Shown here: positions 1 through 57,168 of the stretch, in pieces | Layout: each line of letters begins with the position of its first letter | Numbering within the stretch: position 1 is the stretch's first letter | DNA from: Lentisphaeria bacterium | GTDB lineage: Bacteria > Verrucomicrobiota > Lentisphaeria > Victivallales > Victivallaceae | DNA: 57,168 nucleotides | Assembly (NCBI GenBank): GCA_017504435.1 | Contig: JAFVRD010000046.1 | Span: forward strand, 1 to 57,168 | Reading direction: 5' to 3' | Made by a program: the position numbers and the translations under genes | The notes under the pieces: generated by a model | Database searches by the model: none | What the model saw: the letters and a program-made list of their open reading frames with translations, nothing else | What the model was told of the DNA's origin: nothing

Positions 1-3000
1 CACTGCATCTACCAAGACATGGGCGTTTTTACGGGCATGAGCACCGCCGAAAACGCCGTCATTGACTGTACCGCCGGAGAGGACAACTTCAGATTTGGCG
101 ACACGAAGTTCAACAGTATCAGCATCAACATCACCGATACCATAAGCGTAACCGGCACCGTAGATGCGGTCGGCGAATTCGCCGCCGGAAACGGTGACCG
201 TGACTGTCCCCATGTCAGCCGATTCAGTTTTGACCAGCGCGCCGCCGACAAAGAATTTGCTGAACTTACCGCCCTGAACTTCGGTATTCACATTTCCGGA
301 TGTAAGATCAGTACCGACGAAAACAGCTTTGATTTCACCGCCGGTGATGAGGCTTTCGGAAGTGTGATTGATTTTGTTTTCAGTGATGACATCTCCGGCT
401 GAAATGGTGGCTTTTTCTTTCAGCACCAGATCCGTGCCGACCAGAACCGCTTCAAGTTTGTTATCGGCATTGTTGGTAACGGTAACTGTGCCGATATCAG
501 TAATATTAGACGCAATAGTAACAGCCTGACCGGCAAACCGGTTACCGTCAACAGTGATTGCCACGTTGCTTAAACTCTGACCGGCAGCATTGAAATTAAC
601 TTTGTATGTGCCGTTGAAAGTTATTGTTGAGAGATCATCAAAACTTATGAGTGACAAATTCAGATCTTTTTCATTGTTGATAAAGATCAGATCAGCATCA
701 ACAGTTTTATATTGACCGTCACCGAGAATATTTGCCGCAAGTTGGACAGTTCCGGAGAAAGTACATTTACCGATATTCAATACTCTTTCACCGTCCTTGT
801 CTTTATTATAAATATTATTACTGACGGTAATGCTGTCTAATTTAGTGACAAATGAGGAATCTTTGATGGTGATATCAGAACCTCTTAATTCAATAGCTCC
901 GTTGATATTGCCATTGAATTCGACTCCATTTATTGTTACATTGGCACGTTTTGAAGCATTAACTTCATCATCGTTATCGTTATTGGCACCATTGTCTACT
1001 GCAGAAATGGCTTTTATGGAGTTGCCGCCGTTATCAGTAAATTTTGCATCATTGACATTGAGAGTGCCGCCGTTGAGGGCGATAACTCCGCCTTCATTTT
1101 CGGTAAATACAGCTTCTGTTACCGTATTATCAGCGGCAGTATAACCGTAAATATTTATAGTACCGCCGGTAGTGTAGATGCTGCCGTATTCATTATTCTC
1201 GACGTTGTGATTATTTTTGAAATAACCGCCGTAAATATTTGTAACACTGTCTTTACTTGAAAAAATTGCGGCACCGCGTCCGTTATACTGAACTTCGTTA
1301 CCTTTAGAATCGGTATATTTAATACCGTACTCGCAAACGTTGTCTTCAAAATTGCAGTTGATTATATTGGCAACATTGCCGTTATAGATAGCGGCACCAC
1401 CGTGACCTGCCTGCAAAAACTGTGCTGTATTACCGGTGAAAAGTGTTTTTTCAACATTAAGAACACCGCTGTTGTATATTGCACCGCCTTTACCGTTATG
1501 TGTACCATTACCAATTTTGTTATTGGCAAAAGTTGCTCCTTTTATATCAAGGTCACCACTATTATAAACACCAGCACCATAAAGATCACTTTCCGGAGCA
1601 AAACAGAAATTCTGCACATTGATATTTTCAATGGAAACATTATTTCCGGCAGCGATCTTCATGAATCGCGCAGAATTTGTACCGTCAAAAATAACTGTTT
1701 TACCGGTATCATTCTTGATGTTAAGAGGATTTGAAGCAGAAAATGAATTTTCTGCAACATTAAACATTTCTTCAACATCAATAATCAGAGATTCATTTTC
1801 CGGAAGAACATTGAATACGATATTTGAAACTTCACCGGCGGTAATCGCAGCTTTTGCGGCGGTAAATGTTTCGCTGTCTTTAACAATTATATTCAGCGTC
1901 TTTGCAACCAGAGCGTTATTTTCAAAAACGATATCAAATGTCCTCAATCCGTCACTGACCTGACTGAATGTGTTATTTCCAATGTTGGAAATACCTGACA
2001 TCAATGTCCGTCCGGAACCGATAGATGAAGTATCGACAGACAGATCAACTCCGGTAAGATCCCAATTGCTGACTGTGACGGTTTTATCACCTTTGAGCAA
2101 TATTTTATTATTACCGGCAAATACCATATTGCTGACGCTGATATCTGTACTGTTATCAAACGTAATATTGGCACCGTTGGTAACAGTAATCGATGCTTTG
2201 CTGCCTGAGCTGGTAACATCAGCATTCAACTCGATATTTCCGGAAAGATTAAGTTTGCCTTCAACAAAAACCGTATCGGTGTCAGTCTTAAAAGTACCGC
2301 CATTGAAATTCAACGTCGCATCTGAGGTCACATAAATCGCACCGCCATAAACAGCAGCAGTATTGCCGGAGAAAAAGTTGCTGCTCATATTGAGCGTGCC
2401 GCCATCTACAAAAATCGCACCGCCACATCCGTAATTTGGACTTGCTGCTCCGGTGGCAACATTGTTTATGAATTGAGAATTATCAATAGTCTGCTCATTA
2501 TTCCATAAAAATGAATTATTTTTTCCGGAAGAATATATCGCACCGCCGTTGCCTTTGGCTGTATTACCGGTAAAAACAGCATCATTTACATGGTATGTTC
2601 CACCTGCTATGATCGCACCGCCATGAACATCGGTACTGTTTTTTATGAAATCTGCACCGTTTACGACTAAATCTGCCACATAATAATCACCATTTCCAAT
2701 ATTCGGTATGAGTGAAGGAGTCTTACTCGTATCGGCACAGGAAGCATCCATGGTGGGGAATTTGGAATTATTTTTGAAATCATTGATAGTTTTTCCGGCT
2801 TCGGCAACAGCTTCTGCTTCAGTATCAAAAGACCGTTCACCGTAATAAAGAATATCACTGTCGAGGTAGAAACATTCACTGACATATTTACCGCTGGTTT
2901 CATCAAGTCCGATATATTTACCGGTTTTGGCAGTATCGACTGCTGAACTGTCGACTTTCGTATATGCTGTATTCAGAGCGTTACCGTCCACGATCTTCTT

Positions 3001-3894
3001 TGCTTCTGTATAACCGACAACGTGAGTGTCACCAAAATACAAAATACCCTTGGTAACATAATAACCTTTTGCATACCATTTGTCAACATGGCTGATCGCG
3101 CCGCCATCAGATTTGGCAGAATTGCTGTCAAAAACTGTCCGGGTACCATTTTCTGAATTGAATTCCATTTCCATAAGGTTATATGCCGCACCGCCATCTT
3201 CGTTAGCGACGTTTCCTGTAAAAGTCGCACCGGTTACTTTTATACAGCCGCGGGTATTTCCAATAGCGATCGCACCGCCGGTATTGGCTGTATTGCCGTA
3301 AAAAATCATCTTATCATCTTCAGTGCCGGAAATAGTGATGACGTTGATCTCCTGACTTGATACCGCACCACCATGAGTCTTGGTAGCATTTTGGATGAAA
3401 GTTGAGCCGGAAATAATTATATTCCCGGTAGTGTTTGAATGAATACCTGCTGAATATTGGGTTGTGGTATTTCCTGAAAAAGTTGAACCGGTAATATTCA
3501 ATCTTCCACTGCTGGAAACCAGAAGTGTACCGCGGCAAACACCGTTGTTATCATAAAAAACAGTATCCTGAATGTTAGCATTTCCGGTTACCCGCATTAC
3601 CACTGTCCAGTTTGCAGTTTTAACACCGGCAATCGCCTTGGTAATAACAGTATTTGAAAAAGTGCAGCCTTTTATGCCGAAAGTACCGGCAAGGGATATC
3701 AATGGAGTATCAGAGTTTTTGGAAACATCTGTGGCATCCATTTTGTCGACCCAAATGTTTTCAATAGCATAATTGCCGCCATATGAACCTCTGCCTATAG
3801 TATTACCGGCGACATCTCCTGTCCAGGTATTGCCGTTGACAGCAATATTATCAACATTTTCGGGACTGTAAAGTTTGGAATTTTCGTATGCCAT
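1..3894 (-). CDS. Giant Pmp-like beta-helix surface protein (C-terminus outside window)
   Basis: The reading frame is open for 1298 codons from ATG at 3894 to the window edge, so the C-terminus is missing. The start is set by GAGGTG seven bases upstream and an in-frame TGA at 3906-3904. The product is built of imperfect beta-helix repeats rich in GGAI/GGAV/GGAA and FxxN (FSGN, FIQN, FTGN, FKNN, FEDN, FANN), the tetrapeptides that define chlamydial polymorphic membrane proteins. Towards the window edge (from about residue 1150) the repeat changes to a valine- and glycine-rich type with VSGGEF and VFGGAH. No N-terminal signal peptide is visible: the protein begins MAYENSKLYSPENVDN. Export would therefore need a C-terminal signal, for example type I secretion, which cannot be seen here. 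A role as surface adhesin or surface-layer protein is inferred from architecture only. Confidence 0.8.
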   Translation of the reverse strand, partial: MAYENSKLYSPENVDNIAVNGNTWTGDVAGNTIGRGSYGGNYAIENIWVDKMDATDVSKNSDTPLISLAGTFGIKGCTFSNTVITKAIAGVKTANWTVVMRVTGNANIQDTVFYDNNGVCRGTLLVSSSGRLNITGSTFSGNTTTQYSAGIHSNTTGNIIISGSTFIQNATKTHGGAVSSQEINVITISGTEDDKMIFYGNTANTGGAIAIGNTRGCIKVTGATFTGNVANEDGGAAYNLMEMEFNSENGTRTVFDSNSAKSDGGAISHVDKWYAKGYYVTKGILYFGDTHVVGYTEAKKIVDGNALNTAYTKVDSSAVDTAKTGKYIGLDETSGKYVSECFYLDSDILYYGERSFDTEAEAVAEAGKTINDFKNNSKFPTMDASCADTSKTPSLIPNIGNGDYYVADLVVNGADFIKNSTDVHGGAIIAGGTYHVNDAVFTGNTAKGNGGAIYSSGKNNSFLWNNEQTIDNSQFINNVATGAASPNYGCGGAIFVDGGTLNMSSNFFSGNTAAVYGGAIYVTSDATLNFNGGTFKTDTDTVFVEGKLNLSGNIELNADVTSSGSKASITVTNGANITFDNSTDISVSNMVFAGNNKILLKGDKTVTVSNWDLTGVDLSVDTSSIGSGRTLMSGISNIGNNTFSQVSDGLRTFDIVFENNALVAKTLNIIVKDSETFTAAKAAITAGEVSNIVFNVLPENESLIIDVEEMFNVAENSFSASNPLNIKNDTGKTVIFDGTNSARFMKIAAGNNVSIENINVQNFCFAPESDLYGAGVYNSGDLDIKGATFANNKIGNGTHNGKGGAIYNSGVLNVEKTLFTGNTAQFLQAGHGGAAIYNGNVANIINCNFEDNVCEYGIKYTDSKGNEVQYNGRGAAIFSSKDSVTNIYGGYFKNNHNVENNEYGSIYTTGGTINIYGYTAADNTVTEAVFTENEGGVIALNGGTLNVNDAKFTDNGGNSIKAISAVDNGANNDNDDEVNASKRANVTINGVEFNGNINGAIELRGSDITIKDSSFVTKLDSITVSNNIYNKDKDGERVLNIGKCTFSGTVQLAANILGDGQYKTVDADLIFINNEKDLNLSLISFDDLSTITFNGTYKVNFNAAGQSLSNVAITVDGNRFAGQAVTIASNITDIGTVTVTNNADNKLEAVLVGTDLVLKEKATISAGDVITENKINHTSESLITGGEIKAVFVGTDLTSGNVNTEVQGGKFSKFFVGGALVKTESADMGTVTVTVSGGEFADRIYGAGYAYGIGDVDADTVELRVAKSEVVLSGGTVNDGVFGGAHARKNAHVLVDAV

Positions 3895-3938
3895 TAATAC
3901 ACCTCACTTTTTATATAAAAAAAACAAATACTGAGAAT

Positions 3939-3967
3939 ATTATATCACATAAATAAATACATGTCAA
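3939..3967 (-). promoter_or_regulatory. Perfect sigma-70 consensus promoter of the giant beta-helix gene
   Basis: On the minus strand TTGACA (3967-3962) and TATAAT (3944-3939) are separated by exactly 17 bases. The start codon at 3894 lies about 45 bases downstream of the -10 box. Both hexamers match consensus completely, the strongest promoter seen in the window, which suggests high or sharply regulated expression. Confidence 0.85.
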
Positions 3968-4386
3968 GGCTATATCAAAAAAATATTTAAAATCATCAAA
4001 TCAGTTGACCGGAAAACTTTATTGGCGGTGTACCAAATACAGAATTGTTCAGGTAAAACCGGATAGATCGCATCCGGACAGAATCAGGCGGCTGATTTTT
4101 TTATCAGCCACTTCCGGTACAAAACAATTTTATTTACCGCGGTATGCTGTATAATATCTTATATAATATGGTATAAATATAGAAGCAGCAGAGAATGTAT
4201 ATTCTGTAAACAACTTTTGTAACGCTATGATAAAAGCAATGTTGCAACTTAACAAAGTCGTTAATATCTATGTTTACATCCTGAAAAGAAATTGTAACTG
4301 AAAATTGTTTTACAACTTTTTTACAACCCTTTTACAATTTGTTTACATAGATATTTACAACCTAATATTTCTATGTCACGCAAATT
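3968..4386. other. AT-rich non-coding region upstream of the giant gene
   Basis: No convincing gene is present in this stretch between the end of the ABC ATPase gene and the promoter at 3939-3967. It holds an inverted repeat GGCTGAT/ATCAGCC around a T-rich loop (4090-4109), several TATAAT-like strings near 4148-4175, and the phased TTTACAA block at 4308-4361 described separately. The 4090-4109 hairpin has no T-tract after it on either strand, so it is not a clear terminator. Confidence 0.6.
4263..4361. repeat. Phased TTTACAA repeats with flanking inverted repeat
   Basis: TTTTACAAC-like units begin at 4308, 4319 and 4330, with weaker ones at 4340 (TGTTTACAT) and 4353 (ATTTACAAC), a spacing of about one helical turn. 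ATATCTATGT at 4264-4273 is repeated inverted as ACATAGATAT at 4345-4354. The block lies between the 3' end of the amino-acid ABC operon and the promoter of the giant surface gene, both on the minus strand. It may be a cooperative protein-binding site for the downstream promoter; that is inference. Confidence 0.55.
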
Positions 4387-5115
4387 TCAAAGAACTTTTG
4401 AAAAAAATTCTTTTACTCTGGGGTTGACCGGATTTTCAATGACCGTTTCCGGAGTACCGGAAGTGATGATCTGACCTTGATCCATAAAAATTATCCGGTC
4501 GGCTACTCCGGCAGCAAAACCGATCTCATGAGTAACTACAGCCATAGTCATGCCGTCATTAGCCAATTCTTTCATCAGAGTAAGCACCTCTCCGACCATT
4601 TCCGGATCCAGTGCCGAAGTAGGTTCATCAAAAAGCAATACATCCGGATTCATGGCAAGTGCGCGAATGATGGCAACACGTTGTTTCTGCCCTCCGGAAA
4701 GCTGATTGGGGTAGGAGTTGCGTTTATCGTACAATCCGATCCTTTTCAGCAGCAAGTCAGCTGTTTTTGAGGCTTCTTTTGCTGTTGCCAGCTCAGTTTT
4801 TACCGGAGCAAGTACGATATTGTCGTGGATCGTCATATTTGGAAACAGATTAAAGTGCTGAAATACCATTCCAAGTTGTTGACGGAATTTATTTATATTG
4901 AGTTTTTCAACATCCTGACCTTTGAAGAAAATTTTGCCGCCGCTGGGAGTTTCCAGTAAATTCAAACAGCGCAGAAATGTACTTTTACCGGAACCTGACG
5001 GACCGACAATAAATACCGCTTCACCGCGTTTGATATCGGTACTGACATTGTTAACCGCAGTTACATGGGAAAATTTTTTGGTCAGATTACGGATCTCAAA
5101 AATATTTTCATTCAT
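4387..5115 (-). CDS. Polar amino-acid ABC transporter ATP-binding protein (GlnQ/ArtP type)
   Basis: This is the cytoplasmic ATPase that powers amino-acid uptake by the permease encoded just upstream. At 242 residues it has normal length for the family. It has Walker [10 protein letters not shown] (38-46), Q-loop VFQHFNLFP (about 84-92), signature LSGGQ (139-143), Walker B LLFDEP with catalytic E164, and switch H196. The start overlaps the end of the binding-protein/permease gene by eight bases, implying translational coupling. The fold and family are clear, but the substrate (glutamine, arginine, cystine or other) cannot be read from the sequence. Confidence 0.93.
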
Positions 5116-6559
5116 TTTTTTTCAACCTTTTTTCCAATATTCCCAACATGTAACTCAAAAATATCACTACTGCCAGATAGATCAACGCAACTGCTATCAA
5201 CGGCAGAAAAGCATCATAAGTCTGACTGCGGATAATATCTCCGCCTTTGGTAAGATCCTGCAAAGCAATATATCCTGATACACTGGTTTCCTTAAGCAGA
5301 ACTATGAATTCATTTCCGAGCGCAGGCAGCACATTTTTGAATGCCTGAGGCAGAATGATGGATTTCATACTCTGAATGTAGGACAACCCCAGACTTCTGC
5401 CGGCTTCCATCTGACCTTTATCAACAGCCATGATGCCGCCGCGGATGATTTCCGCCACATACGCTCCGGAATTTATTCCGAATGCCACTATCGCCACCAG
5501 CACCTTGTCCACGTTTACCGAACTGAAAATAACAAAGTAAATTATCATCAGCTGTACCACCACCGGAGTTCCGCGGATGACGGTCAGATAAATTTTACAG
5601 AGCATATCGGCAATTTTCAGTTTGCCGGTCTGATCGGCACAACTGCGGATGACTGCCACTGTAAAACCGATGATAATACCGAGAATAACGGCAAAAAATG
5701 TTACTTCAAGGGTGACAATAAAACCTTTTACCAAATACATGTAACGGTTGTTTTTGGCAAAATTGGTCTGAAATGAATCTTTTATGCGTTCCAAAAATGT
5801 TTTATTGTCTGAAATTGCGCCATTCTGAGAAGATTCTGAATTTATTTCTTTATAATGTTTGATAATACTTTCCAGTTCTCCGGATTGCTGCATTTTGATC
5901 AATTCAGTATTGATTTTTTTCAGCAGTTCCGGATTGTCTTTTGAAACCGCAAAAGCGTATTCCTCGTAAGTCAGCGGTTTTTTCAGCAGTTTCAATCCAG
6001 GATTCCTTGAAACATAAACTTTCGCAGGTTCACTGTCGATAACCACTGCATCAAGTTTACCGGCAATGAGAGCAGCTACCGCAGTCGGAGCTTCTTTATA
6101 ACGTTCCGGTTCGCCTATATTTTCAGTAACGTAACTGTCTCCGGTAGTACCGTGCTGCACACCGATACGCTTTTTCATGAGATCGGCGGCAGATTTTATT
6201 GGTGAATCATTTTTAACGATGATCAGCTGTTCTGCTATGACGTAAGGTGTTGTAAAATCAACTTTCTTTTTCCGTTCTTCAGTGACCGTGATCCCGGATG
6301 CGGCAATATCAGCTTTACCGCTTTGTACAGCAGCCAGAACAGAATCAAAACTCATATCCTGAATTTCCACAGAATATCCCAGACGTTCCGATATTCTGAT
6401 AATGATTTCCGGATCAATACCATCTATTTTATCTCCGGAAACATATTCATAAGGAGGAAATGTGGCAGTAGTTACCATCACCAGTTTTTTTGCAGAATCT
6501 TCACATCCGTAAAAAAACAGTGTTGCCACAGTCAATAAAATTGTGCTGAATAATCTCAT
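5108..6559 (-). CDS. Fused amino-acid-binding lipoprotein and ABC permease
   Basis: One polypeptide joins a periplasmic substrate-binding domain to its membrane permease. A lipoprotein signal ends at FFYGC with Cys19. Residues about 27-250 are an SBP_bac_3 domain ([13 protein letters not shown] near the start, [20 protein letters not shown] in the middle). Residues about 275-480 are a HisM/GlnP-type permease with several membrane spans and the EAA loop [20 protein letters not shown]. Fusions of this kind are known from the GlnPQ importers of lactic acid bacteria; most diderms keep the two parts separate. No strong ribosome site precedes ATG 6559. It forms a two-gene operon with the ATPase at 4387-5115. 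The fusion is seen directly, while ligand identity is unknown. Confidence 0.92.
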
Positions 6560-6599
6560 TTGAACAACTTTTTATGTAATATATTCCAGTTGAAAAAAA

Positions 6600-6676
6600 T
6601 GGTGCGCTCTGCGCGAATCGAACGCGCGACCTGCTCCTTAGGAGGGAGCCGCTCTATCCAACTGAGCTAAGAGCGC
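6600..6676 (-). tRNA. tRNA-Arg(CCT)
   Basis: A complete cloverleaf folds on the minus strand. The acceptor stem GCGCTCT/AGAGCGC, D-arm GCTC..GAGC, anticodon stem GCTCC/GGAGC with loop CTCCTAA, and T-stem GCGCG/CGCGC are all fully paired. The anticodon is CCT, reading AGG arginine codons. The discriminator is A and the CCA end is encoded (6602-6600). A run of seven T follows directly on the minus strand and could end transcription. It lies between the lipoprotein gene and the amino-acid transporter operon. Confidence 0.97.
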
Positions 6677-6709
6677 ACTTTTATTTATTTTTTGACATTG
6701 CCTGTAATT

Positions 6710-7135
6710 TTACCGGTATGACGGATAAGGTGCCGGATCGGGCTTTTCCATTGAAACCGGACGTTTATGAACAGCCGGACTGTGTTTCAAAGAATAGCTG
6801 TTTTCACCGCGGATATCTTCAACAACAATGGAATTGCCGCGCATATTCAGATCGTAATAAAAATTCCAGTTCCGTCCGGTCTGACGATCCATATCCAACT
6901 CAATATGACTGCCGTCAACGATTTTGTATTTGCCTGCCCAATCCCAGTAACCGTTATTCATGGTTTCATCTTCAGCATTGCGCAGCCGCAGAAATATCTG
7001 ATCATTGTAAACAGCGGCAAAATCCTCTCTGCCGGGAAGATTACAAGTATATTTACCGTTGGCAAGACGGATCTCAGTGCATCCTGAAATAATTACGGCT
7101 GCAGTTATGAAGGCAAAAACAATTGTTTTTCTCAT
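6710..7135 (-). CDS. Small hypothetical lipoprotein
   Basis: The product of 141 residues has a type II signal peptide (MRKTIVFAFITAAVIISGC, lipidated Cys19). The rest resembles a small beta-rich domain that ends in a proline-rich tail (KPDPAPYPSYR). A good ribosome site (AAGGATG) precedes the start, and the gene follows leuS by about 20 bases, so it is probably co-transcribed with it. No family could be named. An envelope location is the only functional statement the sequence supports. Confidence 0.75.
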   Translation of the reverse strand: MRKTIVFAFITAAVIISGCTEIRLANGKYTCNLPGREDFAAVYNDQIFLRLRNAEDETMNNGYWDWAGKYKIVDGSHIELDMDRQTGRNWNFYYDLNMRGNSIVVEDIRGENSYSLKHSPAVHKRPVSMEKPDPAPYPSYR

Positions 7136-7154
7136 TAAACTTCATCCTTTATGT

Positions 7155-9710
<2,556 letters not shown>

Positions 9711-9765
9711 AATTTTTTGACTCCGTAGACAGTTATCGTTTCAATACACATATATCATCGCAATT

Positions 9766-9794
9766 AATATACCACACATGAAAATATTTTTCAA
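9766..9794 (-). promoter_or_regulatory. Promoter of leuS
   Basis: On the minus strand TTGAAA (9794-9789) and TATATT (9771-9766) are 17 bases apart, about 55 bases before the leuS start. It faces away from the amidohydrolase promoter at 9824-9852, so the short intergenic region is divergent. Confidence 0.65.
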
Positions 9795-9823
9795 TCAGAA
9801 TTGACGGATATCCCGGTTTTGCT

Positions 9824-9852
9824 TTGCAAAAATAATTCAGCAATGGTATATT
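9824..9852 (+). promoter_or_regulatory. Promoter of the amidohydrolase-uvrD pair
   Basis: TTGCAA (9824-9829), a 17-base spacer and TATATT (9847-9852) stand 45 bases before the chosen start at 9897. The predicted transcription start near 9858 argues against the longer reading frame from 9801, which would begin upstream of the promoter. Confidence 0.55.
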
Positions 9853-9896
9853 ATGCAGTATTTTTTGCAAAAATGTCAACTGATGGTGTTTCAACG

Positions 9897-10679
9897 ATGA
9901 AATATATAGACATACATACTCACGTTTTTCCGGAAAAAATCGCTGCTAAAGCGGTGCAATTTCTGGAGGAATATTACCATCACCGATGGACTGGCGGCGG
10001 TTCTCCGGCAGATCTGCTTGCCGCCATGGATTCAGCCGGAGTCTCTCAAGCACTGATATTTTCCTGTGCCACCAAAGTCGAACAGGTCGTTCCTGCCAAT
10101 GATTTTCTCCATGCGGTGCAAAGTTCATTTCCGGAAAGATTTATTGCTTTCGGCACCATCCATCCGGATCTCAAAGATATTCCTGGCGAGATCGGACGCA
10201 TGAAGGAACTGGGACTCAAAGGCATTAAAATCCATCCGGATTTTCAGAAAATCTACATCAATGAACCCAAAATGTTCCGGATCTATGAAGCTGCCGGAGA
10301 TCTGCCGCTGATGATCCACATGGGTGATAAAAAAGGAGATTTTTCCTCGCCGTGGCGTCTGGCACAGATTTTGGATAAAATGCCGCATTTGAATGTTATT
10401 GCTGCCCATCTGGGAGGGTATTCCGAGTGGGATATGGCGCGTAAATATTTAGTTGGCAGAGATATTTTTCTGGATACCTCCAGTTCACTTTGGGAACTGC
10501 CTGTTGAAGAAGCCAGGCAGCTGGTTCTGGAACATGGTACAGATAAAATACTTTTCGGCAGTGATTATCCGGCGGCACGTCCGGCAGAAGCTGTTGCTGA
10601 TGTGTTGAAACTGGGACTTTCTGATGCCGATAATGAAAAAATTTTCCACCTTAACGCTGAAAGACTGCTGAATTTATGA
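9897..10679 (+). CDS. Amidohydrolase family 2 (TIM-barrel metal-dependent hydrolase)
   Basis: The product has 260 residues with the metal-site pattern of the Amidohydro_2 family: IDIHTH at the N-terminus, GIKIHPDFQ, LPLMIHMG, VIAAHLGG and ILFGSDYP near the C-terminus. These histidines and the final aspartate bind the metal that activates water. The substrate is unknown; relatives act on amide, lactone or carboxyl groups. The start at 9897 was chosen because MKYIDIHTH is the usual N-terminus and a promoter sits at 9824-9852; ATG 9873 is an alternative. No strong ribosome site is visible. Its stop overlaps the start of the helicase gene (ATGA), so the two are translationally coupled. Confidence 0.85.
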   Translation: MKYIDIHTHVFPEKIAAKAVQFLEEYYHHRWTGGGSPADLLAAMDSAGVSQALIFSCATKVEQVVPANDFLHAVQSSFPERFIAFGTIHPDLKDIPGEIGRMKELGLKGIKIHPDFQKIYINEPKMFRIYEAAGDLPLMIHMGDKKGDFSSPWRLAQILDKMPHLNVIAAHLGGYSEWDMARKYLVGRDIFLDTSSSLWELPVEEARQLVLEHGTDKILFGSDYPAARPAEAVADVLKLGLSDADNEKIFHLNAERLLNL

Positions 10680-12715
10680 CCCGTAACGAAATCCTTTCCC
10701 AACTTAATAAAGAACAGGCCGCCGCCGCCGGAAAACATGACGGACCGGTGCTGGTGCTTGCCGGTGCCGGTACCGGAAAAACCCGGGTGATCACCTTCCG
10801 CATAGCCTGCATGCTTGCCGATGGCATTGCTCCGGAAAACATTCTCGGTCTGACGTTTACCAACAAGGCAGCCCGCGAAATGCGCGAAAGGCTCGCCTCT
10901 CTGGTCGCTCCGGAGTGTGCTGAAAAGGTTACTCTGGGTACATTTCACAGTTTTTGTATCCGGATTTTGAAAAAACACATTGCCAAACTCGGATTTGCCA
11001 CCGGTTTTACCATTGCCGATGATTCAGATCAGCAGGGAATATTCAAACAGGCTCTCGGCGAATGCGGTTGTTCTTACGACGGATTTCCGGCGGCAAAGGC
11101 TTTTGCCATGATCGGGGCGTGGAAAAACCGTCTTTACACTCCGGAAGCCGCAGTTAAAGCTGCCGATTCATCTTTTGCCGCAACTGTGGCTCACGTTTAC
11201 GAAAAGTACCGGGATCTGCTGGAAATGCAAAATCTCATTGATTTTGACGACATGCTGCTGCTGACCTGGCGGCTTTTTGCCGAACATCCGGAAGTTCTGT
11301 CTGAATACCGCAGCCGTTATCATTATCTGCTGGTCGACGAATATCAGGATACCAACGGTGCCCAGTTTGAATTGGTCAGAATGATCGCCGGAGATAAATG
11401 CAACCTCTGTGTGGTAGGCGATGATGACCAGAGTATTTATTCGTGGCGGGGAGCTGATGTGGAAAATATTTTGAATTTTCCGGATACATTCCCCGGTACT
11501 ATGGTGGTGAAACTTGAGCAGAATTACCGTTCATCTTCAGCGATTTTGAATGCCGCCAATACGGTGATCGGCACCGGTGTCAACCGGCATGCCAAAAAGT
11601 TGTGGAGTGCCATGGGCGAAGGGGAAAAACCGAAAATACTGCTTTTTGACCGGGATGATATGGAAGCGGATTTTGTGGCCCAGCTGATCCGGGCGCGCAA
11701 AGCGGAACGTCCGGAACTCAATTACCGGGATTTTGCAGTATTGTACCGTTCCAATCAGCTTTCCCGTCAGATCGAACAAACCCTGATGAGTGCAGGTATA
11801 CCATACCGTCTGGTAGGGGGACAGCAATTTTTTCAGCGGCGGGAGATCAAAGATGCCGTGGCTTATCTGAAACTGCTTACCAATCCCAAAGATGATCAAA
11901 GTCTGCTGCGTATCCTGGCTGCACCGCCCCGGGGCATCGGTCCCAAGGCGGTAAGCGAACTAAAACGGCGCCGGGCTGAGGAACATATACCTATGAGTGT
12001 AACTTTGCGGAGTGCTGAATTCCGCAAGAGCCTTACTTCCAAAGGAGCCGCTGAATTACAAAAAATGCTTGATGCCTTTGATGCTGCCAAAAAAGATTTT
12101 GCCGCGCCGGGGAACGTTTCCGGTAAAATCATCAGGTTTCTTGACGCCGTGGGGTACTCAGGCGGACTGCAAAAAATATACCGGGATCATGAAGACAGTA
12201 TCAAACGGCGGGACAATGTGGATGAATTCATCAGTGCAGTAGCTCAATTTGAGAAAAAACACGGTGGAGAAGTCACATTGGATGATTATCTGGAATCCTA
12301 TTCGCTGATGGAGGAAAATGACCGGGTGCAGGAGGAATCCCCGGATGCCGATGCGGTGACTCTGACCAGTATTCATGCCGCCAAAGGTCTGGAATATCCG
12401 GTGGTTATCCAAATCGCCATGGAAAAAAACATATTTCCCCATGAACGCGCTCTGGAAGAGGGCGGTTATGAAGAGGAACTGCGGCTGTTTTATGTGGCGA
12501 TCACCCGCGCCAAACAGGAACTTTATCTGACCCGTGCCCGCAGCCGGATGGTGCGTGGAGTGGTGCGTCCGGCTCTTCCTTCACCTTTTCTGGAATTGCT
12601 GGATAAAGGAGCGGCAGAGAAAAAATCTCCGGATGAGATCGTTAAACCTGCCGGTGATGATGCAGTGAAAAAAGCTTTTGAAGAAGCGATCAGATTGTTG
12701 ATGGATCCGCAGTAA
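10676..12715 (+). CDS. UvrD/PcrA/Rep-type superfamily 1 DNA helicase
   Basis: This 3'-5' DNA helicase acts in repair or replication restart. It has 679 residues, slightly shorter than E. coli UvrD. Motifs are in order: Walker A AGAGTGKT (29-36), GTFHSF, Walker B LLVDEYQDTN, GDDDQSIYSWRGAD, QNYRSS, TLTSIHAAKGLEYPVV and VAITRAKQELYL. The start overlaps the upstream amidohydrolase stop by four bases. Whether it is the UvrD, PcrA or Rep orthologue cannot be decided without a tree. The C-terminal tail after the last helicase motif is short. Confidence 0.93.
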   Translation: MTRNEILSQLNKEQAAAAGKHDGPVLVLAGAGTGKTRVITFRIACMLADGIAPENILGLTFTNKAAREMRERLASLVAPECAEKVTLGTFHSFCIRILKKHIAKLGFATGFTIADDSDQQGIFKQALGECGCSYDGFPAAKAFAMIGAWKNRLYTPEAAVKAADSSFAATVAHVYEKYRDLLEMQNLIDFDDMLLLTWRLFAEHPEVLSEYRSRYHYLLVDEYQDTNGAQFELVRMIAGDKCNLCVVGDDDQSIYSWRGADVENILNFPDTFPGTMVVKLEQNYRSSSAILNAANTVIGTGVNRHAKKLWSAMGEGEKPKILLFDRDDMEADFVAQLIRARKAERPELNYRDFAVLYRSNQLSRQIEQTLMSAGIPYRLVGGQQFFQRREIKDAVAYLKLLTNPKDDQSLLRILAAPPRGIGPKAVSELKRRRAEEHIPMSVTLRSAEFRKSLTSKGAAELQKMLDAFDAAKKDFAAPGNVSGKIIRFLDAVGYSGGLQKIYRDHEDSIKRRDNVDEFISAVAQFEKKHGGEVTLDDYLESYSLMEENDRVQEESPDADAVTLTSIHAAKGLEYPVVIQIAMEKNIFPHERALEEGGYEEELRLFYVAITRAKQELYLTRARSRMVRGVVRPALPSPFLELLDKGAAEKKSPDEIVKPAGDDAVKKAFEEAIRLLMDPQ

Positions 12716-12774
12716 ACATACAGGAAATTCTCCAGACTCTGCATGTAAACTGTACCGAAAAACGCTTGGCATCC

Positions 12775-12912
12775 ATGCTGAAACGCTGCAGTCTTCCGGT
12801 CGGAGAGTGCACTTATGACATGAACACAAGCGGTTTTTGGCGCAGACTGCGAACAGGACGTGAAAAGAATGTACCGGTTATATATGCGCTTTTTTTAGCA
12901 ATTAACTCTTGA
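12775..12912 (+). CDS. Possible small protein of 45 residues downstream of the helicase
   Basis: An open frame runs on from about 12682 through ATG 12775 to TGA 12912 and reads like real protein (SGFWRRLRTGREKNVPVIYA). No ribosome site was found at the ATG, and its stop overlaps the -35 box of the gapA promoter. The frame has no normal start earlier than 12775, so it may be the end of a decayed gene rather than a functional one. No family was recognised. Confidence 0.22.
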   Translation: MLKRCSLPVGECTYDMNTSGFWRRLRTGREKNVPVIYALFLAINS

Positions 12913-12937
12913 CTTGATGCGGTTTCGGGTGTATATT
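12909..12937 (+). promoter_or_regulatory. Promoter of gapA
   Basis: TTGACT (12909-12914), 17-base spacer, TATATT (12932-12937). It lies about 70 bases before the gapA start and leaves a short leader ending in the strong ribosome site AAGGAG. The same hexamers and spacing recur before carB. Confidence 0.8.
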
Positions 12938-12965
12938 ATTTGATATTAAGTATCAAGGCTGATAA

Positions 12966-14006
<1,041 letters not shown>

Positions 14007-14030
14007 TTTTGTCTGCATAAGACTATCCCG

Positions 14031-14061
14031 AAAGGGCGGGCCAATACGCCCGCCCTTTTTT
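14031..14061 (+). terminator. Rho-independent terminator between gapA and pgk
   Basis: GGGCGGGC (14034-14041) pairs with GCCCGCCC (14048-14055) around the loop CAATAC, extended by AAA/TTT and followed by six T. It is a textbook terminator. It should separate gapA from pgk or allow only partial read-through. Confidence 0.93.
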
Positions 14062-14095
14062 GTTTCCCAATACTGTTAATTGAAAGTGTATCAAA

Positions 14096-15346
14096 ATGGA
14101 TAAAAAAACTCTCAAAGACATTGAGCTTAAAGGCAAAAAAGTTGTCATGCGTGTCGATTTCAACGTTCCGGTGAAAAACGGTGTCATCACTGATGATACC
14201 CGTATCAAAGGTGCGCTTGCATCCATCAATTACGTTCTGGATAATGGCGGCAGTCTGATTCTTATGAGCCACATGGGCCGTCCTGATGAGAAAGGTATCA
14301 CCGGCGATACCACGATGAAAATCGTCGCTGAATATCTTTCCAAAATGATTGGCAAAGAGGTCAAATTCGCCGAAGATTGCGGTGCCGCCGATGCTCAGGC
14401 AGCCGCGCTGCAGCCCGGTGAGATCCTGATGCTGGAAAACACCCGCTATCACAAAGAAGAGCAGGCGAAACTCAAACAGAAAGACGGCCAGAGCGATGAA
14501 GAATTCAAAGCTGCCAAAGCCGCCCTCAAAGAACAGCAGAAAGAGCTTGCCAAAAAACTCGCTTCCTACGGCGACGTTTATTGCAACGATGCTTTCGGTA
14601 CCGCCCACCGTGCTCACGCTTCAACTGCAGTCATCACCAAATATATGAATGGACCCTGCGTTGCCGGTTTCCTTATGGAAAAAGAGATCGCCTATCTCGG
14701 CAGTGCTGTTGAAAACCCGGTTCGTCCGTTTGTCGCCATTCTCGGCGGCGCCAAAGTTTCTGATAAACTTGCGGTCGTCAAAAATCTTCTGACCAAAGTC
14801 GATACTCTCATCATCGGCGGCGGCATGGCTTACACTTTCCTCGCGGCTCAGGGACACAAGATCGGTAATTCTCTTTGCGAAGCTGATCAGATGGATTATG
14901 CCCGCGAAATGATCGCGGATGCTGCCAAACGCGGTGTGAAACTTCTGCTGCCGGTCGACAGCATCGAAGCTGATAAATTTGATCCTGAAGCCAACACCAA
15001 AGTCGTCGGCATGGATATTGATGACAACTGGATGGGATTGGATATCGGTCCGGAAACCGTCAAGCTCTACAGCGAAGCGATCCGTTCCGCCAAGACCGTG
15101 GTCTGGAACGGTCCCATGGGATGCTTTGAAATGGAGAAATTCAACAAAGGTACTTTCGGTGTTTGCGATGCGGTTGCCGAGGTCAAAGCTAACGGTGGTA
15201 TCTCCATTATCGGCGGCGGTGACAGCGTTTCTGCGGTCAAGAAATCCGGTCTGGCTGACAAAATGAGCCATATCTCCACCGGCGGCGGTGCTTCCCTCGA
15301 ATTCCTCGAAGGCAAAGAACTTCCCGGTGTCGCAGCTCTTAACTGA
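14096..15346 (+). CDS. pgk: Phosphoglycerate kinase
   Basis: The enzyme transfers phosphate from 1,3-bisphosphoglycerate to ADP in glycolysis, directly after GapA. It has 416 residues, somewhat longer than the common 390-400. The N-terminal substrate site is [11 protein letters not shown], with HMGRP and GGAKVSDK further on. The nucleotide-site glycine loop [13 protein letters not shown] lies near the C-terminus. The extra length appears to sit around residues 120-150, a lysine- and glutamate-rich helix-like insert. The upstream ribosome site is weak. Codon choice matches gapA, indicating high expression. No clear separate promoter was found after the gapA terminator. Confidence 0.97.
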
Positions 15347-15357
15347 ACTGCTTTTTG

Positions 15358-15462
15358 AGAGGGAAATGTGCTGAGCAGTCAGGAATAAAAAATTGATTGC
15401 TCAGCTGCAGATTTACCGGATGCACTCCGGCAGCGGAACCCGGTAAAGCATGATTTCCCTCT
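15358..15462 (+). ncRNA. Candidate three-way-junction RNA after pgk
   Basis: Three perfect stems can be drawn. P1 pairs AGAGGGAAAT (15358-15367) with ATTTCCCTCT (15453-15462). P2 pairs GCTGAGCA (15370-15377) with TGCTCAGC (15398-15405). P3 pairs TTACCGG (15413-15419) with CCGGTAA (15440-15446) and has an inner TCCG/CGGA stem. Together they form a compact three-way junction of about 105 nt, twelve bases after the pgk stop. No known RNA family was recognised. It could be a 3' UTR element, a processed small RNA, or a folded inverted repeat. Confidence 0.4.
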
Positions 15463-15463
15463 G

Positions 15464-15532
15464 AATTCCCCTTTTGCAAAAGTTTTCACTTTACATACAG
15501 AAGAAATTTCTTGTAAAAGGGGTGAATTTTTT
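15464..15532 (+). terminator. Long hairpin with T-run, probable pgk terminator
   Basis: CCCCTTTT (15468-15475) pairs with AAAAGGGG (15515-15522), extended by GCAA/TTGT inside and AATT/AATT outside, and is followed by TTTTTT (15527-15532). The loop is about 30 nt, longer than usual. Confidence 0.5.
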
Positions 15533-15535
15533 GAA

Positions 15536-15567
15536 GGGAGATGATTTCAGCGTCATCTCCCGGATTT
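15536..15567 (+). terminator. Second hairpin before the PHP gene
   Basis: GGGAGATGA (15536-15544) pairs perfectly with TCATCTCCC (15553-15561) around an 8-nt loop. The T-tract after it is short (GGATTTT). It is either a back-up terminator for pgk or the last stem of a larger structured 3' UTR. It lies 34 bases before the next start codon. Confidence 0.5.
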
Positions 15568-15595
15568 TGTGAAATTTGCATAAATAATTTACGGC

Positions 15596-16459
15596 ATGGA
15601 TTATATAGATCTTCACACTCACAGCACAGCCTCAGACGGCAGTTTCACACCGGCGGAAGTTTTTGCTTCGGCTGTCGATCTGCAGCTGGCGGCAGTGGCA
15701 TTGACCGATCATGACACAGTAACTGGATTGGAGGAGTTTCAAAGTGCGGCTTTGGAACATCCGGAGTGTGAAGCTGTACCGGGAGTGGAGCTGGCGTGCA
15801 TGCTTTATATGCGTGAAGTGCATATAGTGGGGCTTTTTATTGACCGTCACAGCCCGGTGTTGAATGATTTTCTGGAAAAATGCCGTATTGAGCGTGCCAG
15901 GCGCAACCGCGACATTTTTTTGAAACTGCATTTTCTGGGATATGAACTTGATCAGAACATGCCGGAATTCGGCGGTAAATCTCTGGATGTCATCGGCAGA
16001 CCGCACTTTGCATTGGCATTGAAAAACCGTTATGGATTTACCACGTCACAGCAGGTTTTTGATAAATTGCTTGGTCACAACCGTCCGGCATGGGTGCCCC
16101 GGCGTCTGCCGTCACCTCAGGAAGCGATCGGAGCAGTTCATGCGGCAGGCGGGATCGCAATTTGGGCGCATCCAGTTTTGCGGGACAGCAATGAACGTGC
16201 CTTTTTGACCCGTGCCTGCCGGAAATTGTCAGCGTGGGGTTTGGACGGTATCGAGGGGTATTATTCACTTTTCAGTGCCAATGAAACGCTGCTGGTCTCT
16301 GAAATGGCGGAAAAATACGGCTTGGCTCTCTCCGGTGGAAGTGATTTTCACGGCAGTAATTCTCCGAATATCGTTTTGGGCTTCGGGGCCGGAGGTTTGC
16401 GGGTGCCGGTAGAACTTTTGTATAAACTGAAAGAAAAGCGCAACAGTTATTATGAGTAA
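15596..16459 (+). CDS. PHP-domain phosphoesterase (RNase AM / YciV-like)
   Basis: The product has 287 residues of the PHP fold. Metal ligands appear in order: DLHTHSTASDGS at the N-terminus, LTDHDTVTG (about residues 37-45), VPGVEL, the inserted helical part (middle), WAHPVL, and GSDFHG near the end. Close relatives hydrolyse 3',5'-nucleoside bisphosphates or remove 5' nucleotides from short RNA. No ribosome site is visible, and the start directly follows the structured pgk 3' region. The gene overlaps the EamA transporter gene by eight bases, so the two are co-translated. The exact substrate is inferred from family only. Confidence 0.85.
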   Translation: MDYIDLHTHSTASDGSFTPAEVFASAVDLQLAAVALTDHDTVTGLEEFQSAALEHPECEAVPGVELACMLYMREVHIVGLFIDRHSPVLNDFLEKCRIERARRNRDIFLKLHFLGYELDQNMPEFGGKSLDVIGRPHFALALKNRYGFTTSQQVFDKLLGHNRPAWVPRRLPSPQEAIGAVHAAGGIAIWAHPVLRDSNERAFLTRACRKLSAWGLDGIEGYYSLFSANETLLVSEMAEKYGLALSGGSDFHGSNSPNIVLGFGAGGLRVPVELLYKLKEKRNSYYE

Positions 16460-17342
16460 TGCAGCCAAAGGCTATATTGCGGCGGCACTGGGAGCTGCTG
16501 CATACGGTTTGAATCCGTTGTTTTCCCTGCCATTATACGAAATCGGTTTTTCTCCGATGAATGTACTTTTTTACCGGTTTTTTATTGCAGCAGTGATCGT
16601 AGGGGGCATGTTTAAGTGTCAGGGCGGCAATCTGCTGCCTGCCAAACAGGAGATATGGCCGCTGTTTTCGGGGGCGCTGATGATGATAATTTCTTCGATC
16701 ACCCTGTTTTACTCCTATAAATATGTGGATTCCGGGGTGGCATCGACACTTCTGTTTGTCTATCCGATCGCGGTGGCGGCGGTGATGACCTGTTTTTTTA
16801 AGGAAAAGCTGAAACTGGGAACTGTTCTGGGAATTGCGCTGGCAGTGCCGGGGGTGGTGATACTTTCGCTGAGTGATTCCGGGCAGCCGGTGCGATGGGA
16901 AGGTGTGGTGCTTGCGCTTGCTTCAGCATTGAGTTATGCGATTTACATTGTGATGGTCAGAGTGACCGGTTTGCACAATATTCCGGCAGAAAAGATCTCT
17001 TTTTACACGTTGAGTATCGGAGCTGTGATCTTTCTGGCTTTTTTTGACTTCAGCAAAAATTTCCCCCTGCCTGCGACTTTGACCGGGTGGGGGTGTGTTA
17101 TTCTGCTGGCACTTCTGCCGGCGGTCGCGGCATTTGTGCTGACGACCAAAGCGATCCATCTGGCGGGTGCGACTCCGACGGCGATTTTCGGCGGTTTGGA
17201 ACCGGTGGTGGCAGTGATCTGCGGGATCGTGGTATTTCACGAACCGTTCGGGTTTACCACTGCTGCCGGAGTTTTGCTGGTGATCATCAGTGTGATCATT
17301 GTGATCCTCAGCAATTCCAGCCGGAAATCTCCAGCGCAGTGA
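16452..17342 (+). CDS. EamA/DMT-family membrane transporter
   Basis: The product has 296 residues and about ten membrane helices in two repeated EamA halves (first near residues 7-130, second near 150-288). The inner repeat features FYSYKYVDSGVASTLLFVYP and the matching AIHLAGATPTAIFGGLEP. Members export or import small metabolites such as amino acids or nucleotide sugars; the substrate cannot be told here. ATGAGTAA couples it to the upstream PHP gene. Its last 35 bases overlap the 3' end of the GH2 gene on the other strand, with no terminator between them. Confidence 0.9.
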   Translation: MSNAAKGYIAAALGAAAYGLNPLFSLPLYEIGFSPMNVLFYRFFIAAVIVGGMFKCQGGNLLPAKQEIWPLFSGALMMIISSITLFYSYKYVDSGVASTLLFVYPIAVAAVMTCFFKEKLKLGTVLGIALAVPGVVILSLSDSGQPVRWEGVVLALASALSYAIYIVMVRVTGLHNIPAEKISFYTLSIGAVIFLAFFDFSKNFPLPATLTGWGCVILLALLPAVAAFVLTTKAIHLAGATPTAIFGGLEPVVAVICGIVVFHEPFGFTTAAGVLLVIISVIIVILSNSSRKSPAQ

Positions 17343-19755
17343 TTTGAGCATCTGCCGGAATGGAGGCGATGACTTCTGCGCTTTCTCCCGGCGGGATAAT
17401 AAAGTAATTATCCTTGAAAAATACCTCTTTTTCCGGTACTTCCGGGAGATTCACTCTGACATATACTGCAGTGCAGTTTCCGGTATTGGTGACGGCGGCA
17501 CGCAAAGTACCGTTTTCACTGGTCAAATTTTCAACTTCCAGAGTTGTTTCCGGCAGTTTGAAGGCATTTTTGAAATCCGGCACGCCGTAGATCCGGGTTT
17601 GATTGAAAAGAATTTCATCGCCGCGGAAACTCAATCTGATGAAGTGGATTCCGGGGGGCAGAGTTTCTGCAACTTCAAAAATTTCTGCAGAACCGTTTTC
17701 CCAGCTGCCGGAGACGGATTTTTGAATTGAAATTTTGCCGTAGATATCAAAAATTTCGATTTGAATCGTTCCTGAAACCGGAGTCTCGCAAGTCAGGAAA
17801 ACTTTACCGTTGAGGCTGCCTGAGCCGCTGCACCATGATTCATCCTGCATGGATACCAGCAGCGGTGAGTTGGATTTGGCGAGAGCATAATATGCCATTT
17901 TGGGGACGGTATAGTAATCCACGATGCTGAATGAGCATGTCGGCCACGGTTCATTGTACTGCCAGATGAAACATCCCGAACTCTGCGGGGCAAGCCGGCG
18001 GTAATGTGCCATGAAATATCCGCACGCATCTGCCTGCGCCGCCATGGAAGCATTGCACATTTCCTGCATATTCTGCACGTCAAAATATTTTAACGGGATG
18101 GGCAGAGTCACCGGATGCATAAAGTGATAGCGCAGCGATTGACCTTGCATCGCGGCGATCTCATGAGCCGGAATAAATCTGGTCAATGAATGATATTCCG
18201 GCATGCCGTTGCACCCTATTTCGCTGGCGACCAGCCGGAAATGGTTATTGTAAACGCTGTGTTCCTGGAATGTCCACGGCCCATGGTTGCGTTCTCCCGG
18301 GCGGGAGAAATCCGGGCAGGAGACATGGTACGGTATTCCGGGGGCGAAACGGGCGGTCAATTCCGCATACTGGGTAAGCAGCGGAGAATCCGGGATCTCG
18401 CCGTAATACTGCATTTCGTTGCCGCCGCAGAGCATGGATATGCACACATGATTGCGGATCTTGCGCAGGATCGCTTCACCTTCACGCTTTTTGAATGCCA
18501 GAAATTCGCTGTCTTTGGGATAATTGCTGCAGGAGTGCATAAACTCCTGCCACACCATTATACCATAACGGTCACACGCTTCATAAAATGCGGTTTTTTC
18601 CACCATACCGCCGCCCCAGATGCGGAACAGATTGAATCCGGCTTCAGCGGCAAGCCGCACCAGCCGGTCATAAGTTTCCGGGGTATTGCCGGCAAACATC
18701 AGATCTGCGGGAACGTAATTCAGACCGCGGGCGAAGATTTCTTTGCCGTTGATGGTGAAGGTCTGCGGGTAGCAATTCTCCGGGGAATCGGGATTGAAAC
18801 GCATTTCCAGATCTTTGAAGCCGGTGACAAATTCAGTATTTTCACCGTTCAGTGTTACCGATATGCGGTAGAGATCCTGAGCTCCGTAATGCAGCGGATA
18901 CCATAAATGCAAATCCTCCATTTCCACGCTGACAGAGACAGTATTACTTCCGCGTACCACGGAGATTTCGCCGCTGAAACTGCCGGATTTGCCGGTGAAG
19001 TTTTCCGGAGTAACGGTGATTTTTACCGGCAGTGAATCGTTTTCCAGAGATTCGATATCCAAACTCAGGTCAATGATATTGCCGCGGCGGGAAACATATT
19101 TGTCTTTGAGCCGGGCTGATCCATAGCCGATAAGCTCCACGGAATCCCAAATGCTGGCAGCCGACATGGCGCGCGCCCAGTCCCAGCCGTAGCTCATTTG
19201 CAGACGGTGATATCTGGTGAATTCGGCGCACTCATAGCCGTGGTGATTGGGGGATGCCTGCGGCATAGGTTCAAAACCGATGGCGAGCATATTTTCGCCC
19301 TCGAAATCCAGCATTCTGGTAATATCGATTTCCAGTGGGATAAACATGCCTTTGTGGGTCTGCACGCCGGTTCCGTTGATAAAAATGCACGCTTCGTAAT
19401 CCAATCCGGCACAGCGCAGGATCACCCGGCGGCATTTTTTCCATTCTGCGGGCAGAGTGAAGCGTTTACGGAATGCCCATGCGTGCTCTTCCACCCAGCG
19501 GGTACGATCCAGATTGCGTCCGAAATAGGGATCTTCGATAAGGTCGTTTTCCATCAGGAAACTCCGGTCACTGCCGGGGATCGTTCCGGTCATCAAGCCT
19601 TCGGAAGAAGAACCGGGTTTGACGAAATCGGTGAAATGCACGCTCTCCATGAGCATGTTGTGCTGATTGCGGGCATTGGTCAGCCACGCTTTATAATTGT
19701 CAAGGGAAATGAAATAATCGGCTTCCCAATCTTTGCCGTCAAGTAAATAGCGCAT
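17308..19755 (-). CDS. Glycoside hydrolase family 2, beta-mannosidase-like
   Basis: The product has 815 residues and no signal peptide, so it is probably cytoplasmic. It has the GH2 layout: jelly-roll sugar-binding domain (to about 190, with AWAFRKRFTLP and MSYGWDWARAM), Ig-like sandwich, TIM barrel (about 310-600) and C-terminal beta domains. The acid/base is E447 in GGNEMQYY, and the nucleophile is probably E512 in ASEIGCNG. FRIWGGG is typical of beta-mannosidases. It likely releases terminal mannose from oligosaccharides, though related specificities are possible. It follows the pseudopilin gene by nine bases and ends inside the convergent EamA gene. Confidence 0.88.
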   Translation of the reverse strand: MRYLLDGKDWEADYFISLDNYKAWLTNARNQHNMLMESVHFTDFVKPGSSSEGLMTGTIPGSDRSFLMENDLIEDPYFGRNLDRTRWVEEHAWAFRKRFTLPAEWKKCRRVILRCAGLDYEACIFINGTGVQTHKGMFIPLEIDITRMLDFEGENMLAIGFEPMPQASPNHHGYECAEFTRYHRLQMSYGWDWARAMSAASIWDSVELIGYGSARLKDKYVSRRGNIIDLSLDIESLENDSLPVKITVTPENFTGKSGSFSGEISVVRGSNTVSVSVEMEDLHLWYPLHYGAQDLYRISVTLNGENTEFVTGFKDLEMRFNPDSPENCYPQTFTINGKEIFARGLNYVPADLMFAGNTPETYDRLVRLAAEAGFNLFRIWGGGMVEKTAFYEACDRYGIMVWQEFMHSCSNYPKDSEFLAFKKREGEAILRKIRNHVCISMLCGGNEMQYYGEIPDSPLLTQYAELTARFAPGIPYHVSCPDFSRPGERNHGPWTFQEHSVYNNHFRLVASEIGCNGMPEYHSLTRFIPAHEIAAMQGQSLRYHFMHPVTLPIPLKYFDVQNMQEMCNASMAAQADACGYFMAHYRRLAPQSSGCFIWQYNEPWPTCSFSIVDYYTVPKMAYYALAKSNSPLLVSMQDESWCSGSGSLNGKVFLTCETPVSGTIQIEIFDIYGKISIQKSVSGSWENGSAEIFEVAETLPPGIHFIRLSFRGDEILFNQTRIYGVPDFKNAFKLPETTLEVENLTSENGTLRAAVTNTGNCTAVYVRVNLPEVPEKEVFFKDNYFIIPPGESAEVIASIPADAQITALEISGWNC

Positions 19756-19764
19756 AATGATTCT

Positions 19765-20739
19765 TTATTTTCTGACTAATTTAGTTTCTGGTATTCCATA
19801 CTCGTTGTAAATTTGTAAATCCTTGTTTATCAAACTTAAATTGAAATCAGGACCCGACAAATAATTTACCTGACCGGTGTGACCGTCCAGATAATTGACG
19901 TTGCCATTATTCAGGTGAATGGTAAAAATCCCGCCCCGGTAGGCATCACGGTCAAAATAATTATAGGCATAGCCGATCAGCAGATCTTTGATAGGAGTTG
20001 TTCCTCCCACACTGTCCGCATACGCCATCATTTTGTCATGCTGTTTAATGAGTTTCTCGCTCCAGAAGCCTTTGGTCTTATCGTAATCACCGGCACTCGG
20101 ATGATTGAGATAAGGATGGTTTTGAACAAAGTAACCCAACTGGTGATTGAATTCATAATGATTGAGTGCGACTCCGTAAGTCTGCCGGTAGATCAATTCA
20201 TTATCATCAGATTCCCGTTTCGGGGTTGACGGGCATGCCGGAATATCTTTGCGTTTCAGATAACCCAGCATCACAAAGCCGCGCACCCAGTTGCCTTCCC
20301 AGGAGGAGTTGCCGTCCAAGTCGGTGGATAGTGTCACTCCGTCTTTATTTACGAAATTTATCTTTCCGGTCGCCGGGAAAAAGCCGTTGTAGGCTGCAGA
20401 GTACATCGAGCGTGCCAATCCCATTTGTTTAAGTTCAGATACACAGTTTGTTGACCGTCCGCGTTCCCGTGCCTGCTGCAGAGCCGGCAGCAGCATTGCC
20501 GCAAGAATGGCGATGATAGCAATGACGACCAGCAGTTCAATCAGCGTGAACGCTGATTGAGAGAAGATGTGAAGGTGTGAAGTGTTTGACTGCGTCAAAC
20601 GTGAAGTGCGCCCTGACGGGCGTAAGGATGTGTTGTTTTTATAAAATTTTTTAAGGTAATACAACGGCAAAACACCTTTTTGACAAGTAGCACTCACCAA
20701 TAGTTCAATCAGCGTGAATTTTGCGTTTTTATATTTCAT
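19765..20739 (-). CDS. H-X9-DG pseudopilin with doubled prepilin motif
   Basis: The product has 324 residues. It has two prepilin-type motifs: KFTLIELLV at residues 7-15 and [13 protein letters not shown] about 56 codons later, the second followed by the full hydrophobic helix and the family-typical [12 protein letters not shown]. The C-terminal half carries H-X9-DG ([14 protein letters not shown]), seen in pseudopilin-like proteins of Lentisphaerota and Planctomycetota. The start at 20739 has GGAGGTGAG upstream. The 56 residues between the motifs are encoded by a hairpin-repeat insert (20534-20718). It sits between a secreted glycosidase-like gene and GH2. A role in surface display or secretion of glycan-degrading enzymes is inferred. 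Which motif is cleaved is unclear, and neither has glycine at -1. Confidence 0.85.
20534..20718 (-). repeat. In-frame hairpin-array insert flanked by 17-bp direct repeats
   Basis: The 17-base string that encodes FTLIE (AGTTCAATCAGCGTGAA on the plus strand) occurs at 20534-20550 and again at 20702-20718, 168 bases (56 codons) apart. Between them lie a perfect palindrome made with the host motif (20537-20546 with 20551-20560), GTGAAG-type linkers at 20569, 20577 and 20601, a 7-bp hairpin GTTTGAC/GTCAAAC (20584-20600) and a 5-bp hairpin CGCCC/GGGCG (20609-20622). The repeat is translated as [20 protein letters not shown]. Related structure follows tRNA-Val. Confidence 0.75.
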
Positions 20740-20751
20740 CTGCTCACCTCC

Positions 20752-23700
20752 TTATATTTCAACTTCATCGTATCTGCCCATTCCGGCAACCGGAAAACCA
20801 AGTTCCACTTTGCCGTATTTTTCTACATCCCGGAAGCCAAGACCGGATTCGGCACGTACCGGACCCCATGCTCCGCGATCACCGTTTTTACCGATACGGC
20901 TGCGGCAGAAATTCGCCCGCAGCGAAACTCCCGGTACCGCATCTTTAACATTCAAATCCGTCCACGGGATTTTTGCCATGACCATATAGCCGCCGTCTGC
21001 AAGCGGCGCAAAACGGATATTTGCATAACTGAAACAGCCCTCCGGAAGAGCGATCGATCTGCCTTTGCCGTCTACACACAACTGATACACTTTTTTATCC
21101 GGAGTTTCCAGAAAAATATCTACACAGTCATTGGCGTAAGGCAATTTTGCCGGTGCCTGCACTGCCCGTGCTGTTTCGTGGGCAAAAAGGGCAACATACA
21201 AGGCATTGTCATCATAACTCAAATATCCGGTCGTGCGCTGTGTCAGTTCCTCCGTTGCGCCGTAGGGCTGCAAAGAGGTGATCTTTGCCCATTTCCCCAA
21301 TGCGGTTTCGGTCAATTTTTCCGGCACCTGCCGGAGTTTGGGCAGATAAAGTGCCGCCGGGATATTTCCGGCTTGTTTCGGGTCGCCGACATTTTTTCCG
21401 GCAACAAAATCTCCGGTATTGCGGTCGTTGAATTTCACAATGGCAAGTTTGAACATCCGGTTGGCAAGGATGTGGTTGTTTCCGGCGGCAAAAATCACTG
21501 TGCCGTCCCATCCCTCCGGAGCGTATTTTTGCAAATCCAGTGAGAATACGGTTTCCGGACGCTCCAGAAAATCTCCCAACCGGATGTAGAGATCCTGTTT
21601 TTTGCCGGTTCCCCAGCTGGGAAAACGGTTTTCCAGATAACGCGTGCCGATGCCCCATGAGAAAATCACCCGCTTGGTGTATTTGCCGTTGACCCGGTAA
21701 TCGACCACGATACCGGAGAAGTCGACTTTGGATTTCTCCCCGCCGAGCCAGACGTGCGAACCGGCTTCGAAAAAGGATTGCGCCTGCAGGAAGTTATGGG
21801 AAAGTTTCAGCTGAATACATTTTGCTCCGCTGAATTCAAATCCGCCGTAGTGATTGATGTCCAGCGTATCGTTGCGCCGGGTGGTTCCGGCGGTGATGGT
21901 CAACGTTGCGGGGTCAGCTGCCGCCACGACCGGAGGCAGATCGCGCTGCAGATTACGCAGTTCCCGGTGGCCGCTGAGAAAACTTCCGGCACGGTGAATT
22001 GTGACTCCATCTTTGGTGGTATTGACACTCTGCCAGTCAATTTTGGGCTGGATATAAGGATTCATACGGTGCTGAACCGCACTGTTTTTGCCTCCGGCAA
22101 GTGTTATTTCAGCACCACCGGTCAAAGTTCCGGCCCGACGGATACGGTATTTGCCGTTCCGGAAGTGTTCCGGCAGCAGCAGCGGCGATTTGCCGGTCAG
22201 ACAGCTGAAGCCGTCTTTTTCAATAACATAAAGTCCGCCGTTGTCATTTTTGACCGTCAGGGTTCTGCCATTGCGTTCAATTTGCAGAGCAGTTCCCGCC
22301 GGTTCCGCCGGACGGGGGATCCGCCGGTAACTCAGCGAATGGGTTCCGGCAGGAACGGTGATTTTTTGCATCAACAGCCCGTTGATATCACACCATTGAG
22401 CTGAAACCGGGCTGCCGTTCAGTTGAATGTCCGAGAATACCGCCGCTTTGTCGCCCAGCAGGATTTCCACACTGTCACGGGATGAAACGATTTTGTTTCC
22501 GGAAATTTCCACCCCTTTGCGTTTGGTAAACATATAAGTTCCCGGCTGGCCATTTACCGCATAAATTACCGCCGGTGACGGCACTATCACATACTGCACC
22601 AGATCATCTTTGCCGACGTTTTTGAATGTGTGTTTGAAAGTACCGTTGTTTTCACCGGAATAAACCAGTTCCGGTACGGCACTGCTCAAATTGAACCAGC
22701 GGTATTGACGGTAGCTGCTGCGGATCTCTTTGTCACTTAAAATATAGTTGAGAGCCGTTCCCTGCGGATAGCGGGTGCGGTATGCCCAGATATTAAGTTT
22801 CGTACCTGCAGGATAAGCGGAAAAACCGAGGTCGATGCTGACCGGCAGATCGGCAGTTTTGCCGGTACGGTTGATAAAAGAAAGTACCGTATCATTGGAG
22901 TTTACCCGGCGAACGGTATACGATTCCCAGGTGCTTCGGGGATCGCGTTTCCAGTCCGGCGTGTAATTGATCTGCTGCGGCAGTGTTTTGCCCATTTCAT
23001 ACGCTGACCGCATCAGCGTTACCGAACCGGGATTATTTCTGGCAATGTCGCCCAGCACCGGAACCCAGCCGTTGGCAAGAACCCTGCCGAAGTAGTTCGG
23101 AAATTCATTCATGTAGAGCAGAGCCATCCGGCTGCCCGGACGCATTTTGGAAACCATTTCCAAACCCAGCGCGACTCCGGCGAAATCCCGCCATGCGCTG
23201 CTTTGCAGCATCCGGTTTGGACACTCCATATAGTTGATATCTGCATAAGGATTGCCGCTGCCGTTGAAGTAAACGAATTGACCGTTGGCAAGCACGTTGC
23301 GGCGGATACCGTCCCATAACGGAACGCTGTGGTCATCGCGGATGAGTTCTCCCGCCTGCCAGTTGATGGTATTCTGATATTGAGCTTCATCCTGATAGAC
23401 AAAGCCGGTACCGAAATTTTTGCCCATGCCGCAGACAGAATCAATGATGTATTTGCGTACTTCCGGACGGTTGATCATCGTCTGATAGTTGGGCAGAAGA
23501 CCGGGGAAATGGATCTCTTTGTCCCCGGCACGGTCAAATTGACGGAAATATTCCGGGTGTTCCTTGAAAATCGGCGAGTGCTCCGCCGCCGCGACGGTAA
23601 TGGTATGGAAACCGACTTTCACCCGCGGGGTAACTGCTTTCATCCCGTCGATGTAAGTACGGATCTCATCGCCGGTGACAAAACCTCCGGCATTGCCGTT

Positions 23701-24684
23701 GAAGCCGTCTTCCCAGCGGTAATCTGCCCAATCCGTGGAGATCATAGTTTTGCAGATGATCATACCTTCATCGGAAATTTCGCTCAAAAATTTAAGATAC
23801 GGTTCATGTCCCCAGTTGTTTTCCACAAACACATCAAGCATGCCCGGATATGCTGCCGGAATTCCGGCATACGCCGCGGCAAAATCGGGATCTTTAGCGT
23901 AAACATTGTCAAAAAAGTCAAACAGATCACCGTTGAAAAAGACCACCTGATCCGCGTAGAAGAATTTACCTTTTTTGGCTGCCAGATCAAATGTCCCCAG
24001 TGCCATGCGCCAGCCGTCGGGCAGATAGTAGAGCCGGTCACTCTTTTCCCGGTAGCTGTTGATCGTGGACTGCCACCACGGAAAAACGACGGTATTATTG
24101 AGTTTCACCCGCAGATGGGCAAAACTGCCCTGTTTTTTATCGGGATTTATAAGTACCATGCCTTTACTGGACTGCACGTAACTTTCCACCCTGGAAGGCT
24201 GTTTGACTTGCGGAGCAGGAATAAACGGCCCCAGATAACCGGCTCCGAAATAGTAACTTTGCTGTTGAAATTCTTTTGCAAAGCGGCTGTCGGTAAATAC
24301 CTGCAGGAATTTTATCTCATCTGCCGCATTGGTAAATGTGAATTCCCGGCGCAGACCGTCATTGACGATCCGGTAATTTTTTTCAATACCGAATCCCGGC
24401 AGCCGGGGATTGGCGCACCGGTAAGTGACAGCATTGGGGGAATGTTTGACCTTTTGAACGGTATCGGTACGGTCGGAGGCTTTGCGGTCACCGGAATTTG
24501 CCAGCAGAAAATAGCGGTTGCTTACGGAAGTAATCACTTTTTTACCATCAGATTTGCGTTCGATAGCGGTGATATTGCCGGTGCGGTCATCAATATGGTA
24601 ACGCGCCACAGAGCTCTCCAGCACCGCTGCATGCAAAAGTGCGATACCGCTGCAAACACTCAACCATAAAAGATGTTTTTTCAT
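20752..24684 (-). CDS. Large secreted glycosidase-like protein with CBM9-like C-terminus
   Basis: The product has 1310 residues, with a signal peptide (MKKHLLWLSVCSGIALLHAA) and start 24684 set by GGAGGG. An N-terminal beta-sandwich (about 25-270) resembles those that precede retaining glycosidase barrels. A TIM-barrel-like part follows (about 280-620; DVFVENNWGHEP, TMISTDWADYRW, GFVYQDEAQYQN, FVYFNGSGNPYAD). Then come Ig-like domains and a CBM9-like sugar-binding domain (about 1110-1290; DDNALYVALFAHE, DCVDIFLE, MVMAKIPWTDL). The overall plan suggests an extracellular or periplasmic polysaccharide-active enzyme. No CAZy family could be assigned and the catalytic acids are not certain; D or E in YQDEAQ is a candidate. 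It lies between the AraC regulator and the pseudopilin. Confidence 0.75.
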   Translation of the reverse strand: MKKHLLWLSVCSGIALLHAAVLESSVARYHIDDRTGNITAIERKSDGKKVITSVSNRYFLLANSGDRKASDRTDTVQKVKHSPNAVTYRCANPRLPGFGIEKNYRIVNDGLRREFTFTNAADEIKFLQVFTDSRFAKEFQQQSYYFGAGYLGPFIPAPQVKQPSRVESYVQSSKGMVLINPDKKQGSFAHLRVKLNNTVVFPWWQSTINSYREKSDRLYYLPDGWRMALGTFDLAAKKGKFFYADQVVFFNGDLFDFFDNVYAKDPDFAAAYAGIPAAYPGMLDVFVENNWGHEPYLKFLSEISDEGMIICKTMISTDWADYRWEDGFNGNAGGFVTGDEIRTYIDGMKAVTPRVKVGFHTITVAAAEHSPIFKEHPEYFRQFDRAGDKEIHFPGLLPNYQTMINRPEVRKYIIDSVCGMGKNFGTGFVYQDEAQYQNTINWQAGELIRDDHSVPLWDGIRRNVLANGQFVYFNGSGNPYADINYMECPNRMLQSSAWRDFAGVALGLEMVSKMRPGSRMALLYMNEFPNYFGRVLANGWVPVLGDIARNNPGSVTLMRSAYEMGKTLPQQINYTPDWKRDPRSTWESYTVRRVNSNDTVLSFINRTGKTADLPVSIDLGFSAYPAGTKLNIWAYRTRYPQGTALNYILSDKEIRSSYRQYRWFNLSSAVPELVYSGENNGTFKHTFKNVGKDDLVQYVIVPSPAVIYAVNGQPGTYMFTKRKGVEISGNKIVSSRDSVEILLGDKAAVFSDIQLNGSPVSAQWCDINGLLMQKITVPAGTHSLSYRRIPRPAEPAGTALQIERNGRTLTVKNDNGGLYVIEKDGFSCLTGKSPLLLPEHFRNGKYRIRRAGTLTGGAEITLAGGKNSAVQHRMNPYIQPKIDWQSVNTTKDGVTIHRAGSFLSGHRELRNLQRDLPPVVAAADPATLTITAGTTRRNDTLDINHYGGFEFSGAKCIQLKLSHNFLQAQSFFEAGSHVWLGGEKSKVDFSGIVVDYRVNGKYTKRVIFSWGIGTRYLENRFPSWGTGKKQDLYIRLGDFLERPETVFSLDLQKYAPEGWDGTVIFAAGNNHILANRMFKLAIVKFNDRNTGDFVAGKNVGDPKQAGNIPAALYLPKLRQVPEKLTETALGKWAKITSLQPYGATEELTQRTTGYLSYDDNALYVALFAHETARAVQAPAKLPYANDCVDIFLETPDKKVYQLCVDGKGRSIALPEGCFSYANIRFAPLADGGYMVMAKIPWTDLNVKDAVPGVSLRANFCRSRIGKNGDRGAWGPVRAESGLGFRDVEKYGKVELGFPVAGMGRYDEVEI

Positions 24685-24809
24685 TGTTTTCCCTCCATCC
24701 GTAAAATTTATCATAACTGTTTCATCACACTATTTTTTGTCAACAATTACTTTACTGCATAAAGTGCGGTTTAGGAATGGATGATTTTGCCAACAAATGG
24801 CTGATTTTT

Positions 24810-25691
24810 TCAAAGCTCTGACTTTTTGCGGTCTCTCAGGCAGCTCGGCGGATATCCGAAGTGCCGCCGGAATACTCTTGAAAAGTAAAACGGGTCGGAA
24901 AAATTGAAACGATAGGCGATCTCTTTTATGTTTACAGACGGATTTTTCAACATAAAACTGCGGATCGCCAGCAGCCGGAAATTTTCAAATGCATTCCGGG
25001 GCGAATTGCCGAAAAGTTCATGTGATATCCGATGCCAGGTGCGGGAACTGACCCCCAGTTTTTTTTCCACTATCCCCGGAGGCAGTTCTCCGTCAGTCAT
25101 ATAGGTGTTGAATATCGCAGTTACCTGCCGGAGCAAACGGTTGCTGCGTTCATTGCCATCGGCGTTCTGCATGACCAATTCCGGAGGGAATGCCCCCGCC
25201 AGCAACCGGAAAAGCGCCAGAAACAACCCTTCACTGACTGAAAACGGCAGCTGCTGTTTGCCGGAGATAAAAAGCAGATCCAATATTTGACTGCAGAAAT
25301 CAGCTTCCGGTATCTGCATTATCTGCTCGGAGGGTGAAACCGCATCGGAAAAAATCGAACTGACATAACTGTTTTTTTCCGGATTCAGCAATTGAAAATG
25401 AAAAGCATAGAAGTTTTTGCCGCTGTGGATGTGATCCTGATGCTTCTGTCCGGGCTGTATCAACAGAAATTCTCCCGGAACACAGGATATTTCCACGCCA
25501 TCCAGTGAACTGTGATAATCGCCGTTGACCGGCATTATCAATTCAAAATCTTTGAAATGGGTGTGTAATTGCCAATTGCCGTTTTTTACCGACCTGACCT
25601 GCTGAAAATCCATCAACACCGGATGCAGTATGTAACTGGGCATCCGCAGTGATTTATCGGCAAACATCTGTACTTGCAGAATATTTTCCAT
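24810..25691 (-). CDS. AraC-family transcriptional regulator
   Basis: The product has 293 residues. The N-terminal half is a cupin-like sensor (THFKDFELIMPVNGDYHS, PGEFLLIQPGQKH), and the C-terminal ~100 residues are the double helix-turn-helix, ending with FSDPFYFSRVFRRHFGYPP. Such proteins bind a sugar and activate neighbouring catabolic genes. It is transcribed in the same direction as, and 125 bases ahead of, the secreted glycosidase-like gene, so it is the likely regulator of 17308-24684. Its own promoter is at 25736-25764. The effector is unknown. Confidence 0.92.
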   Translation of the reverse strand: MENILQVQMFADKSLRMPSYILHPVLMDFQQVRSVKNGNWQLHTHFKDFELIMPVNGDYHSSLDGVEISCVPGEFLLIQPGQKHQDHIHSGKNFYAFHFQLLNPEKNSYVSSIFSDAVSPSEQIMQIPEADFCSQILDLLFISGKQQLPFSVSEGLFLALFRLLAGAFPPELVMQNADGNERSNRLLRQVTAIFNTYMTDGELPPGIVEKKLGVSSRTWHRISHELFGNSPRNAFENFRLLAIRSFMLKNPSVNIKEIAYRFNFSDPFYFSRVFRRHFGYPPSCLRDRKKSEL

Positions 25692-25735
25692 TTGCTTTCA
25701 CCTGTTTTTTCATCAAGCAAACACACTTATGTAAA

Positions 25736-25764
25736 AATATAATCTGGATAAATCGCTTTGTCAA
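25736..25764 (-). promoter_or_regulatory. Promoter of the AraC gene
   Basis: On the minus strand TTGACA (25764-25759) and TATATT (25741-25736) are 17 bases apart, about 45 bases before ATG 25691. Confidence 0.75.
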
Positions 25765-25892
25765 TGTACTTTTTCGCCATATTCAAGAAAAAGTTGTACT
25801 TATCCGGTAAAAAAACAGGCACTGCAGCCAAAACAGCTCTGCGTAAAATTAAGTTTTATCTGTTTGGCTGTATACTGAACACCGACTGATTT

Positions 25893-25919
25893 TTCTGCGG
25901 CAGATATTCCGCCGCAGAA
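25893..25919. other. Strong hairpin after the AsmA-like gene
   Basis: TTCTGCGGC (25893-25901) pairs perfectly with GCCGCAGAA (25911-25919). It lies about 60 bases after the stop of the minus-strand AsmA-like gene and may end that operon, but no T-run follows on the minus strand. Confidence 0.4.
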
Positions 25920-25980
25920 TCGCGTCCGGACAGCAACCGGTGGCGGATGGGGGCTTTTTCAGTACTCTTTCTGTACAGAA

Positions 25981-27045
25981 TTATTTATTTTTGCGTTTGT
26001 TTTTTTTGAACAACTGCTTCAAGCTTTTACCCAGCTGTTTGAGCTCTTCATCTTTTTCGGCTTTTTTCAACAGTTCAGCACCGTGGAGGACTGCCGACTC
26101 AAGATCATCGGCTTTCACGCTTTCGACAATATTTTTGATATCACCGGAATATTCCCGGCTTTTTTTCCGGATGCTCTCATCGATTTTCATTCCCTGCACA
26201 GATAAATTTTCGTAAATCTGAGTCCCGGATTGCAATATGCTTACGGTCAGACCGGTTGCGACCTGAGAACCTGCCGCCCATGCCAACTCTGCGCCGGTCA
26301 GCCCTTTTTCATCTGTGCCCAGCGGCTCGATTTCCGGCAGAGTCACTGTCACCGGAGCTTTGAATTGAGGTGCATGCCGGGGAATGACCACTGCCCGGAC
26401 ATTTTCAATGGTCAATTTGTCCAACTGGAAACGCCGGGGATTTTTTTCCGGTGCGGGGGATTTCTGAGCAACTGTTTCCGGTTTGGCATCCGGTTGAGAA
26501 ACCGGTTTATTCACCGTTTCGACTTTGGGTTTTGCAACGCTCGGCGCGGCATCCGGTTTGGCAGGAATACTCTTTTTTATGTGTTTTAAGATATCATTTA
26601 AATTGCTGTTTTCAGAAAGCGGCAAATCAGTTTCATAGTTGAGAGTGATCTCCCGCAAACGGATCTCCCGGATAATGGATTTTCTGCCGGGCAGCCAGGA
26701 GAGAAGTTCGGTTTGCAAAGCCACATCACCAAGTTTCAAAGCATATTCAGAATCATAACCATCGGGGTTGTATACGGTCAGATTTTTTATGGCAACATGT
26801 CCATTGAAAGGTTTTATGGAAATATCTTCCAATTCAAAACGCACCCCGGCGATCTCCGGCCCGAAATTTTCGATCACCCCTTTTACTGCCGGTTCAATGA
26901 AAATCACCAGACAGCTCAACGCCGCAACGATCAGAACAATGATGATACCGGTCACCCAGAGCAGAAGCCTGACGGTTTTTTTCAGAATGCTTTTTTTTCC
27001 GGCAGCATCATCCTGCCGGGGAACAGAATTTTGTTTGTCATCCAT
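25981..27045 (-). CDS. AsmA-like membrane-anchored protein
   Basis: The product has 354 residues. A lysine- and glutamine-rich cytoplasmic start is followed by one membrane helix (about residues 30-52, LLLWVTGIIIVLIVAALS). The periplasmic part begins like AsmA/DUF748 proteins (VRFELEDISIKPFNGHVAIKNLTVYNP). A proline-, lysine- and alanine-rich linker lies near residues 140-190, and the tail is very lysine-rich. Family members are linked to outer-membrane lipid transport. It follows uvrA by about 70 bases. Family assignment is moderate, and the exact role unknown. Confidence 0.7.
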   Translation of the reverse strand: MDDKQNSVPRQDDAAGKKSILKKTVRLLLWVTGIIIVLIVAALSCLVIFIEPAVKGVIENFGPEIAGVRFELEDISIKPFNGHVAIKNLTVYNPDGYDSEYALKLGDVALQTELLSWLPGRKSIIREIRLREITLNYETDLPLSENSNLNDILKHIKKSIPAKPDAAPSVAKPKVETVNKPVSQPDAKPETVAQKSPAPEKNPRRFQLDKLTIENVRAVVIPRHAPQFKAPVTVTLPEIEPLGTDEKGLTGAELAWAAGSQVATGLTVSILQSGTQIYENLSVQGMKIDESIRKKSREYSGDIKNIVESVKADDLESAVLHGAELLKKAEKDEELKQLGKSLKQLFKKNKRKNK

Positions 27046-27116
27046 GAGTTTTTATCCTTGTTGCTTTATGAAGTGAAAATAAAATTTATTAAATCCGTGG
27101 TTGGATCGGCCTTCGT

Positions 27117-29984
27117 TTATTTTTTCCTGTCTGGAGCAGTACATTTCAAATACGGCTTCAGAAAATGTCCGGTATGGGATTTTTTGACTTTGACTATCTC
27201 CTCCGGAGTACCGCAGGCGATGATCGTACCGCCGTTATCACCGCCTTCCGGACCCAAATCTATTATATGGTCAGCGGTTTTTATCACATCCAGATTGTGT
27301 TCAATGACGATCACGGTATTGCCCTGATCCCGGAGTTTGAACAGCACTTTGAGAAGCTGGTCAATATCTGCCAGATGCAGTCCGGTGGTCGGTTCATCCA
27401 GAATATATACCGTATGCCCCCGTGGTATGCGTGCCAATTCCGTTGCCAGTTTGACCCGCTGCGCTTCACCTCCGGAGAGGGTGGTCGCACTTTGACCGAG
27501 TTTCAAATATCCCAGCCCCACATCCTGCAGGGTCTGCAGTTTGCGTTTCAGCGGAGTAATGGTGCTGAAAAGTTCCAATGCCTGATCAATAGTCAGATCC
27601 AGCACTTCTGCAATATTCAAGCCTTTATAGCGTACTTGCAATGTTTCGCTGTTGAACCGTTTACCGCCGCAGCTTGTGCAGGTGACATAGGCATCGGCAA
27701 GAAATTGCATTTCAATTTTGCGGATCCCGTCACCGGCACACTCTTCGCATCTGCCGCCTTTGATGTTGAAACTGAATCTTCCCGGGGAATAGCCGCGGAT
27801 CCTGGCTTCCGGCAATTCCGCAAAAAGTTTACGGATGATATCAAATGCTCCGGTGTAAGTCGCCGGATTTGAACGCGGGGTGCGTCCAATGGGACTCTGG
27901 TCGATCACAATGGCTTTATCAACATTTTCCAGACCTTCCACACTTTGACATTTGCCGACCGGTTCATCCATTATGCCCTGATGTGCGTTGAGCGCACGCA
28001 CCAGAATGCCGTTTATCAGCGAGGATTTGCCGGAACCGGATACTCCGGTCACACAGGTGAATGTCCCCAACGGAAAAACCGCCGTGACGTTTTTCAGGTT
28101 GTGGAAAGCTCCTTTGCGGACAGTGACCGTCTTGCCATTGCCGGGATGCCTGGCTTCCGGAACGGCTATTTTGCGGCGTCCGGCGATAAAGTCTCCGGTC
28201 AGAGAACGGGGAAATCCGGCGATTTCCTCCGGTTTGCCGATGGCAACGATCTCGCCGCCGTGAACTCCTGCTCCCGGGCCCAGATCCAGCAGATAATCCG
28301 CCCGCATGATCGTATCCAGGTCATGTTCAACCACAATGACACTGTTGCCCAGATCCCGGAGTTTTTCCAGAGTAGCCAGAAGCATATCATTATCCCGCTG
28401 ATGCAAACCTATGGACGGTTCATCCAGAATATACAGTACTCCGACCAATCCGCAGCCCAGCTGGGTCGCCAGCCGGATGCGTTGAGCTTCGCCGCCGGAA
28501 AGAGTACTGCTGACCCGGTTCAGCGTCAGGTAATTCAATCCGACATCACAGAGAAATTCCAGACGGCTGCCGATCTCTTTGAGAACATCTGCCGCAATGA
28601 CCGTTTTTTCGGCGTCCAAAGTCAGATTTTTGATGAATTCTCCGGCTTTATCAATGCTCATCGCGTTGAATTCAGCTAAATTTATCCCGCCGACTTTGAC
28701 TGAAAGCGAGACCGGGTTGAGCCGCGCACCGTGACACTCCGGGCAGATGCGCGGACTTTGATAAGCACTGAGCCGTTCCCGGACCGAATCGGATTCCGTT
28801 TCGACCATCCGGCGGCGCAGATTCTCCAATACGCCCTCAAAAGGTTTGCTCCAATGGTATTTTTTGCCGTGCATGCGGTAGTCAAATTCCAGAGGTTCTT
28901 CTCCGGTACCGAAAAGCAGTTTGTGCCGGAACTCCTCCGGAAGTTTTTCAAATGGGATTGAGAGATAATTATCCTCTCCGAATTGCTCCACAAACTTACG
29001 CAGCAGTAGATTGTAATACATTATCAGATGTCTCGGCCCGCGCCGCCAGCCGGGGATCGCCCCATTACGGATGGACAGTGACGGATCGGGAACCACTTTT
29101 TCCGGATCCATGCACAACTGTATGCCCAGACCGTTGCAGCAGGGACATGCACCGTAGGGGGAGTTGAAACTGAAATTACGCGGCAGTAATTCTCCGAAAG
29201 ATATCCCGCACTCCAGACAGGCAAGTTTCTCGCAGAAACTTTTTTCTGAAAATTCCGCATTTTCCCCATCCAGTACCACGGTCAAAACTCCGTCTCCCAT
29301 TTTCAAGGCGGTTTCAACTGAATCGGTCAATCTGGAACGCTCGATTTTGCCGGTGATCAGCCGGTCGATCACCGCTTCAATGGTATGGCGGCGGGTTTTG
29401 GCAAGCGGTTCTTCCAAATCATCCAGCAAAATTATTTCACCGTCGATCCTCGCTCTGACCAGACCGTCGCTGCGGAGCTTGTCCAGAATGTCCCGGTGTT
29501 CACCTTTGCGTCCGGAAACTGCCGGAGCCAGCAAAGTCAATTTACTGCCGGGAGCCAGAGCCAGCAATTGCCGGGTGATCGCTTCCGGGGATTGGGAGAC
29601 CAGATGTCTGCCGCACTGCGGACAATGTGGTTCTCCGGCATGAGCGTAGAGCAAACGCAGATAGTCATAGATCTCGGTAACTGTGGCAACGGTGGAGCGC
29701 GGTGTGCCTCCGGCACTGCGCTGTTCAATGGCGATCGCCGGAGCCAGTCCCTCAATATGTTCGACTTTCGGTTTCTGCATCAGATCCAGAAATTGCCGGG
29801 CATACGCGGAGAGACTTTCCACATACCGCCTTTGCCCTTCAGCATAAAGGGTATCAAATGCCAGCGAAGATTTTCCGGAACCGGACAAACCGGTGATGAC
29901 CACCAGTTTATTACGGGGGATCGTGACATCAAAATTTTTCAAATTGTTCTGAGCCGCGCCCCGGATGACAATATTTTCCAGCAT
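27117..29984 (-). CDS. uvrA: Excinuclease ABC subunit A
   Basis: UvrA is the damage-recognition ATPase of nucleotide excision repair. It has 955 residues, the usual length. The first ATPase half has Walker [10 protein letters not shown] near residue 33 and signature [14 protein letters not shown]; the second has GVSGSGKSS and [14 protein letters not shown]. Zinc ligands are CLECG..CPCC in the first half and [17 protein letters not shown] in the second. ATG 29984 (MLENIVIRG) is preferred, with ATG 29990 an alternative that overlaps the stop of the NUDIX gene. Either way it is closely coupled to that gene. Confidence 0.97.
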
Positions 29985-29986
29985 TT

Positions 29987-30577
29987 TCACAATCCGATCT
30001 GCCGGAATGCCAGAACAGTGTGCAATTTGCTGTCAATGCCGCATCCGGCGTTTTCCATAGCAGTGATAAATTCAGCCAGTTCAGAATTTTTGACCCTGAA
30101 AACCTCGATATTTTCACACTCTTCCTGATGATTTTCCGGTATGAAGCCGTCCGGATAAGCCGCGCCGTCGATCTCCATGACCGCCAGAATGATCGATTCT
30201 CCGGTCATTCCCGGAGAGCTGTATGAGCCGTTGAATAATTTGGTTACTTTGCCTGTAAATCCGGTCTCTTCATACAACTCCCGGAGTGCGGTGGTTTGTG
30301 CAGTTTCGCCGGGGTCGATCAATCCTGCCGGAAATTCCACCATCAATTTACCGGCAGGCGGACGGAATTGGCGCACCAGCACCAATTCATCATCCGGTAC
30401 GATTTTTGCCACAATAAATACGGCATCGGCAGAGCCGGGGACCGTCCCGGGAAGTTTACGGCGGCTGACCGCTTCCCAGGAACGTTTCACACCTCCGGCA
30501 TCGGTGTAGTGAACTTTTTCACTGACCAGAAATCTGCCTTCGGAAATAAGTTCTGTTGAATCAACGTGCGGCTGCAT
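29987..30577 (-). CDS. NUDIX hydrolase, ADP-ribose pyrophosphatase type
   Basis: The product has 196 residues. The NUDIX box is complete: G85, E91, R99, E100, E103, E104 and G106 (GLIDPGETAQTTALRELYEE). The upstream EFPAG and the size fit ADP-ribose pyrophosphatases, which hydrolyse ADP-ribose to AMP and ribose 5-phosphate. Other NDP-sugars or coenzymes are possible. It lies between the ABM-domain gene (six bases upstream) and uvrA (overlap or near-overlap) in one minus-strand operon. Confidence 0.9.
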   Translation of the reverse strand: MQPHVDSTELISEGRFLVSEKVHYTDAGGVKRSWEAVSRRKLPGTVPGSADAVFIVAKIVPDDELVLVRQFRPPAGKLMVEFPAGLIDPGETAQTTALRELYEETGFTGKVTKLFNGSYSSPGMTGESIILAVMEIDGAAYPDGFIPENHQEECENIEVFRVKNSELAEFITAMENAGCGIDSKLHTVLAFRQIGL

Positions 30578-30583
30578 ATTTTC

Positions 30584-30874
30584 TCACTTGATCTCGGTGG
30601 CAAATTTTCCCGCCGGTTCTTTTGCCAGCAGTCTGTTTTTATCAGCAAGGAAAGCGGTCAGATGAGGGGTCTGCATGTGAAAATCCAGAGCTGCCTCATT
30701 CTGCCACTGCTCATAGATCATGAATTCATCCGGATCACCGGTGGTATGCAGACGGTAACAGATGTTCCCGGCTTCTTTACGGGTCTCAACGGCAAGAGCC
30801 TGCAATGCCGCCAGCATTTCAGCACCTTTGCCGGGGGCGGCATTTATGGGGCAGAATAAAGTTATTTCACTCAT
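30584..30874 (-). CDS. ABM-domain protein (YgiN-like monooxygenase family)
   Basis: The product has 96 residues from ATG 30874, chosen over an upstream TTG because AGGA stands seven bases before it. It shows the ferredoxin-like ABM pattern: ITLFCPINAAPGKGAEMLAAL, then YRLHTTGDPDEFMIYEQW and a C-terminal HMQTPHLTAFL. Members form dimers and act as quinol or small-aromatic monooxygenases, but many have no known substrate. It is the third gene of the folD-uvrA run. Confidence 0.85.
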   Translation of the reverse strand: MSEITLFCPINAAPGKGAEMLAALQALAVETRKEAGNICYRLHTTGDPDEFMIYEQWQNEAALDFHMQTPHLTAFLADKNRLLAKEPAGKFATEIK

Positions 30875-30890
30875 AATCCTGGGCACCTTG

Positions 30891-31550
30891 TTATTCAAAG
30901 ATCAATTCGCCGAATTCATGGGGCATGTGGAAGGCGCATTTTGAAAGTTCCTGCCATGAGAGCCATGCCGGATGAGAGCATTTGTCGGCGCATTTGGTAA
31001 AGTTGGCAGTCCACTTCTGTCCGGAGAGTTCCGAATTGATTTTGGAGAATTTTTCAAAAAATTCCACCGGAATGGCAAAACCCAGATACCAGGTTACCGG
31101 TTCAGTGATCTCCTCGGTAATATTTTGGGGCAGAGTGTGGTAACGTTCAATGGTGTTCAGATCGGCTTGCGGAACCAGATCGTAGCCGCCGGGTTCACAT
31201 TTGGTGATATGATAGAGCAGCAGCGTGCCGCCGCAGTTGATCTCGAAGTTGAAATAGCGGTCATCAGTCGCCGGTTTCACGAAAAATTCCACACAACTGT
31301 CTTCACAGACCATCTGCTGATCGGCAGTTTTACGGGCGATGACATATTGATCTTTGACCTGAAACAATCCGCAGATACGTTTACCGTCGTGGAGCATTTT
31401 GATCTGTACTTCCGGAATGAATCCGGAGGTGTTGCGGTCGGCAAAACTGTAATTGATGTCGGCGATATTGGCATTTGCCCACATCTCAGAGTCCCATCCG
31501 GCATTGAGGATGACCGGAACGGCAGATTTTTTTACGGTGTAACTTTTCAT
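30891..31550 (-). CDS. CBM9-like protein without signal peptide
   Basis: The product has 219 residues and matches the plan of carbohydrate-binding family 9-like domains: W-rich N-terminus (NAGWDSEMWANAN), VQIKMLHDGKRICGLFQVKD, CEDSCVEFFVKP, FNFEINCGGTLLLYHI, and a C-terminal strand ending WLSWQELSKCAFHMPHEFGEL. No signal peptide is seen, unlike most proteins with this domain. GGGAGATC precedes the start. It follows folD by 23 bases. The same domain type ends the secreted protein at 20752-24684. Sugar binding in the cytoplasm is possible but unproved. Confidence 0.75.
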   Translation of the reverse strand: MKSYTVKKSAVPVILNAGWDSEMWANANIADINYSFADRNTSGFIPEVQIKMLHDGKRICGLFQVKDQYVIARKTADQQMVCEDSCVEFFVKPATDDRYFNFEINCGGTLLLYHITKCEPGGYDLVPQADLNTIERYHTLPQNITEEITEPVTWYLGFAIPVEFFEKFSKINSELSGQKWTANFTKCADKCSHPAWLSWQELSKCAFHMPHEFGELIFE

Positions 31551-31573
31551 GATATTTGATCTCCCGATAGTGA

Positions 31574-32449
31574 TTATTTCAATTCTTTGGCGATACAGGC
31601 ATTACGGAGCAGACCGGCAATGGTCATTGGACCGACACCGCCGGGAACCGGGGTGATCAGAGAGGCAACTTCTGAAGCTTCTGCAAAATTCACATCCCCG
31701 ACCAGCCGGTGTTTGCCGAGCTGTTCATCAAAGATCCGGTTGATACCGACGTCAATGACCACCGCACCGGGTTTGATCATATCGCCGCGGACAAATTCCG
31801 GTTTGCCGATGGCGGCGACCAGAATATCCGCATCTCTGGTGTAACGGGCAATATCCGGGGTGCCGGAGTGGACAACGGTGACTGTGGCATTGGCTCCGGC
31901 GGCTTTCTGCATCAGCAGAGCTGCCATCGGTTTGCCGACGATATTGCTTCTGCCGATGACTACCGCATGTTTGCCTCTGGGGTCGACTCCGGAACGGCGG
32001 AGCAGTTCCATAACTCCCCACGGGGTGCAGGGATGGAAGCCTTTTTTCTCACCGATGAGCAGCCTGCCGACATTGCGTTCGGCGAAACAATCGACATCTT
32101 TATCCGGGTCGATGGCAAGGATCACTGCCGCTTCATCGACCTGCGGCGGCGGGGGAGATTGGACAAGAATGCCGTCCACAGAATCATCGGCATTGAGTTC
32201 AGCGATGACTTTCAATACATCTTCGGTGGTGCTGTCTGCGGGCATATTGATGTGTTTTGATTCGATACCGACTTCCGCACAGGCACGGATCTTGTTGCGG
32301 ACGTAGACACAGCTGGCCGGATCTTCGCCGACAAGGACGACTGCCAAGCCGACTTTTTTACCTTCTCTGGCGAGTTTTGCCACGATTTCCGCGGTCTCCT
32401 GATTGATTTCCCGGGCAATGGCTTTGCCGTCGATGATTTTTGCCGCCAT
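31574..32449 (-). CDS. folD: Methylenetetrahydrofolate dehydrogenase/cyclohydrolase
   Basis: This bifunctional folate enzyme interconverts 5,10-methylene-, methenyl- and 10-formyl-tetrahydrofolate. It has 291 residues. Conserved stretches are YVRNKIRACAEVGI (catalytic lysine), DGILVQSPPPP, KDVDCF, GRSNIVGKPMA (NADP site) and PVPGGVGPMTIAGLL. The start at 32449 has AAGGAG at proper spacing; a longer reading from 32494 lacks this and starts upstream of the -10 box at 32500. It is the first gene of the minus-strand run that reaches uvrA. Confidence 0.97.
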   Translation of the reverse strand: MAAKIIDGKAIAREINQETAEIVAKLAREGKKVGLAVVLVGEDPASCVYVRNKIRACAEVGIESKHINMPADSTTEDVLKVIAELNADDSVDGILVQSPPPPQVDEAAVILAIDPDKDVDCFAERNVGRLLIGEKKGFHPCTPWGVMELLRRSGVDPRGKHAVVIGRSNIVGKPMAALLMQKAAGANATVTVVHSGTPDIARYTRDADILVAAIGKPEFVRGDMIKPGAVVIDVGINRIFDEQLGKHRLVGDVNFAEASEVASLITPVPGGVGPMTIAGLLRNACIAKELK

Positions 32450-32499
32450 AATAAATATCTCCTTAGACTGCATTGTTGAAATTGATTCCATCATTTCAA

Positions 32500-32528
32500 A
32501 ATATACTGCCGTTTGCCGATTAAAACAA
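32500..32528 (-). promoter_or_regulatory. Promoter of folD
   Basis: On the minus strand TTGTTT (32528-32523) and TATATT (32505-32500) are 17 bases apart, 50 bases before folD. It is divergent from, and close to, the promoter of the protease gene. Confidence 0.6.
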
Positions 32529-32538
32529 GTGCAGAGCC

Positions 32539-32567
32539 TTGAAAAAAACGTTTCAAAGTATTATTCT
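32539..32567 (+). promoter_or_regulatory. Promoter of the rseP-ispG operon
   Basis: TTGAAA (32539-32544), 17-base spacer, TATTCT (32562-32567), about 45 bases before the start at 32611. Confidence 0.5.
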
Positions 32568-32610
32568 ATAGAAATGACAAAAATTGAACAACCTGCAGGA
32601 ATTGAAAAAA

Positions 32611-34233
32611 ATGGCTGAATTGATGGAATATTTAGGTAATGCCGGGGCGGTGGTATTTGTTTTTCTGGCACTGGGTTTTTGTATTTTTTCTCACGAACTG
32701 GGACATTTTCTGGCAGGCAAACTTATGGGTTTGCATATAGATGCTTTTTCGCTGGGATTCAAGCCGTTCTGGCGCAAAAAATATAAAGGGGTGGAGTACC
32801 GTCTCGGCTGGCTGCCTTTCGGCGGTTATGTGGAGCTGCCCCAGATCGACACCTCTGATGCTGTTCCCAAAAGTGCCGACGGCAGGGAATTGCCCCGCGC
32901 TTCAGCATGGGCAAAGATCGTGACCGCTGCTGCCGGACCGATTTTCAACATTATTTCCGGATTGCTCATCGCCTGTATCGTTTGGGCGGCAGGAATTCCG
33001 CAGGCTACGCCGGAAATGCGGTCGATCGCCGTTCAGAGTGTACCGGCGGATTCCCCGGAATACCGTGCCGGTTTGCGCCCCGGAGATGTGATCGTCAAAC
33101 TTAATGGTGAGTCGTTCCATGATACCTGGCAGAAATTCGTGGAAAAAATCCTTTATACCATCGGAAAAGTGGAACTTGAAGTTGTCCGGGACGGCAAAAC
33201 CGTCACAATTTCTTATGTGCCGCAGGATAATCCGGATGCTCCGGGCAGCAGCGGACGGGAAAAACTGGCGTACCCGTTCTTTTCACCGCTTATTCCCATA
33301 CAGCTCTATCCTCAGGCGGGTTCTCCTGCTGAAAAAGCCGGGATCAAAGCCGGGGATACAGTCCGGAAAATCAATGGAGCCGGTGTCACCGGTTTTGAAA
33401 ATTTCATCTCGATGATCGGTTTTTGCAACGGGAACGCCGTTACCATTGAATTGCTCCGTGACGGAAAAGAGGTCACGGTAACATGTGTTCCGGAACTTGC
33501 CGGTGACGGCGGAGAACGTTTTCTGGTCGGGATCGAATTCACCCCGGATTCCAATGTGGTCGCCGGAGTGATGCAAGGCGGCAGTGCTGCGCAAAAAGGT
33601 ATCGGACGCGGAGATGTGATCATCTCTGCCAACGGTAAAAAAATCACTTCCGTAAATGATTTGAATGATGTGGTCAAATCCGGTAAAGGTGCTCCGGTGA
33701 AAATGAAAGTACGGCATGCGGATACGGAAATGGATGTTGAACTCATCCCCCGCCGCTTTGCCCCCTATACGATCGGAGTGTCTTTTGCCATGTACGATCA
33801 CCCCAATCCTCTGGAACAATTCGTTTCAGTATTGGAAATGAGCTGGAAAAGTCTCCGGGGTATTGTCGTTACTGTCGGCAATAAACTTGCCCTGACTGAA
33901 AACAGCAGTTCACTCAAGCCGACCCACATGTCCGGGCCGCTGGGTATCGGAGTGGTGCTTTTCAACTCGGTACGGACATCCTGGGCATACGGGGTTTATT
34001 TCATCGCCGTGATCTCTTTTGCCCTGGCGATATTCAATCTGCTGCCGCTGCCGGTATTGGACGGCGGACATATCGTTTTCGGTATGATCGAGATCATTTC
34101 CGGCAGGCCGTTGCCGGAAAAACTGCAGCGCATTCTCAGCTATGTTTTTATAACTTTGCTCATCATGCTGATGATCTTTGTGACGTTTTCCGATGTACGG
34201 CGGATCGTGTGGCAGATAATGGATTCATTCTGA
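32611..34233 (+). CDS. rseP: Site-2 zinc protease (RseP-like) with three PDZ domains
   Basis: This inner-membrane protease cuts membrane-anchored substrates such as anti-sigma factors or signal-peptide remnants. It has 540 residues, longer than E. coli RseP (450). The zinc site is H28-E-L-G-H32 in the first membrane helix, and the second ligand motif LDGG is at 483-486. Three periplasmic PDZ domains can be read (AGLRPGDVIVKLNG; AGIKAGDTVRKING; KGIGRGDVIISANG), one more than the usual two. ATG 32611 has an AGGA site; an upstream TTG is less likely. ispG follows 19 bases after, an arrangement common in bacteria. Confidence 0.92.
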   Translation: MAELMEYLGNAGAVVFVFLALGFCIFSHELGHFLAGKLMGLHIDAFSLGFKPFWRKKYKGVEYRLGWLPFGGYVELPQIDTSDAVPKSADGRELPRASAWAKIVTAAAGPIFNIISGLLIACIVWAAGIPQATPEMRSIAVQSVPADSPEYRAGLRPGDVIVKLNGESFHDTWQKFVEKILYTIGKVELEVVRDGKTVTISYVPQDNPDAPGSSGREKLAYPFFSPLIPIQLYPQAGSPAEKAGIKAGDTVRKINGAGVTGFENFISMIGFCNGNAVTIELLRDGKEVTVTCVPELAGDGGERFLVGIEFTPDSNVVAGVMQGGSAAQKGIGRGDVIISANGKKITSVNDLNDVVKSGKGAPVKMKVRHADTEMDVELIPRRFAPYTIGVSFAMYDHPNPLEQFVSVLEMSWKSLRGIVVTVGNKLALTENSSSLKPTHMSGPLGIGVVLFNSVRTSWAYGVYFIAVISFALAIFNLLPLPVLDGGHIVFGMIEIISGRPLPEKLQRILSYVFITLLIMLMIFVTFSDVRRIVWQIMDSF

Positions 34234-34252
34234 ATCTGAAAGGAGAGGAAAA

Positions 34253-35338
34253 ATGCGCCGTTTCACCCGTAATTTTTTTCTCGGCAAAGTCGGTATCGGT
34301 TCGGAACACCCGATTTCGGTGCAATCCATGTGCAATACCAAAACTGCAGATACCGCATCCACGCTGAAACAAATATGCACCCTCGCAGAACACGGCTGTG
34401 ATATAATCCGGGTCTCAGCAGACTCTCCGGAGGATTGTCAGGCATTGGGCGGGATCTGCCGCCGTTCTCCGATACCGGTGATCGCAGATATCCAATTTTC
34501 CGGAGAATCTGCCCTTGGAGCCATCCGTTCCGGGGTCGCCGGTATCCGGGTCAATCCCGGCATTATCAGTGATCCGGATCTCATTGGCAGTATTGCCGCC
34601 GCAGCCAAAGCCGCCGGAACGGTGATCCGGGTCGGTGCCAATGCCGGAAGTCTCAAACCGCATGAGGTCAATTCCAGGATCCAAATGGGGATGGAGAAGG
34701 ATGATGCGCTGGCAGATGCTCTGTGCGGTGCGGTTTTGAAACAGTGTGCCGAATTGGAAAAACACGGAGTGACTAATATCAAAGCCGCCTTGAAAAGTTC
34801 CAATATTCAGGTCACATTGCAGGCATACCGCAAGTTTGCCGCGATCACGGATTATCCTCTGCATCTGGGATTGACCGAAGCGGGCACGCCCCGTACCGGA
34901 GAGATCAAATCCGCCGTATGTATCGGAACTCTGCTCAATGCCGGGATCGGAGATACCGTGCGGGTCAGTCTGACTGCTGATCCGGTACAGGAGGTCGATG
35001 CCGCGCTGAAAATCCTTGAAGCGTGCGGCATGCGGCATAATCAGGTCGAGATCATCTCCTGCCCGACTTGCGGCAGAACCGAAATAGATTTGATCGGTCT
35101 GGCAGAAAAAGTCGAAAATATGGTGAAACAAATTCAGCGTGCCGGACAGAATATCTGCTGGCGCAAAATAGCCGTTATGGGCTGTCCGGTCAACGGACCT
35201 GGAGAGGCGAGAGACGCGGATATCGGTATTGCCGGCAGCCGTAACGGACAATTGATAATTTTCCGCAAAGGAGAAGTTATCGGTGCGTACAGCGAAACAG
35301 AGGGTTTTGAACGTTTTTCCCGGATGATTTCAGAGTGA
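34253..35338 (+). CDS. ispG: 4-hydroxy-3-methylbut-2-enyl diphosphate synthase
   Basis: This iron-sulfur enzyme carries out the penultimate step of the non-mevalonate isoprenoid pathway, converting MEcPP to HMBPP. It has 361 residues, the compact bacterial form. The [4Fe-4S] ligands are visible as C270 and C273 (CPTCGRT), C311 (GCPVNGPGE) and E318. GGAGAGGAAA precedes the start. It forms an operon with the site-2 protease, and chromate-type transporter genes follow 22 bases later. Confidence 0.97.
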   Translation: MRRFTRNFFLGKVGIGSEHPISVQSMCNTKTADTASTLKQICTLAEHGCDIIRVSADSPEDCQALGGICRRSPIPVIADIQFSGESALGAIRSGVAGIRVNPGIISDPDLIGSIAAAAKAAGTVIRVGANAGSLKPHEVNSRIQMGMEKDDALADALCGAVLKQCAELEKHGVTNIKAALKSSNIQVTLQAYRKFAAITDYPLHLGLTEAGTPRTGEIKSAVCIGTLLNAGIGDTVRVSLTADPVQEVDAALKILEACGMRHNQVEIISCPTCGRTEIDLIGLAEKVENMVKQIQRAGQNICWRKIAVMGCPVNGPGEARDADIGIAGSRNGQLIIFRKGEVIGAYSETEGFERFSRMISE

Positions 35339-35360
35339 CCGGATCGGAATTGGAACAGAA

Positions 35361-35936
35361 ATGATGTTTAAAAAGTTGTGGCTTTTATTTTTTACCTTTG
35401 CCAAAATCTCGGCACTGGTCGTCGGCGGCGGTCTGGCGATGCTGCCGGTCATAGAAGAGACTTTTGTCCGCAGAAAAAAGCTGATCACTCAGGAGGAATT
35501 GCTGGATGTTATCGCGCTCTGTCAGATGGTGCCGGGGATCATTGCCGCCAATTCGGCGGTGTCCATCGGGATGAAGATCGCCGGAATTGCCGGGGCGGTG
35601 GCGGCTCTTACCGGAGCAGTATTGCCCTCATTTCTGGTGATTTTGCTCATTGCGTGGTTTTTTCCCGGATTGTCTCCTGAAAATCCCTACTGGCTGGGGG
35701 CGTTTGCCGGTATCCGTGCCGGAGTGACCGGGTTGATTGCCGTAACGGCGTGGAAAACTGCCCGGCGTACTGCGGTCGGTACCGTGGAAGTTCTGGCGAT
35801 CGCAGCCGTGGTCGCGGCGGCATTATGGGGCGTTTCTCCGGGAATCATCATCATGGTGTCGATCATCGGTGGAATGTTCTGGTTTTTCTGCTCCTGCAAA
35901 AGGATCGGCAAACGGCTCTCCGGAGGTGAAAAGTGA
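35361..35936 (+). CDS. Chromate transporter family protein, first half
   Basis: The product has 191 residues and carries one CHR domain with about five to six membrane helices (ISALVVGGGLAMLPVIEE and ALCQMVPGIIAANSAV). Short CHR proteins work as pairs of oppositely oriented halves. Members are proposed to exchange chromate or sulfate-like anions, but many have no known substrate. Its stop overlaps the GTG start of the second half by four bases. Confidence 0.88.
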   Translation: MMFKKLWLLFFTFAKISALVVGGGLAMLPVIEETFVRRKKLITQEELLDVIALCQMVPGIIAANSAVSIGMKIAGIAGAVAALTGAVLPSFLVILLIAWFFPGLSPENPYWLGAFAGIRAGVTGLIAVTAWKTARRTAVGTVEVLAIAAVVAAALWGVSPGIIIMVSIIGGMFWFFCSCKRIGKRLSGGEK

Positions 35937-36499
35937 TTGCAATACATCTGTTTCTGACCTTCTGTAAATTCAGTTTGCTCTGTTTCGGCGGCGGTTATAT
36001 GCTCATTCCACTGTTGACGGCGGAATTTGTCGGTGAGGGTAAATTGCTGACGGTGGAAAGATTCGGCAATCTGGTCTCGATCTCCCAGCTGACTCCCGGG
36101 CCGGTGGGAATAAATACGGCGACATTCACCGGCTTTCTGCAGGGAGGTTTCCGGGGATCGCTGGCGGCAACGGCCGGATTGGTCTTTCCGACTTTGATTT
36201 TGGCGGGTTTGGCAATATCTTTTATCAATGCCAACAAAGATAAAAAGTGGCTGCAGGGGATTTTATACGGAGCCCGTCTGGGGGCTGCCGGTCTGATAAT
36301 TTTTGCAGTGGTGATCTTTGCCCGGATGTCGGTTCTTACCGGTGAACTGCAGTGGGGGAAAGTTCCGCAGATCTCCATAACCGGAATCCTGATAACTGCA
36401 ATATCGTTTGTACTGACGGCAAAATTCAAATGGAAAACCACCTGGATAATTCTGGTTTCAGGTGCGATCGGAGCGGTGCTGGTGCCGCTGATAGGGTAA
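35933..36499 (+). CDS. Chromate transporter family protein, second half
   Basis: The product has 188 residues with one CHR domain (FSLLCFGGGYMLIPLL and SISQLTPGPVGINTATF). The start is GTG at 35933, overlapping the previous stop (GTGA), with GGAGG eight bases before it. The pair should form one transporter. No terminator was noted after it; a new promoter follows at 36524. Confidence 0.88.
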   Translation: MIAIHLFLTFCKFSLLCFGGGYMLIPLLTAEFVGEGKLLTVERFGNLVSISQLTPGPVGINTATFTGFLQGGFRGSLAATAGLVFPTLILAGLAISFINANKDKKWLQGILYGARLGAAGLIIFAVVIFARMSVLTGELQWGKVPQISITGILITAISFVLTAKFKWKTTWIILVSGAIGAVLVPLIG

Positions 36500-36523
36500 A
36501 TCCCGGATAAATTACAAATCCTG

Positions 36524-36553
36524 TTGGCATTAAATAAATACGTGTGCTATATT
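36524..36553 (+). promoter_or_regulatory. Promoter of the acyltransferase-lptD-hldD-rsmB run
   Basis: TTGGCA (36524-36529), 18-base spacer, TATATT (36548-36553), about 45 bases before the start at 36600. Confidence 0.6.
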
Positions 36554-36599
36554 AATTGCGTGTGTGTTTTGATTTTCCGACAGAGTGGAGAAATTTGTT

Positions 36600-37403
36600 A
36601 TGTCTGAATATATGTTTTCCGGTATGGATTCTTACGATACTCCGGCAAATCATCCGGTGGCATCCGGTTTTAAGTGGATGCTTCGGAGCCGGTGGTATTT
36701 TTATATGCGTAACTTCGGAATATTTGTGCGTACCGGCAAATGCGCCGCCCGGGGGGAATTGGACAAGAAAAACCAGATCCGGTTTTCTTCCGGCAACATC
36801 CGGCTGGTCGAAGATTGCGGCGGCACGGTACATTTGCGCGGGTTGAACCATTTGCGTGATCTCAACGGCCAGCCGGCGGTCATTATCGGCAATCACATGA
36901 GTCTGTTGGAAACTGCGGCTTTGCATGCGATCATCCGTGAGCATGTGGATTTCTCTTTTGTTATCAAAGAATCTTTGCTGAAAGTACCTTATCTCCGGGA
37001 TATTCTTATTTCGCTCAATGCCATTCCGGTGGGTCGTACCAATCCACGTGAAGATTTGAAAACTGTCTTGACTGAAGGTAAAAAAATTCTGGAATCCGGA
37101 CGGTCCATGGTGGTATTTCCGCAATCCACCCGGACGCGTACATTTGAACCGGAACAATTCAACTCCATCGGAGTCAAACTTGCCAAAGCCGCCGGAGTGC
37201 CGGTAGTTCCAATGGCGTTGAAAACTGATATATTGGAATGCGGCAAAATAATCCGTGATCTCGGACCGGTTTTCCCGGAACGGGAGGTTCGTTTTGAATT
37301 TGGACCGGCGATGGAAATTGAAGGCAACGGTCAGGAACAGCAGAAAAAAATCATTGAATTTATCGGTAACGCCTTTACATCCTGGGAGAATGGGAAAAAG
37401 TGA
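36600..37403 (+). CDS. PlsC-like acyltransferase with variant motifs
   Basis: The product has 267 residues. It has the fold of lysophospholipid acyltransferases, which make phosphatidic acid or related lipids at the inner membrane. Motif I is H99-M-S-L-L-E104, that is HX4E instead of HX4D. Motif III reads FPQSTRT (173-179) instead of FPEGTRS. Motif II is present as AIPVGRTNPRED. The start at 36600 has GGAG eleven bases upstream. It touches lptD. The variants suggest a diverged member, and the acceptor and acyl donor are unknown. Confidence 0.82.
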   Translation: MSEYMFSGMDSYDTPANHPVASGFKWMLRSRWYFYMRNFGIFVRTGKCAARGELDKKNQIRFSSGNIRLVEDCGGTVHLRGLNHLRDLNGQPAVIIGNHMSLLETAALHAIIREHVDFSFVIKESLLKVPYLRDILISLNAIPVGRTNPREDLKTVLTEGKKILESGRSMVVFPQSTRTRTFEPEQFNSIGVKLAKAAGVPVVPMALKTDILECGKIIRDLGPVFPEREVRFEFGPAMEIEGNGQEQQKKIIEFIGNAFTSWENGKK

Positions 37404-40045
37404 TGATGTCCGGAAAAGCCAGCATATTTCGTCTGCTGCTGTGGGTTTTTGCCGCAGCGGTATGCCTGAAGTCTGTTCCGGCACACGCGATCTCCGGTGA
37501 TATCAAAAAAATTTCCATAAATGATGTCAAGCGTATGCGTGCGGATTCATGGCGGGCGGTTGGCAAGAATCTGATCATTGAAGGCGATGTGTATTTTCCG
37601 ATCGGACCTTTTGAGATTTACGCGGATCATGTGATCGTCAATACTGAGAGCAAAGATTTTGAAGCTACCGGCAATGTCCGTTTTTTTCATTGGCAGCGGG
37701 ATAAAGTTCCGGTCACGCTGAATGAACTTGCGGATGTGGAAAAGTACAATAACTCTTTCGTCCATGAAGTTACCTCATCAGTTTCTCCGCTGGGGGAACG
37801 TTCTTATCAGGCAGATGTTTCATATCAGCGCGATCAGATAACTGCTGATAAGGTCGTCGGTAATATCAATACCAGTTTTTTCAGTTTTACCAAGCCGACG
37901 ATACGTTATAATTCATTTCTCTGCCGTGCCGATTCGGCAGAAAGGACTTCAGACGGAGTGGTCGTCCTCAAAAACGGAGAACTTTCCACTTGCAGTTATT
38001 TGGAATCCAACAACGCTCACTACTCCATAACTGCTTCAGAGATCCGTCTGACTCCGCATGAGGCACGTTTTTATCAATTCAAACATGCCGATATGGATCC
38101 CGGTGACCGCTCTGTTTTGCTGGTCAACGGAGCAGTAAGAATGTATGGTGTGCCGATAATGTGGCTGCCGGTGTTTTACAAGCCTAAAGATGAATCTCCG
38201 GGACTTTGCGGTTTTCAGCAGGGACGTTCCGGGGATTGGGGATATTTTGTCCGTTTGTACCGCAGCATACACTTTACTGATGCTCCGGAAATGAAAGCCA
38301 GACTGATGTTTGACTGGTATGAAAAACGCGGATTCGGGTATGGTATCAAAGGCAGTATTGCCGCTCCGGAAAGCAATACGGAATTCTTTGCTTACTGGAT
38401 ATATGACAAAGATCCGTTAGAATCGGAAGATTATGATGACTACCGGTTGAAAGTCCGCAATTGGCGCTATGATTTCCGGCTCACCAATATTACTCACATT
38501 ACGCCCCGGCTGGATTTCAGAGGAGTCTTTGAATATCAGAGTGATCCTTATATCCGGAGAGACTTTTTTGAAAACCGCTATTGGCGCGATCCGCAGCCTG
38601 CCACATTTGCGGCATTGGAGCAGCAGTTTGATAATTTCAGTGTATCAGCCATGGCACGTATGCGGGTGAATGATTTCTATACTACGGTGGAGAAACTTCC
38701 GGAAGTCCGGATAGATGTACCCAGGCAGGAGATCCTGAATACCGGTTTTTACTACCAGGGTGATTTAAGTGCCGCATACATGCGGATGAAGTGGATAGAT
38801 TTTGATGAGCCGCCCAGACAAAGAAAAAAAGGCAAGAAACAAAACTGGTCAACGTTGTTGGACTATGAATCATTCCGGCTGGATACCACTCATTTCCTTT
38901 ACTATCCGGTTGCTACAAAATATTTCACTTTCGTGCCCAGAATCGGTTTTAAAATAACTGCTTATTCAAAGACCAGTAAAGAGGAAGTGGATTCTGAAAA
39001 CCTCATAACTATGTTTACCGCGGCTGATCCGGAGGGGTTGGGACGGCAAAAATTTGTGAATTATGATGAAAAAGGCGGCGGCAAAGTCCGGCTTGCCGGA
39101 GAGCTTGGTTTTGAATTGTCGACCAAGCTGCACAACACCTGGAACAATGTACGCAGTGCATTGTTTGATATTGATGGCATACGTCATGTGATACAGCCGT
39201 ATGTGAATTATACATTTATTCCCAAACCGACTCTGAGCCGTGACAAAATCATGTTTTTTGATGATATTGACCGGATAGATAAGCAGAACTTTTTCCGGTT
39301 GGGTGTCATCAACCGTTTACAGACCCGGGACGGCTCCAACGTATCCACTTTTTTCCGGATGGAGAATTATTGGGATATCCATCTGACCAAAGATGAGGAT
39401 GGAAATCACTTCGGCAATTTTGGAACGATCATTTCCATGCGGATCCTGAAAGGGTTAACGCTCAATACACAGTTTCTTATCAATGTCGATAATAATACGG
39501 AAGTCACCGATACCTATCGGCACGGCAGAAATGTCGGGAAAACCGGTATCGCTCAGTCTTGGTTGAATATGTTTGATTTGTCGATCAAATATTCTCCTGC
39601 GACCAATTGGGTATTTGCAGTGGGATACAATATGATCCGTCCTTATGATATCCGCAGTGCTTATTCAATGGGTTCCACGTTGACCCAGATCAACGCGACC
39701 AGTTATTTTGACCGTTACTACAATGATGTTGAAGAGTCATTTTTCCTATCTGCAACTATGCCTCTGACTCCGGATCACCGGACACTGGGAAAATTTATCA
39801 TGACTTATGATGTCCCGGAAGGCAGTATTGATTTCTTCGGATTTATGGTAGTGCGTCAGTTCCACTGCTGGCAGCTGGTTGCATCTGTCGGCATGGAGTA
39901 TGAATACGAAGATAATGACAAAGTATGGGAGCCGGAATATTCTATTTCGGCAAATCTGACCGGATTGAATCCGGCGATGAATTCAGTACAAAACGGAGTA
40001 TTGCGCAGTGCCGCAGCACTTTCCAACAGCAAATTTGAATTTTAA
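37403..40045 (+). CDS. lptD: LPS-assembly outer-membrane protein LptD
   Basis: LptD inserts lipopolysaccharide into the outer leaflet. The product has 880 residues: signal peptide ending at VPAHA (about residue 30), an N-terminal OstA/LptA-like jelly-roll (GKNLIIEGDVYFPIG, ATGNVRFFHW), then a long beta-barrel region rich in tyrosine, aromatic and alternating polar residues to the C-terminal KFEF, a typical barrel end. The first ATG (37403) overlaps the acyltransferase stop by one base (TGATG); ATG 37406 and GTG 37400 are alternatives. Its presence, with hldD next, implies an LPS-bearing outer membrane. Confidence 0.9.
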   Translation: MMSGKASIFRLLLWVFAAAVCLKSVPAHAISGDIKKISINDVKRMRADSWRAVGKNLIIEGDVYFPIGPFEIYADHVIVNTESKDFEATGNVRFFHWQRDKVPVTLNELADVEKYNNSFVHEVTSSVSPLGERSYQADVSYQRDQITADKVVGNINTSFFSFTKPTIRYNSFLCRADSAERTSDGVVVLKNGELSTCSYLESNNAHYSITASEIRLTPHEARFYQFKHADMDPGDRSVLLVNGAVRMYGVPIMWLPVFYKPKDESPGLCGFQQGRSGDWGYFVRLYRSIHFTDAPEMKARLMFDWYEKRGFGYGIKGSIAAPESNTEFFAYWIYDKDPLESEDYDDYRLKVRNWRYDFRLTNITHITPRLDFRGVFEYQSDPYIRRDFFENRYWRDPQPATFAALEQQFDNFSVSAMARMRVNDFYTTVEKLPEVRIDVPRQEILNTGFYYQGDLSAAYMRMKWIDFDEPPRQRKKGKKQNWSTLLDYESFRLDTTHFLYYPVATKYFTFVPRIGFKITAYSKTSKEEVDSENLITMFTAADPEGLGRQKFVNYDEKGGGKVRLAGELGFELSTKLHNTWNNVRSALFDIDGIRHVIQPYVNYTFIPKPTLSRDKIMFFDDIDRIDKQNFFRLGVINRLQTRDGSNVSTFFRMENYWDIHLTKDEDGNHFGNFGTIISMRILKGLTLNTQFLINVDNNTEVTDTYRHGRNVGKTGIAQSWLNMFDLSIKYSPATNWVFAVGYNMIRPYDIRSAYSMGSTLTQINATSYFDRYYNDVEESFFLSATMPLTPDHRTLGKFIMTYDVPEGSIDFFGFMVVRQFHCWQLVASVGMEYEYEDNDKVWEPEYSISANLTGLNPAMNSVQNGVLRSAAALSNSKFEF

Positions 40046-40062
40046 CAGAAAGTTTTGATAAA

Positions 40063-41043
40063 ATGTTTATTGTGACCGGTGGAGCAGGACTTATCGGCAG
40101 TGCGATGATATGGCAGTTGAATCGTGCCGGAACAGATGATATTCTGGTGGTCGACCATCTGGGAAATACCACTGACAAATGGAAAAATCTTGCTCCGTTG
40201 AAATTTGATGATTATATGGAAAAGCAGGAGTTCCGGGAGGCATTGCGGGCAGGGAAATTCGCCGGATGCCGGATCGACGGAATCATCCACCTCGGTGCTT
40301 GTTCAGCAACTACGGAAAGAGACGCTTCATATCTGATCGACAATAATTTCCGTTATACGGCTGAACTTGCTGAATTTTGTACAGCAAATCATATCCGGAT
40401 GGTTTACGCTTCCAGTTGTGCCACTTACGGAGACGGTGCCAACGGTTATGCTGATGATGAAAGTTCGCTGGAAAAACTCCGGCCGCTGAACATGTACGGT
40501 TACAGCAAGCAGATGTTTGACCTCTGGGCTAAACGGCGTGGAATGCTCAAAAGCATTGCCGGATGTAAATTTTCCAATGTTTACGGTCCCAATGAGGCTC
40601 ACAAAGGCAACATGCGCAGTGTAGTCATGCGCAGCTGGGAACAGATTACAACTGCCGGTAAAATGCAGCTTTTCAGGTCTTATAAAAAAGAGTATGCCGA
40701 TGGTGAACAGCTGCGGGACTTCCGGTATGTGAAAGATGCCGTGAAAATGGTGCAGTTCCTCTTTAACAGCGGCGCAGGCGGTATTTATAATATCGGCAGC
40801 GGCAAAGCTGAAAGCTGGAATAAACTGGTCAATGCGGCATTTGCCGCACTTGATAAACCGGTGAATATAGAGTATATCGATATGCCGGAATCTCTCCGTG
40901 ACCGCTATCAATATTACACCATTGCCGAAATCGGCAAATTGCGGGCACTGGGATATGACGCTCCGGTCACGCCGCTGGCAGATGCCGTGAAAGATTATCT
41001 GCAGAATTATCTTAATGAAGATAAGCATCTTGGCGATGAATAA
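40063..41043 (+). CDS. hldD: ADP-L-glycero-D-manno-heptose 6-epimerase
   Basis: The enzyme makes the L-glycero heptose precursor of the LPS inner core. It has 326 residues. The nucleotide-site TGGAGLIGS begins the protein. The SDR catalytic residues are in YASSCATYG and YGYSKQMFD, and NVYGPNEAHKG with FRSYKKEYADGEQLRDF marks HldD among SDR epimerases. It lies 17 bases after lptD and overlaps rsmB. The pairing with lptD fits a shared role in LPS synthesis and export. Confidence 0.94.
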   Translation: MFIVTGGAGLIGSAMIWQLNRAGTDDILVVDHLGNTTDKWKNLAPLKFDDYMEKQEFREALRAGKFAGCRIDGIIHLGACSATTERDASYLIDNNFRYTAELAEFCTANHIRMVYASSCATYGDGANGYADDESSLEKLRPLNMYGYSKQMFDLWAKRRGMLKSIAGCKFSNVYGPNEAHKGNMRSVVMRSWEQITTAGKMQLFRSYKKEYADGEQLRDFRYVKDAVKMVQFLFNSGAGGIYNIGSGKAESWNKLVNAAFAALDKPVNIEYIDMPESLRDRYQYYTIAEIGKLRALGYDAPVTPLADAVKDYLQNYLNEDKHLGDE

Positions 41044-42250
41044 TCCCGGTATTTTGGAAAATGTCCTCGGTGATGCCGTTGCCGCTTTGCTGGCGATCGA
41101 TGCCGGTAAAGTGAGTTTGGATGATGTGCTGGATCAGGCAGATCCAGGTTATCGCCGGAGTTTTGAACATCTGCTGCTCAATATTTTCCGTTTCCGCAAA
41201 AGCGTGTCAGATCATTGGCGGCAATTTTGCACCCGGGGGCCGGCACCGGAAATCGCGGCATTGCTGGATGCGGCATTGAGTCAGTGTTTGTTTCAGAATT
41301 CGGTTGCTTCCCAGTCGGTGGTCAACGTGGCGGTTTCCATGGCGAAAAAAAAGCATGCCGACAAATTTGTCAATGCGGTTTTGCGTAAATCGCTCCGGGA
41401 AAAGTGGAGCGTTCCGGACGCGCCGGAAAAACTGCTGCCTGCCGCTGTTTTGAAGCGGTGGAGAAAAATGTTTGCGCCGGAAACGGTTGCGGAACTTGCC
41501 GGGCTTTTCATCAGCGAAGCACCTTTTACATTCCGGTTGTGCAAAGATGCTGAATTACCGGCAAATGCTTCTGCTGCGGCTGGTTTCGGCGGATTTCGTT
41601 TTGCGGCAGCCAACGGCAGAGATATATTGACTTCGGCGGAGTTTGCAGCAGGGCAATATTATATTCAGGATCCGGCGGCATCACTGGCTGTTTCACTGGC
41701 AGTCGATGAGTTGCCGGAGCATCCGAATGTACTGGATCTGTGCGCGGCTCCCGGCGGCAAAGCTTTGATGCTGGCAGAGAGGATCCCTGAAAACGGCACG
41801 CTGACTGCGGCTGACCGTTCTGCCAGAAGACAGGAATTGACCCGGGAAAATTTCCGCAAACGGCATCTGCCCGCCCGGATCATCACTGCCCGCCCGGAGG
41901 ATATCACCGGTAAATATGATCTGGTGCTGGCAGATGTGCCGTGTTCCAACAGCGGAGTGTTCCGCCGCCGTCCGGATGCGTTGTGGCGATTTTCGGAAAA
42001 ATCTTTGCAGGAGATAATGGCTCTGCAAAATCAAATCATTGTCCGGGCTGCCGGATTGGTTGTTCCGGGGGGAGTGCTTATTTGCAGTTCATGCAGTATT
42101 GACACTGACGAAAACGATTCTCTGGTAGACTCAGTGCTGAAAAATCATCCGGATTTTGAATGTGTTTCCAAACACACTTTGCTGCCTGCGGCAGATCATG
42201 ACGGAGCTTTCGCCGCCAAACTTGTCAGAAAAAGATCTGCCCATTCCTGA
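41036..42250 (+). CDS. 16S rRNA cytosine-C5 methyltransferase, RsmB-like
   Basis: The product has 404 residues. An N-terminal NusB-like RNA-binding domain (to about 135) is followed by a NOL1/NOP2/Sun methyltransferase domain. The SAM-binding motif is DLCAAPGGKA (234-243), motif IV DVPCSNSG holds C303, and motif VI ICSSCSIDTDEN holds the catalytic C353. E. coli RsmB methylates C967 of 16S rRNA; the target here is inferred. ATG 41036 overlaps the hldD stop by eight bases; ATG 41015 is an alternative start. It meets the DUF4349 gene tail to tail nine bases on. Confidence 0.88.
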   Translation: MNNPGILENVLGDAVAALLAIDAGKVSLDDVLDQADPGYRRSFEHLLLNIFRFRKSVSDHWRQFCTRGPAPEIAALLDAALSQCLFQNSVASQSVVNVAVSMAKKKHADKFVNAVLRKSLREKWSVPDAPEKLLPAAVLKRWRKMFAPETVAELAGLFISEAPFTFRLCKDAELPANASAAAGFGGFRFAAANGRDILTSAEFAAGQYYIQDPAASLAVSLAVDELPEHPNVLDLCAAPGGKALMLAERIPENGTLTAADRSARRQELTRENFRKRHLPARIITARPEDITGKYDLVLADVPCSNSGVFRRRPDALWRFSEKSLQEIMALQNQIIVRAAGLVVPGGVLICSSCSIDTDENDSLVDSVLKNHPDFECVSKHTLLPAADHDGAFAAKLVRKRSAHS

Positions 42251-42259
42251 TACGGGTTT

Positions 42260-43402
42260 TCAGAATTTGACCGCTGACTTTTCCAACAGGGTATTTTTGT
42301 GTCCGGCAAAAGCGGTTTTGCCGCCGGAAAGTTCCATCATGTTCAATTTATCACTGCACCAGCAATTGCGGTCGATAGTGATAAGCAGCATATAGCTGAT
42401 CTCTCCTGAAACAGTGGTTTTTTCTGCCGTGAGCAGCAGAGCGTCATTACCATCCCAAACACATTTTTCCACTTTCACTTCGGAAAAATTGTGATAGGTC
42501 TGCAAAGCACGCCGGATCATGCCGCCCCAGAAATCCAGAGAACTGTCATCCGGAATATCCTGCTGCTGCATTACCAGAAAACAGTCATCGGCAGCCGCGG
42601 CAGTGTAGACTCCGCACTTACCGCCGGGAGCATTAATGAAATCTGCCGGGAGCACGGTGTCAAAAAGCGGTTCACTTTCATCCCCGGCAGCAGTGGAACA
42701 AAGCGATGTCTGCAGAAATGGATAATAGCGCAAAACCCCGTTGCGGTCACGCGCCGCCGGAGTATGAGTATTCAGATTGATGGTGAATGTGACCAACGCA
42801 ACTTTATTCTGATTGTTCTGCAGTTGAGCAGTGAGTCTTTCTATTTCAGTGGTGATGCGGTTGAGTTCTTTTTCCACTTTGAGAATATCCTCGACCCGTT
42901 GAGCCTGGTCGAGCAGTGCGGTCAGGCGGGTGCGGAGTTTTTTCAGATTATCCAGACGGACATTGAGGTCGGTGATGGTGTCGGTAAGATCTTCGGCATT
43001 CATGGCGAAATCGGAAAGTTTACCGGAATTGCTGAGCATTTTAACGAATTCATCCGCTTTGCCGACCGGGATTTTGGCAGTGACAGAGAATTGATTGGAT
43101 GAAACGACATAACCGCCGGATTTCTGCGCCTGCATTTTTATGAATGCTGCTGCATCGGCAGTATCTTTGACCGTCAGAGTGAAACTGGCGGTGTACGCCA
43201 TCTGCCGGTTGGCTTCAGCTTCAAAGATCCGGTTCGCAGCCGCAGCAGTTTTGGATTTTTTGCGTAAAAACGGCGCGGACTTGCTTACCGGTGCGGCATC
43301 ATAACTTTCCGGGCGCGGAACATCATGAGATATCTGGCTGCAGCCGGAAATAAGCACTGCGGTAATTGTCAACAGCGGAAAAAATATATAACTGTTCATC
43401 AT
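42260..43402 (-). CDS. DUF4349 lipoprotein
   Basis: The product has 380 residues. Its signal peptide ends in the lipobox LISGC, so it is probably an outer- or inner-membrane lipoprotein. The DUF4349 core (MAYTASFTLTVKDTADAAAFI, GGYVVSSNQFSVTAKIPVGKADEF) is followed by a coiled coil (DILKVEKELNRITTEIERL). The last 150 residues are a less familiar domain (VEKCVWDGNDALLLTAEKTT). AGGAG upstream supports ATG 43402 or 43399; the longer frame from 43519 is not supported. Function of the family is unknown. It is divergent from recJ. Confidence 0.82.
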   Translation of the reverse strand: MMNSYIFFPLLTITAVLISGCSQISHDVPRPESYDAAPVSKSAPFLRKKSKTAAAANRIFEAEANRQMAYTASFTLTVKDTADAAAFIKMQAQKSGGYVVSSNQFSVTAKIPVGKADEFVKMLSNSGKLSDFAMNAEDLTDTITDLNVRLDNLKKLRTRLTALLDQAQRVEDILKVEKELNRITTEIERLTAQLQNNQNKVALVTFTINLNTHTPAARDRNGVLRYYPFLQTSLCSTAAGDESEPLFDTVLPADFINAPGGKCGVYTAAAADDCFLVMQQQDIPDDSSLDFWGGMIRRALQTYHNFSEVKVEKCVWDGNDALLLTAEKTTVSGEISYMLLITIDRNCWCSDKLNMMELSGGKTAFAGHKNTLLEKSAVKF

Positions 43403-43507
43403 CACATCTCCTGTTGGATAAAAACACTCTCTTTTGGTGAAAATAGCATGATAACCGCAAAAAGCAAGCGTCCCGGTGAAAAAACAGCGAAGTTTTTTTG
43501 ATAACGC

Positions 43508-43536
43508 TTTACAAAACATTAAAAAGGGTGTATTTT
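43508..43536 (+). promoter_or_regulatory. Promoter of recJ
   Basis: TTTACA (43508-43513), 17-base spacer, TATTTT (43531-43536), about 35 bases before the recJ start. Confidence 0.5.
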
Positions 43537-43569
43537 AAAAAATGAATAAAATAAGGAAAGATTGGAGTA

Positions 43570-45282
43570 ATGGGTGCTAAAAATTGGAAGCCCGCTGGAA
43601 ATTTCCAGCCGGGCGACGTTGATTTGATTCAACAGAAGTTCTCGCTGCCGCGTCCGATCGCGGTGTATCTCGCCGCCAGAGGGATCGCTCCCTCGGCAAT
43701 TCCGGGTTTTCTTGACCCGCGCCTGGCTAATCTGAGTGACCCCTACCGTTTTCCGGGCATCAAAGATGCCTGTGCCAGATTGTGGGAGGCCATCGAAAAA
43801 CGCGAGCCGATCCTGATTCACGGTGATTATGATACCGACGGCATTACTGCCAGCGCATTGCTGGCACTGGTGCTGCGTCAGAATGGAGCGGTGGTCAACT
43901 CTTTCATCCCTCACCGTTTTGATGACGGTTACGGTTTCACTCCTGAATCACTGGACAAAGCTCTGGAGATGTTCGGATCCTGCGGTGTACTGGTCACGGT
44001 GGATTGCGGGATAACCAGTTGTGATGCGGTGAAAGCCGCCCGCGATCAGGGTATTGACGTGATCGTCACCGATCACCATGAAGCCGGAGATGAATTGCCG
44101 GATGCACTGGCGATCATCAACCCCAAAGTCTATCCGGAACTTGAAGATCTGCAGCTGCTTTCCGGAGCCGGTGCGGCATTCAAACTTTCACATGCTTTCA
44201 TCAAATACGGCCGGGAAAAGAATATCGGCGGATTTATGACCCGTTTGGAAGAAGTCCTCGATTATGTGGCTCTCGGCACCGTGGCTGATATCGTGCCGCT
44301 GCTGGGCGAGAACCGGATTATGGTCAAATACGGTATTGAGGCATTGCGTAAGCAGTTGCGTCCGGGGGTGCGGGCATTGATCGAAAGTTCACATTTACAT
44401 TCGGAATTGTCCCCCTCTGATATCACCTTCCGTCTGGCTCCGCGGATCAATGCTGCCGGCCGGGTCGGTGATGCCAATGTCGCTTTGCAATTGCTGGAAT
44501 CAGATTGTATCGTCTCTGCTCACGCCAATGCCGGTTTGCTGGAGAATTACAATCGTGACCGTCAGGAAAAAGAACAGGAGATCTATCAGGATGCCAAAGA
44601 ACAGATCGAGCGCGGGCTGGCATGGCAGAGTCCATATTCGCTTCTGGTTGCCGGACGCAACTGGCATCAGGGCGTGATCGGTATTGTGGCATCCCGGTTG
44701 GCTCGGGATTATAACCGTCCGACGATCGTGTTGACGATACAGGGCGACAATGCCTATGGTTCCGGCCGCAGTATTGCCAATTTGAATCTGGTGGAGGTGC
44801 TGACCAAAAGTTCGCATTTGCTGGAGCGTTACGGCGGACACCCCATGGCGGTGGGGATCGGTTTGAAAACTGAAAACATTGCGGCATTCTATGAAGAAAT
44901 GGACCGGGATATCCGGGCGCAGATAAATCCTGCCGATCTGGAAAGTTTCATCTCCTATGACGGTGAAGCTGATCTTAGCGAAATGACTCCGGAATTTTTC
45001 CAATGTCTGGAGAAACTTTCACCTTTCGGACACAGCAATCAGAAACCGGTGTACCGGTTCAATGATCTGAAAGTTGTCCGTTGCGGTTCAGTTGGCGGCG
45101 GAGCTCATACCCGAGGTACGGTGGTGAACCGTACCGGTCAGATCGAATTTATCGCTTTCAACCGTCCGGCATCAGAATTTTACGGCCGGGTACTGGATGT
45201 GCTGGCGACTCCGCAGTTGAACCGCCGGACACCTGATGCTCCGCCGCAGCTTAATATCATCGACATCCGCGAGATCTATTGA
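43570..45282 (+). CDS. recJ: Single-strand DNA exonuclease RecJ
   Basis: RecJ is a 5'-3' exonuclease in recombination and mismatch repair. It has 570 residues, matching the family. The DHH domain shows HGDYDTDGITA, VTVDCGIT and the eponymous VTDHHEAGD, with SGAGAAFKL further on. The DHHA1 domain follows with ASRLARDYNRPTIVLT and SGRSIANLNL, then the OB-fold region ending QLNIIDIREI. GGAG stands close to ATG 43570. It begins the run recJ, ymdB-like, hrpA. Confidence 0.96.
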   Translation: MGAKNWKPAGNFQPGDVDLIQQKFSLPRPIAVYLAARGIAPSAIPGFLDPRLANLSDPYRFPGIKDACARLWEAIEKREPILIHGDYDTDGITASALLALVLRQNGAVVNSFIPHRFDDGYGFTPESLDKALEMFGSCGVLVTVDCGITSCDAVKAARDQGIDVIVTDHHEAGDELPDALAIINPKVYPELEDLQLLSGAGAAFKLSHAFIKYGREKNIGGFMTRLEEVLDYVALGTVADIVPLLGENRIMVKYGIEALRKQLRPGVRALIESSHLHSELSPSDITFRLAPRINAAGRVGDANVALQLLESDCIVSAHANAGLLENYNRDRQEKEQEIYQDAKEQIERGLAWQSPYSLLVAGRNWHQGVIGIVASRLARDYNRPTIVLTIQGDNAYGSGRSIANLNLVEVLTKSSHLLERYGGHPMAVGIGLKTENIAAFYEEMDRDIRAQINPADLESFISYDGEADLSEMTPEFFQCLEKLSPFGHSNQKPVYRFNDLKVVRCGSVGGGAHTRGTVVNRTGQIEFIAFNRPASEFYGRVLDVLATPQLNRRTPDAPPQLNIIDIREIY

Positions 45283-45312
45283 TCCTGTGGTAACTCCGGA
45301 GGGCTGCCTGCG

Positions 45313-46101
45313 ATGAATATGATTTTTTTGGGAGACGTGGTCGGTAAAGGCGGCCGGAGTGCAGTCAAAAAACTGCTGCCGGAGCTGAAACGCGAATTCA
45401 ATGCTCAGTTTGCAGTGGTCAATGGTGAAAATGCCGCCGCCGGCAGTGGATTGAGCGGTTCATGTCTGCGGGAACTCTTGGAAGTTGCTGACGTGGTGAC
45501 TTCCGGAGATCACACTTGGGATCAGAAAGGTTTTGAGAACGAGATCGCCGGTTTTGACCGTTGTATCCGTCCTGCTAATTTTTCCATTCGTCAGCCCGGC
45601 AGAGGCTATGGGATTTTCCGCAATCCGCTGGGCGGAGAAGTAGCGGTGATCGTATTGCAGGGCAAAGTTTTTATGCGGGATTCCGCATATTGTCCTTTTG
45701 AAACAGTGGAAAAAATCCTGGCATCTTTGCCTAAAACAGTCAAAACCATTTTAGTGGATTTTCACGCCGAAGCGACCAGTGAAAAACTGGCAATGGGTTA
45801 TTTCCTTGAGGGCAAAGTCACTGCGGTACTCGGTACTCACACCCATGTGCAGACTGCCGATGCCCGGGTATTGCCCGGCGGCACAGCGTATTTGACCGAT
45901 GCCGGTATGTGCGGTGCTGACCGCAGTGTATTGGGCAGAGAGGTGGATGCGGTATTGAAAAAATTTCATGCCGGTATGCCGGTGCGGCTGCCGGTGGTCG
46001 AATCCGGAGCGATCCGGGTCGATGGAGTTGCCATATCCTATGATCAAGCTACCGGCAGAGCTGCCGGGATCACCCCGTTTTCCCGGATCGCAGAGATTTG
46101 A
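45313..46101 (+). CDS. YmdB-family metallophosphoesterase
   Basis: The product has 262 residues. The family's metal-site motifs are present in order: FLGDVVGKGG, NGENAAAGSGL, SGDHTWDQ, DFHAEATSEKLAMGY, GTHTHVQTAD and LTDAGMCG. Bacillus YmdB is a cyclic-nucleotide phosphodiesterase that affects gene expression and biofilm fate. It lies 30 bases after recJ and overlaps hrpA by one base (TGATG). The activity in this organism is inferred from the family. Confidence 0.92.
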   Translation: MNMIFLGDVVGKGGRSAVKKLLPELKREFNAQFAVVNGENAAAGSGLSGSCLRELLEVADVVTSGDHTWDQKGFENEIAGFDRCIRPANFSIRQPGRGYGIFRNPLGGEVAVIVLQGKVFMRDSAYCPFETVEKILASLPKTVKTILVDFHAEATSEKLAMGYFLEGKVTAVLGTHTHVQTADARVLPGGTAYLTDAGMCGADRSVLGREVDAVLKKFHAGMPVRLPVVESGAIRVDGVAISYDQATGRAAGITPFSRIAEI

Positions 46102-49100
46102 TGACACCATTTGAATTACGCTCGCATTGTGCGGAAAAATTCCGGATATCCTATCCTGAACAGCTGCCGGTATCCCATCATGCTGCGGCATTGCGGGAGA
46201 CATGGCAGAAACATCAGTTGATGATCGTTTGCGGAGCCACCGGTTCCGGAAAAACCACTCAGCTCCCCAAAATCGCTTTGGAAATCGGTTGCGGCAGACG
46301 CGGCATGATCGGCTGTACCCAGCCCCGGCGGATCGCCGCTGCGGCAATGGCACGGCGTCTGGCGCAGGAATTGGAGTGCGCTTATGGAGCCGGGGTCGGC
46401 AGTCAGGTGCGGTTTGACAGTCATACTGCTCCGGAAACGGTTCTGAAATTTATGACTGACGGCATTTTGCTGGCAGAATTACGCAATGATCCATTGTTCC
46501 GCAAATATGATTGTCTGATCATTGACGAGGCGCATGAACGCTCCTTGAATATTGATTTTTTGCTGGGTATCATCAAAAATCTGCTGCCCCGCCGCCCGGA
46601 TTTGAAAGTCGCCATTTCTTCTGCAACATTGGATATTGAAAAATTACGGGAATTTTTCGGAAATGTGCCGGTCATCGAGGTGGAGGGGCGCACATTTCCG
46701 GTGGAGGACATTTTTCTGCCGCCGTTTGAAGATGAGGAATTACCGGAACATGTGGCGCGTGCGGTGCAGGAGTTGAGCAGCTTTGATCCCCGGGGCGATA
46801 TTCTGGTGTTTCTGCCCGGAGAACGGGAGATCCGGGAGTGCAGCGAAATGCTCAACGGCAGACATTTGCGTAATACGGAGATCCTGCCGCTGTTTTCCCG
46901 GCTGGGCAGTGCGGAACAACAAAAGGTTTTTCATCCCGGCAGTTTGCGGAGGATCATTTTAAGTACCAACGTTGCGGAAACCTCTCTGACCATTCCCCGG
47001 GTGAAATTCTGTATAGATTCCGGTTTGGCACGGATCAGCCGCTACAATCCCCGCAGCCGGATCCAGGAATTGCAGATCGAAATGATCTCGCGGGCATCTG
47101 CCGATCAGCGGCGGGGACGGTGCGGACGTACTGCTGACGGTATATGTGTGCATTTATACAGTGAAGAAGAATTGCAGCAGGCTGATGCTCATACAGATTG
47201 CGAACTTAAACGTACTTCGCTGGCAGGAGTGATTTTGCAAATGGCGGCACTGAAGCTGCCGGATATTCGCAATTTCCCTTTTATTGATCCGCCGCCGGGC
47301 GGGTTGATCCGGGAGGGTTTCCGGACATTGAATGATATCTGTGCGCTTGATCCATCCGGAAAACTTCTGCCGGATGGCAGAATGCTGGCCCGTTTGCCTA
47401 TTGATCCGCATCTGGGCAGAATGCTGCTGTCGGCATCCCGTTTGAAATGTGTTCCGGAATTATTGATACTGTGCGCCGGATTGTCAGTACCGGAAGTCCG
47501 GGAACGCCCGGTGGAGAAACCTCAAAGTGCCGATCAGGCGCATGCCGCCTGGAAAGATGAGCGTTCAGATTATATTGCCATGCTCAATTGCTGGAACGAT
47601 GCTTTTACCGCCGGGGCGTTTGCCTCCAACGGAGCATTACGGAGATTCTGCCGGAAAAAATTTCTCAACTTCACCCGGATGCGGGAGTGGCGGAATCTGG
47701 TCGCAGATCTGGCGGAAGCGATCCGTTACCGGGAAAAAGTCGAACTGGCAGAGGTCGATAATTATGCGGTAGTTCATGAAGCACTGCTGACCGGTATTCC
47801 CCGGAATATTGCCCGGTTGGACAAAGAATTGCGTGTATACCGGGGGGTGGACGGGAAAAAGTTTACGATCTTTCCGGGAAGTTTTCTTGCCAAACGGAAA
47901 AATCTGCCGGAATGGATCGTTTGCTTTGCACTTATGGAGACCAGCAGAGTTTTCGGCAGAGTGACCGCAGAAATCGATCCGGAGGTGCTGCCGCGGTGTG
48001 TGCCGCATTTGTGTGCATGCAGTTACGATCAGGAACACTTTGAAAGTTCCAGCGGTTTCGTCAGGGCGCGGGAAAAAGTTTCGCTGGGATCACTGGTTGT
48101 CCATGCCGGACGGAAAGTGGATTTTGCCAAACACAATCCGGCGGCAGCCCGGGAGATATTCATCCGGGAAGGATTACTTGAAGGTGCGGTGCGCGGCGGC
48201 GGTAAAGCCGTTGACAAATTCAATACCCTGCGGGAAAAACTGCTTGATTATGAGATCAGAATGCGTAAAGCCGGTTATCTCTACGATGAGGAGCATGCCG
48301 CACAACAACTCTTCAACCGGCTTCCGGCGGAAGCGGTTTCAGTGCAGGCGTTGAAAAAGATATTGTCCGGTCATCCGGAGCTGCTGAATTTTGATTGGCA
48401 CAGTTTTTCGGCATGGGAGGTGGATTTTGAACCGGATGATTATCCGGATGAAGTGGAATTTGCCGGGGTCAAATATCCTCTGCAATATACTTTTGAACCC
48501 GGCGAAAAATCTGACGGAGTTATGATCTGCGCTGCGGAAAATGCGGTGAATTTACTGCCGGATACCGCATTATCCTATCCGGTGCCGGGATATTATGCCG
48601 ATTTTGCAGAAGTAATGCTGCGCTCATTGCCCAAAGATATCCGGCGCAATCTGGGCGGGATCCCCCGGTGTGCGGATGATTTTGCCGCCATGTTGAAATT
48701 GGAACCGGCATTGAAAGAGCTGCCGCCATCAGAAGTTCTGGCAGATTTTCTTGCAGAACAAATGGATATTGAGGTCAATCCGCGTATTTTTGACGGTGTG
48801 AAAATGCCTGAATATCTGCAAATGAAGCTGGCATTGCTCAACAATTCGGGCAGACTCAAGGAGATTTTGCATGAAATGCCTGCCCGCAACCGGCAAACTG
48901 CCCGGCTTTCCGCCGGAATGCCGGGGGCGGATTCCTATCGTGCGTCCGGCTGGCGGGAATGGGATGCCGCGTGCGGAATACTGCCGGAAAAAGTTGAATT
49001 GCCGCCGGGGTCGGGACGGTTTTTTTATCCGGCATTGGTCACGGAAAATAACGGTGAAAGTGTCGGCAAAGAGTTGTTTTTGAAATTGCCTGAAGCTGAA

Positions 49101-49790
49101 AAAATGCACCGTGACGCCGTATTGCACTTATTTATGCTTGGCAATGCCCAACTGGTGAAAATGATCCGCAAAGGAGTGCGTTTTTCCAATGAATTGAATC
49201 TGGCAATGCTGGTAAATGCCTCCCGGGATGAGTTTGAAAAATCCCTGCTGCTGGCGGCATTGCGCGAAGCAGTGGAGTGTGATTTCCGGCAGATCCGCAG
49301 CAAAAAAGCCTTTGACCAATGGCAGGAAAAAGTCAAAACCGAATTCAGTGCCACCGTAGTTTTTATGCTTGATGAGCTGGAAAAATTTACGGCCGATATT
49401 CAGGATATCCGTGCCGCATCCCGCCGTGCCGGTGATGCTGGGGAAGAGATCAGGGAACATCTGGATTGGCTGTTCGCTCCGGGATTTTTGAAACGGCCGG
49501 CGGTATGGAGCGATTATAAACGTTACTTGCGGGCATTGAAAATCCGCGCCCGCCGTGCCGCTGATGCTCCGGGTAAAGATCTGCTCAAAGGTGAACCGTT
49601 GACGGATTGGATCGAACGTTTCAACGCCGCTTGTGCCGGAGTTGCGGATATTACTGATTCGCCGGGACTTTGCGAATTCTGGGAATTGCTGGAGGAGTGC
49701 CGGATCGCGGTTTATGCTCCGGAAGTGAAAACCGCAGTCAAATCTCCCCTCGCCAGAATCGCGGAAGCATGGGAAAAATTGCGTATTTGA
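46101..49790 (+). CDS. hrpA: ATP-dependent RNA helicase HrpA
   Basis: HrpA is a DEAH-box RNA helicase involved in mRNA processing and, in E. coli, rescue of stalled ribosomes. It has 1229 residues, close to the 1300 of E. coli. It shows Walker A GATGSGKT (45-52), DEAH (142-145), ISSATLD, VFLPGEREI, STNVAETSLTIP and QRRGRCGR, then the HA2/OB domains and a long C-terminal DUF3418 region (from about 650). ATG 46101 overlaps the ymdB-like stop by one base; TTG 46098 is less likely. The next gene, carB, has its own promoter. Confidence 0.95.
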   Translation: MTPFELRSHCAEKFRISYPEQLPVSHHAAALRETWQKHQLMIVCGATGSGKTTQLPKIALEIGCGRRGMIGCTQPRRIAAAAMARRLAQELECAYGAGVGSQVRFDSHTAPETVLKFMTDGILLAELRNDPLFRKYDCLIIDEAHERSLNIDFLLGIIKNLLPRRPDLKVAISSATLDIEKLREFFGNVPVIEVEGRTFPVEDIFLPPFEDEELPEHVARAVQELSSFDPRGDILVFLPGEREIRECSEMLNGRHLRNTEILPLFSRLGSAEQQKVFHPGSLRRIILSTNVAETSLTIPRVKFCIDSGLARISRYNPRSRIQELQIEMISRASADQRRGRCGRTADGICVHLYSEEELQQADAHTDCELKRTSLAGVILQMAALKLPDIRNFPFIDPPPGGLIREGFRTLNDICALDPSGKLLPDGRMLARLPIDPHLGRMLLSASRLKCVPELLILCAGLSVPEVRERPVEKPQSADQAHAAWKDERSDYIAMLNCWNDAFTAGAFASNGALRRFCRKKFLNFTRMREWRNLVADLAEAIRYREKVELAEVDNYAVVHEALLTGIPRNIARLDKELRVYRGVDGKKFTIFPGSFLAKRKNLPEWIVCFALMETSRVFGRVTAEIDPEVLPRCVPHLCACSYDQEHFESSSGFVRAREKVSLGSLVVHAGRKVDFAKHNPAAAREIFIREGLLEGAVRGGGKAVDKFNTLREKLLDYEIRMRKAGYLYDEEHAAQQLFNRLPAEAVSVQALKKILSGHPELLNFDWHSFSAWEVDFEPDDYPDEVEFAGVKYPLQYTFEPGEKSDGVMICAAENAVNLLPDTALSYPVPGYYADFAEVMLRSLPKDIRRNLGGIPRCADDFAAMLKLEPALKELPPSEVLADFLAEQMDIEVNPRIFDGVKMPEYLQMKLALLNNSGRLKEILHEMPARNRQTARLSAGMPGADSYRASGWREWDAACGILPEKVELPPGSGRFFYPALVTENNGESVGKELFLKLPEAEKMHRDAVLHLFMLGNAQLVKMIRKGVRFSNELNLAMLVNASRDEFEKSLLLAALREAVECDFRQIRSKKAFDQWQEKVKTEFSATVVFMLDELEKFTADIQDIRAASRRAGDAGEEIREHLDWLFAPGFLKRPAVWSDYKRYLRALKIRARRAADAPGKDLLKGEPLTDWIERFNAACAGVADITDSPGLCEFWELLEECRIAVYAPEVKTAVKSPLARIAEAWEKLRI

Positions 49791-49863
49791 ACGCATTTCG
49801 GGAATGCCGGAACGGTTTTTTGCGAAAAAATCAAACTATTCCCGGGTTGCTCTGATAATACAC

Positions 49864-49892
49864 TTGACTAAGTGCCGGAATTGATGTATATT
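49864..49892 (+). promoter_or_regulatory. Promoter of carB
   Basis: TTGACT (49864-49869), 17-base spacer, TATATT (49887-49892). Identical hexamers and spacer length occur before gapA. The transcript should begin near 49899, leaving a leader of about 125 bases. Confidence 0.8.
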
Positions 49893-49901
49893 ACATCCCG
49901 G

Positions 49902-49946
49902 TCTCTTGCAGGGGTATTCCCCGGAGAGAGGCTCATTCAGAATGAG
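49902..49946 (+). promoter_or_regulatory. Two hairpins in the carB leader
   Basis: TCTCT (49902-49906) pairs with AGAGA (49925-49929), enclosing GGGG/CCCC with loop TATT. CTCATT (49932-49937) pairs with AATGAG (49941-49946). They start right at the predicted transcript start. They could stabilise the mRNA or take part in pyrimidine or arginine control, but neither has a T-run and no known riboswitch was recognised. Confidence 0.4.
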
Positions 49947-50024
49947 TTGAACAGAGAGCTCAAACTGAAAAAATTTGTTAAAATTCAATAATTTACAAAT
50001 ATTTTTTGAGGAAAAGGCGTTATC

Positions 50025-53000
50025 ATGGCTCAGGACAAAAGCATCAAGAAAGTTCTCATTATCGGTTCCGGTCCGATCATCATCGGTCAGGCATGTGAAT
50101 TTGACTACTCCGGTACGCAGGCATGTAAAGCTCTGCGCGAATGCGGTTATGAGGTGGTTTTGACCAACTCCAACCCGGCAACTATTATGACCGATCCGGG
50201 TATGGCGGATCACACTTATATCGAACCGCTGACCAATGACAGTCTGGAACGGATCATTGCCAAAGAGCGTCCCGATGCCCTGCTGCCCAACCTCGGCGGT
50301 CAGACCGCTCTCAATCTGGCAATTTCACTTCATGATGCCGGAATTCTCGAAAAATACAACGTCAAGGTCATCGGTGTCGATCTGGAAGCCATCAAACGCG
50401 GCGAAGACCGTATCGAATTCAAAAATACCATGAACCGTCTGGGAATCCCGATGGCGAAATCCGAGCCGAGCTATTCCGTTGAAGAAGCTGAAAAAATTGC
50501 TTCCGAACTCGGTTATCCGGTGGTGCTCCGTCCTGCTTACACCATGGGCGGTACCGGCGGCGGTATCGTTTACAATGTGGAAGAACTCCGGGAAGTCGTC
50601 TCCCGCGGTCTTGCCGCCAGCTTGATCGGTCAGGTGCTGGTCGAAGAATGCGTGTTGGGATGGGAAGAGCTGGAACTGGAAGTCGTCCGCGATGCCAAAG
50701 GTCAGAAAATCACCGTCTGTTTCATTGAAAACGTTGACCCCATTGGCGTTCATACCGGCGACAGTTTCTGTGTTGCTCCGATGCTGACCATTGCCAAAGA
50801 GGTGCAGGAACAGCTGCAGGATTACAGTTACCGGATCATCGATGCCATCGGCGTGACCGGCGGATGCAATGTCCAGTTTGCCCGCAACCGGGAGGATGGA
50901 CGGATCATTGTCATTGAGATCAACCCCCGCACCAGCCGTTCCAGTGCGCTGGCTTCCAAAGCCACCGGTTTCCCGATCGCCAAAGTTTCCACGGTGCTTG
51001 CCACTGGAATCACTCTTGATGAGATCCCTTACTGGCGCGACGGCAGTCTGGATAAATACACCCCCTCCGGTGATTATGTAGTTGCTAAATTTGCCCGCTG
51101 GGCGTTTGAAAAATTCCCGCAGGCCAAAGACGCTCTCGGCACGCAGATGAAAGCGGTCGGCGAGGTCATGAGCATCGGTAAGGATTTCAAAGAAGCTTTC
51201 CAGAAAGCGATCCGTTCTCTGGAAATCGGTAAAAGCGGTCCCGGACTTGACCGTAAAATCGAAGCTCTGTCATTGGAAGAATTGCGTCCGCTGGTCTCAT
51301 CTCCGTCCAGTAAACGTTTCTTCCACCTTTACGAAGCATTCAAAAAAGGTTTGAGTGTGGATGAAGCATTCAAACTGACCAGTATTGCGAAATTTTTCCT
51401 CGCGGAGATACAGGAACTTGCCCTTTATGAATTGCAGCTTGCCCGTTACACTTGGATGGGACTGCCGGATGAAATGCTTGTTCAGGCGAAAAAATATGCT
51501 TTCTCCGATAAATATCTGGCAAAATTTTTCAATGTTTCTGAAAAAGAGGTCCGGGAACGCCGTATGGCCCTGGGCAGTATCGCCGCATTCTGCCGCGTAC
51601 CGGTCTCCGGTGTCGCCAATGGTGAAGATTACTATTACTCGACCTACAGCGGTGCCAAAGATGAAGTTCCGGTTTCCGGCAAACGCAAAATCATGATCCT
51701 TGGCGGCGGTCCCAACCGGATCGGTCAGGGTATCGAATTTGACTACACCTGTGTTCACGCCGCATTTGCCCTTCGGGATGCCGGCTATGAATCCGTGCTG
51801 GTCAACTGCAACCCGGAAACGGTTTCCACCGATTATGATACCAGTGACAAACTCTATTTTGAGCCGCTGACTACTGAAGATGTGCTGGCAATCTACGCCA
51901 AAGAACAGCCTGCCGGTGTCATTGTCCAATTCGGCGGTCAGACCCCGTTGAATATCGCTCAGGAATTGAAAGATGCCGGTGTCCACATCGTCGGTACCCA
52001 GCCGGAAGGTATCCGGTTGGCTGAAGACCGCGAATATTTCCGGGAACGGATGATCGCGCTCAAGGTCAATCAGCCGGAAAGCGGCATCGCCCGTTCTCTG
52101 GATGAAGCTGTTGCTCTGGGCCGTAAGATCGGTTATCCGGTGATGGTGCGTCCTTCATTTGTGTTGGGCGGCCGCGGTATGGCAGTCATTTATGATGAAA
52201 AAACTCTGGAGCGTTATGCTGTAGAGGCAATTCAGGTCAGTCCGGAATATCCGATGCTGATCGACCGTTTCCTTGATCACGCCATTGAGTGTGAAGTCGA
52301 TGCGATTTGTGACGGTGAAGATGTTTATATTCCGGCAGTTATGGAACACGTCGAATTGGCGGGTATCCATTCCGGAGATTCAGCATGCTCCATTCCTCCG
52401 GTGACGTTGGCAAAAAAACATCTTGATGTCATTGCTGAAAAAGCGGCGGCGATCGCCCGGGATTTCCGGGTAGTGGGTATTCTCAACGTCCAGTTTGCCG
52501 TTTGCGAAGATAAAGTATGGATCATTGAGGCCAATCCCCGCGCTTCCCGTACTGTGCCGATCGTTTCCAAAGTCACCGGTGCGCCGATCGCCCGCATTGC
52601 CACCAATTTGATGCTGGGCTCCAAGCTTTCTGAATTCAAATCGCTGCTCCGCAATCCGCCGACCAAATATTTCGGTGTTAAAGAAGCGGTATTTCCCTTC
52701 AACATGTTCCCGGAAGTTGACCCGCTGCTCGGTCCGGAGATGCGGGCTACCGGAGAAGTCATGGGCTTGGCACCCACATTCGGTATGGCATATTACAAAG
52801 CGCAGCAGGCGGCAGGTTCACAGCTGCCGTTGTCCGGTAAAGTGCTGGTAACTGTCCGCCGCCGAGATCGTGAGGAAATGCTGCCGATCGTCAAAGGATT
52901 GGCTGAAATGGGATTTGAATTGATAACCACTGAAGGAACCGGTAAATTCCTCGACGAACATGGTATCAAACACGGCGATGTCTGCAAACTCAATGAAGGC

Positions 53001-53231
53001 AGACCCAATGTCGCAGATTTGATCCGCAACCGGGAAGTGGCATTGATCATCAACACCCCGATGGACAGATTGAGCAAAATCGATGACAGCTGCATAAGAA
53101 TGCTGGCGATCCAGTATAAGATACCGTATATGACCACTATGGCGGCCGCCCGTGCCACCGAGACCGGTATCCGCGAAGCACGTCAGGGAGATCCGGTGTT
53201 GAAATCACTGCAGGAATATCTGGCTGACTGA
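50025..53231 (+). CDS. carB: Carbamoyl-phosphate synthase large subunit
   Basis: CarB makes carbamoyl phosphate for pyrimidine and arginine synthesis, using ammonia from the small subunit CarA (not in this window). It has 1068 residues, standard length. Two homologous halves each begin with a pre-ATP-grasp fold (KVLIIGSGPIIIGQACEFD and KIMILGGGPNRIGQGIEFD) and carry ATP-grasp domains (GYPVVLRPAYTMGGTGGG; GYPVMVRPSFVLGGRGM). The C-terminal ~140 residues form the MGS-like allosteric domain. AGGAAAAGG precedes ATG 50025. The promoter and a structured leader lie upstream. Confidence 0.98.
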   Translation: MAQDKSIKKVLIIGSGPIIIGQACEFDYSGTQACKALRECGYEVVLTNSNPATIMTDPGMADHTYIEPLTNDSLERIIAKERPDALLPNLGGQTALNLAISLHDAGILEKYNVKVIGVDLEAIKRGEDRIEFKNTMNRLGIPMAKSEPSYSVEEAEKIASELGYPVVLRPAYTMGGTGGGIVYNVEELREVVSRGLAASLIGQVLVEECVLGWEELELEVVRDAKGQKITVCFIENVDPIGVHTGDSFCVAPMLTIAKEVQEQLQDYSYRIIDAIGVTGGCNVQFARNREDGRIIVIEINPRTSRSSALASKATGFPIAKVSTVLATGITLDEIPYWRDGSLDKYTPSGDYVVAKFARWAFEKFPQAKDALGTQMKAVGEVMSIGKDFKEAFQKAIRSLEIGKSGPGLDRKIEALSLEELRPLVSSPSSKRFFHLYEAFKKGLSVDEAFKLTSIAKFFLAEIQELALYELQLARYTWMGLPDEMLVQAKKYAFSDKYLAKFFNVSEKEVRERRMALGSIAAFCRVPVSGVANGEDYYYSTYSGAKDEVPVSGKRKIMILGGGPNRIGQGIEFDYTCVHAAFALRDAGYESVLVNCNPETVSTDYDTSDKLYFEPLTTEDVLAIYAKEQPAGVIVQFGGQTPLNIAQELKDAGVHIVGTQPEGIRLAEDREYFRERMIALKVNQPESGIARSLDEAVALGRKIGYPVMVRPSFVLGGRGMAVIYDEKTLERYAVEAIQVSPEYPMLIDRFLDHAIECEVDAICDGEDVYIPAVMEHVELAGIHSGDSACSIPPVTLAKKHLDVIAEKAAAIARDFRVVGILNVQFAVCEDKVWIIEANPRASRTVPIVSKVTGAPIARIATNLMLGSKLSEFKSLLRNPPTKYFGVKEAVFPFNMFPEVDPLLGPEMRATGEVMGLAPTFGMAYYKAQQAAGSQLPLSGKVLVTVRRRDREEMLPIVKGLAEMGFELITTEGTGKFLDEHGIKHGDVCKLNEGRPNVADLIRNREVALIINTPMDRLSKIDDSCIRMLAIQYKIPYMTTMAAARATETGIREARQGDPVLKSLQEYLAD

Positions 53232-53266
53232 ATAAAAGCAGATATGATGTAACGGAGAGAAATATT

Positions 53267-54667
53267 TTGGTATTGGCACTGATTATTATGACGGTATTGC
53301 TGACCGCTGCGATTGCAGCGGCAGTTTCTTTCTACCGCAAAACCAGTGAATTACGCATGGATTTGACCGGTGCCGTAATGAGCCGTACTGAAATAGCCAA
53401 CTTTCTCTCCCGCTTTGCTTCCGGTATAAATTGTGAGGATGGGCTGGATGGCGCGATGCATTCAGCGGCATGTTACATCCGGGAGCAGATCGAAGCCGGC
53501 AGTGTGGCTATCTACGGGGTTTCCGGTGATAAATTAACGGCGTTGGGAGTTTGCGGAAATTTTCCGCTGCTGACCAATAGCAGTGCCGGTTATTCCGGTA
53601 CCCGGCAGACACTTGAAGAATTACGCAACCATCCGCTGAGTGTAGGCAGTGGATTTCTGGGCAAAGTTGTGGAAGGCCGCCGCAGTGTGCTGGTGCCGCT
53701 TGCCAGTGTGGACAACCGCTTTGATAATATTCCCAATGGAGATGAATTGGGCAGTGTCATGGCAACTCCGATGGTAAAAGACGGAGTGGTATGCGGCGTT
53801 ATCTGTGCTGTCGGCAACCGGATGTTGGAAGGTACACCGTTTTCCGATATGCAATACAACCGTTTCCGTTCACTGGCACCGCAGGTATTGATGGTTCTGC
53901 AGCTGGTGCAGGTGTATGCCGAGATCAACCGCCGGGAACGGATCGATCAGGAATTGGCGTTTGTCCGGCAGTTTCAGAATTCATTGCTGCCTCCTGCGGC
54001 ATTGATGCTCGGAGACTTTTCGGTTTGCGCCCGTACCACCAGTGCCAAAGAGGTCAACGGTGACTTTTACGACATGGTGCAGATAGATGAAAACCGGCTG
54101 CTGGTGATGATCGGTGATGCCTGCGGTAAAGGTATGCCGGCGTGTATTCTGGCTTCCATGACCCGCAGTTTTGCGCGGGCACTGGCATCTGAATTTACCA
54201 CATTATCCAAATTTCTGCGTGATGTCAATTATAATTTGAACCGGGATTCTGATGATGACCGTTTTATTACGATGGGCTGTTGTCTGATCGACCGCCGCGG
54301 CGGTCTGGTCGAATTCGGCAGAGCCGGACACACCGATATGATAATGCATGTGCATGGACACTTGCGGCGGTTGTCTCCCCGGGGGACGGCGTTGGGGATG
54401 CTGCCGGATGAAGATGCTGAATTTGACACGATATGTCTGGCAGTGGATCATGGTTCAAGTTTGATGCTTTATTCGGATGGATTGAGTGAAGCACTTAATC
54501 ATGAACGGGAGGAATTCGGTGCGGAAAGATTGGTCAATGCATTCCATGTTGCCTGTGATCACCGGGATACTCCATCGGGGGTCATTGATGAAGTTATGGC
54601 TGCGGTTCACGAATTTGAGTATGAGCAGAATGACGATCAGACAATCGTGCTGATCCGCAGAGATTGA
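53267..54667 (+). CDS. GAF-SpoIIE (PP2C) serine phosphatase
   Basis: The product has 466 residues. It has one N-terminal membrane helix (LALIIMTVLLTAAIAAAV), a GAF sensor domain (about 40-215) and a SpoIIE/RsbU phosphatase domain with the metal-binding residues in NGDFYDMV, GDACGKGMPA, RAGHTD and LYSDGL. Such enzymes dephosphorylate anti-sigma antagonists in partner-switching systems; no partner gene was seen nearby. The start is TTG 53267, supported by GGAG at proper distance and no good ATG. The ABC exporter gene follows four bases after. Confidence 0.88.
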   Translation: MVLALIIMTVLLTAAIAAAVSFYRKTSELRMDLTGAVMSRTEIANFLSRFASGINCEDGLDGAMHSAACYIREQIEAGSVAIYGVSGDKLTALGVCGNFPLLTNSSAGYSGTRQTLEELRNHPLSVGSGFLGKVVEGRRSVLVPLASVDNRFDNIPNGDELGSVMATPMVKDGVVCGVICAVGNRMLEGTPFSDMQYNRFRSLAPQVLMVLQLVQVYAEINRRERIDQELAFVRQFQNSLLPPAALMLGDFSVCARTTSAKEVNGDFYDMVQIDENRLLVMIGDACGKGMPACILASMTRSFARALASEFTTLSKFLRDVNYNLNRDSDDDRFITMGCCLIDRRGGLVEFGRAGHTDMIMHVHGHLRRLSPRGTALGMLPDEDAEFDTICLAVDHGSSLMLYSDGLSEALNHEREEFGAERLVNAFHVACDHRDTPSGVIDEVMAAVHEFEYEQNDDQTIVLIRRD

Positions 54668-54671
54668 TAAT

Positions 54672-56375
54672 ATGAGACGCAGTGAAAAAAATCCTTTATT
54701 GTTCAAAAACGGCAATCCTGCCGCTCCGGGACTAATGGAGCAACTGAGTTTTGTTTACAGTTGCGTTAAACCATTTATTTGGAGAGCGATCGCGGTTATA
54801 GCGGTCGTTTTGCTGATTTGGGCGGCAAGTTGTATTTCTCCCATGCTGCAGCAGAATTTGGTTGATTCATTTAATAATTTCGACAAACGCGGTGTACTTA
54901 TTTACGGTATATTGACTGCGGTGACATTGCTGATATGGCGCGGTGGAGATACACTGTGGGGGTTGCTGGCTTCTCTGTTGAATGTTCAGATGGGCGCGCA
55001 TTTGAAAAAGATTTTTTTCCGGCATTTGCTGAAACTTCCGCTGGGAGTCATTGAATCCGGCGGTGCCGGTTATTTGGGGCAGCGATTGCATTTGGATATT
55101 GAGATCGTGACTTCGTTTATTTGCGGAGGACTGCTCAGTTTGTTTTTGAATTTTATGAAACTGTGCGGTGCGGTAGTGCTGTTGAGCAGCTATGATGCGG
55201 GAATGATGTTGTCAAGTGCTCCGGTATTGCTGATATTTTTCATTCTGGTATGGGTTTTCCGGCGGCGGCAGTATAATTTGAGCATGCGGATCAATGAAGC
55301 GGCTGCAGAATACCGTCGGAATATGCAAAATTCGCTTGACCGGATGACACTGTTCAAGAGCCGTTCCGGAGAAAGGCTGGTCGACCGCCGGGTCAACCGC
55401 AATTTGGAACGTGTGACTATGCTCCGGCTGTCTAGAATCCGTTGGGAGCGTTTTTATACACTGTCCTTGCAGATTGTTCCGGCAGTGTGGTTTGCGATGG
55501 TGTGGTGTTATGGTGCGCTGCAGGTGCTGGATCGGGCTCCGGATTGGACATTGGGGAAATTGTGGGCGGTAAGCGGTTATATGCTGTTGATATTCATGCC
55601 GGGAAAAATGTTTTTTGCCGGATTGCTTGCCAAACGCAATTCAGATGCTGCGCTGGCGAGATTGCTTGAACTTAAAACGATGTTGCCGGAGGAGAGCAAT
55701 GTCAAGGGCAAAATCAATAAACGTGCCTCCGGTGGTTCGGTCGAATTTGATAATATTTCCTTTGCTTATCCCGGCGGTAAAAAAGTTTTCAATAATTTCT
55801 CACTGTCACTTGCCGATGGGGAACATATCGGTATTTGCGGTCCTTCCGGCGGCGGCAAAAGCACCCTGGGGGCATTATTGCTACGGCTGTATGATGTGTC
55901 GATGGGAGAAATTCGCCTGAATGGCAAAAAATTGACCGATTATTCGTTGAATGCGCTGCGTCAGTCGGTGGGGTATATAGGACAATCCACTGAATTATTT
56001 TATGCCAGCGTGCGGGAAAATCTCTCTCATGGCGGCGGTTACAGTGATGCCCGTATCATTGATGTCTTGCGGCGGACGGGATTGGGAGAACGATTGGATG
56101 AGAATCCTGAATTGCTTGATTTGCAGATCCGTGAGGACGGCAGTAATTTTTCTGCAGGAGAGCGTTTGAAATTGGCGTTGGCGCGTGAATTGTTGAGAGA
56201 CACCAAAGTTCTGGTGCTGGATGAAGCGACATCCATGCTGGATGCAGAAAGCGAAAAAAAAGTTTTTGAATTGCTGCGCGGCGAATGGAAAGACCGGACA
56301 GTAATTTTCATTTCCCACCGTGATTTTGCTTCCGGTACGATGGACAGGATCGTAAAAATCGGCATAAAAGGTTGA
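54672..56375 (+). CDS. ABC exporter, fused membrane and ATPase domains
   Basis: The product has 567 residues. Residues about 25-320 form the six-helix type I exporter membrane domain, and the rest is the ATPase. Walker A is GPSGGGKST (390-398), Walker B LVLDEATSML, H-loop FISHRD. The signature is FSAGE (493-497) rather than LSGGQ, a variant tolerated in some exporters. It probably forms a homodimer and exports a lipid, peptide or drug; the substrate is unknown. It lies four bases after the phosphatase gene. Confidence 0.9.
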   Translation: MRRSEKNPLLFKNGNPAAPGLMEQLSFVYSCVKPFIWRAIAVIAVVLLIWAASCISPMLQQNLVDSFNNFDKRGVLIYGILTAVTLLIWRGGDTLWGLLASLLNVQMGAHLKKIFFRHLLKLPLGVIESGGAGYLGQRLHLDIEIVTSFICGGLLSLFLNFMKLCGAVVLLSSYDAGMMLSSAPVLLIFFILVWVFRRRQYNLSMRINEAAAEYRRNMQNSLDRMTLFKSRSGERLVDRRVNRNLERVTMLRLSRIRWERFYTLSLQIVPAVWFAMVWCYGALQVLDRAPDWTLGKLWAVSGYMLLIFMPGKMFFAGLLAKRNSDAALARLLELKTMLPEESNVKGKINKRASGGSVEFDNISFAYPGGKKVFNNFSLSLADGEHIGICGPSGGGKSTLGALLLRLYDVSMGEIRLNGKKLTDYSLNALRQSVGYIGQSTELFYASVRENLSHGGGYSDARIIDVLRRTGLGERLDENPELLDLQIREDGSNFSAGERLKLALARELLRDTKVLVLDEATSMLDAESEKKVFELLRGEWKDRTVIFISHRDFASGTMDRIVKIGIKG

Positions 56376-56388
56376 CAAACTCCGGCAG

Positions 56389-56469
56389 ATGTGGATATAC
56401 CGCATTGCAGCAGAAGCATATACCGGCGGGCAGCTGGTTGTTGAGCTGCAGAAAGGAGTTTCACTTTGA
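56389..56469 (+). CDS. Possible 26-residue peptide before the small unknown gene
   Basis: ATG 56389 opens a frame ending in TGA 56467-56469, whose last base is the first base of the next start codon. The peptide reads MWIYRIAAEAYTGGQLVVEL and ends KGVSL. The strong ribosome site of the next gene (AAAGGAG) lies inside it. Such a layout could be a translationally coupled leader peptide, but its own ribosome site is weak. Confidence 0.25.
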   Translation: MWIYRIAAEAYTGGQLVVELQKGVSL

Positions 56470-56903
56470 TGGATAGAATTACAGAGTCATGCAGTTGTCA
56501 CTGCGGAAGTTACCGGGCTGAATTTGCCGGGAATGATTTGGGAATGCTGGTCGTACCTCCGGAGATCAGGGCGGATTATGAATCGGTAAAATTTTCGGTT
56601 CAGATGGCAAATTCAGCGTCCGGCTATGACCGGGTCAGCAATAATGCCCGTTTATTCGGCGAGATCAAATTGAGTTTGGCGGTTCGGGCTGAATTGTGGC
56701 AGTTTCTGGAATCGCAGGAATGGAACAGCGGGGAACTGGTGCTGTCTCCGGTTGGCTTATCCCAATGTGCGTTTCTGCGTTTTCCTTTGGCTGAATTGCT
56801 GCCGCGTTGGGAGTTTGAGCCGGCTGGAACCGGCAGTCATGTGATTTGTCTGCATTGGCAATTAAAAGCTGATTCTGCGGGCAAATTGTTTTACACGGCT
56901 TGA
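56469..56903 (+). CDS. Hypothetical protein of 144 residues with cysteine cluster
   Basis: ATG 56469 has AAAGGAG upstream. The N-terminus holds CSCHCG (residues 8-13), which could bind metal or form disulfides. The rest is a compact mixed protein with no signal peptide or membrane helix (VVPPEIRADYESVKFSVQ, LVLSPVGLSQCAFLRFPL). No family was recognised. It follows the ABC exporter gene by 93 bases and precedes tRNA-Val. Confidence 0.7.
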   Translation: MDRITESCSCHCGSYRAEFAGNDLGMLVVPPEIRADYESVKFSVQMANSASGYDRVSNNARLFGEIKLSLAVRAELWQFLESQEWNSGELVLSPVGLSQCAFLRFPLAELLPRWEFEPAGTGSHVICLHWQLKADSAGKLFYTA

Positions 56904-56928
56904 AAAATCTTCCAAGTGCATATATATT
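56900..56928 (+). promoter_or_regulatory. Promoter of tRNA-Val
   Basis: TTGAAA (56900-56905), 17-base spacer, TATATT (56923-56928), about 32 bases before the tRNA. Confidence 0.7.
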
Positions 56929-56959
56929 ATGTATATAACATTGAGAAATGATTTTTCGG

Positions 56960-57168
<209 letters not shown>

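What the first reader, a model, noticed from the sequence alone, without database searches (positions are those of the whole stretch)
1..3894. Chlamydial Pmp-like repeats in a giant protein without signal peptide
At least fifteen FxxN and ten GGA[IVA] tetrapeptides are seen, the pattern of chlamydial polymorphic membrane proteins, here in a protein of more than 1298 residues. Chlamydial Pmps are autotransporters with signal peptides; this one starts MAYENSKLYSPEN with none. A shared PVC-phylum adhesin fold with a different export route would be notable.
Basis: partly seen in the sequence, partly recalled or inferred. Interest (0 to 1): 0.65.

Follow-up and report, generated by a model that had tools for sequence, protein, structure and literature searches.

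The report
Pmp-repeat protein family, likely type-I-secreted
A gut Lentisphaeria bacterium carries at least 18 large proteins built from the repeat known from Chlamydia surface proteins, but they appear to leave the cell by a different machine (type I secretion, with a signal at the tail end) instead of the chlamydial autotransporter route.

Summary
The minus-strand ORF 3894..1 (1298 aa, cut by the contig end) has 22 FxxN and 10 GGA[IVA] motifs, hits Chlam_PMP (E 2.3e-12), and has a real start without signal peptide, behind a perfect TTGACA-17-TATAAT promoter. It is not alone. Its Lentisphaeria MAG holds at least 18 such genes, all lacking signal peptides and all cut at contig ends, because assembly forks inside a shared C-terminal domain; several pairs of ends share exactly 141 nt. 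Relatives with intact C-termini end in a Gly-rich beta-helix and a conserved extreme C-terminal tail (..SIKFGKLA, ..NSIKFAKLA). They have no beta-barrel, and the genome has no autotransporter-barrel or T3SS/flagellar export match. It does encode an HlyB-type exporter with a dead C39-like domain, a type-I HlyD, a TolC-like protein and one RTX protein. A same-order relative fuses Pmp repeats to an RTX C-terminus. Best reading: a paralogous family of Pmp-repeat beta-helix surface or secreted proteins exported by type I secretion through the C-terminal tail. Export is inferred, not shown. The repeat outside Chlamydia was already known; the route and the multigene design appear undescribed in the papers searched. 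The 'PVC adhesin' label is not established.

The parts
3939..3967 (-). sigma-70-type promoter, TTGACA-17-TATAAT (12/12, TG before -10)
   Evidence: near-consensus sites also precede many paralogues
3902..3907 (-). ribosome-binding site GTGAGG, 7 nt before ATG
   Evidence: (read directly)
1..3894 (-). Pmp-repeat protein gene, 1298 codons visible, 3' end beyond the contig end; start ATG at 3894; no signal peptide
2110..3558 (-). first block of FxxN / GGA[IVA] repeats (residues about 113-595)
   Evidence: positions; Chlam_PMP stretches
1039..1530 (-). second block of FxxN / GGA[IVA] repeats (residues about 789-952)
   Evidence: positions
1..975 (-). start of the C-terminal Gly-rich beta-helix domain shared with paralogues (residues about 974-1298); 103 terminal nt identical in two other contigs; the domain and the C-terminal tail continue off the contig
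   Evidence: (53-77% aa identity to paralogues over this region)

Best explanation
The window gene is one of at least 18 paralogues encoding large, acidic, right-handed beta-helix proteins with variable Pmp-type repeat passengers in front and a shared Gly-rich beta-helix C-terminal domain. They lack a Sec signal and most likely leave the cell in one step through the genome's HlyB/HlyD/TolC type I secretion system. They would be recognised by a conserved, uncleaved tail at the extreme C-terminus (...[DN][SAT][IL]K[FV][AG]KLA). Outside, they would act as surface-associated or released binding proteins, the variable repeats giving variety and the constant C-terminal module giving export. Shown: repeats, missing signal peptides, family size, shared C-terminal domain and tail in relatives, transporter genes, absence of matches to an autotransporter barrel or T3SS. 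Inferred: that these proteins are the transporter's substrates, that the tail is the signal, and that this gene ends in the same tail (its own 3' end is not in the contig). Adhesion is a guess by analogy.
For: All 18 paralogue N-termini have an RBS and no hydrophobic segment (max KD10 0.09-1.66 vs 2.6-2.8 for Sec controls); pI is 4.3-4.7 and Cys 0-1.2%. Every complete relative inspected in the genus ends in such a tail at the very C-terminus, apart from G018's divergent ..WGTLA/..WDMLA ends and proteins with other C-terminal modules; the 90-aa tail profile matches 7 places in this genome and 6 same-genus relatives, and none of 16 genomes outside the genus. Those 7 tail-bearing genomes all carry a type-I HlyD over cut-off. 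Own genome: ABC exporter whose best PDB match is HlyB, E 1.1e-156, with Ser where HlyB has Tyr9, i.e. the dead catalytic Cys position; next to it HlyD TIGR01843 at 276 bits, cut-off 208.65; a TolC-like protein elsewhere. C39-like domains without the Cys go with large substrates carrying an uncleaved C-terminal signal (PMC8277102). In a same-order genome (G026) one 993-aa protein carries both Chlam_PMP (6.6e-23) and RTX nonapeptides (1.7e-11) at its C-terminus; a similar RTX C-terminus occurs in the window's genome and ends in LA, as the Pmp tails do and no other of about 150 ORFs does. No PF03797 and no FHIPEP match in the genome. The C-terminal model is a beta-helix, mean pLDDT 78, no barrel.
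Against: The window protein's own C-terminus is missing. The Pmp proteins themselves carry no RTX nonapeptides. The T1SS genes are not next to any of the Pmp genes, and they are present in genus members with no Pmp hits, so co-occurrence says little; the RTX protein could be the real substrate. The ABC exporter (657 vs 725.55 bits) and the TolC (122 vs 225) score below NCBIfam's curated cut-offs. The tail lies in a model region of low confidence (pLDDT 50-69). No secretion assay exists. One C-terminal piece of the window-type subfamily ends in GILS rather than KLA.
Confidence: 0.74

Rival explanations
1. The proteins are exported without Sec, but not by this HlyB/HlyD pair: the T1SS serves only the RTX protein, and the Pmp family uses another ABC exporter or an undescribed Lentisphaeria route.
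For: The T1SS is conserved in genus members without Pmp repeats; the Pmp proteins lack nonapeptides; other HlyD-like adaptors exist in the genome.
Against: Only one adaptor passes the type-I HlyD cut-off in this genome; a related Pmp-repeat protein ends in RTX repeats; tail and T1SS coincide in all 7 tail-bearing genomes.
Confidence: 0.14
2. They are cytoplasmic or released only by lysis, or decaying mobile repeats, not actively exported.
For: No secretion data; no signal peptide.
Against: At least 18 open frames of 487-1657 aa without stops, each with an RBS and many with near-consensus promoters; acidic, beta-helical, low-Cys composition typical of exported passengers; a conserved tail.
Confidence: 0.07
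3. They are true Pmp-type autotransporters whose signal peptide (start misplaced) and barrel were missed.
For: Repeat match to Chlam_PMP.
Against: The frame is closed three codons upstream of the ATG; all 18 N-termini lack a hydrophobic segment; complete relatives have no barrel and PF03797 has no match in the genome.
Confidence: 0.02
4. They are type III secreted, like many chlamydial effectors without cleaved signals.
For: No cleavable signal at the N-terminus.
Against: No FHIPEP (SctV/FlhA) match in a 95% complete genome.
Confidence: 0.01

Closest known systems
Chlamydial polymorphic membrane proteins (Pmp; Pfam PF02415 / TIGR01376)
   Same: Same FxxN / GGA[IVLA] repeat over curated cut-offs; beta-helical passenger; large paralogous family (up to 21 members in C. 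pneumoniae, abstract of PMC8326573).
   Different: No signal peptide, no Pfam match to a Pmp middle domain, no C-terminal autotransporter barrel.
HlyB/HlyD/TolC-type T1SS with RTX substrates
   Same: CLD-type ABC exporter, type-I HlyD, TolC family in the genome; substrates without Sec signal, acidic, low in Cys, conserved C-terminal end; RTX fusion of the repeat in a relative.
   Different: The Pmp-repeat proteins have no RTX nonapeptides; transporter and substrate genes are unlinked; at least 18 substrates for one transporter would be inferred.
T1SS giant adhesins (LapA, SiiE type)
   Same: Large repetitive surface proteins exported by T1SS (PMC8277102 for LapA and SiiE); constant C-terminus (own knowledge).
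   Different: Here the repeat is a Pmp beta-helix, and there are many paralogues of 0.9-1.7 kilo-residues instead of one giant protein.
Pmp-like beta-helix proteins outside Chlamydia (Trichomonas, Phycisphaerae, Methanobrevibacter)
   Same: Same tetrapeptide repeats in non-chlamydial organisms (PMC10715098).
   Different: The shared C-terminal tail and T1SS link were not described in the passages read.

Membership tests
Chlamydial Pmp autotransporters | FxxN / GGA[IVL] repeats, Chlam_PMP profile | tested here: met
Chlamydial Pmp autotransporters | N-terminal Sec signal peptide | tested here: not met
Chlamydial Pmp autotransporters | C-terminal beta-barrel (PF03797) | tested here: not met
   No match in complete relatives or anywhere in the genome; the C-terminal model is a beta-helix. 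The window protein's own end is not in the contig.
Chlamydial Pmp autotransporters | Pmp middle domain between repeats and barrel | tested here: not met
   Pfam scans of the window protein (E up to 10) and complete relatives list no such domain
Type I secretion substrates | No cleavable N-terminal signal | tested here: met
   18 of 18 paralogues
Type I secretion substrates | Conserved uncleaved C-terminal signal region | tested here: inconclusive
   Tail conserved at the exact C-terminus of paralogues and relatives; its signal function is untested and the window protein's own tail is not seen
Type I secretion substrates | Cognate CLD-type ABC exporter, HlyD adaptor and TolC in the genome | tested here: met
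   HlyD over cut-off, the other two below NCBIfam cut-offs but best matches are HlyB and type_I_sec_TolC
Type I secretion substrates | Secretion dependent on the T1SS | not testable with these tools
   needs an experiment
RTX proteins | GGxGxDxUx nonapeptides (PF00353) | tested here: not met
   not found in the window protein; found in the G026 relative and in one separate protein of the genome

The most novel reading that the evidence does not exclude
A lineage of gut Lentisphaeria has built a multigene surface system on the Pmp beta-helix by replacing the chlamydial signal peptide and barrel with a type I C-terminal signal. A near-identical C-terminal export module is shared, and perhaps recombined, among many variable passengers, all served by one unlinked T1SS whose exporter carries what looks like a doubled C39-like domain.
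Probability: 0.5. Interest if true: 0.68.

Novelty: new variant of a known kind. Interest (0 to 1): 0.5.

Why it matters
If true, the Pmp beta-helix is a portable module that works with two unrelated secretion machines. Pmp traits tied to the repeat could then be separated from traits tied to autotransport, and 'Chlam_PMP' annotations should not be read as autotransporters. It also predicts a simple C-terminal tail that marks a whole class of type I substrates in Lentisphaeria, and it explains a systematic assembly gap: every member found in this MAG is broken at a contig end, so annotation pipelines will miss or truncate the family.

Tried and rejected
The first genome-contig scan, with the whole window protein, found no relative; an alignment of the C-terminal domain did. 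Sequence search of the window protein against the PDB gave nothing meaningful. AlphaFold of window residues 1-640 was poor (mean pLDDT 51; only about 420-600 is a fair beta-helix) and is not used as evidence. Foldseek on the C-terminal model gave no match at E <= 0.001; VIA-align gave beta-helical passengers (UpaB Z 19.3), which says fold only; no barrel was among the rows. AF2 can be over-confident on repeat beta-solenoids (PMC11795689, abstract). T1SS presence versus Pmp number across the genus is uninformative, because the T1SS is nearly universal there. The score of the RTX tail against the Pmp tails (31 vs 28 for the next unrelated ORF) is too close to be evidence alone. Autotransporter and T3SS routes rejected. 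Literature searches joining Pmp repeats with type I secretion or Lentisphaerae found no description.

Full report
OBSERVATION. The minus-strand frame 3894..1 of the window is open for 1298 codons and runs off the contig; the window is a whole contig, C44 of the assembly. It holds 22 FxxN and 10 GGA[IVA], against shuffle means of 6.7 and 0.37, with 0 of 5000 shuffles reaching either. Chlam_PMP matches at E 2.3e-12 and POMP_repeat at 3.2e-8. The start is real: RBS GTGAGG, a perfect TTGACA-17-TATAAT with extended TG at 3967..3939, and the frame is closed three codons upstream. No signal peptide: the most hydrophobic 10 residues in the first 40 average 0.09, against 2.6 and 2.8 for two Sec-type proteins in the same window.

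FAMILY. The 2.26-Mb, 61-contig genome (95% complete) has at least 18 such genes, counted by N-termini. All 18 are open at a contig end. At least seven C-terminal pieces without an N-terminus sit at other contig ends (C12 twice, C3, C56, C43, C8, C53). Pairs of ends share exactly 141 nt (C11/C61, C28/C25, C59/C58), and the window's end shares 103 nt with two contigs. This is what an assembly graph with k = 141 gives at a shared domain (inference; a relative's contigs are named k141_). All 18 N-termini have an RBS and none has a hydrophobic segment; pI is 4.3-4.7 and Cys 0-1.2%. Many carry near-consensus promoters within 200 nt, so they look like separately transcribed genes.

ORGANISM. 

C-TERMINUS. 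Complete relatives run from the repeats into a Gly-rich domain of about 400 residues (G000 members align to it; window residues 974-1298 are its start) and end in a short conserved tail: SIKFGKLA, NSIKFAKLA, ALKVAKLA, IKFATLA and similar. Two G018 proteins end differently but alike in shape (..LKWGTLA..LTWDMLA). A 90-residue tail profile hits this genome and 6 other same-genus genomes of 40 searched, none outside the genus; the hits inspected lie at the extreme C-terminus. A second C-terminal type, the window's own subfamily, ends in GILS in the one piece seen (L181:3-521). AlphaFold of the last 480 residues of L161 gives a beta-helix (mean pLDDT 78, above 90 in the core) with a low-confidence beta cap at the tail and no barrel; nearest solved folds are beta-helical passengers. 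No domain beyond the repeat is recognised in complete relatives, except RTX repeats in L117 and FG-GAP repeats in L116.

EXPORT ROUTE. The genome gives no match to the autotransporter barrel PF03797 or to FHIPEP of T3SS and flagella. It has one type-I HlyD over the curated cut-off, beside an 853-aa ABC exporter whose best PDB match is HlyB (E 1.1e-156) with Ser at the position of HlyB's Tyr9, which replaces the catalytic Cys of C39 peptidases (PMC8277102). A TolC-like protein lies elsewhere. Such CLD exporters go with large substrates carrying uncleaved C-terminal signals (PMC8277102). In a same-order genome, L117:3537-6515 carries Chlam_PMP (6.6e-23) and C-terminal RTX nonapeptides (1.7e-11) in one protein. 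The window's genome has one RTX protein with a visibly similar C-terminal part, ending in ...MLA; among 155 ORFs examined it is the only non-Pmp one ending in LA. This links the repeat, the RTX tail and the T1SS, but indirectly.

WHAT IS SHOWN AND WHAT IS INFERRED. Shown: the repeats, the lack of signal peptides, the size of the family, the shared domain and tail, the transporter genes, the absence of barrel and T3SS matches. Inferred: that the Pmp proteins are T1SS substrates, that the tail is the signal, that the window protein ends like its relatives, and that the proteins work outside the cell. Adhesion is an analogy to chlamydial Pmps; one study argues the motifs are buried structural elements and not adhesion sites (PMC10715098).

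KNOWN AND NEW. Pmp repeats outside Chlamydia are known (over 100 species; PMC10715098), so 'shared PVC adhesin' is not the right frame. By the membership test this is not a Pmp autotransporter: the repeat is met, signal peptide and barrel are not. It works most like a T1SS surface protein. I found no paper joining Pmp repeats to type I secretion or describing this Lentisphaeria family, within a library that lacks most subscription journals.

Noticed in passing
L130:8403-10964 (-), G000:C40; also L184, L187, L188, L182: The T1SS ABC exporters of this genus have an extra N-terminal stretch of about 140 residues that by eye resembles a second, degenerate C39-like domain before the usual one; the catalytic Cys position is Ser or Thr in the usual copy.
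   Followed up: partly
L117:3537-6515 (-), G026:C22: One protein fuses Pmp repeats to C-terminal RTX nonapeptides; a neighbouring gene starts MGKKRNKVEIFKLEDRVLFEAG, an LEPR-XLL-like start (name from memory).
   Followed up: partly
L116:1932-5417 (-), G016:C71: A Pmp-repeat protein without signal peptide ends in FG-GAP repeats, a third kind of C-terminal module in the same genus.
   Followed up: no
window 5108..6559 (-): By eye, an amino-acid ABC transporter with solute-binding domain and permease fused in one 483-aa protein, with its ATPase next door (4387..5115).
   Followed up: no
window 20752..24714 (-) and 37400..40045 (+): Two large ORFs (1320 and 881 aa) with no Pfam match at E <= 1e-5.
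   Followed up: no
L181:3-521 (+), G000:C53: C-terminal piece of the window-type subfamily ends in AIKYGILS, not KLA, so the tail has at least two variants in one genome.
   Followed up: partly
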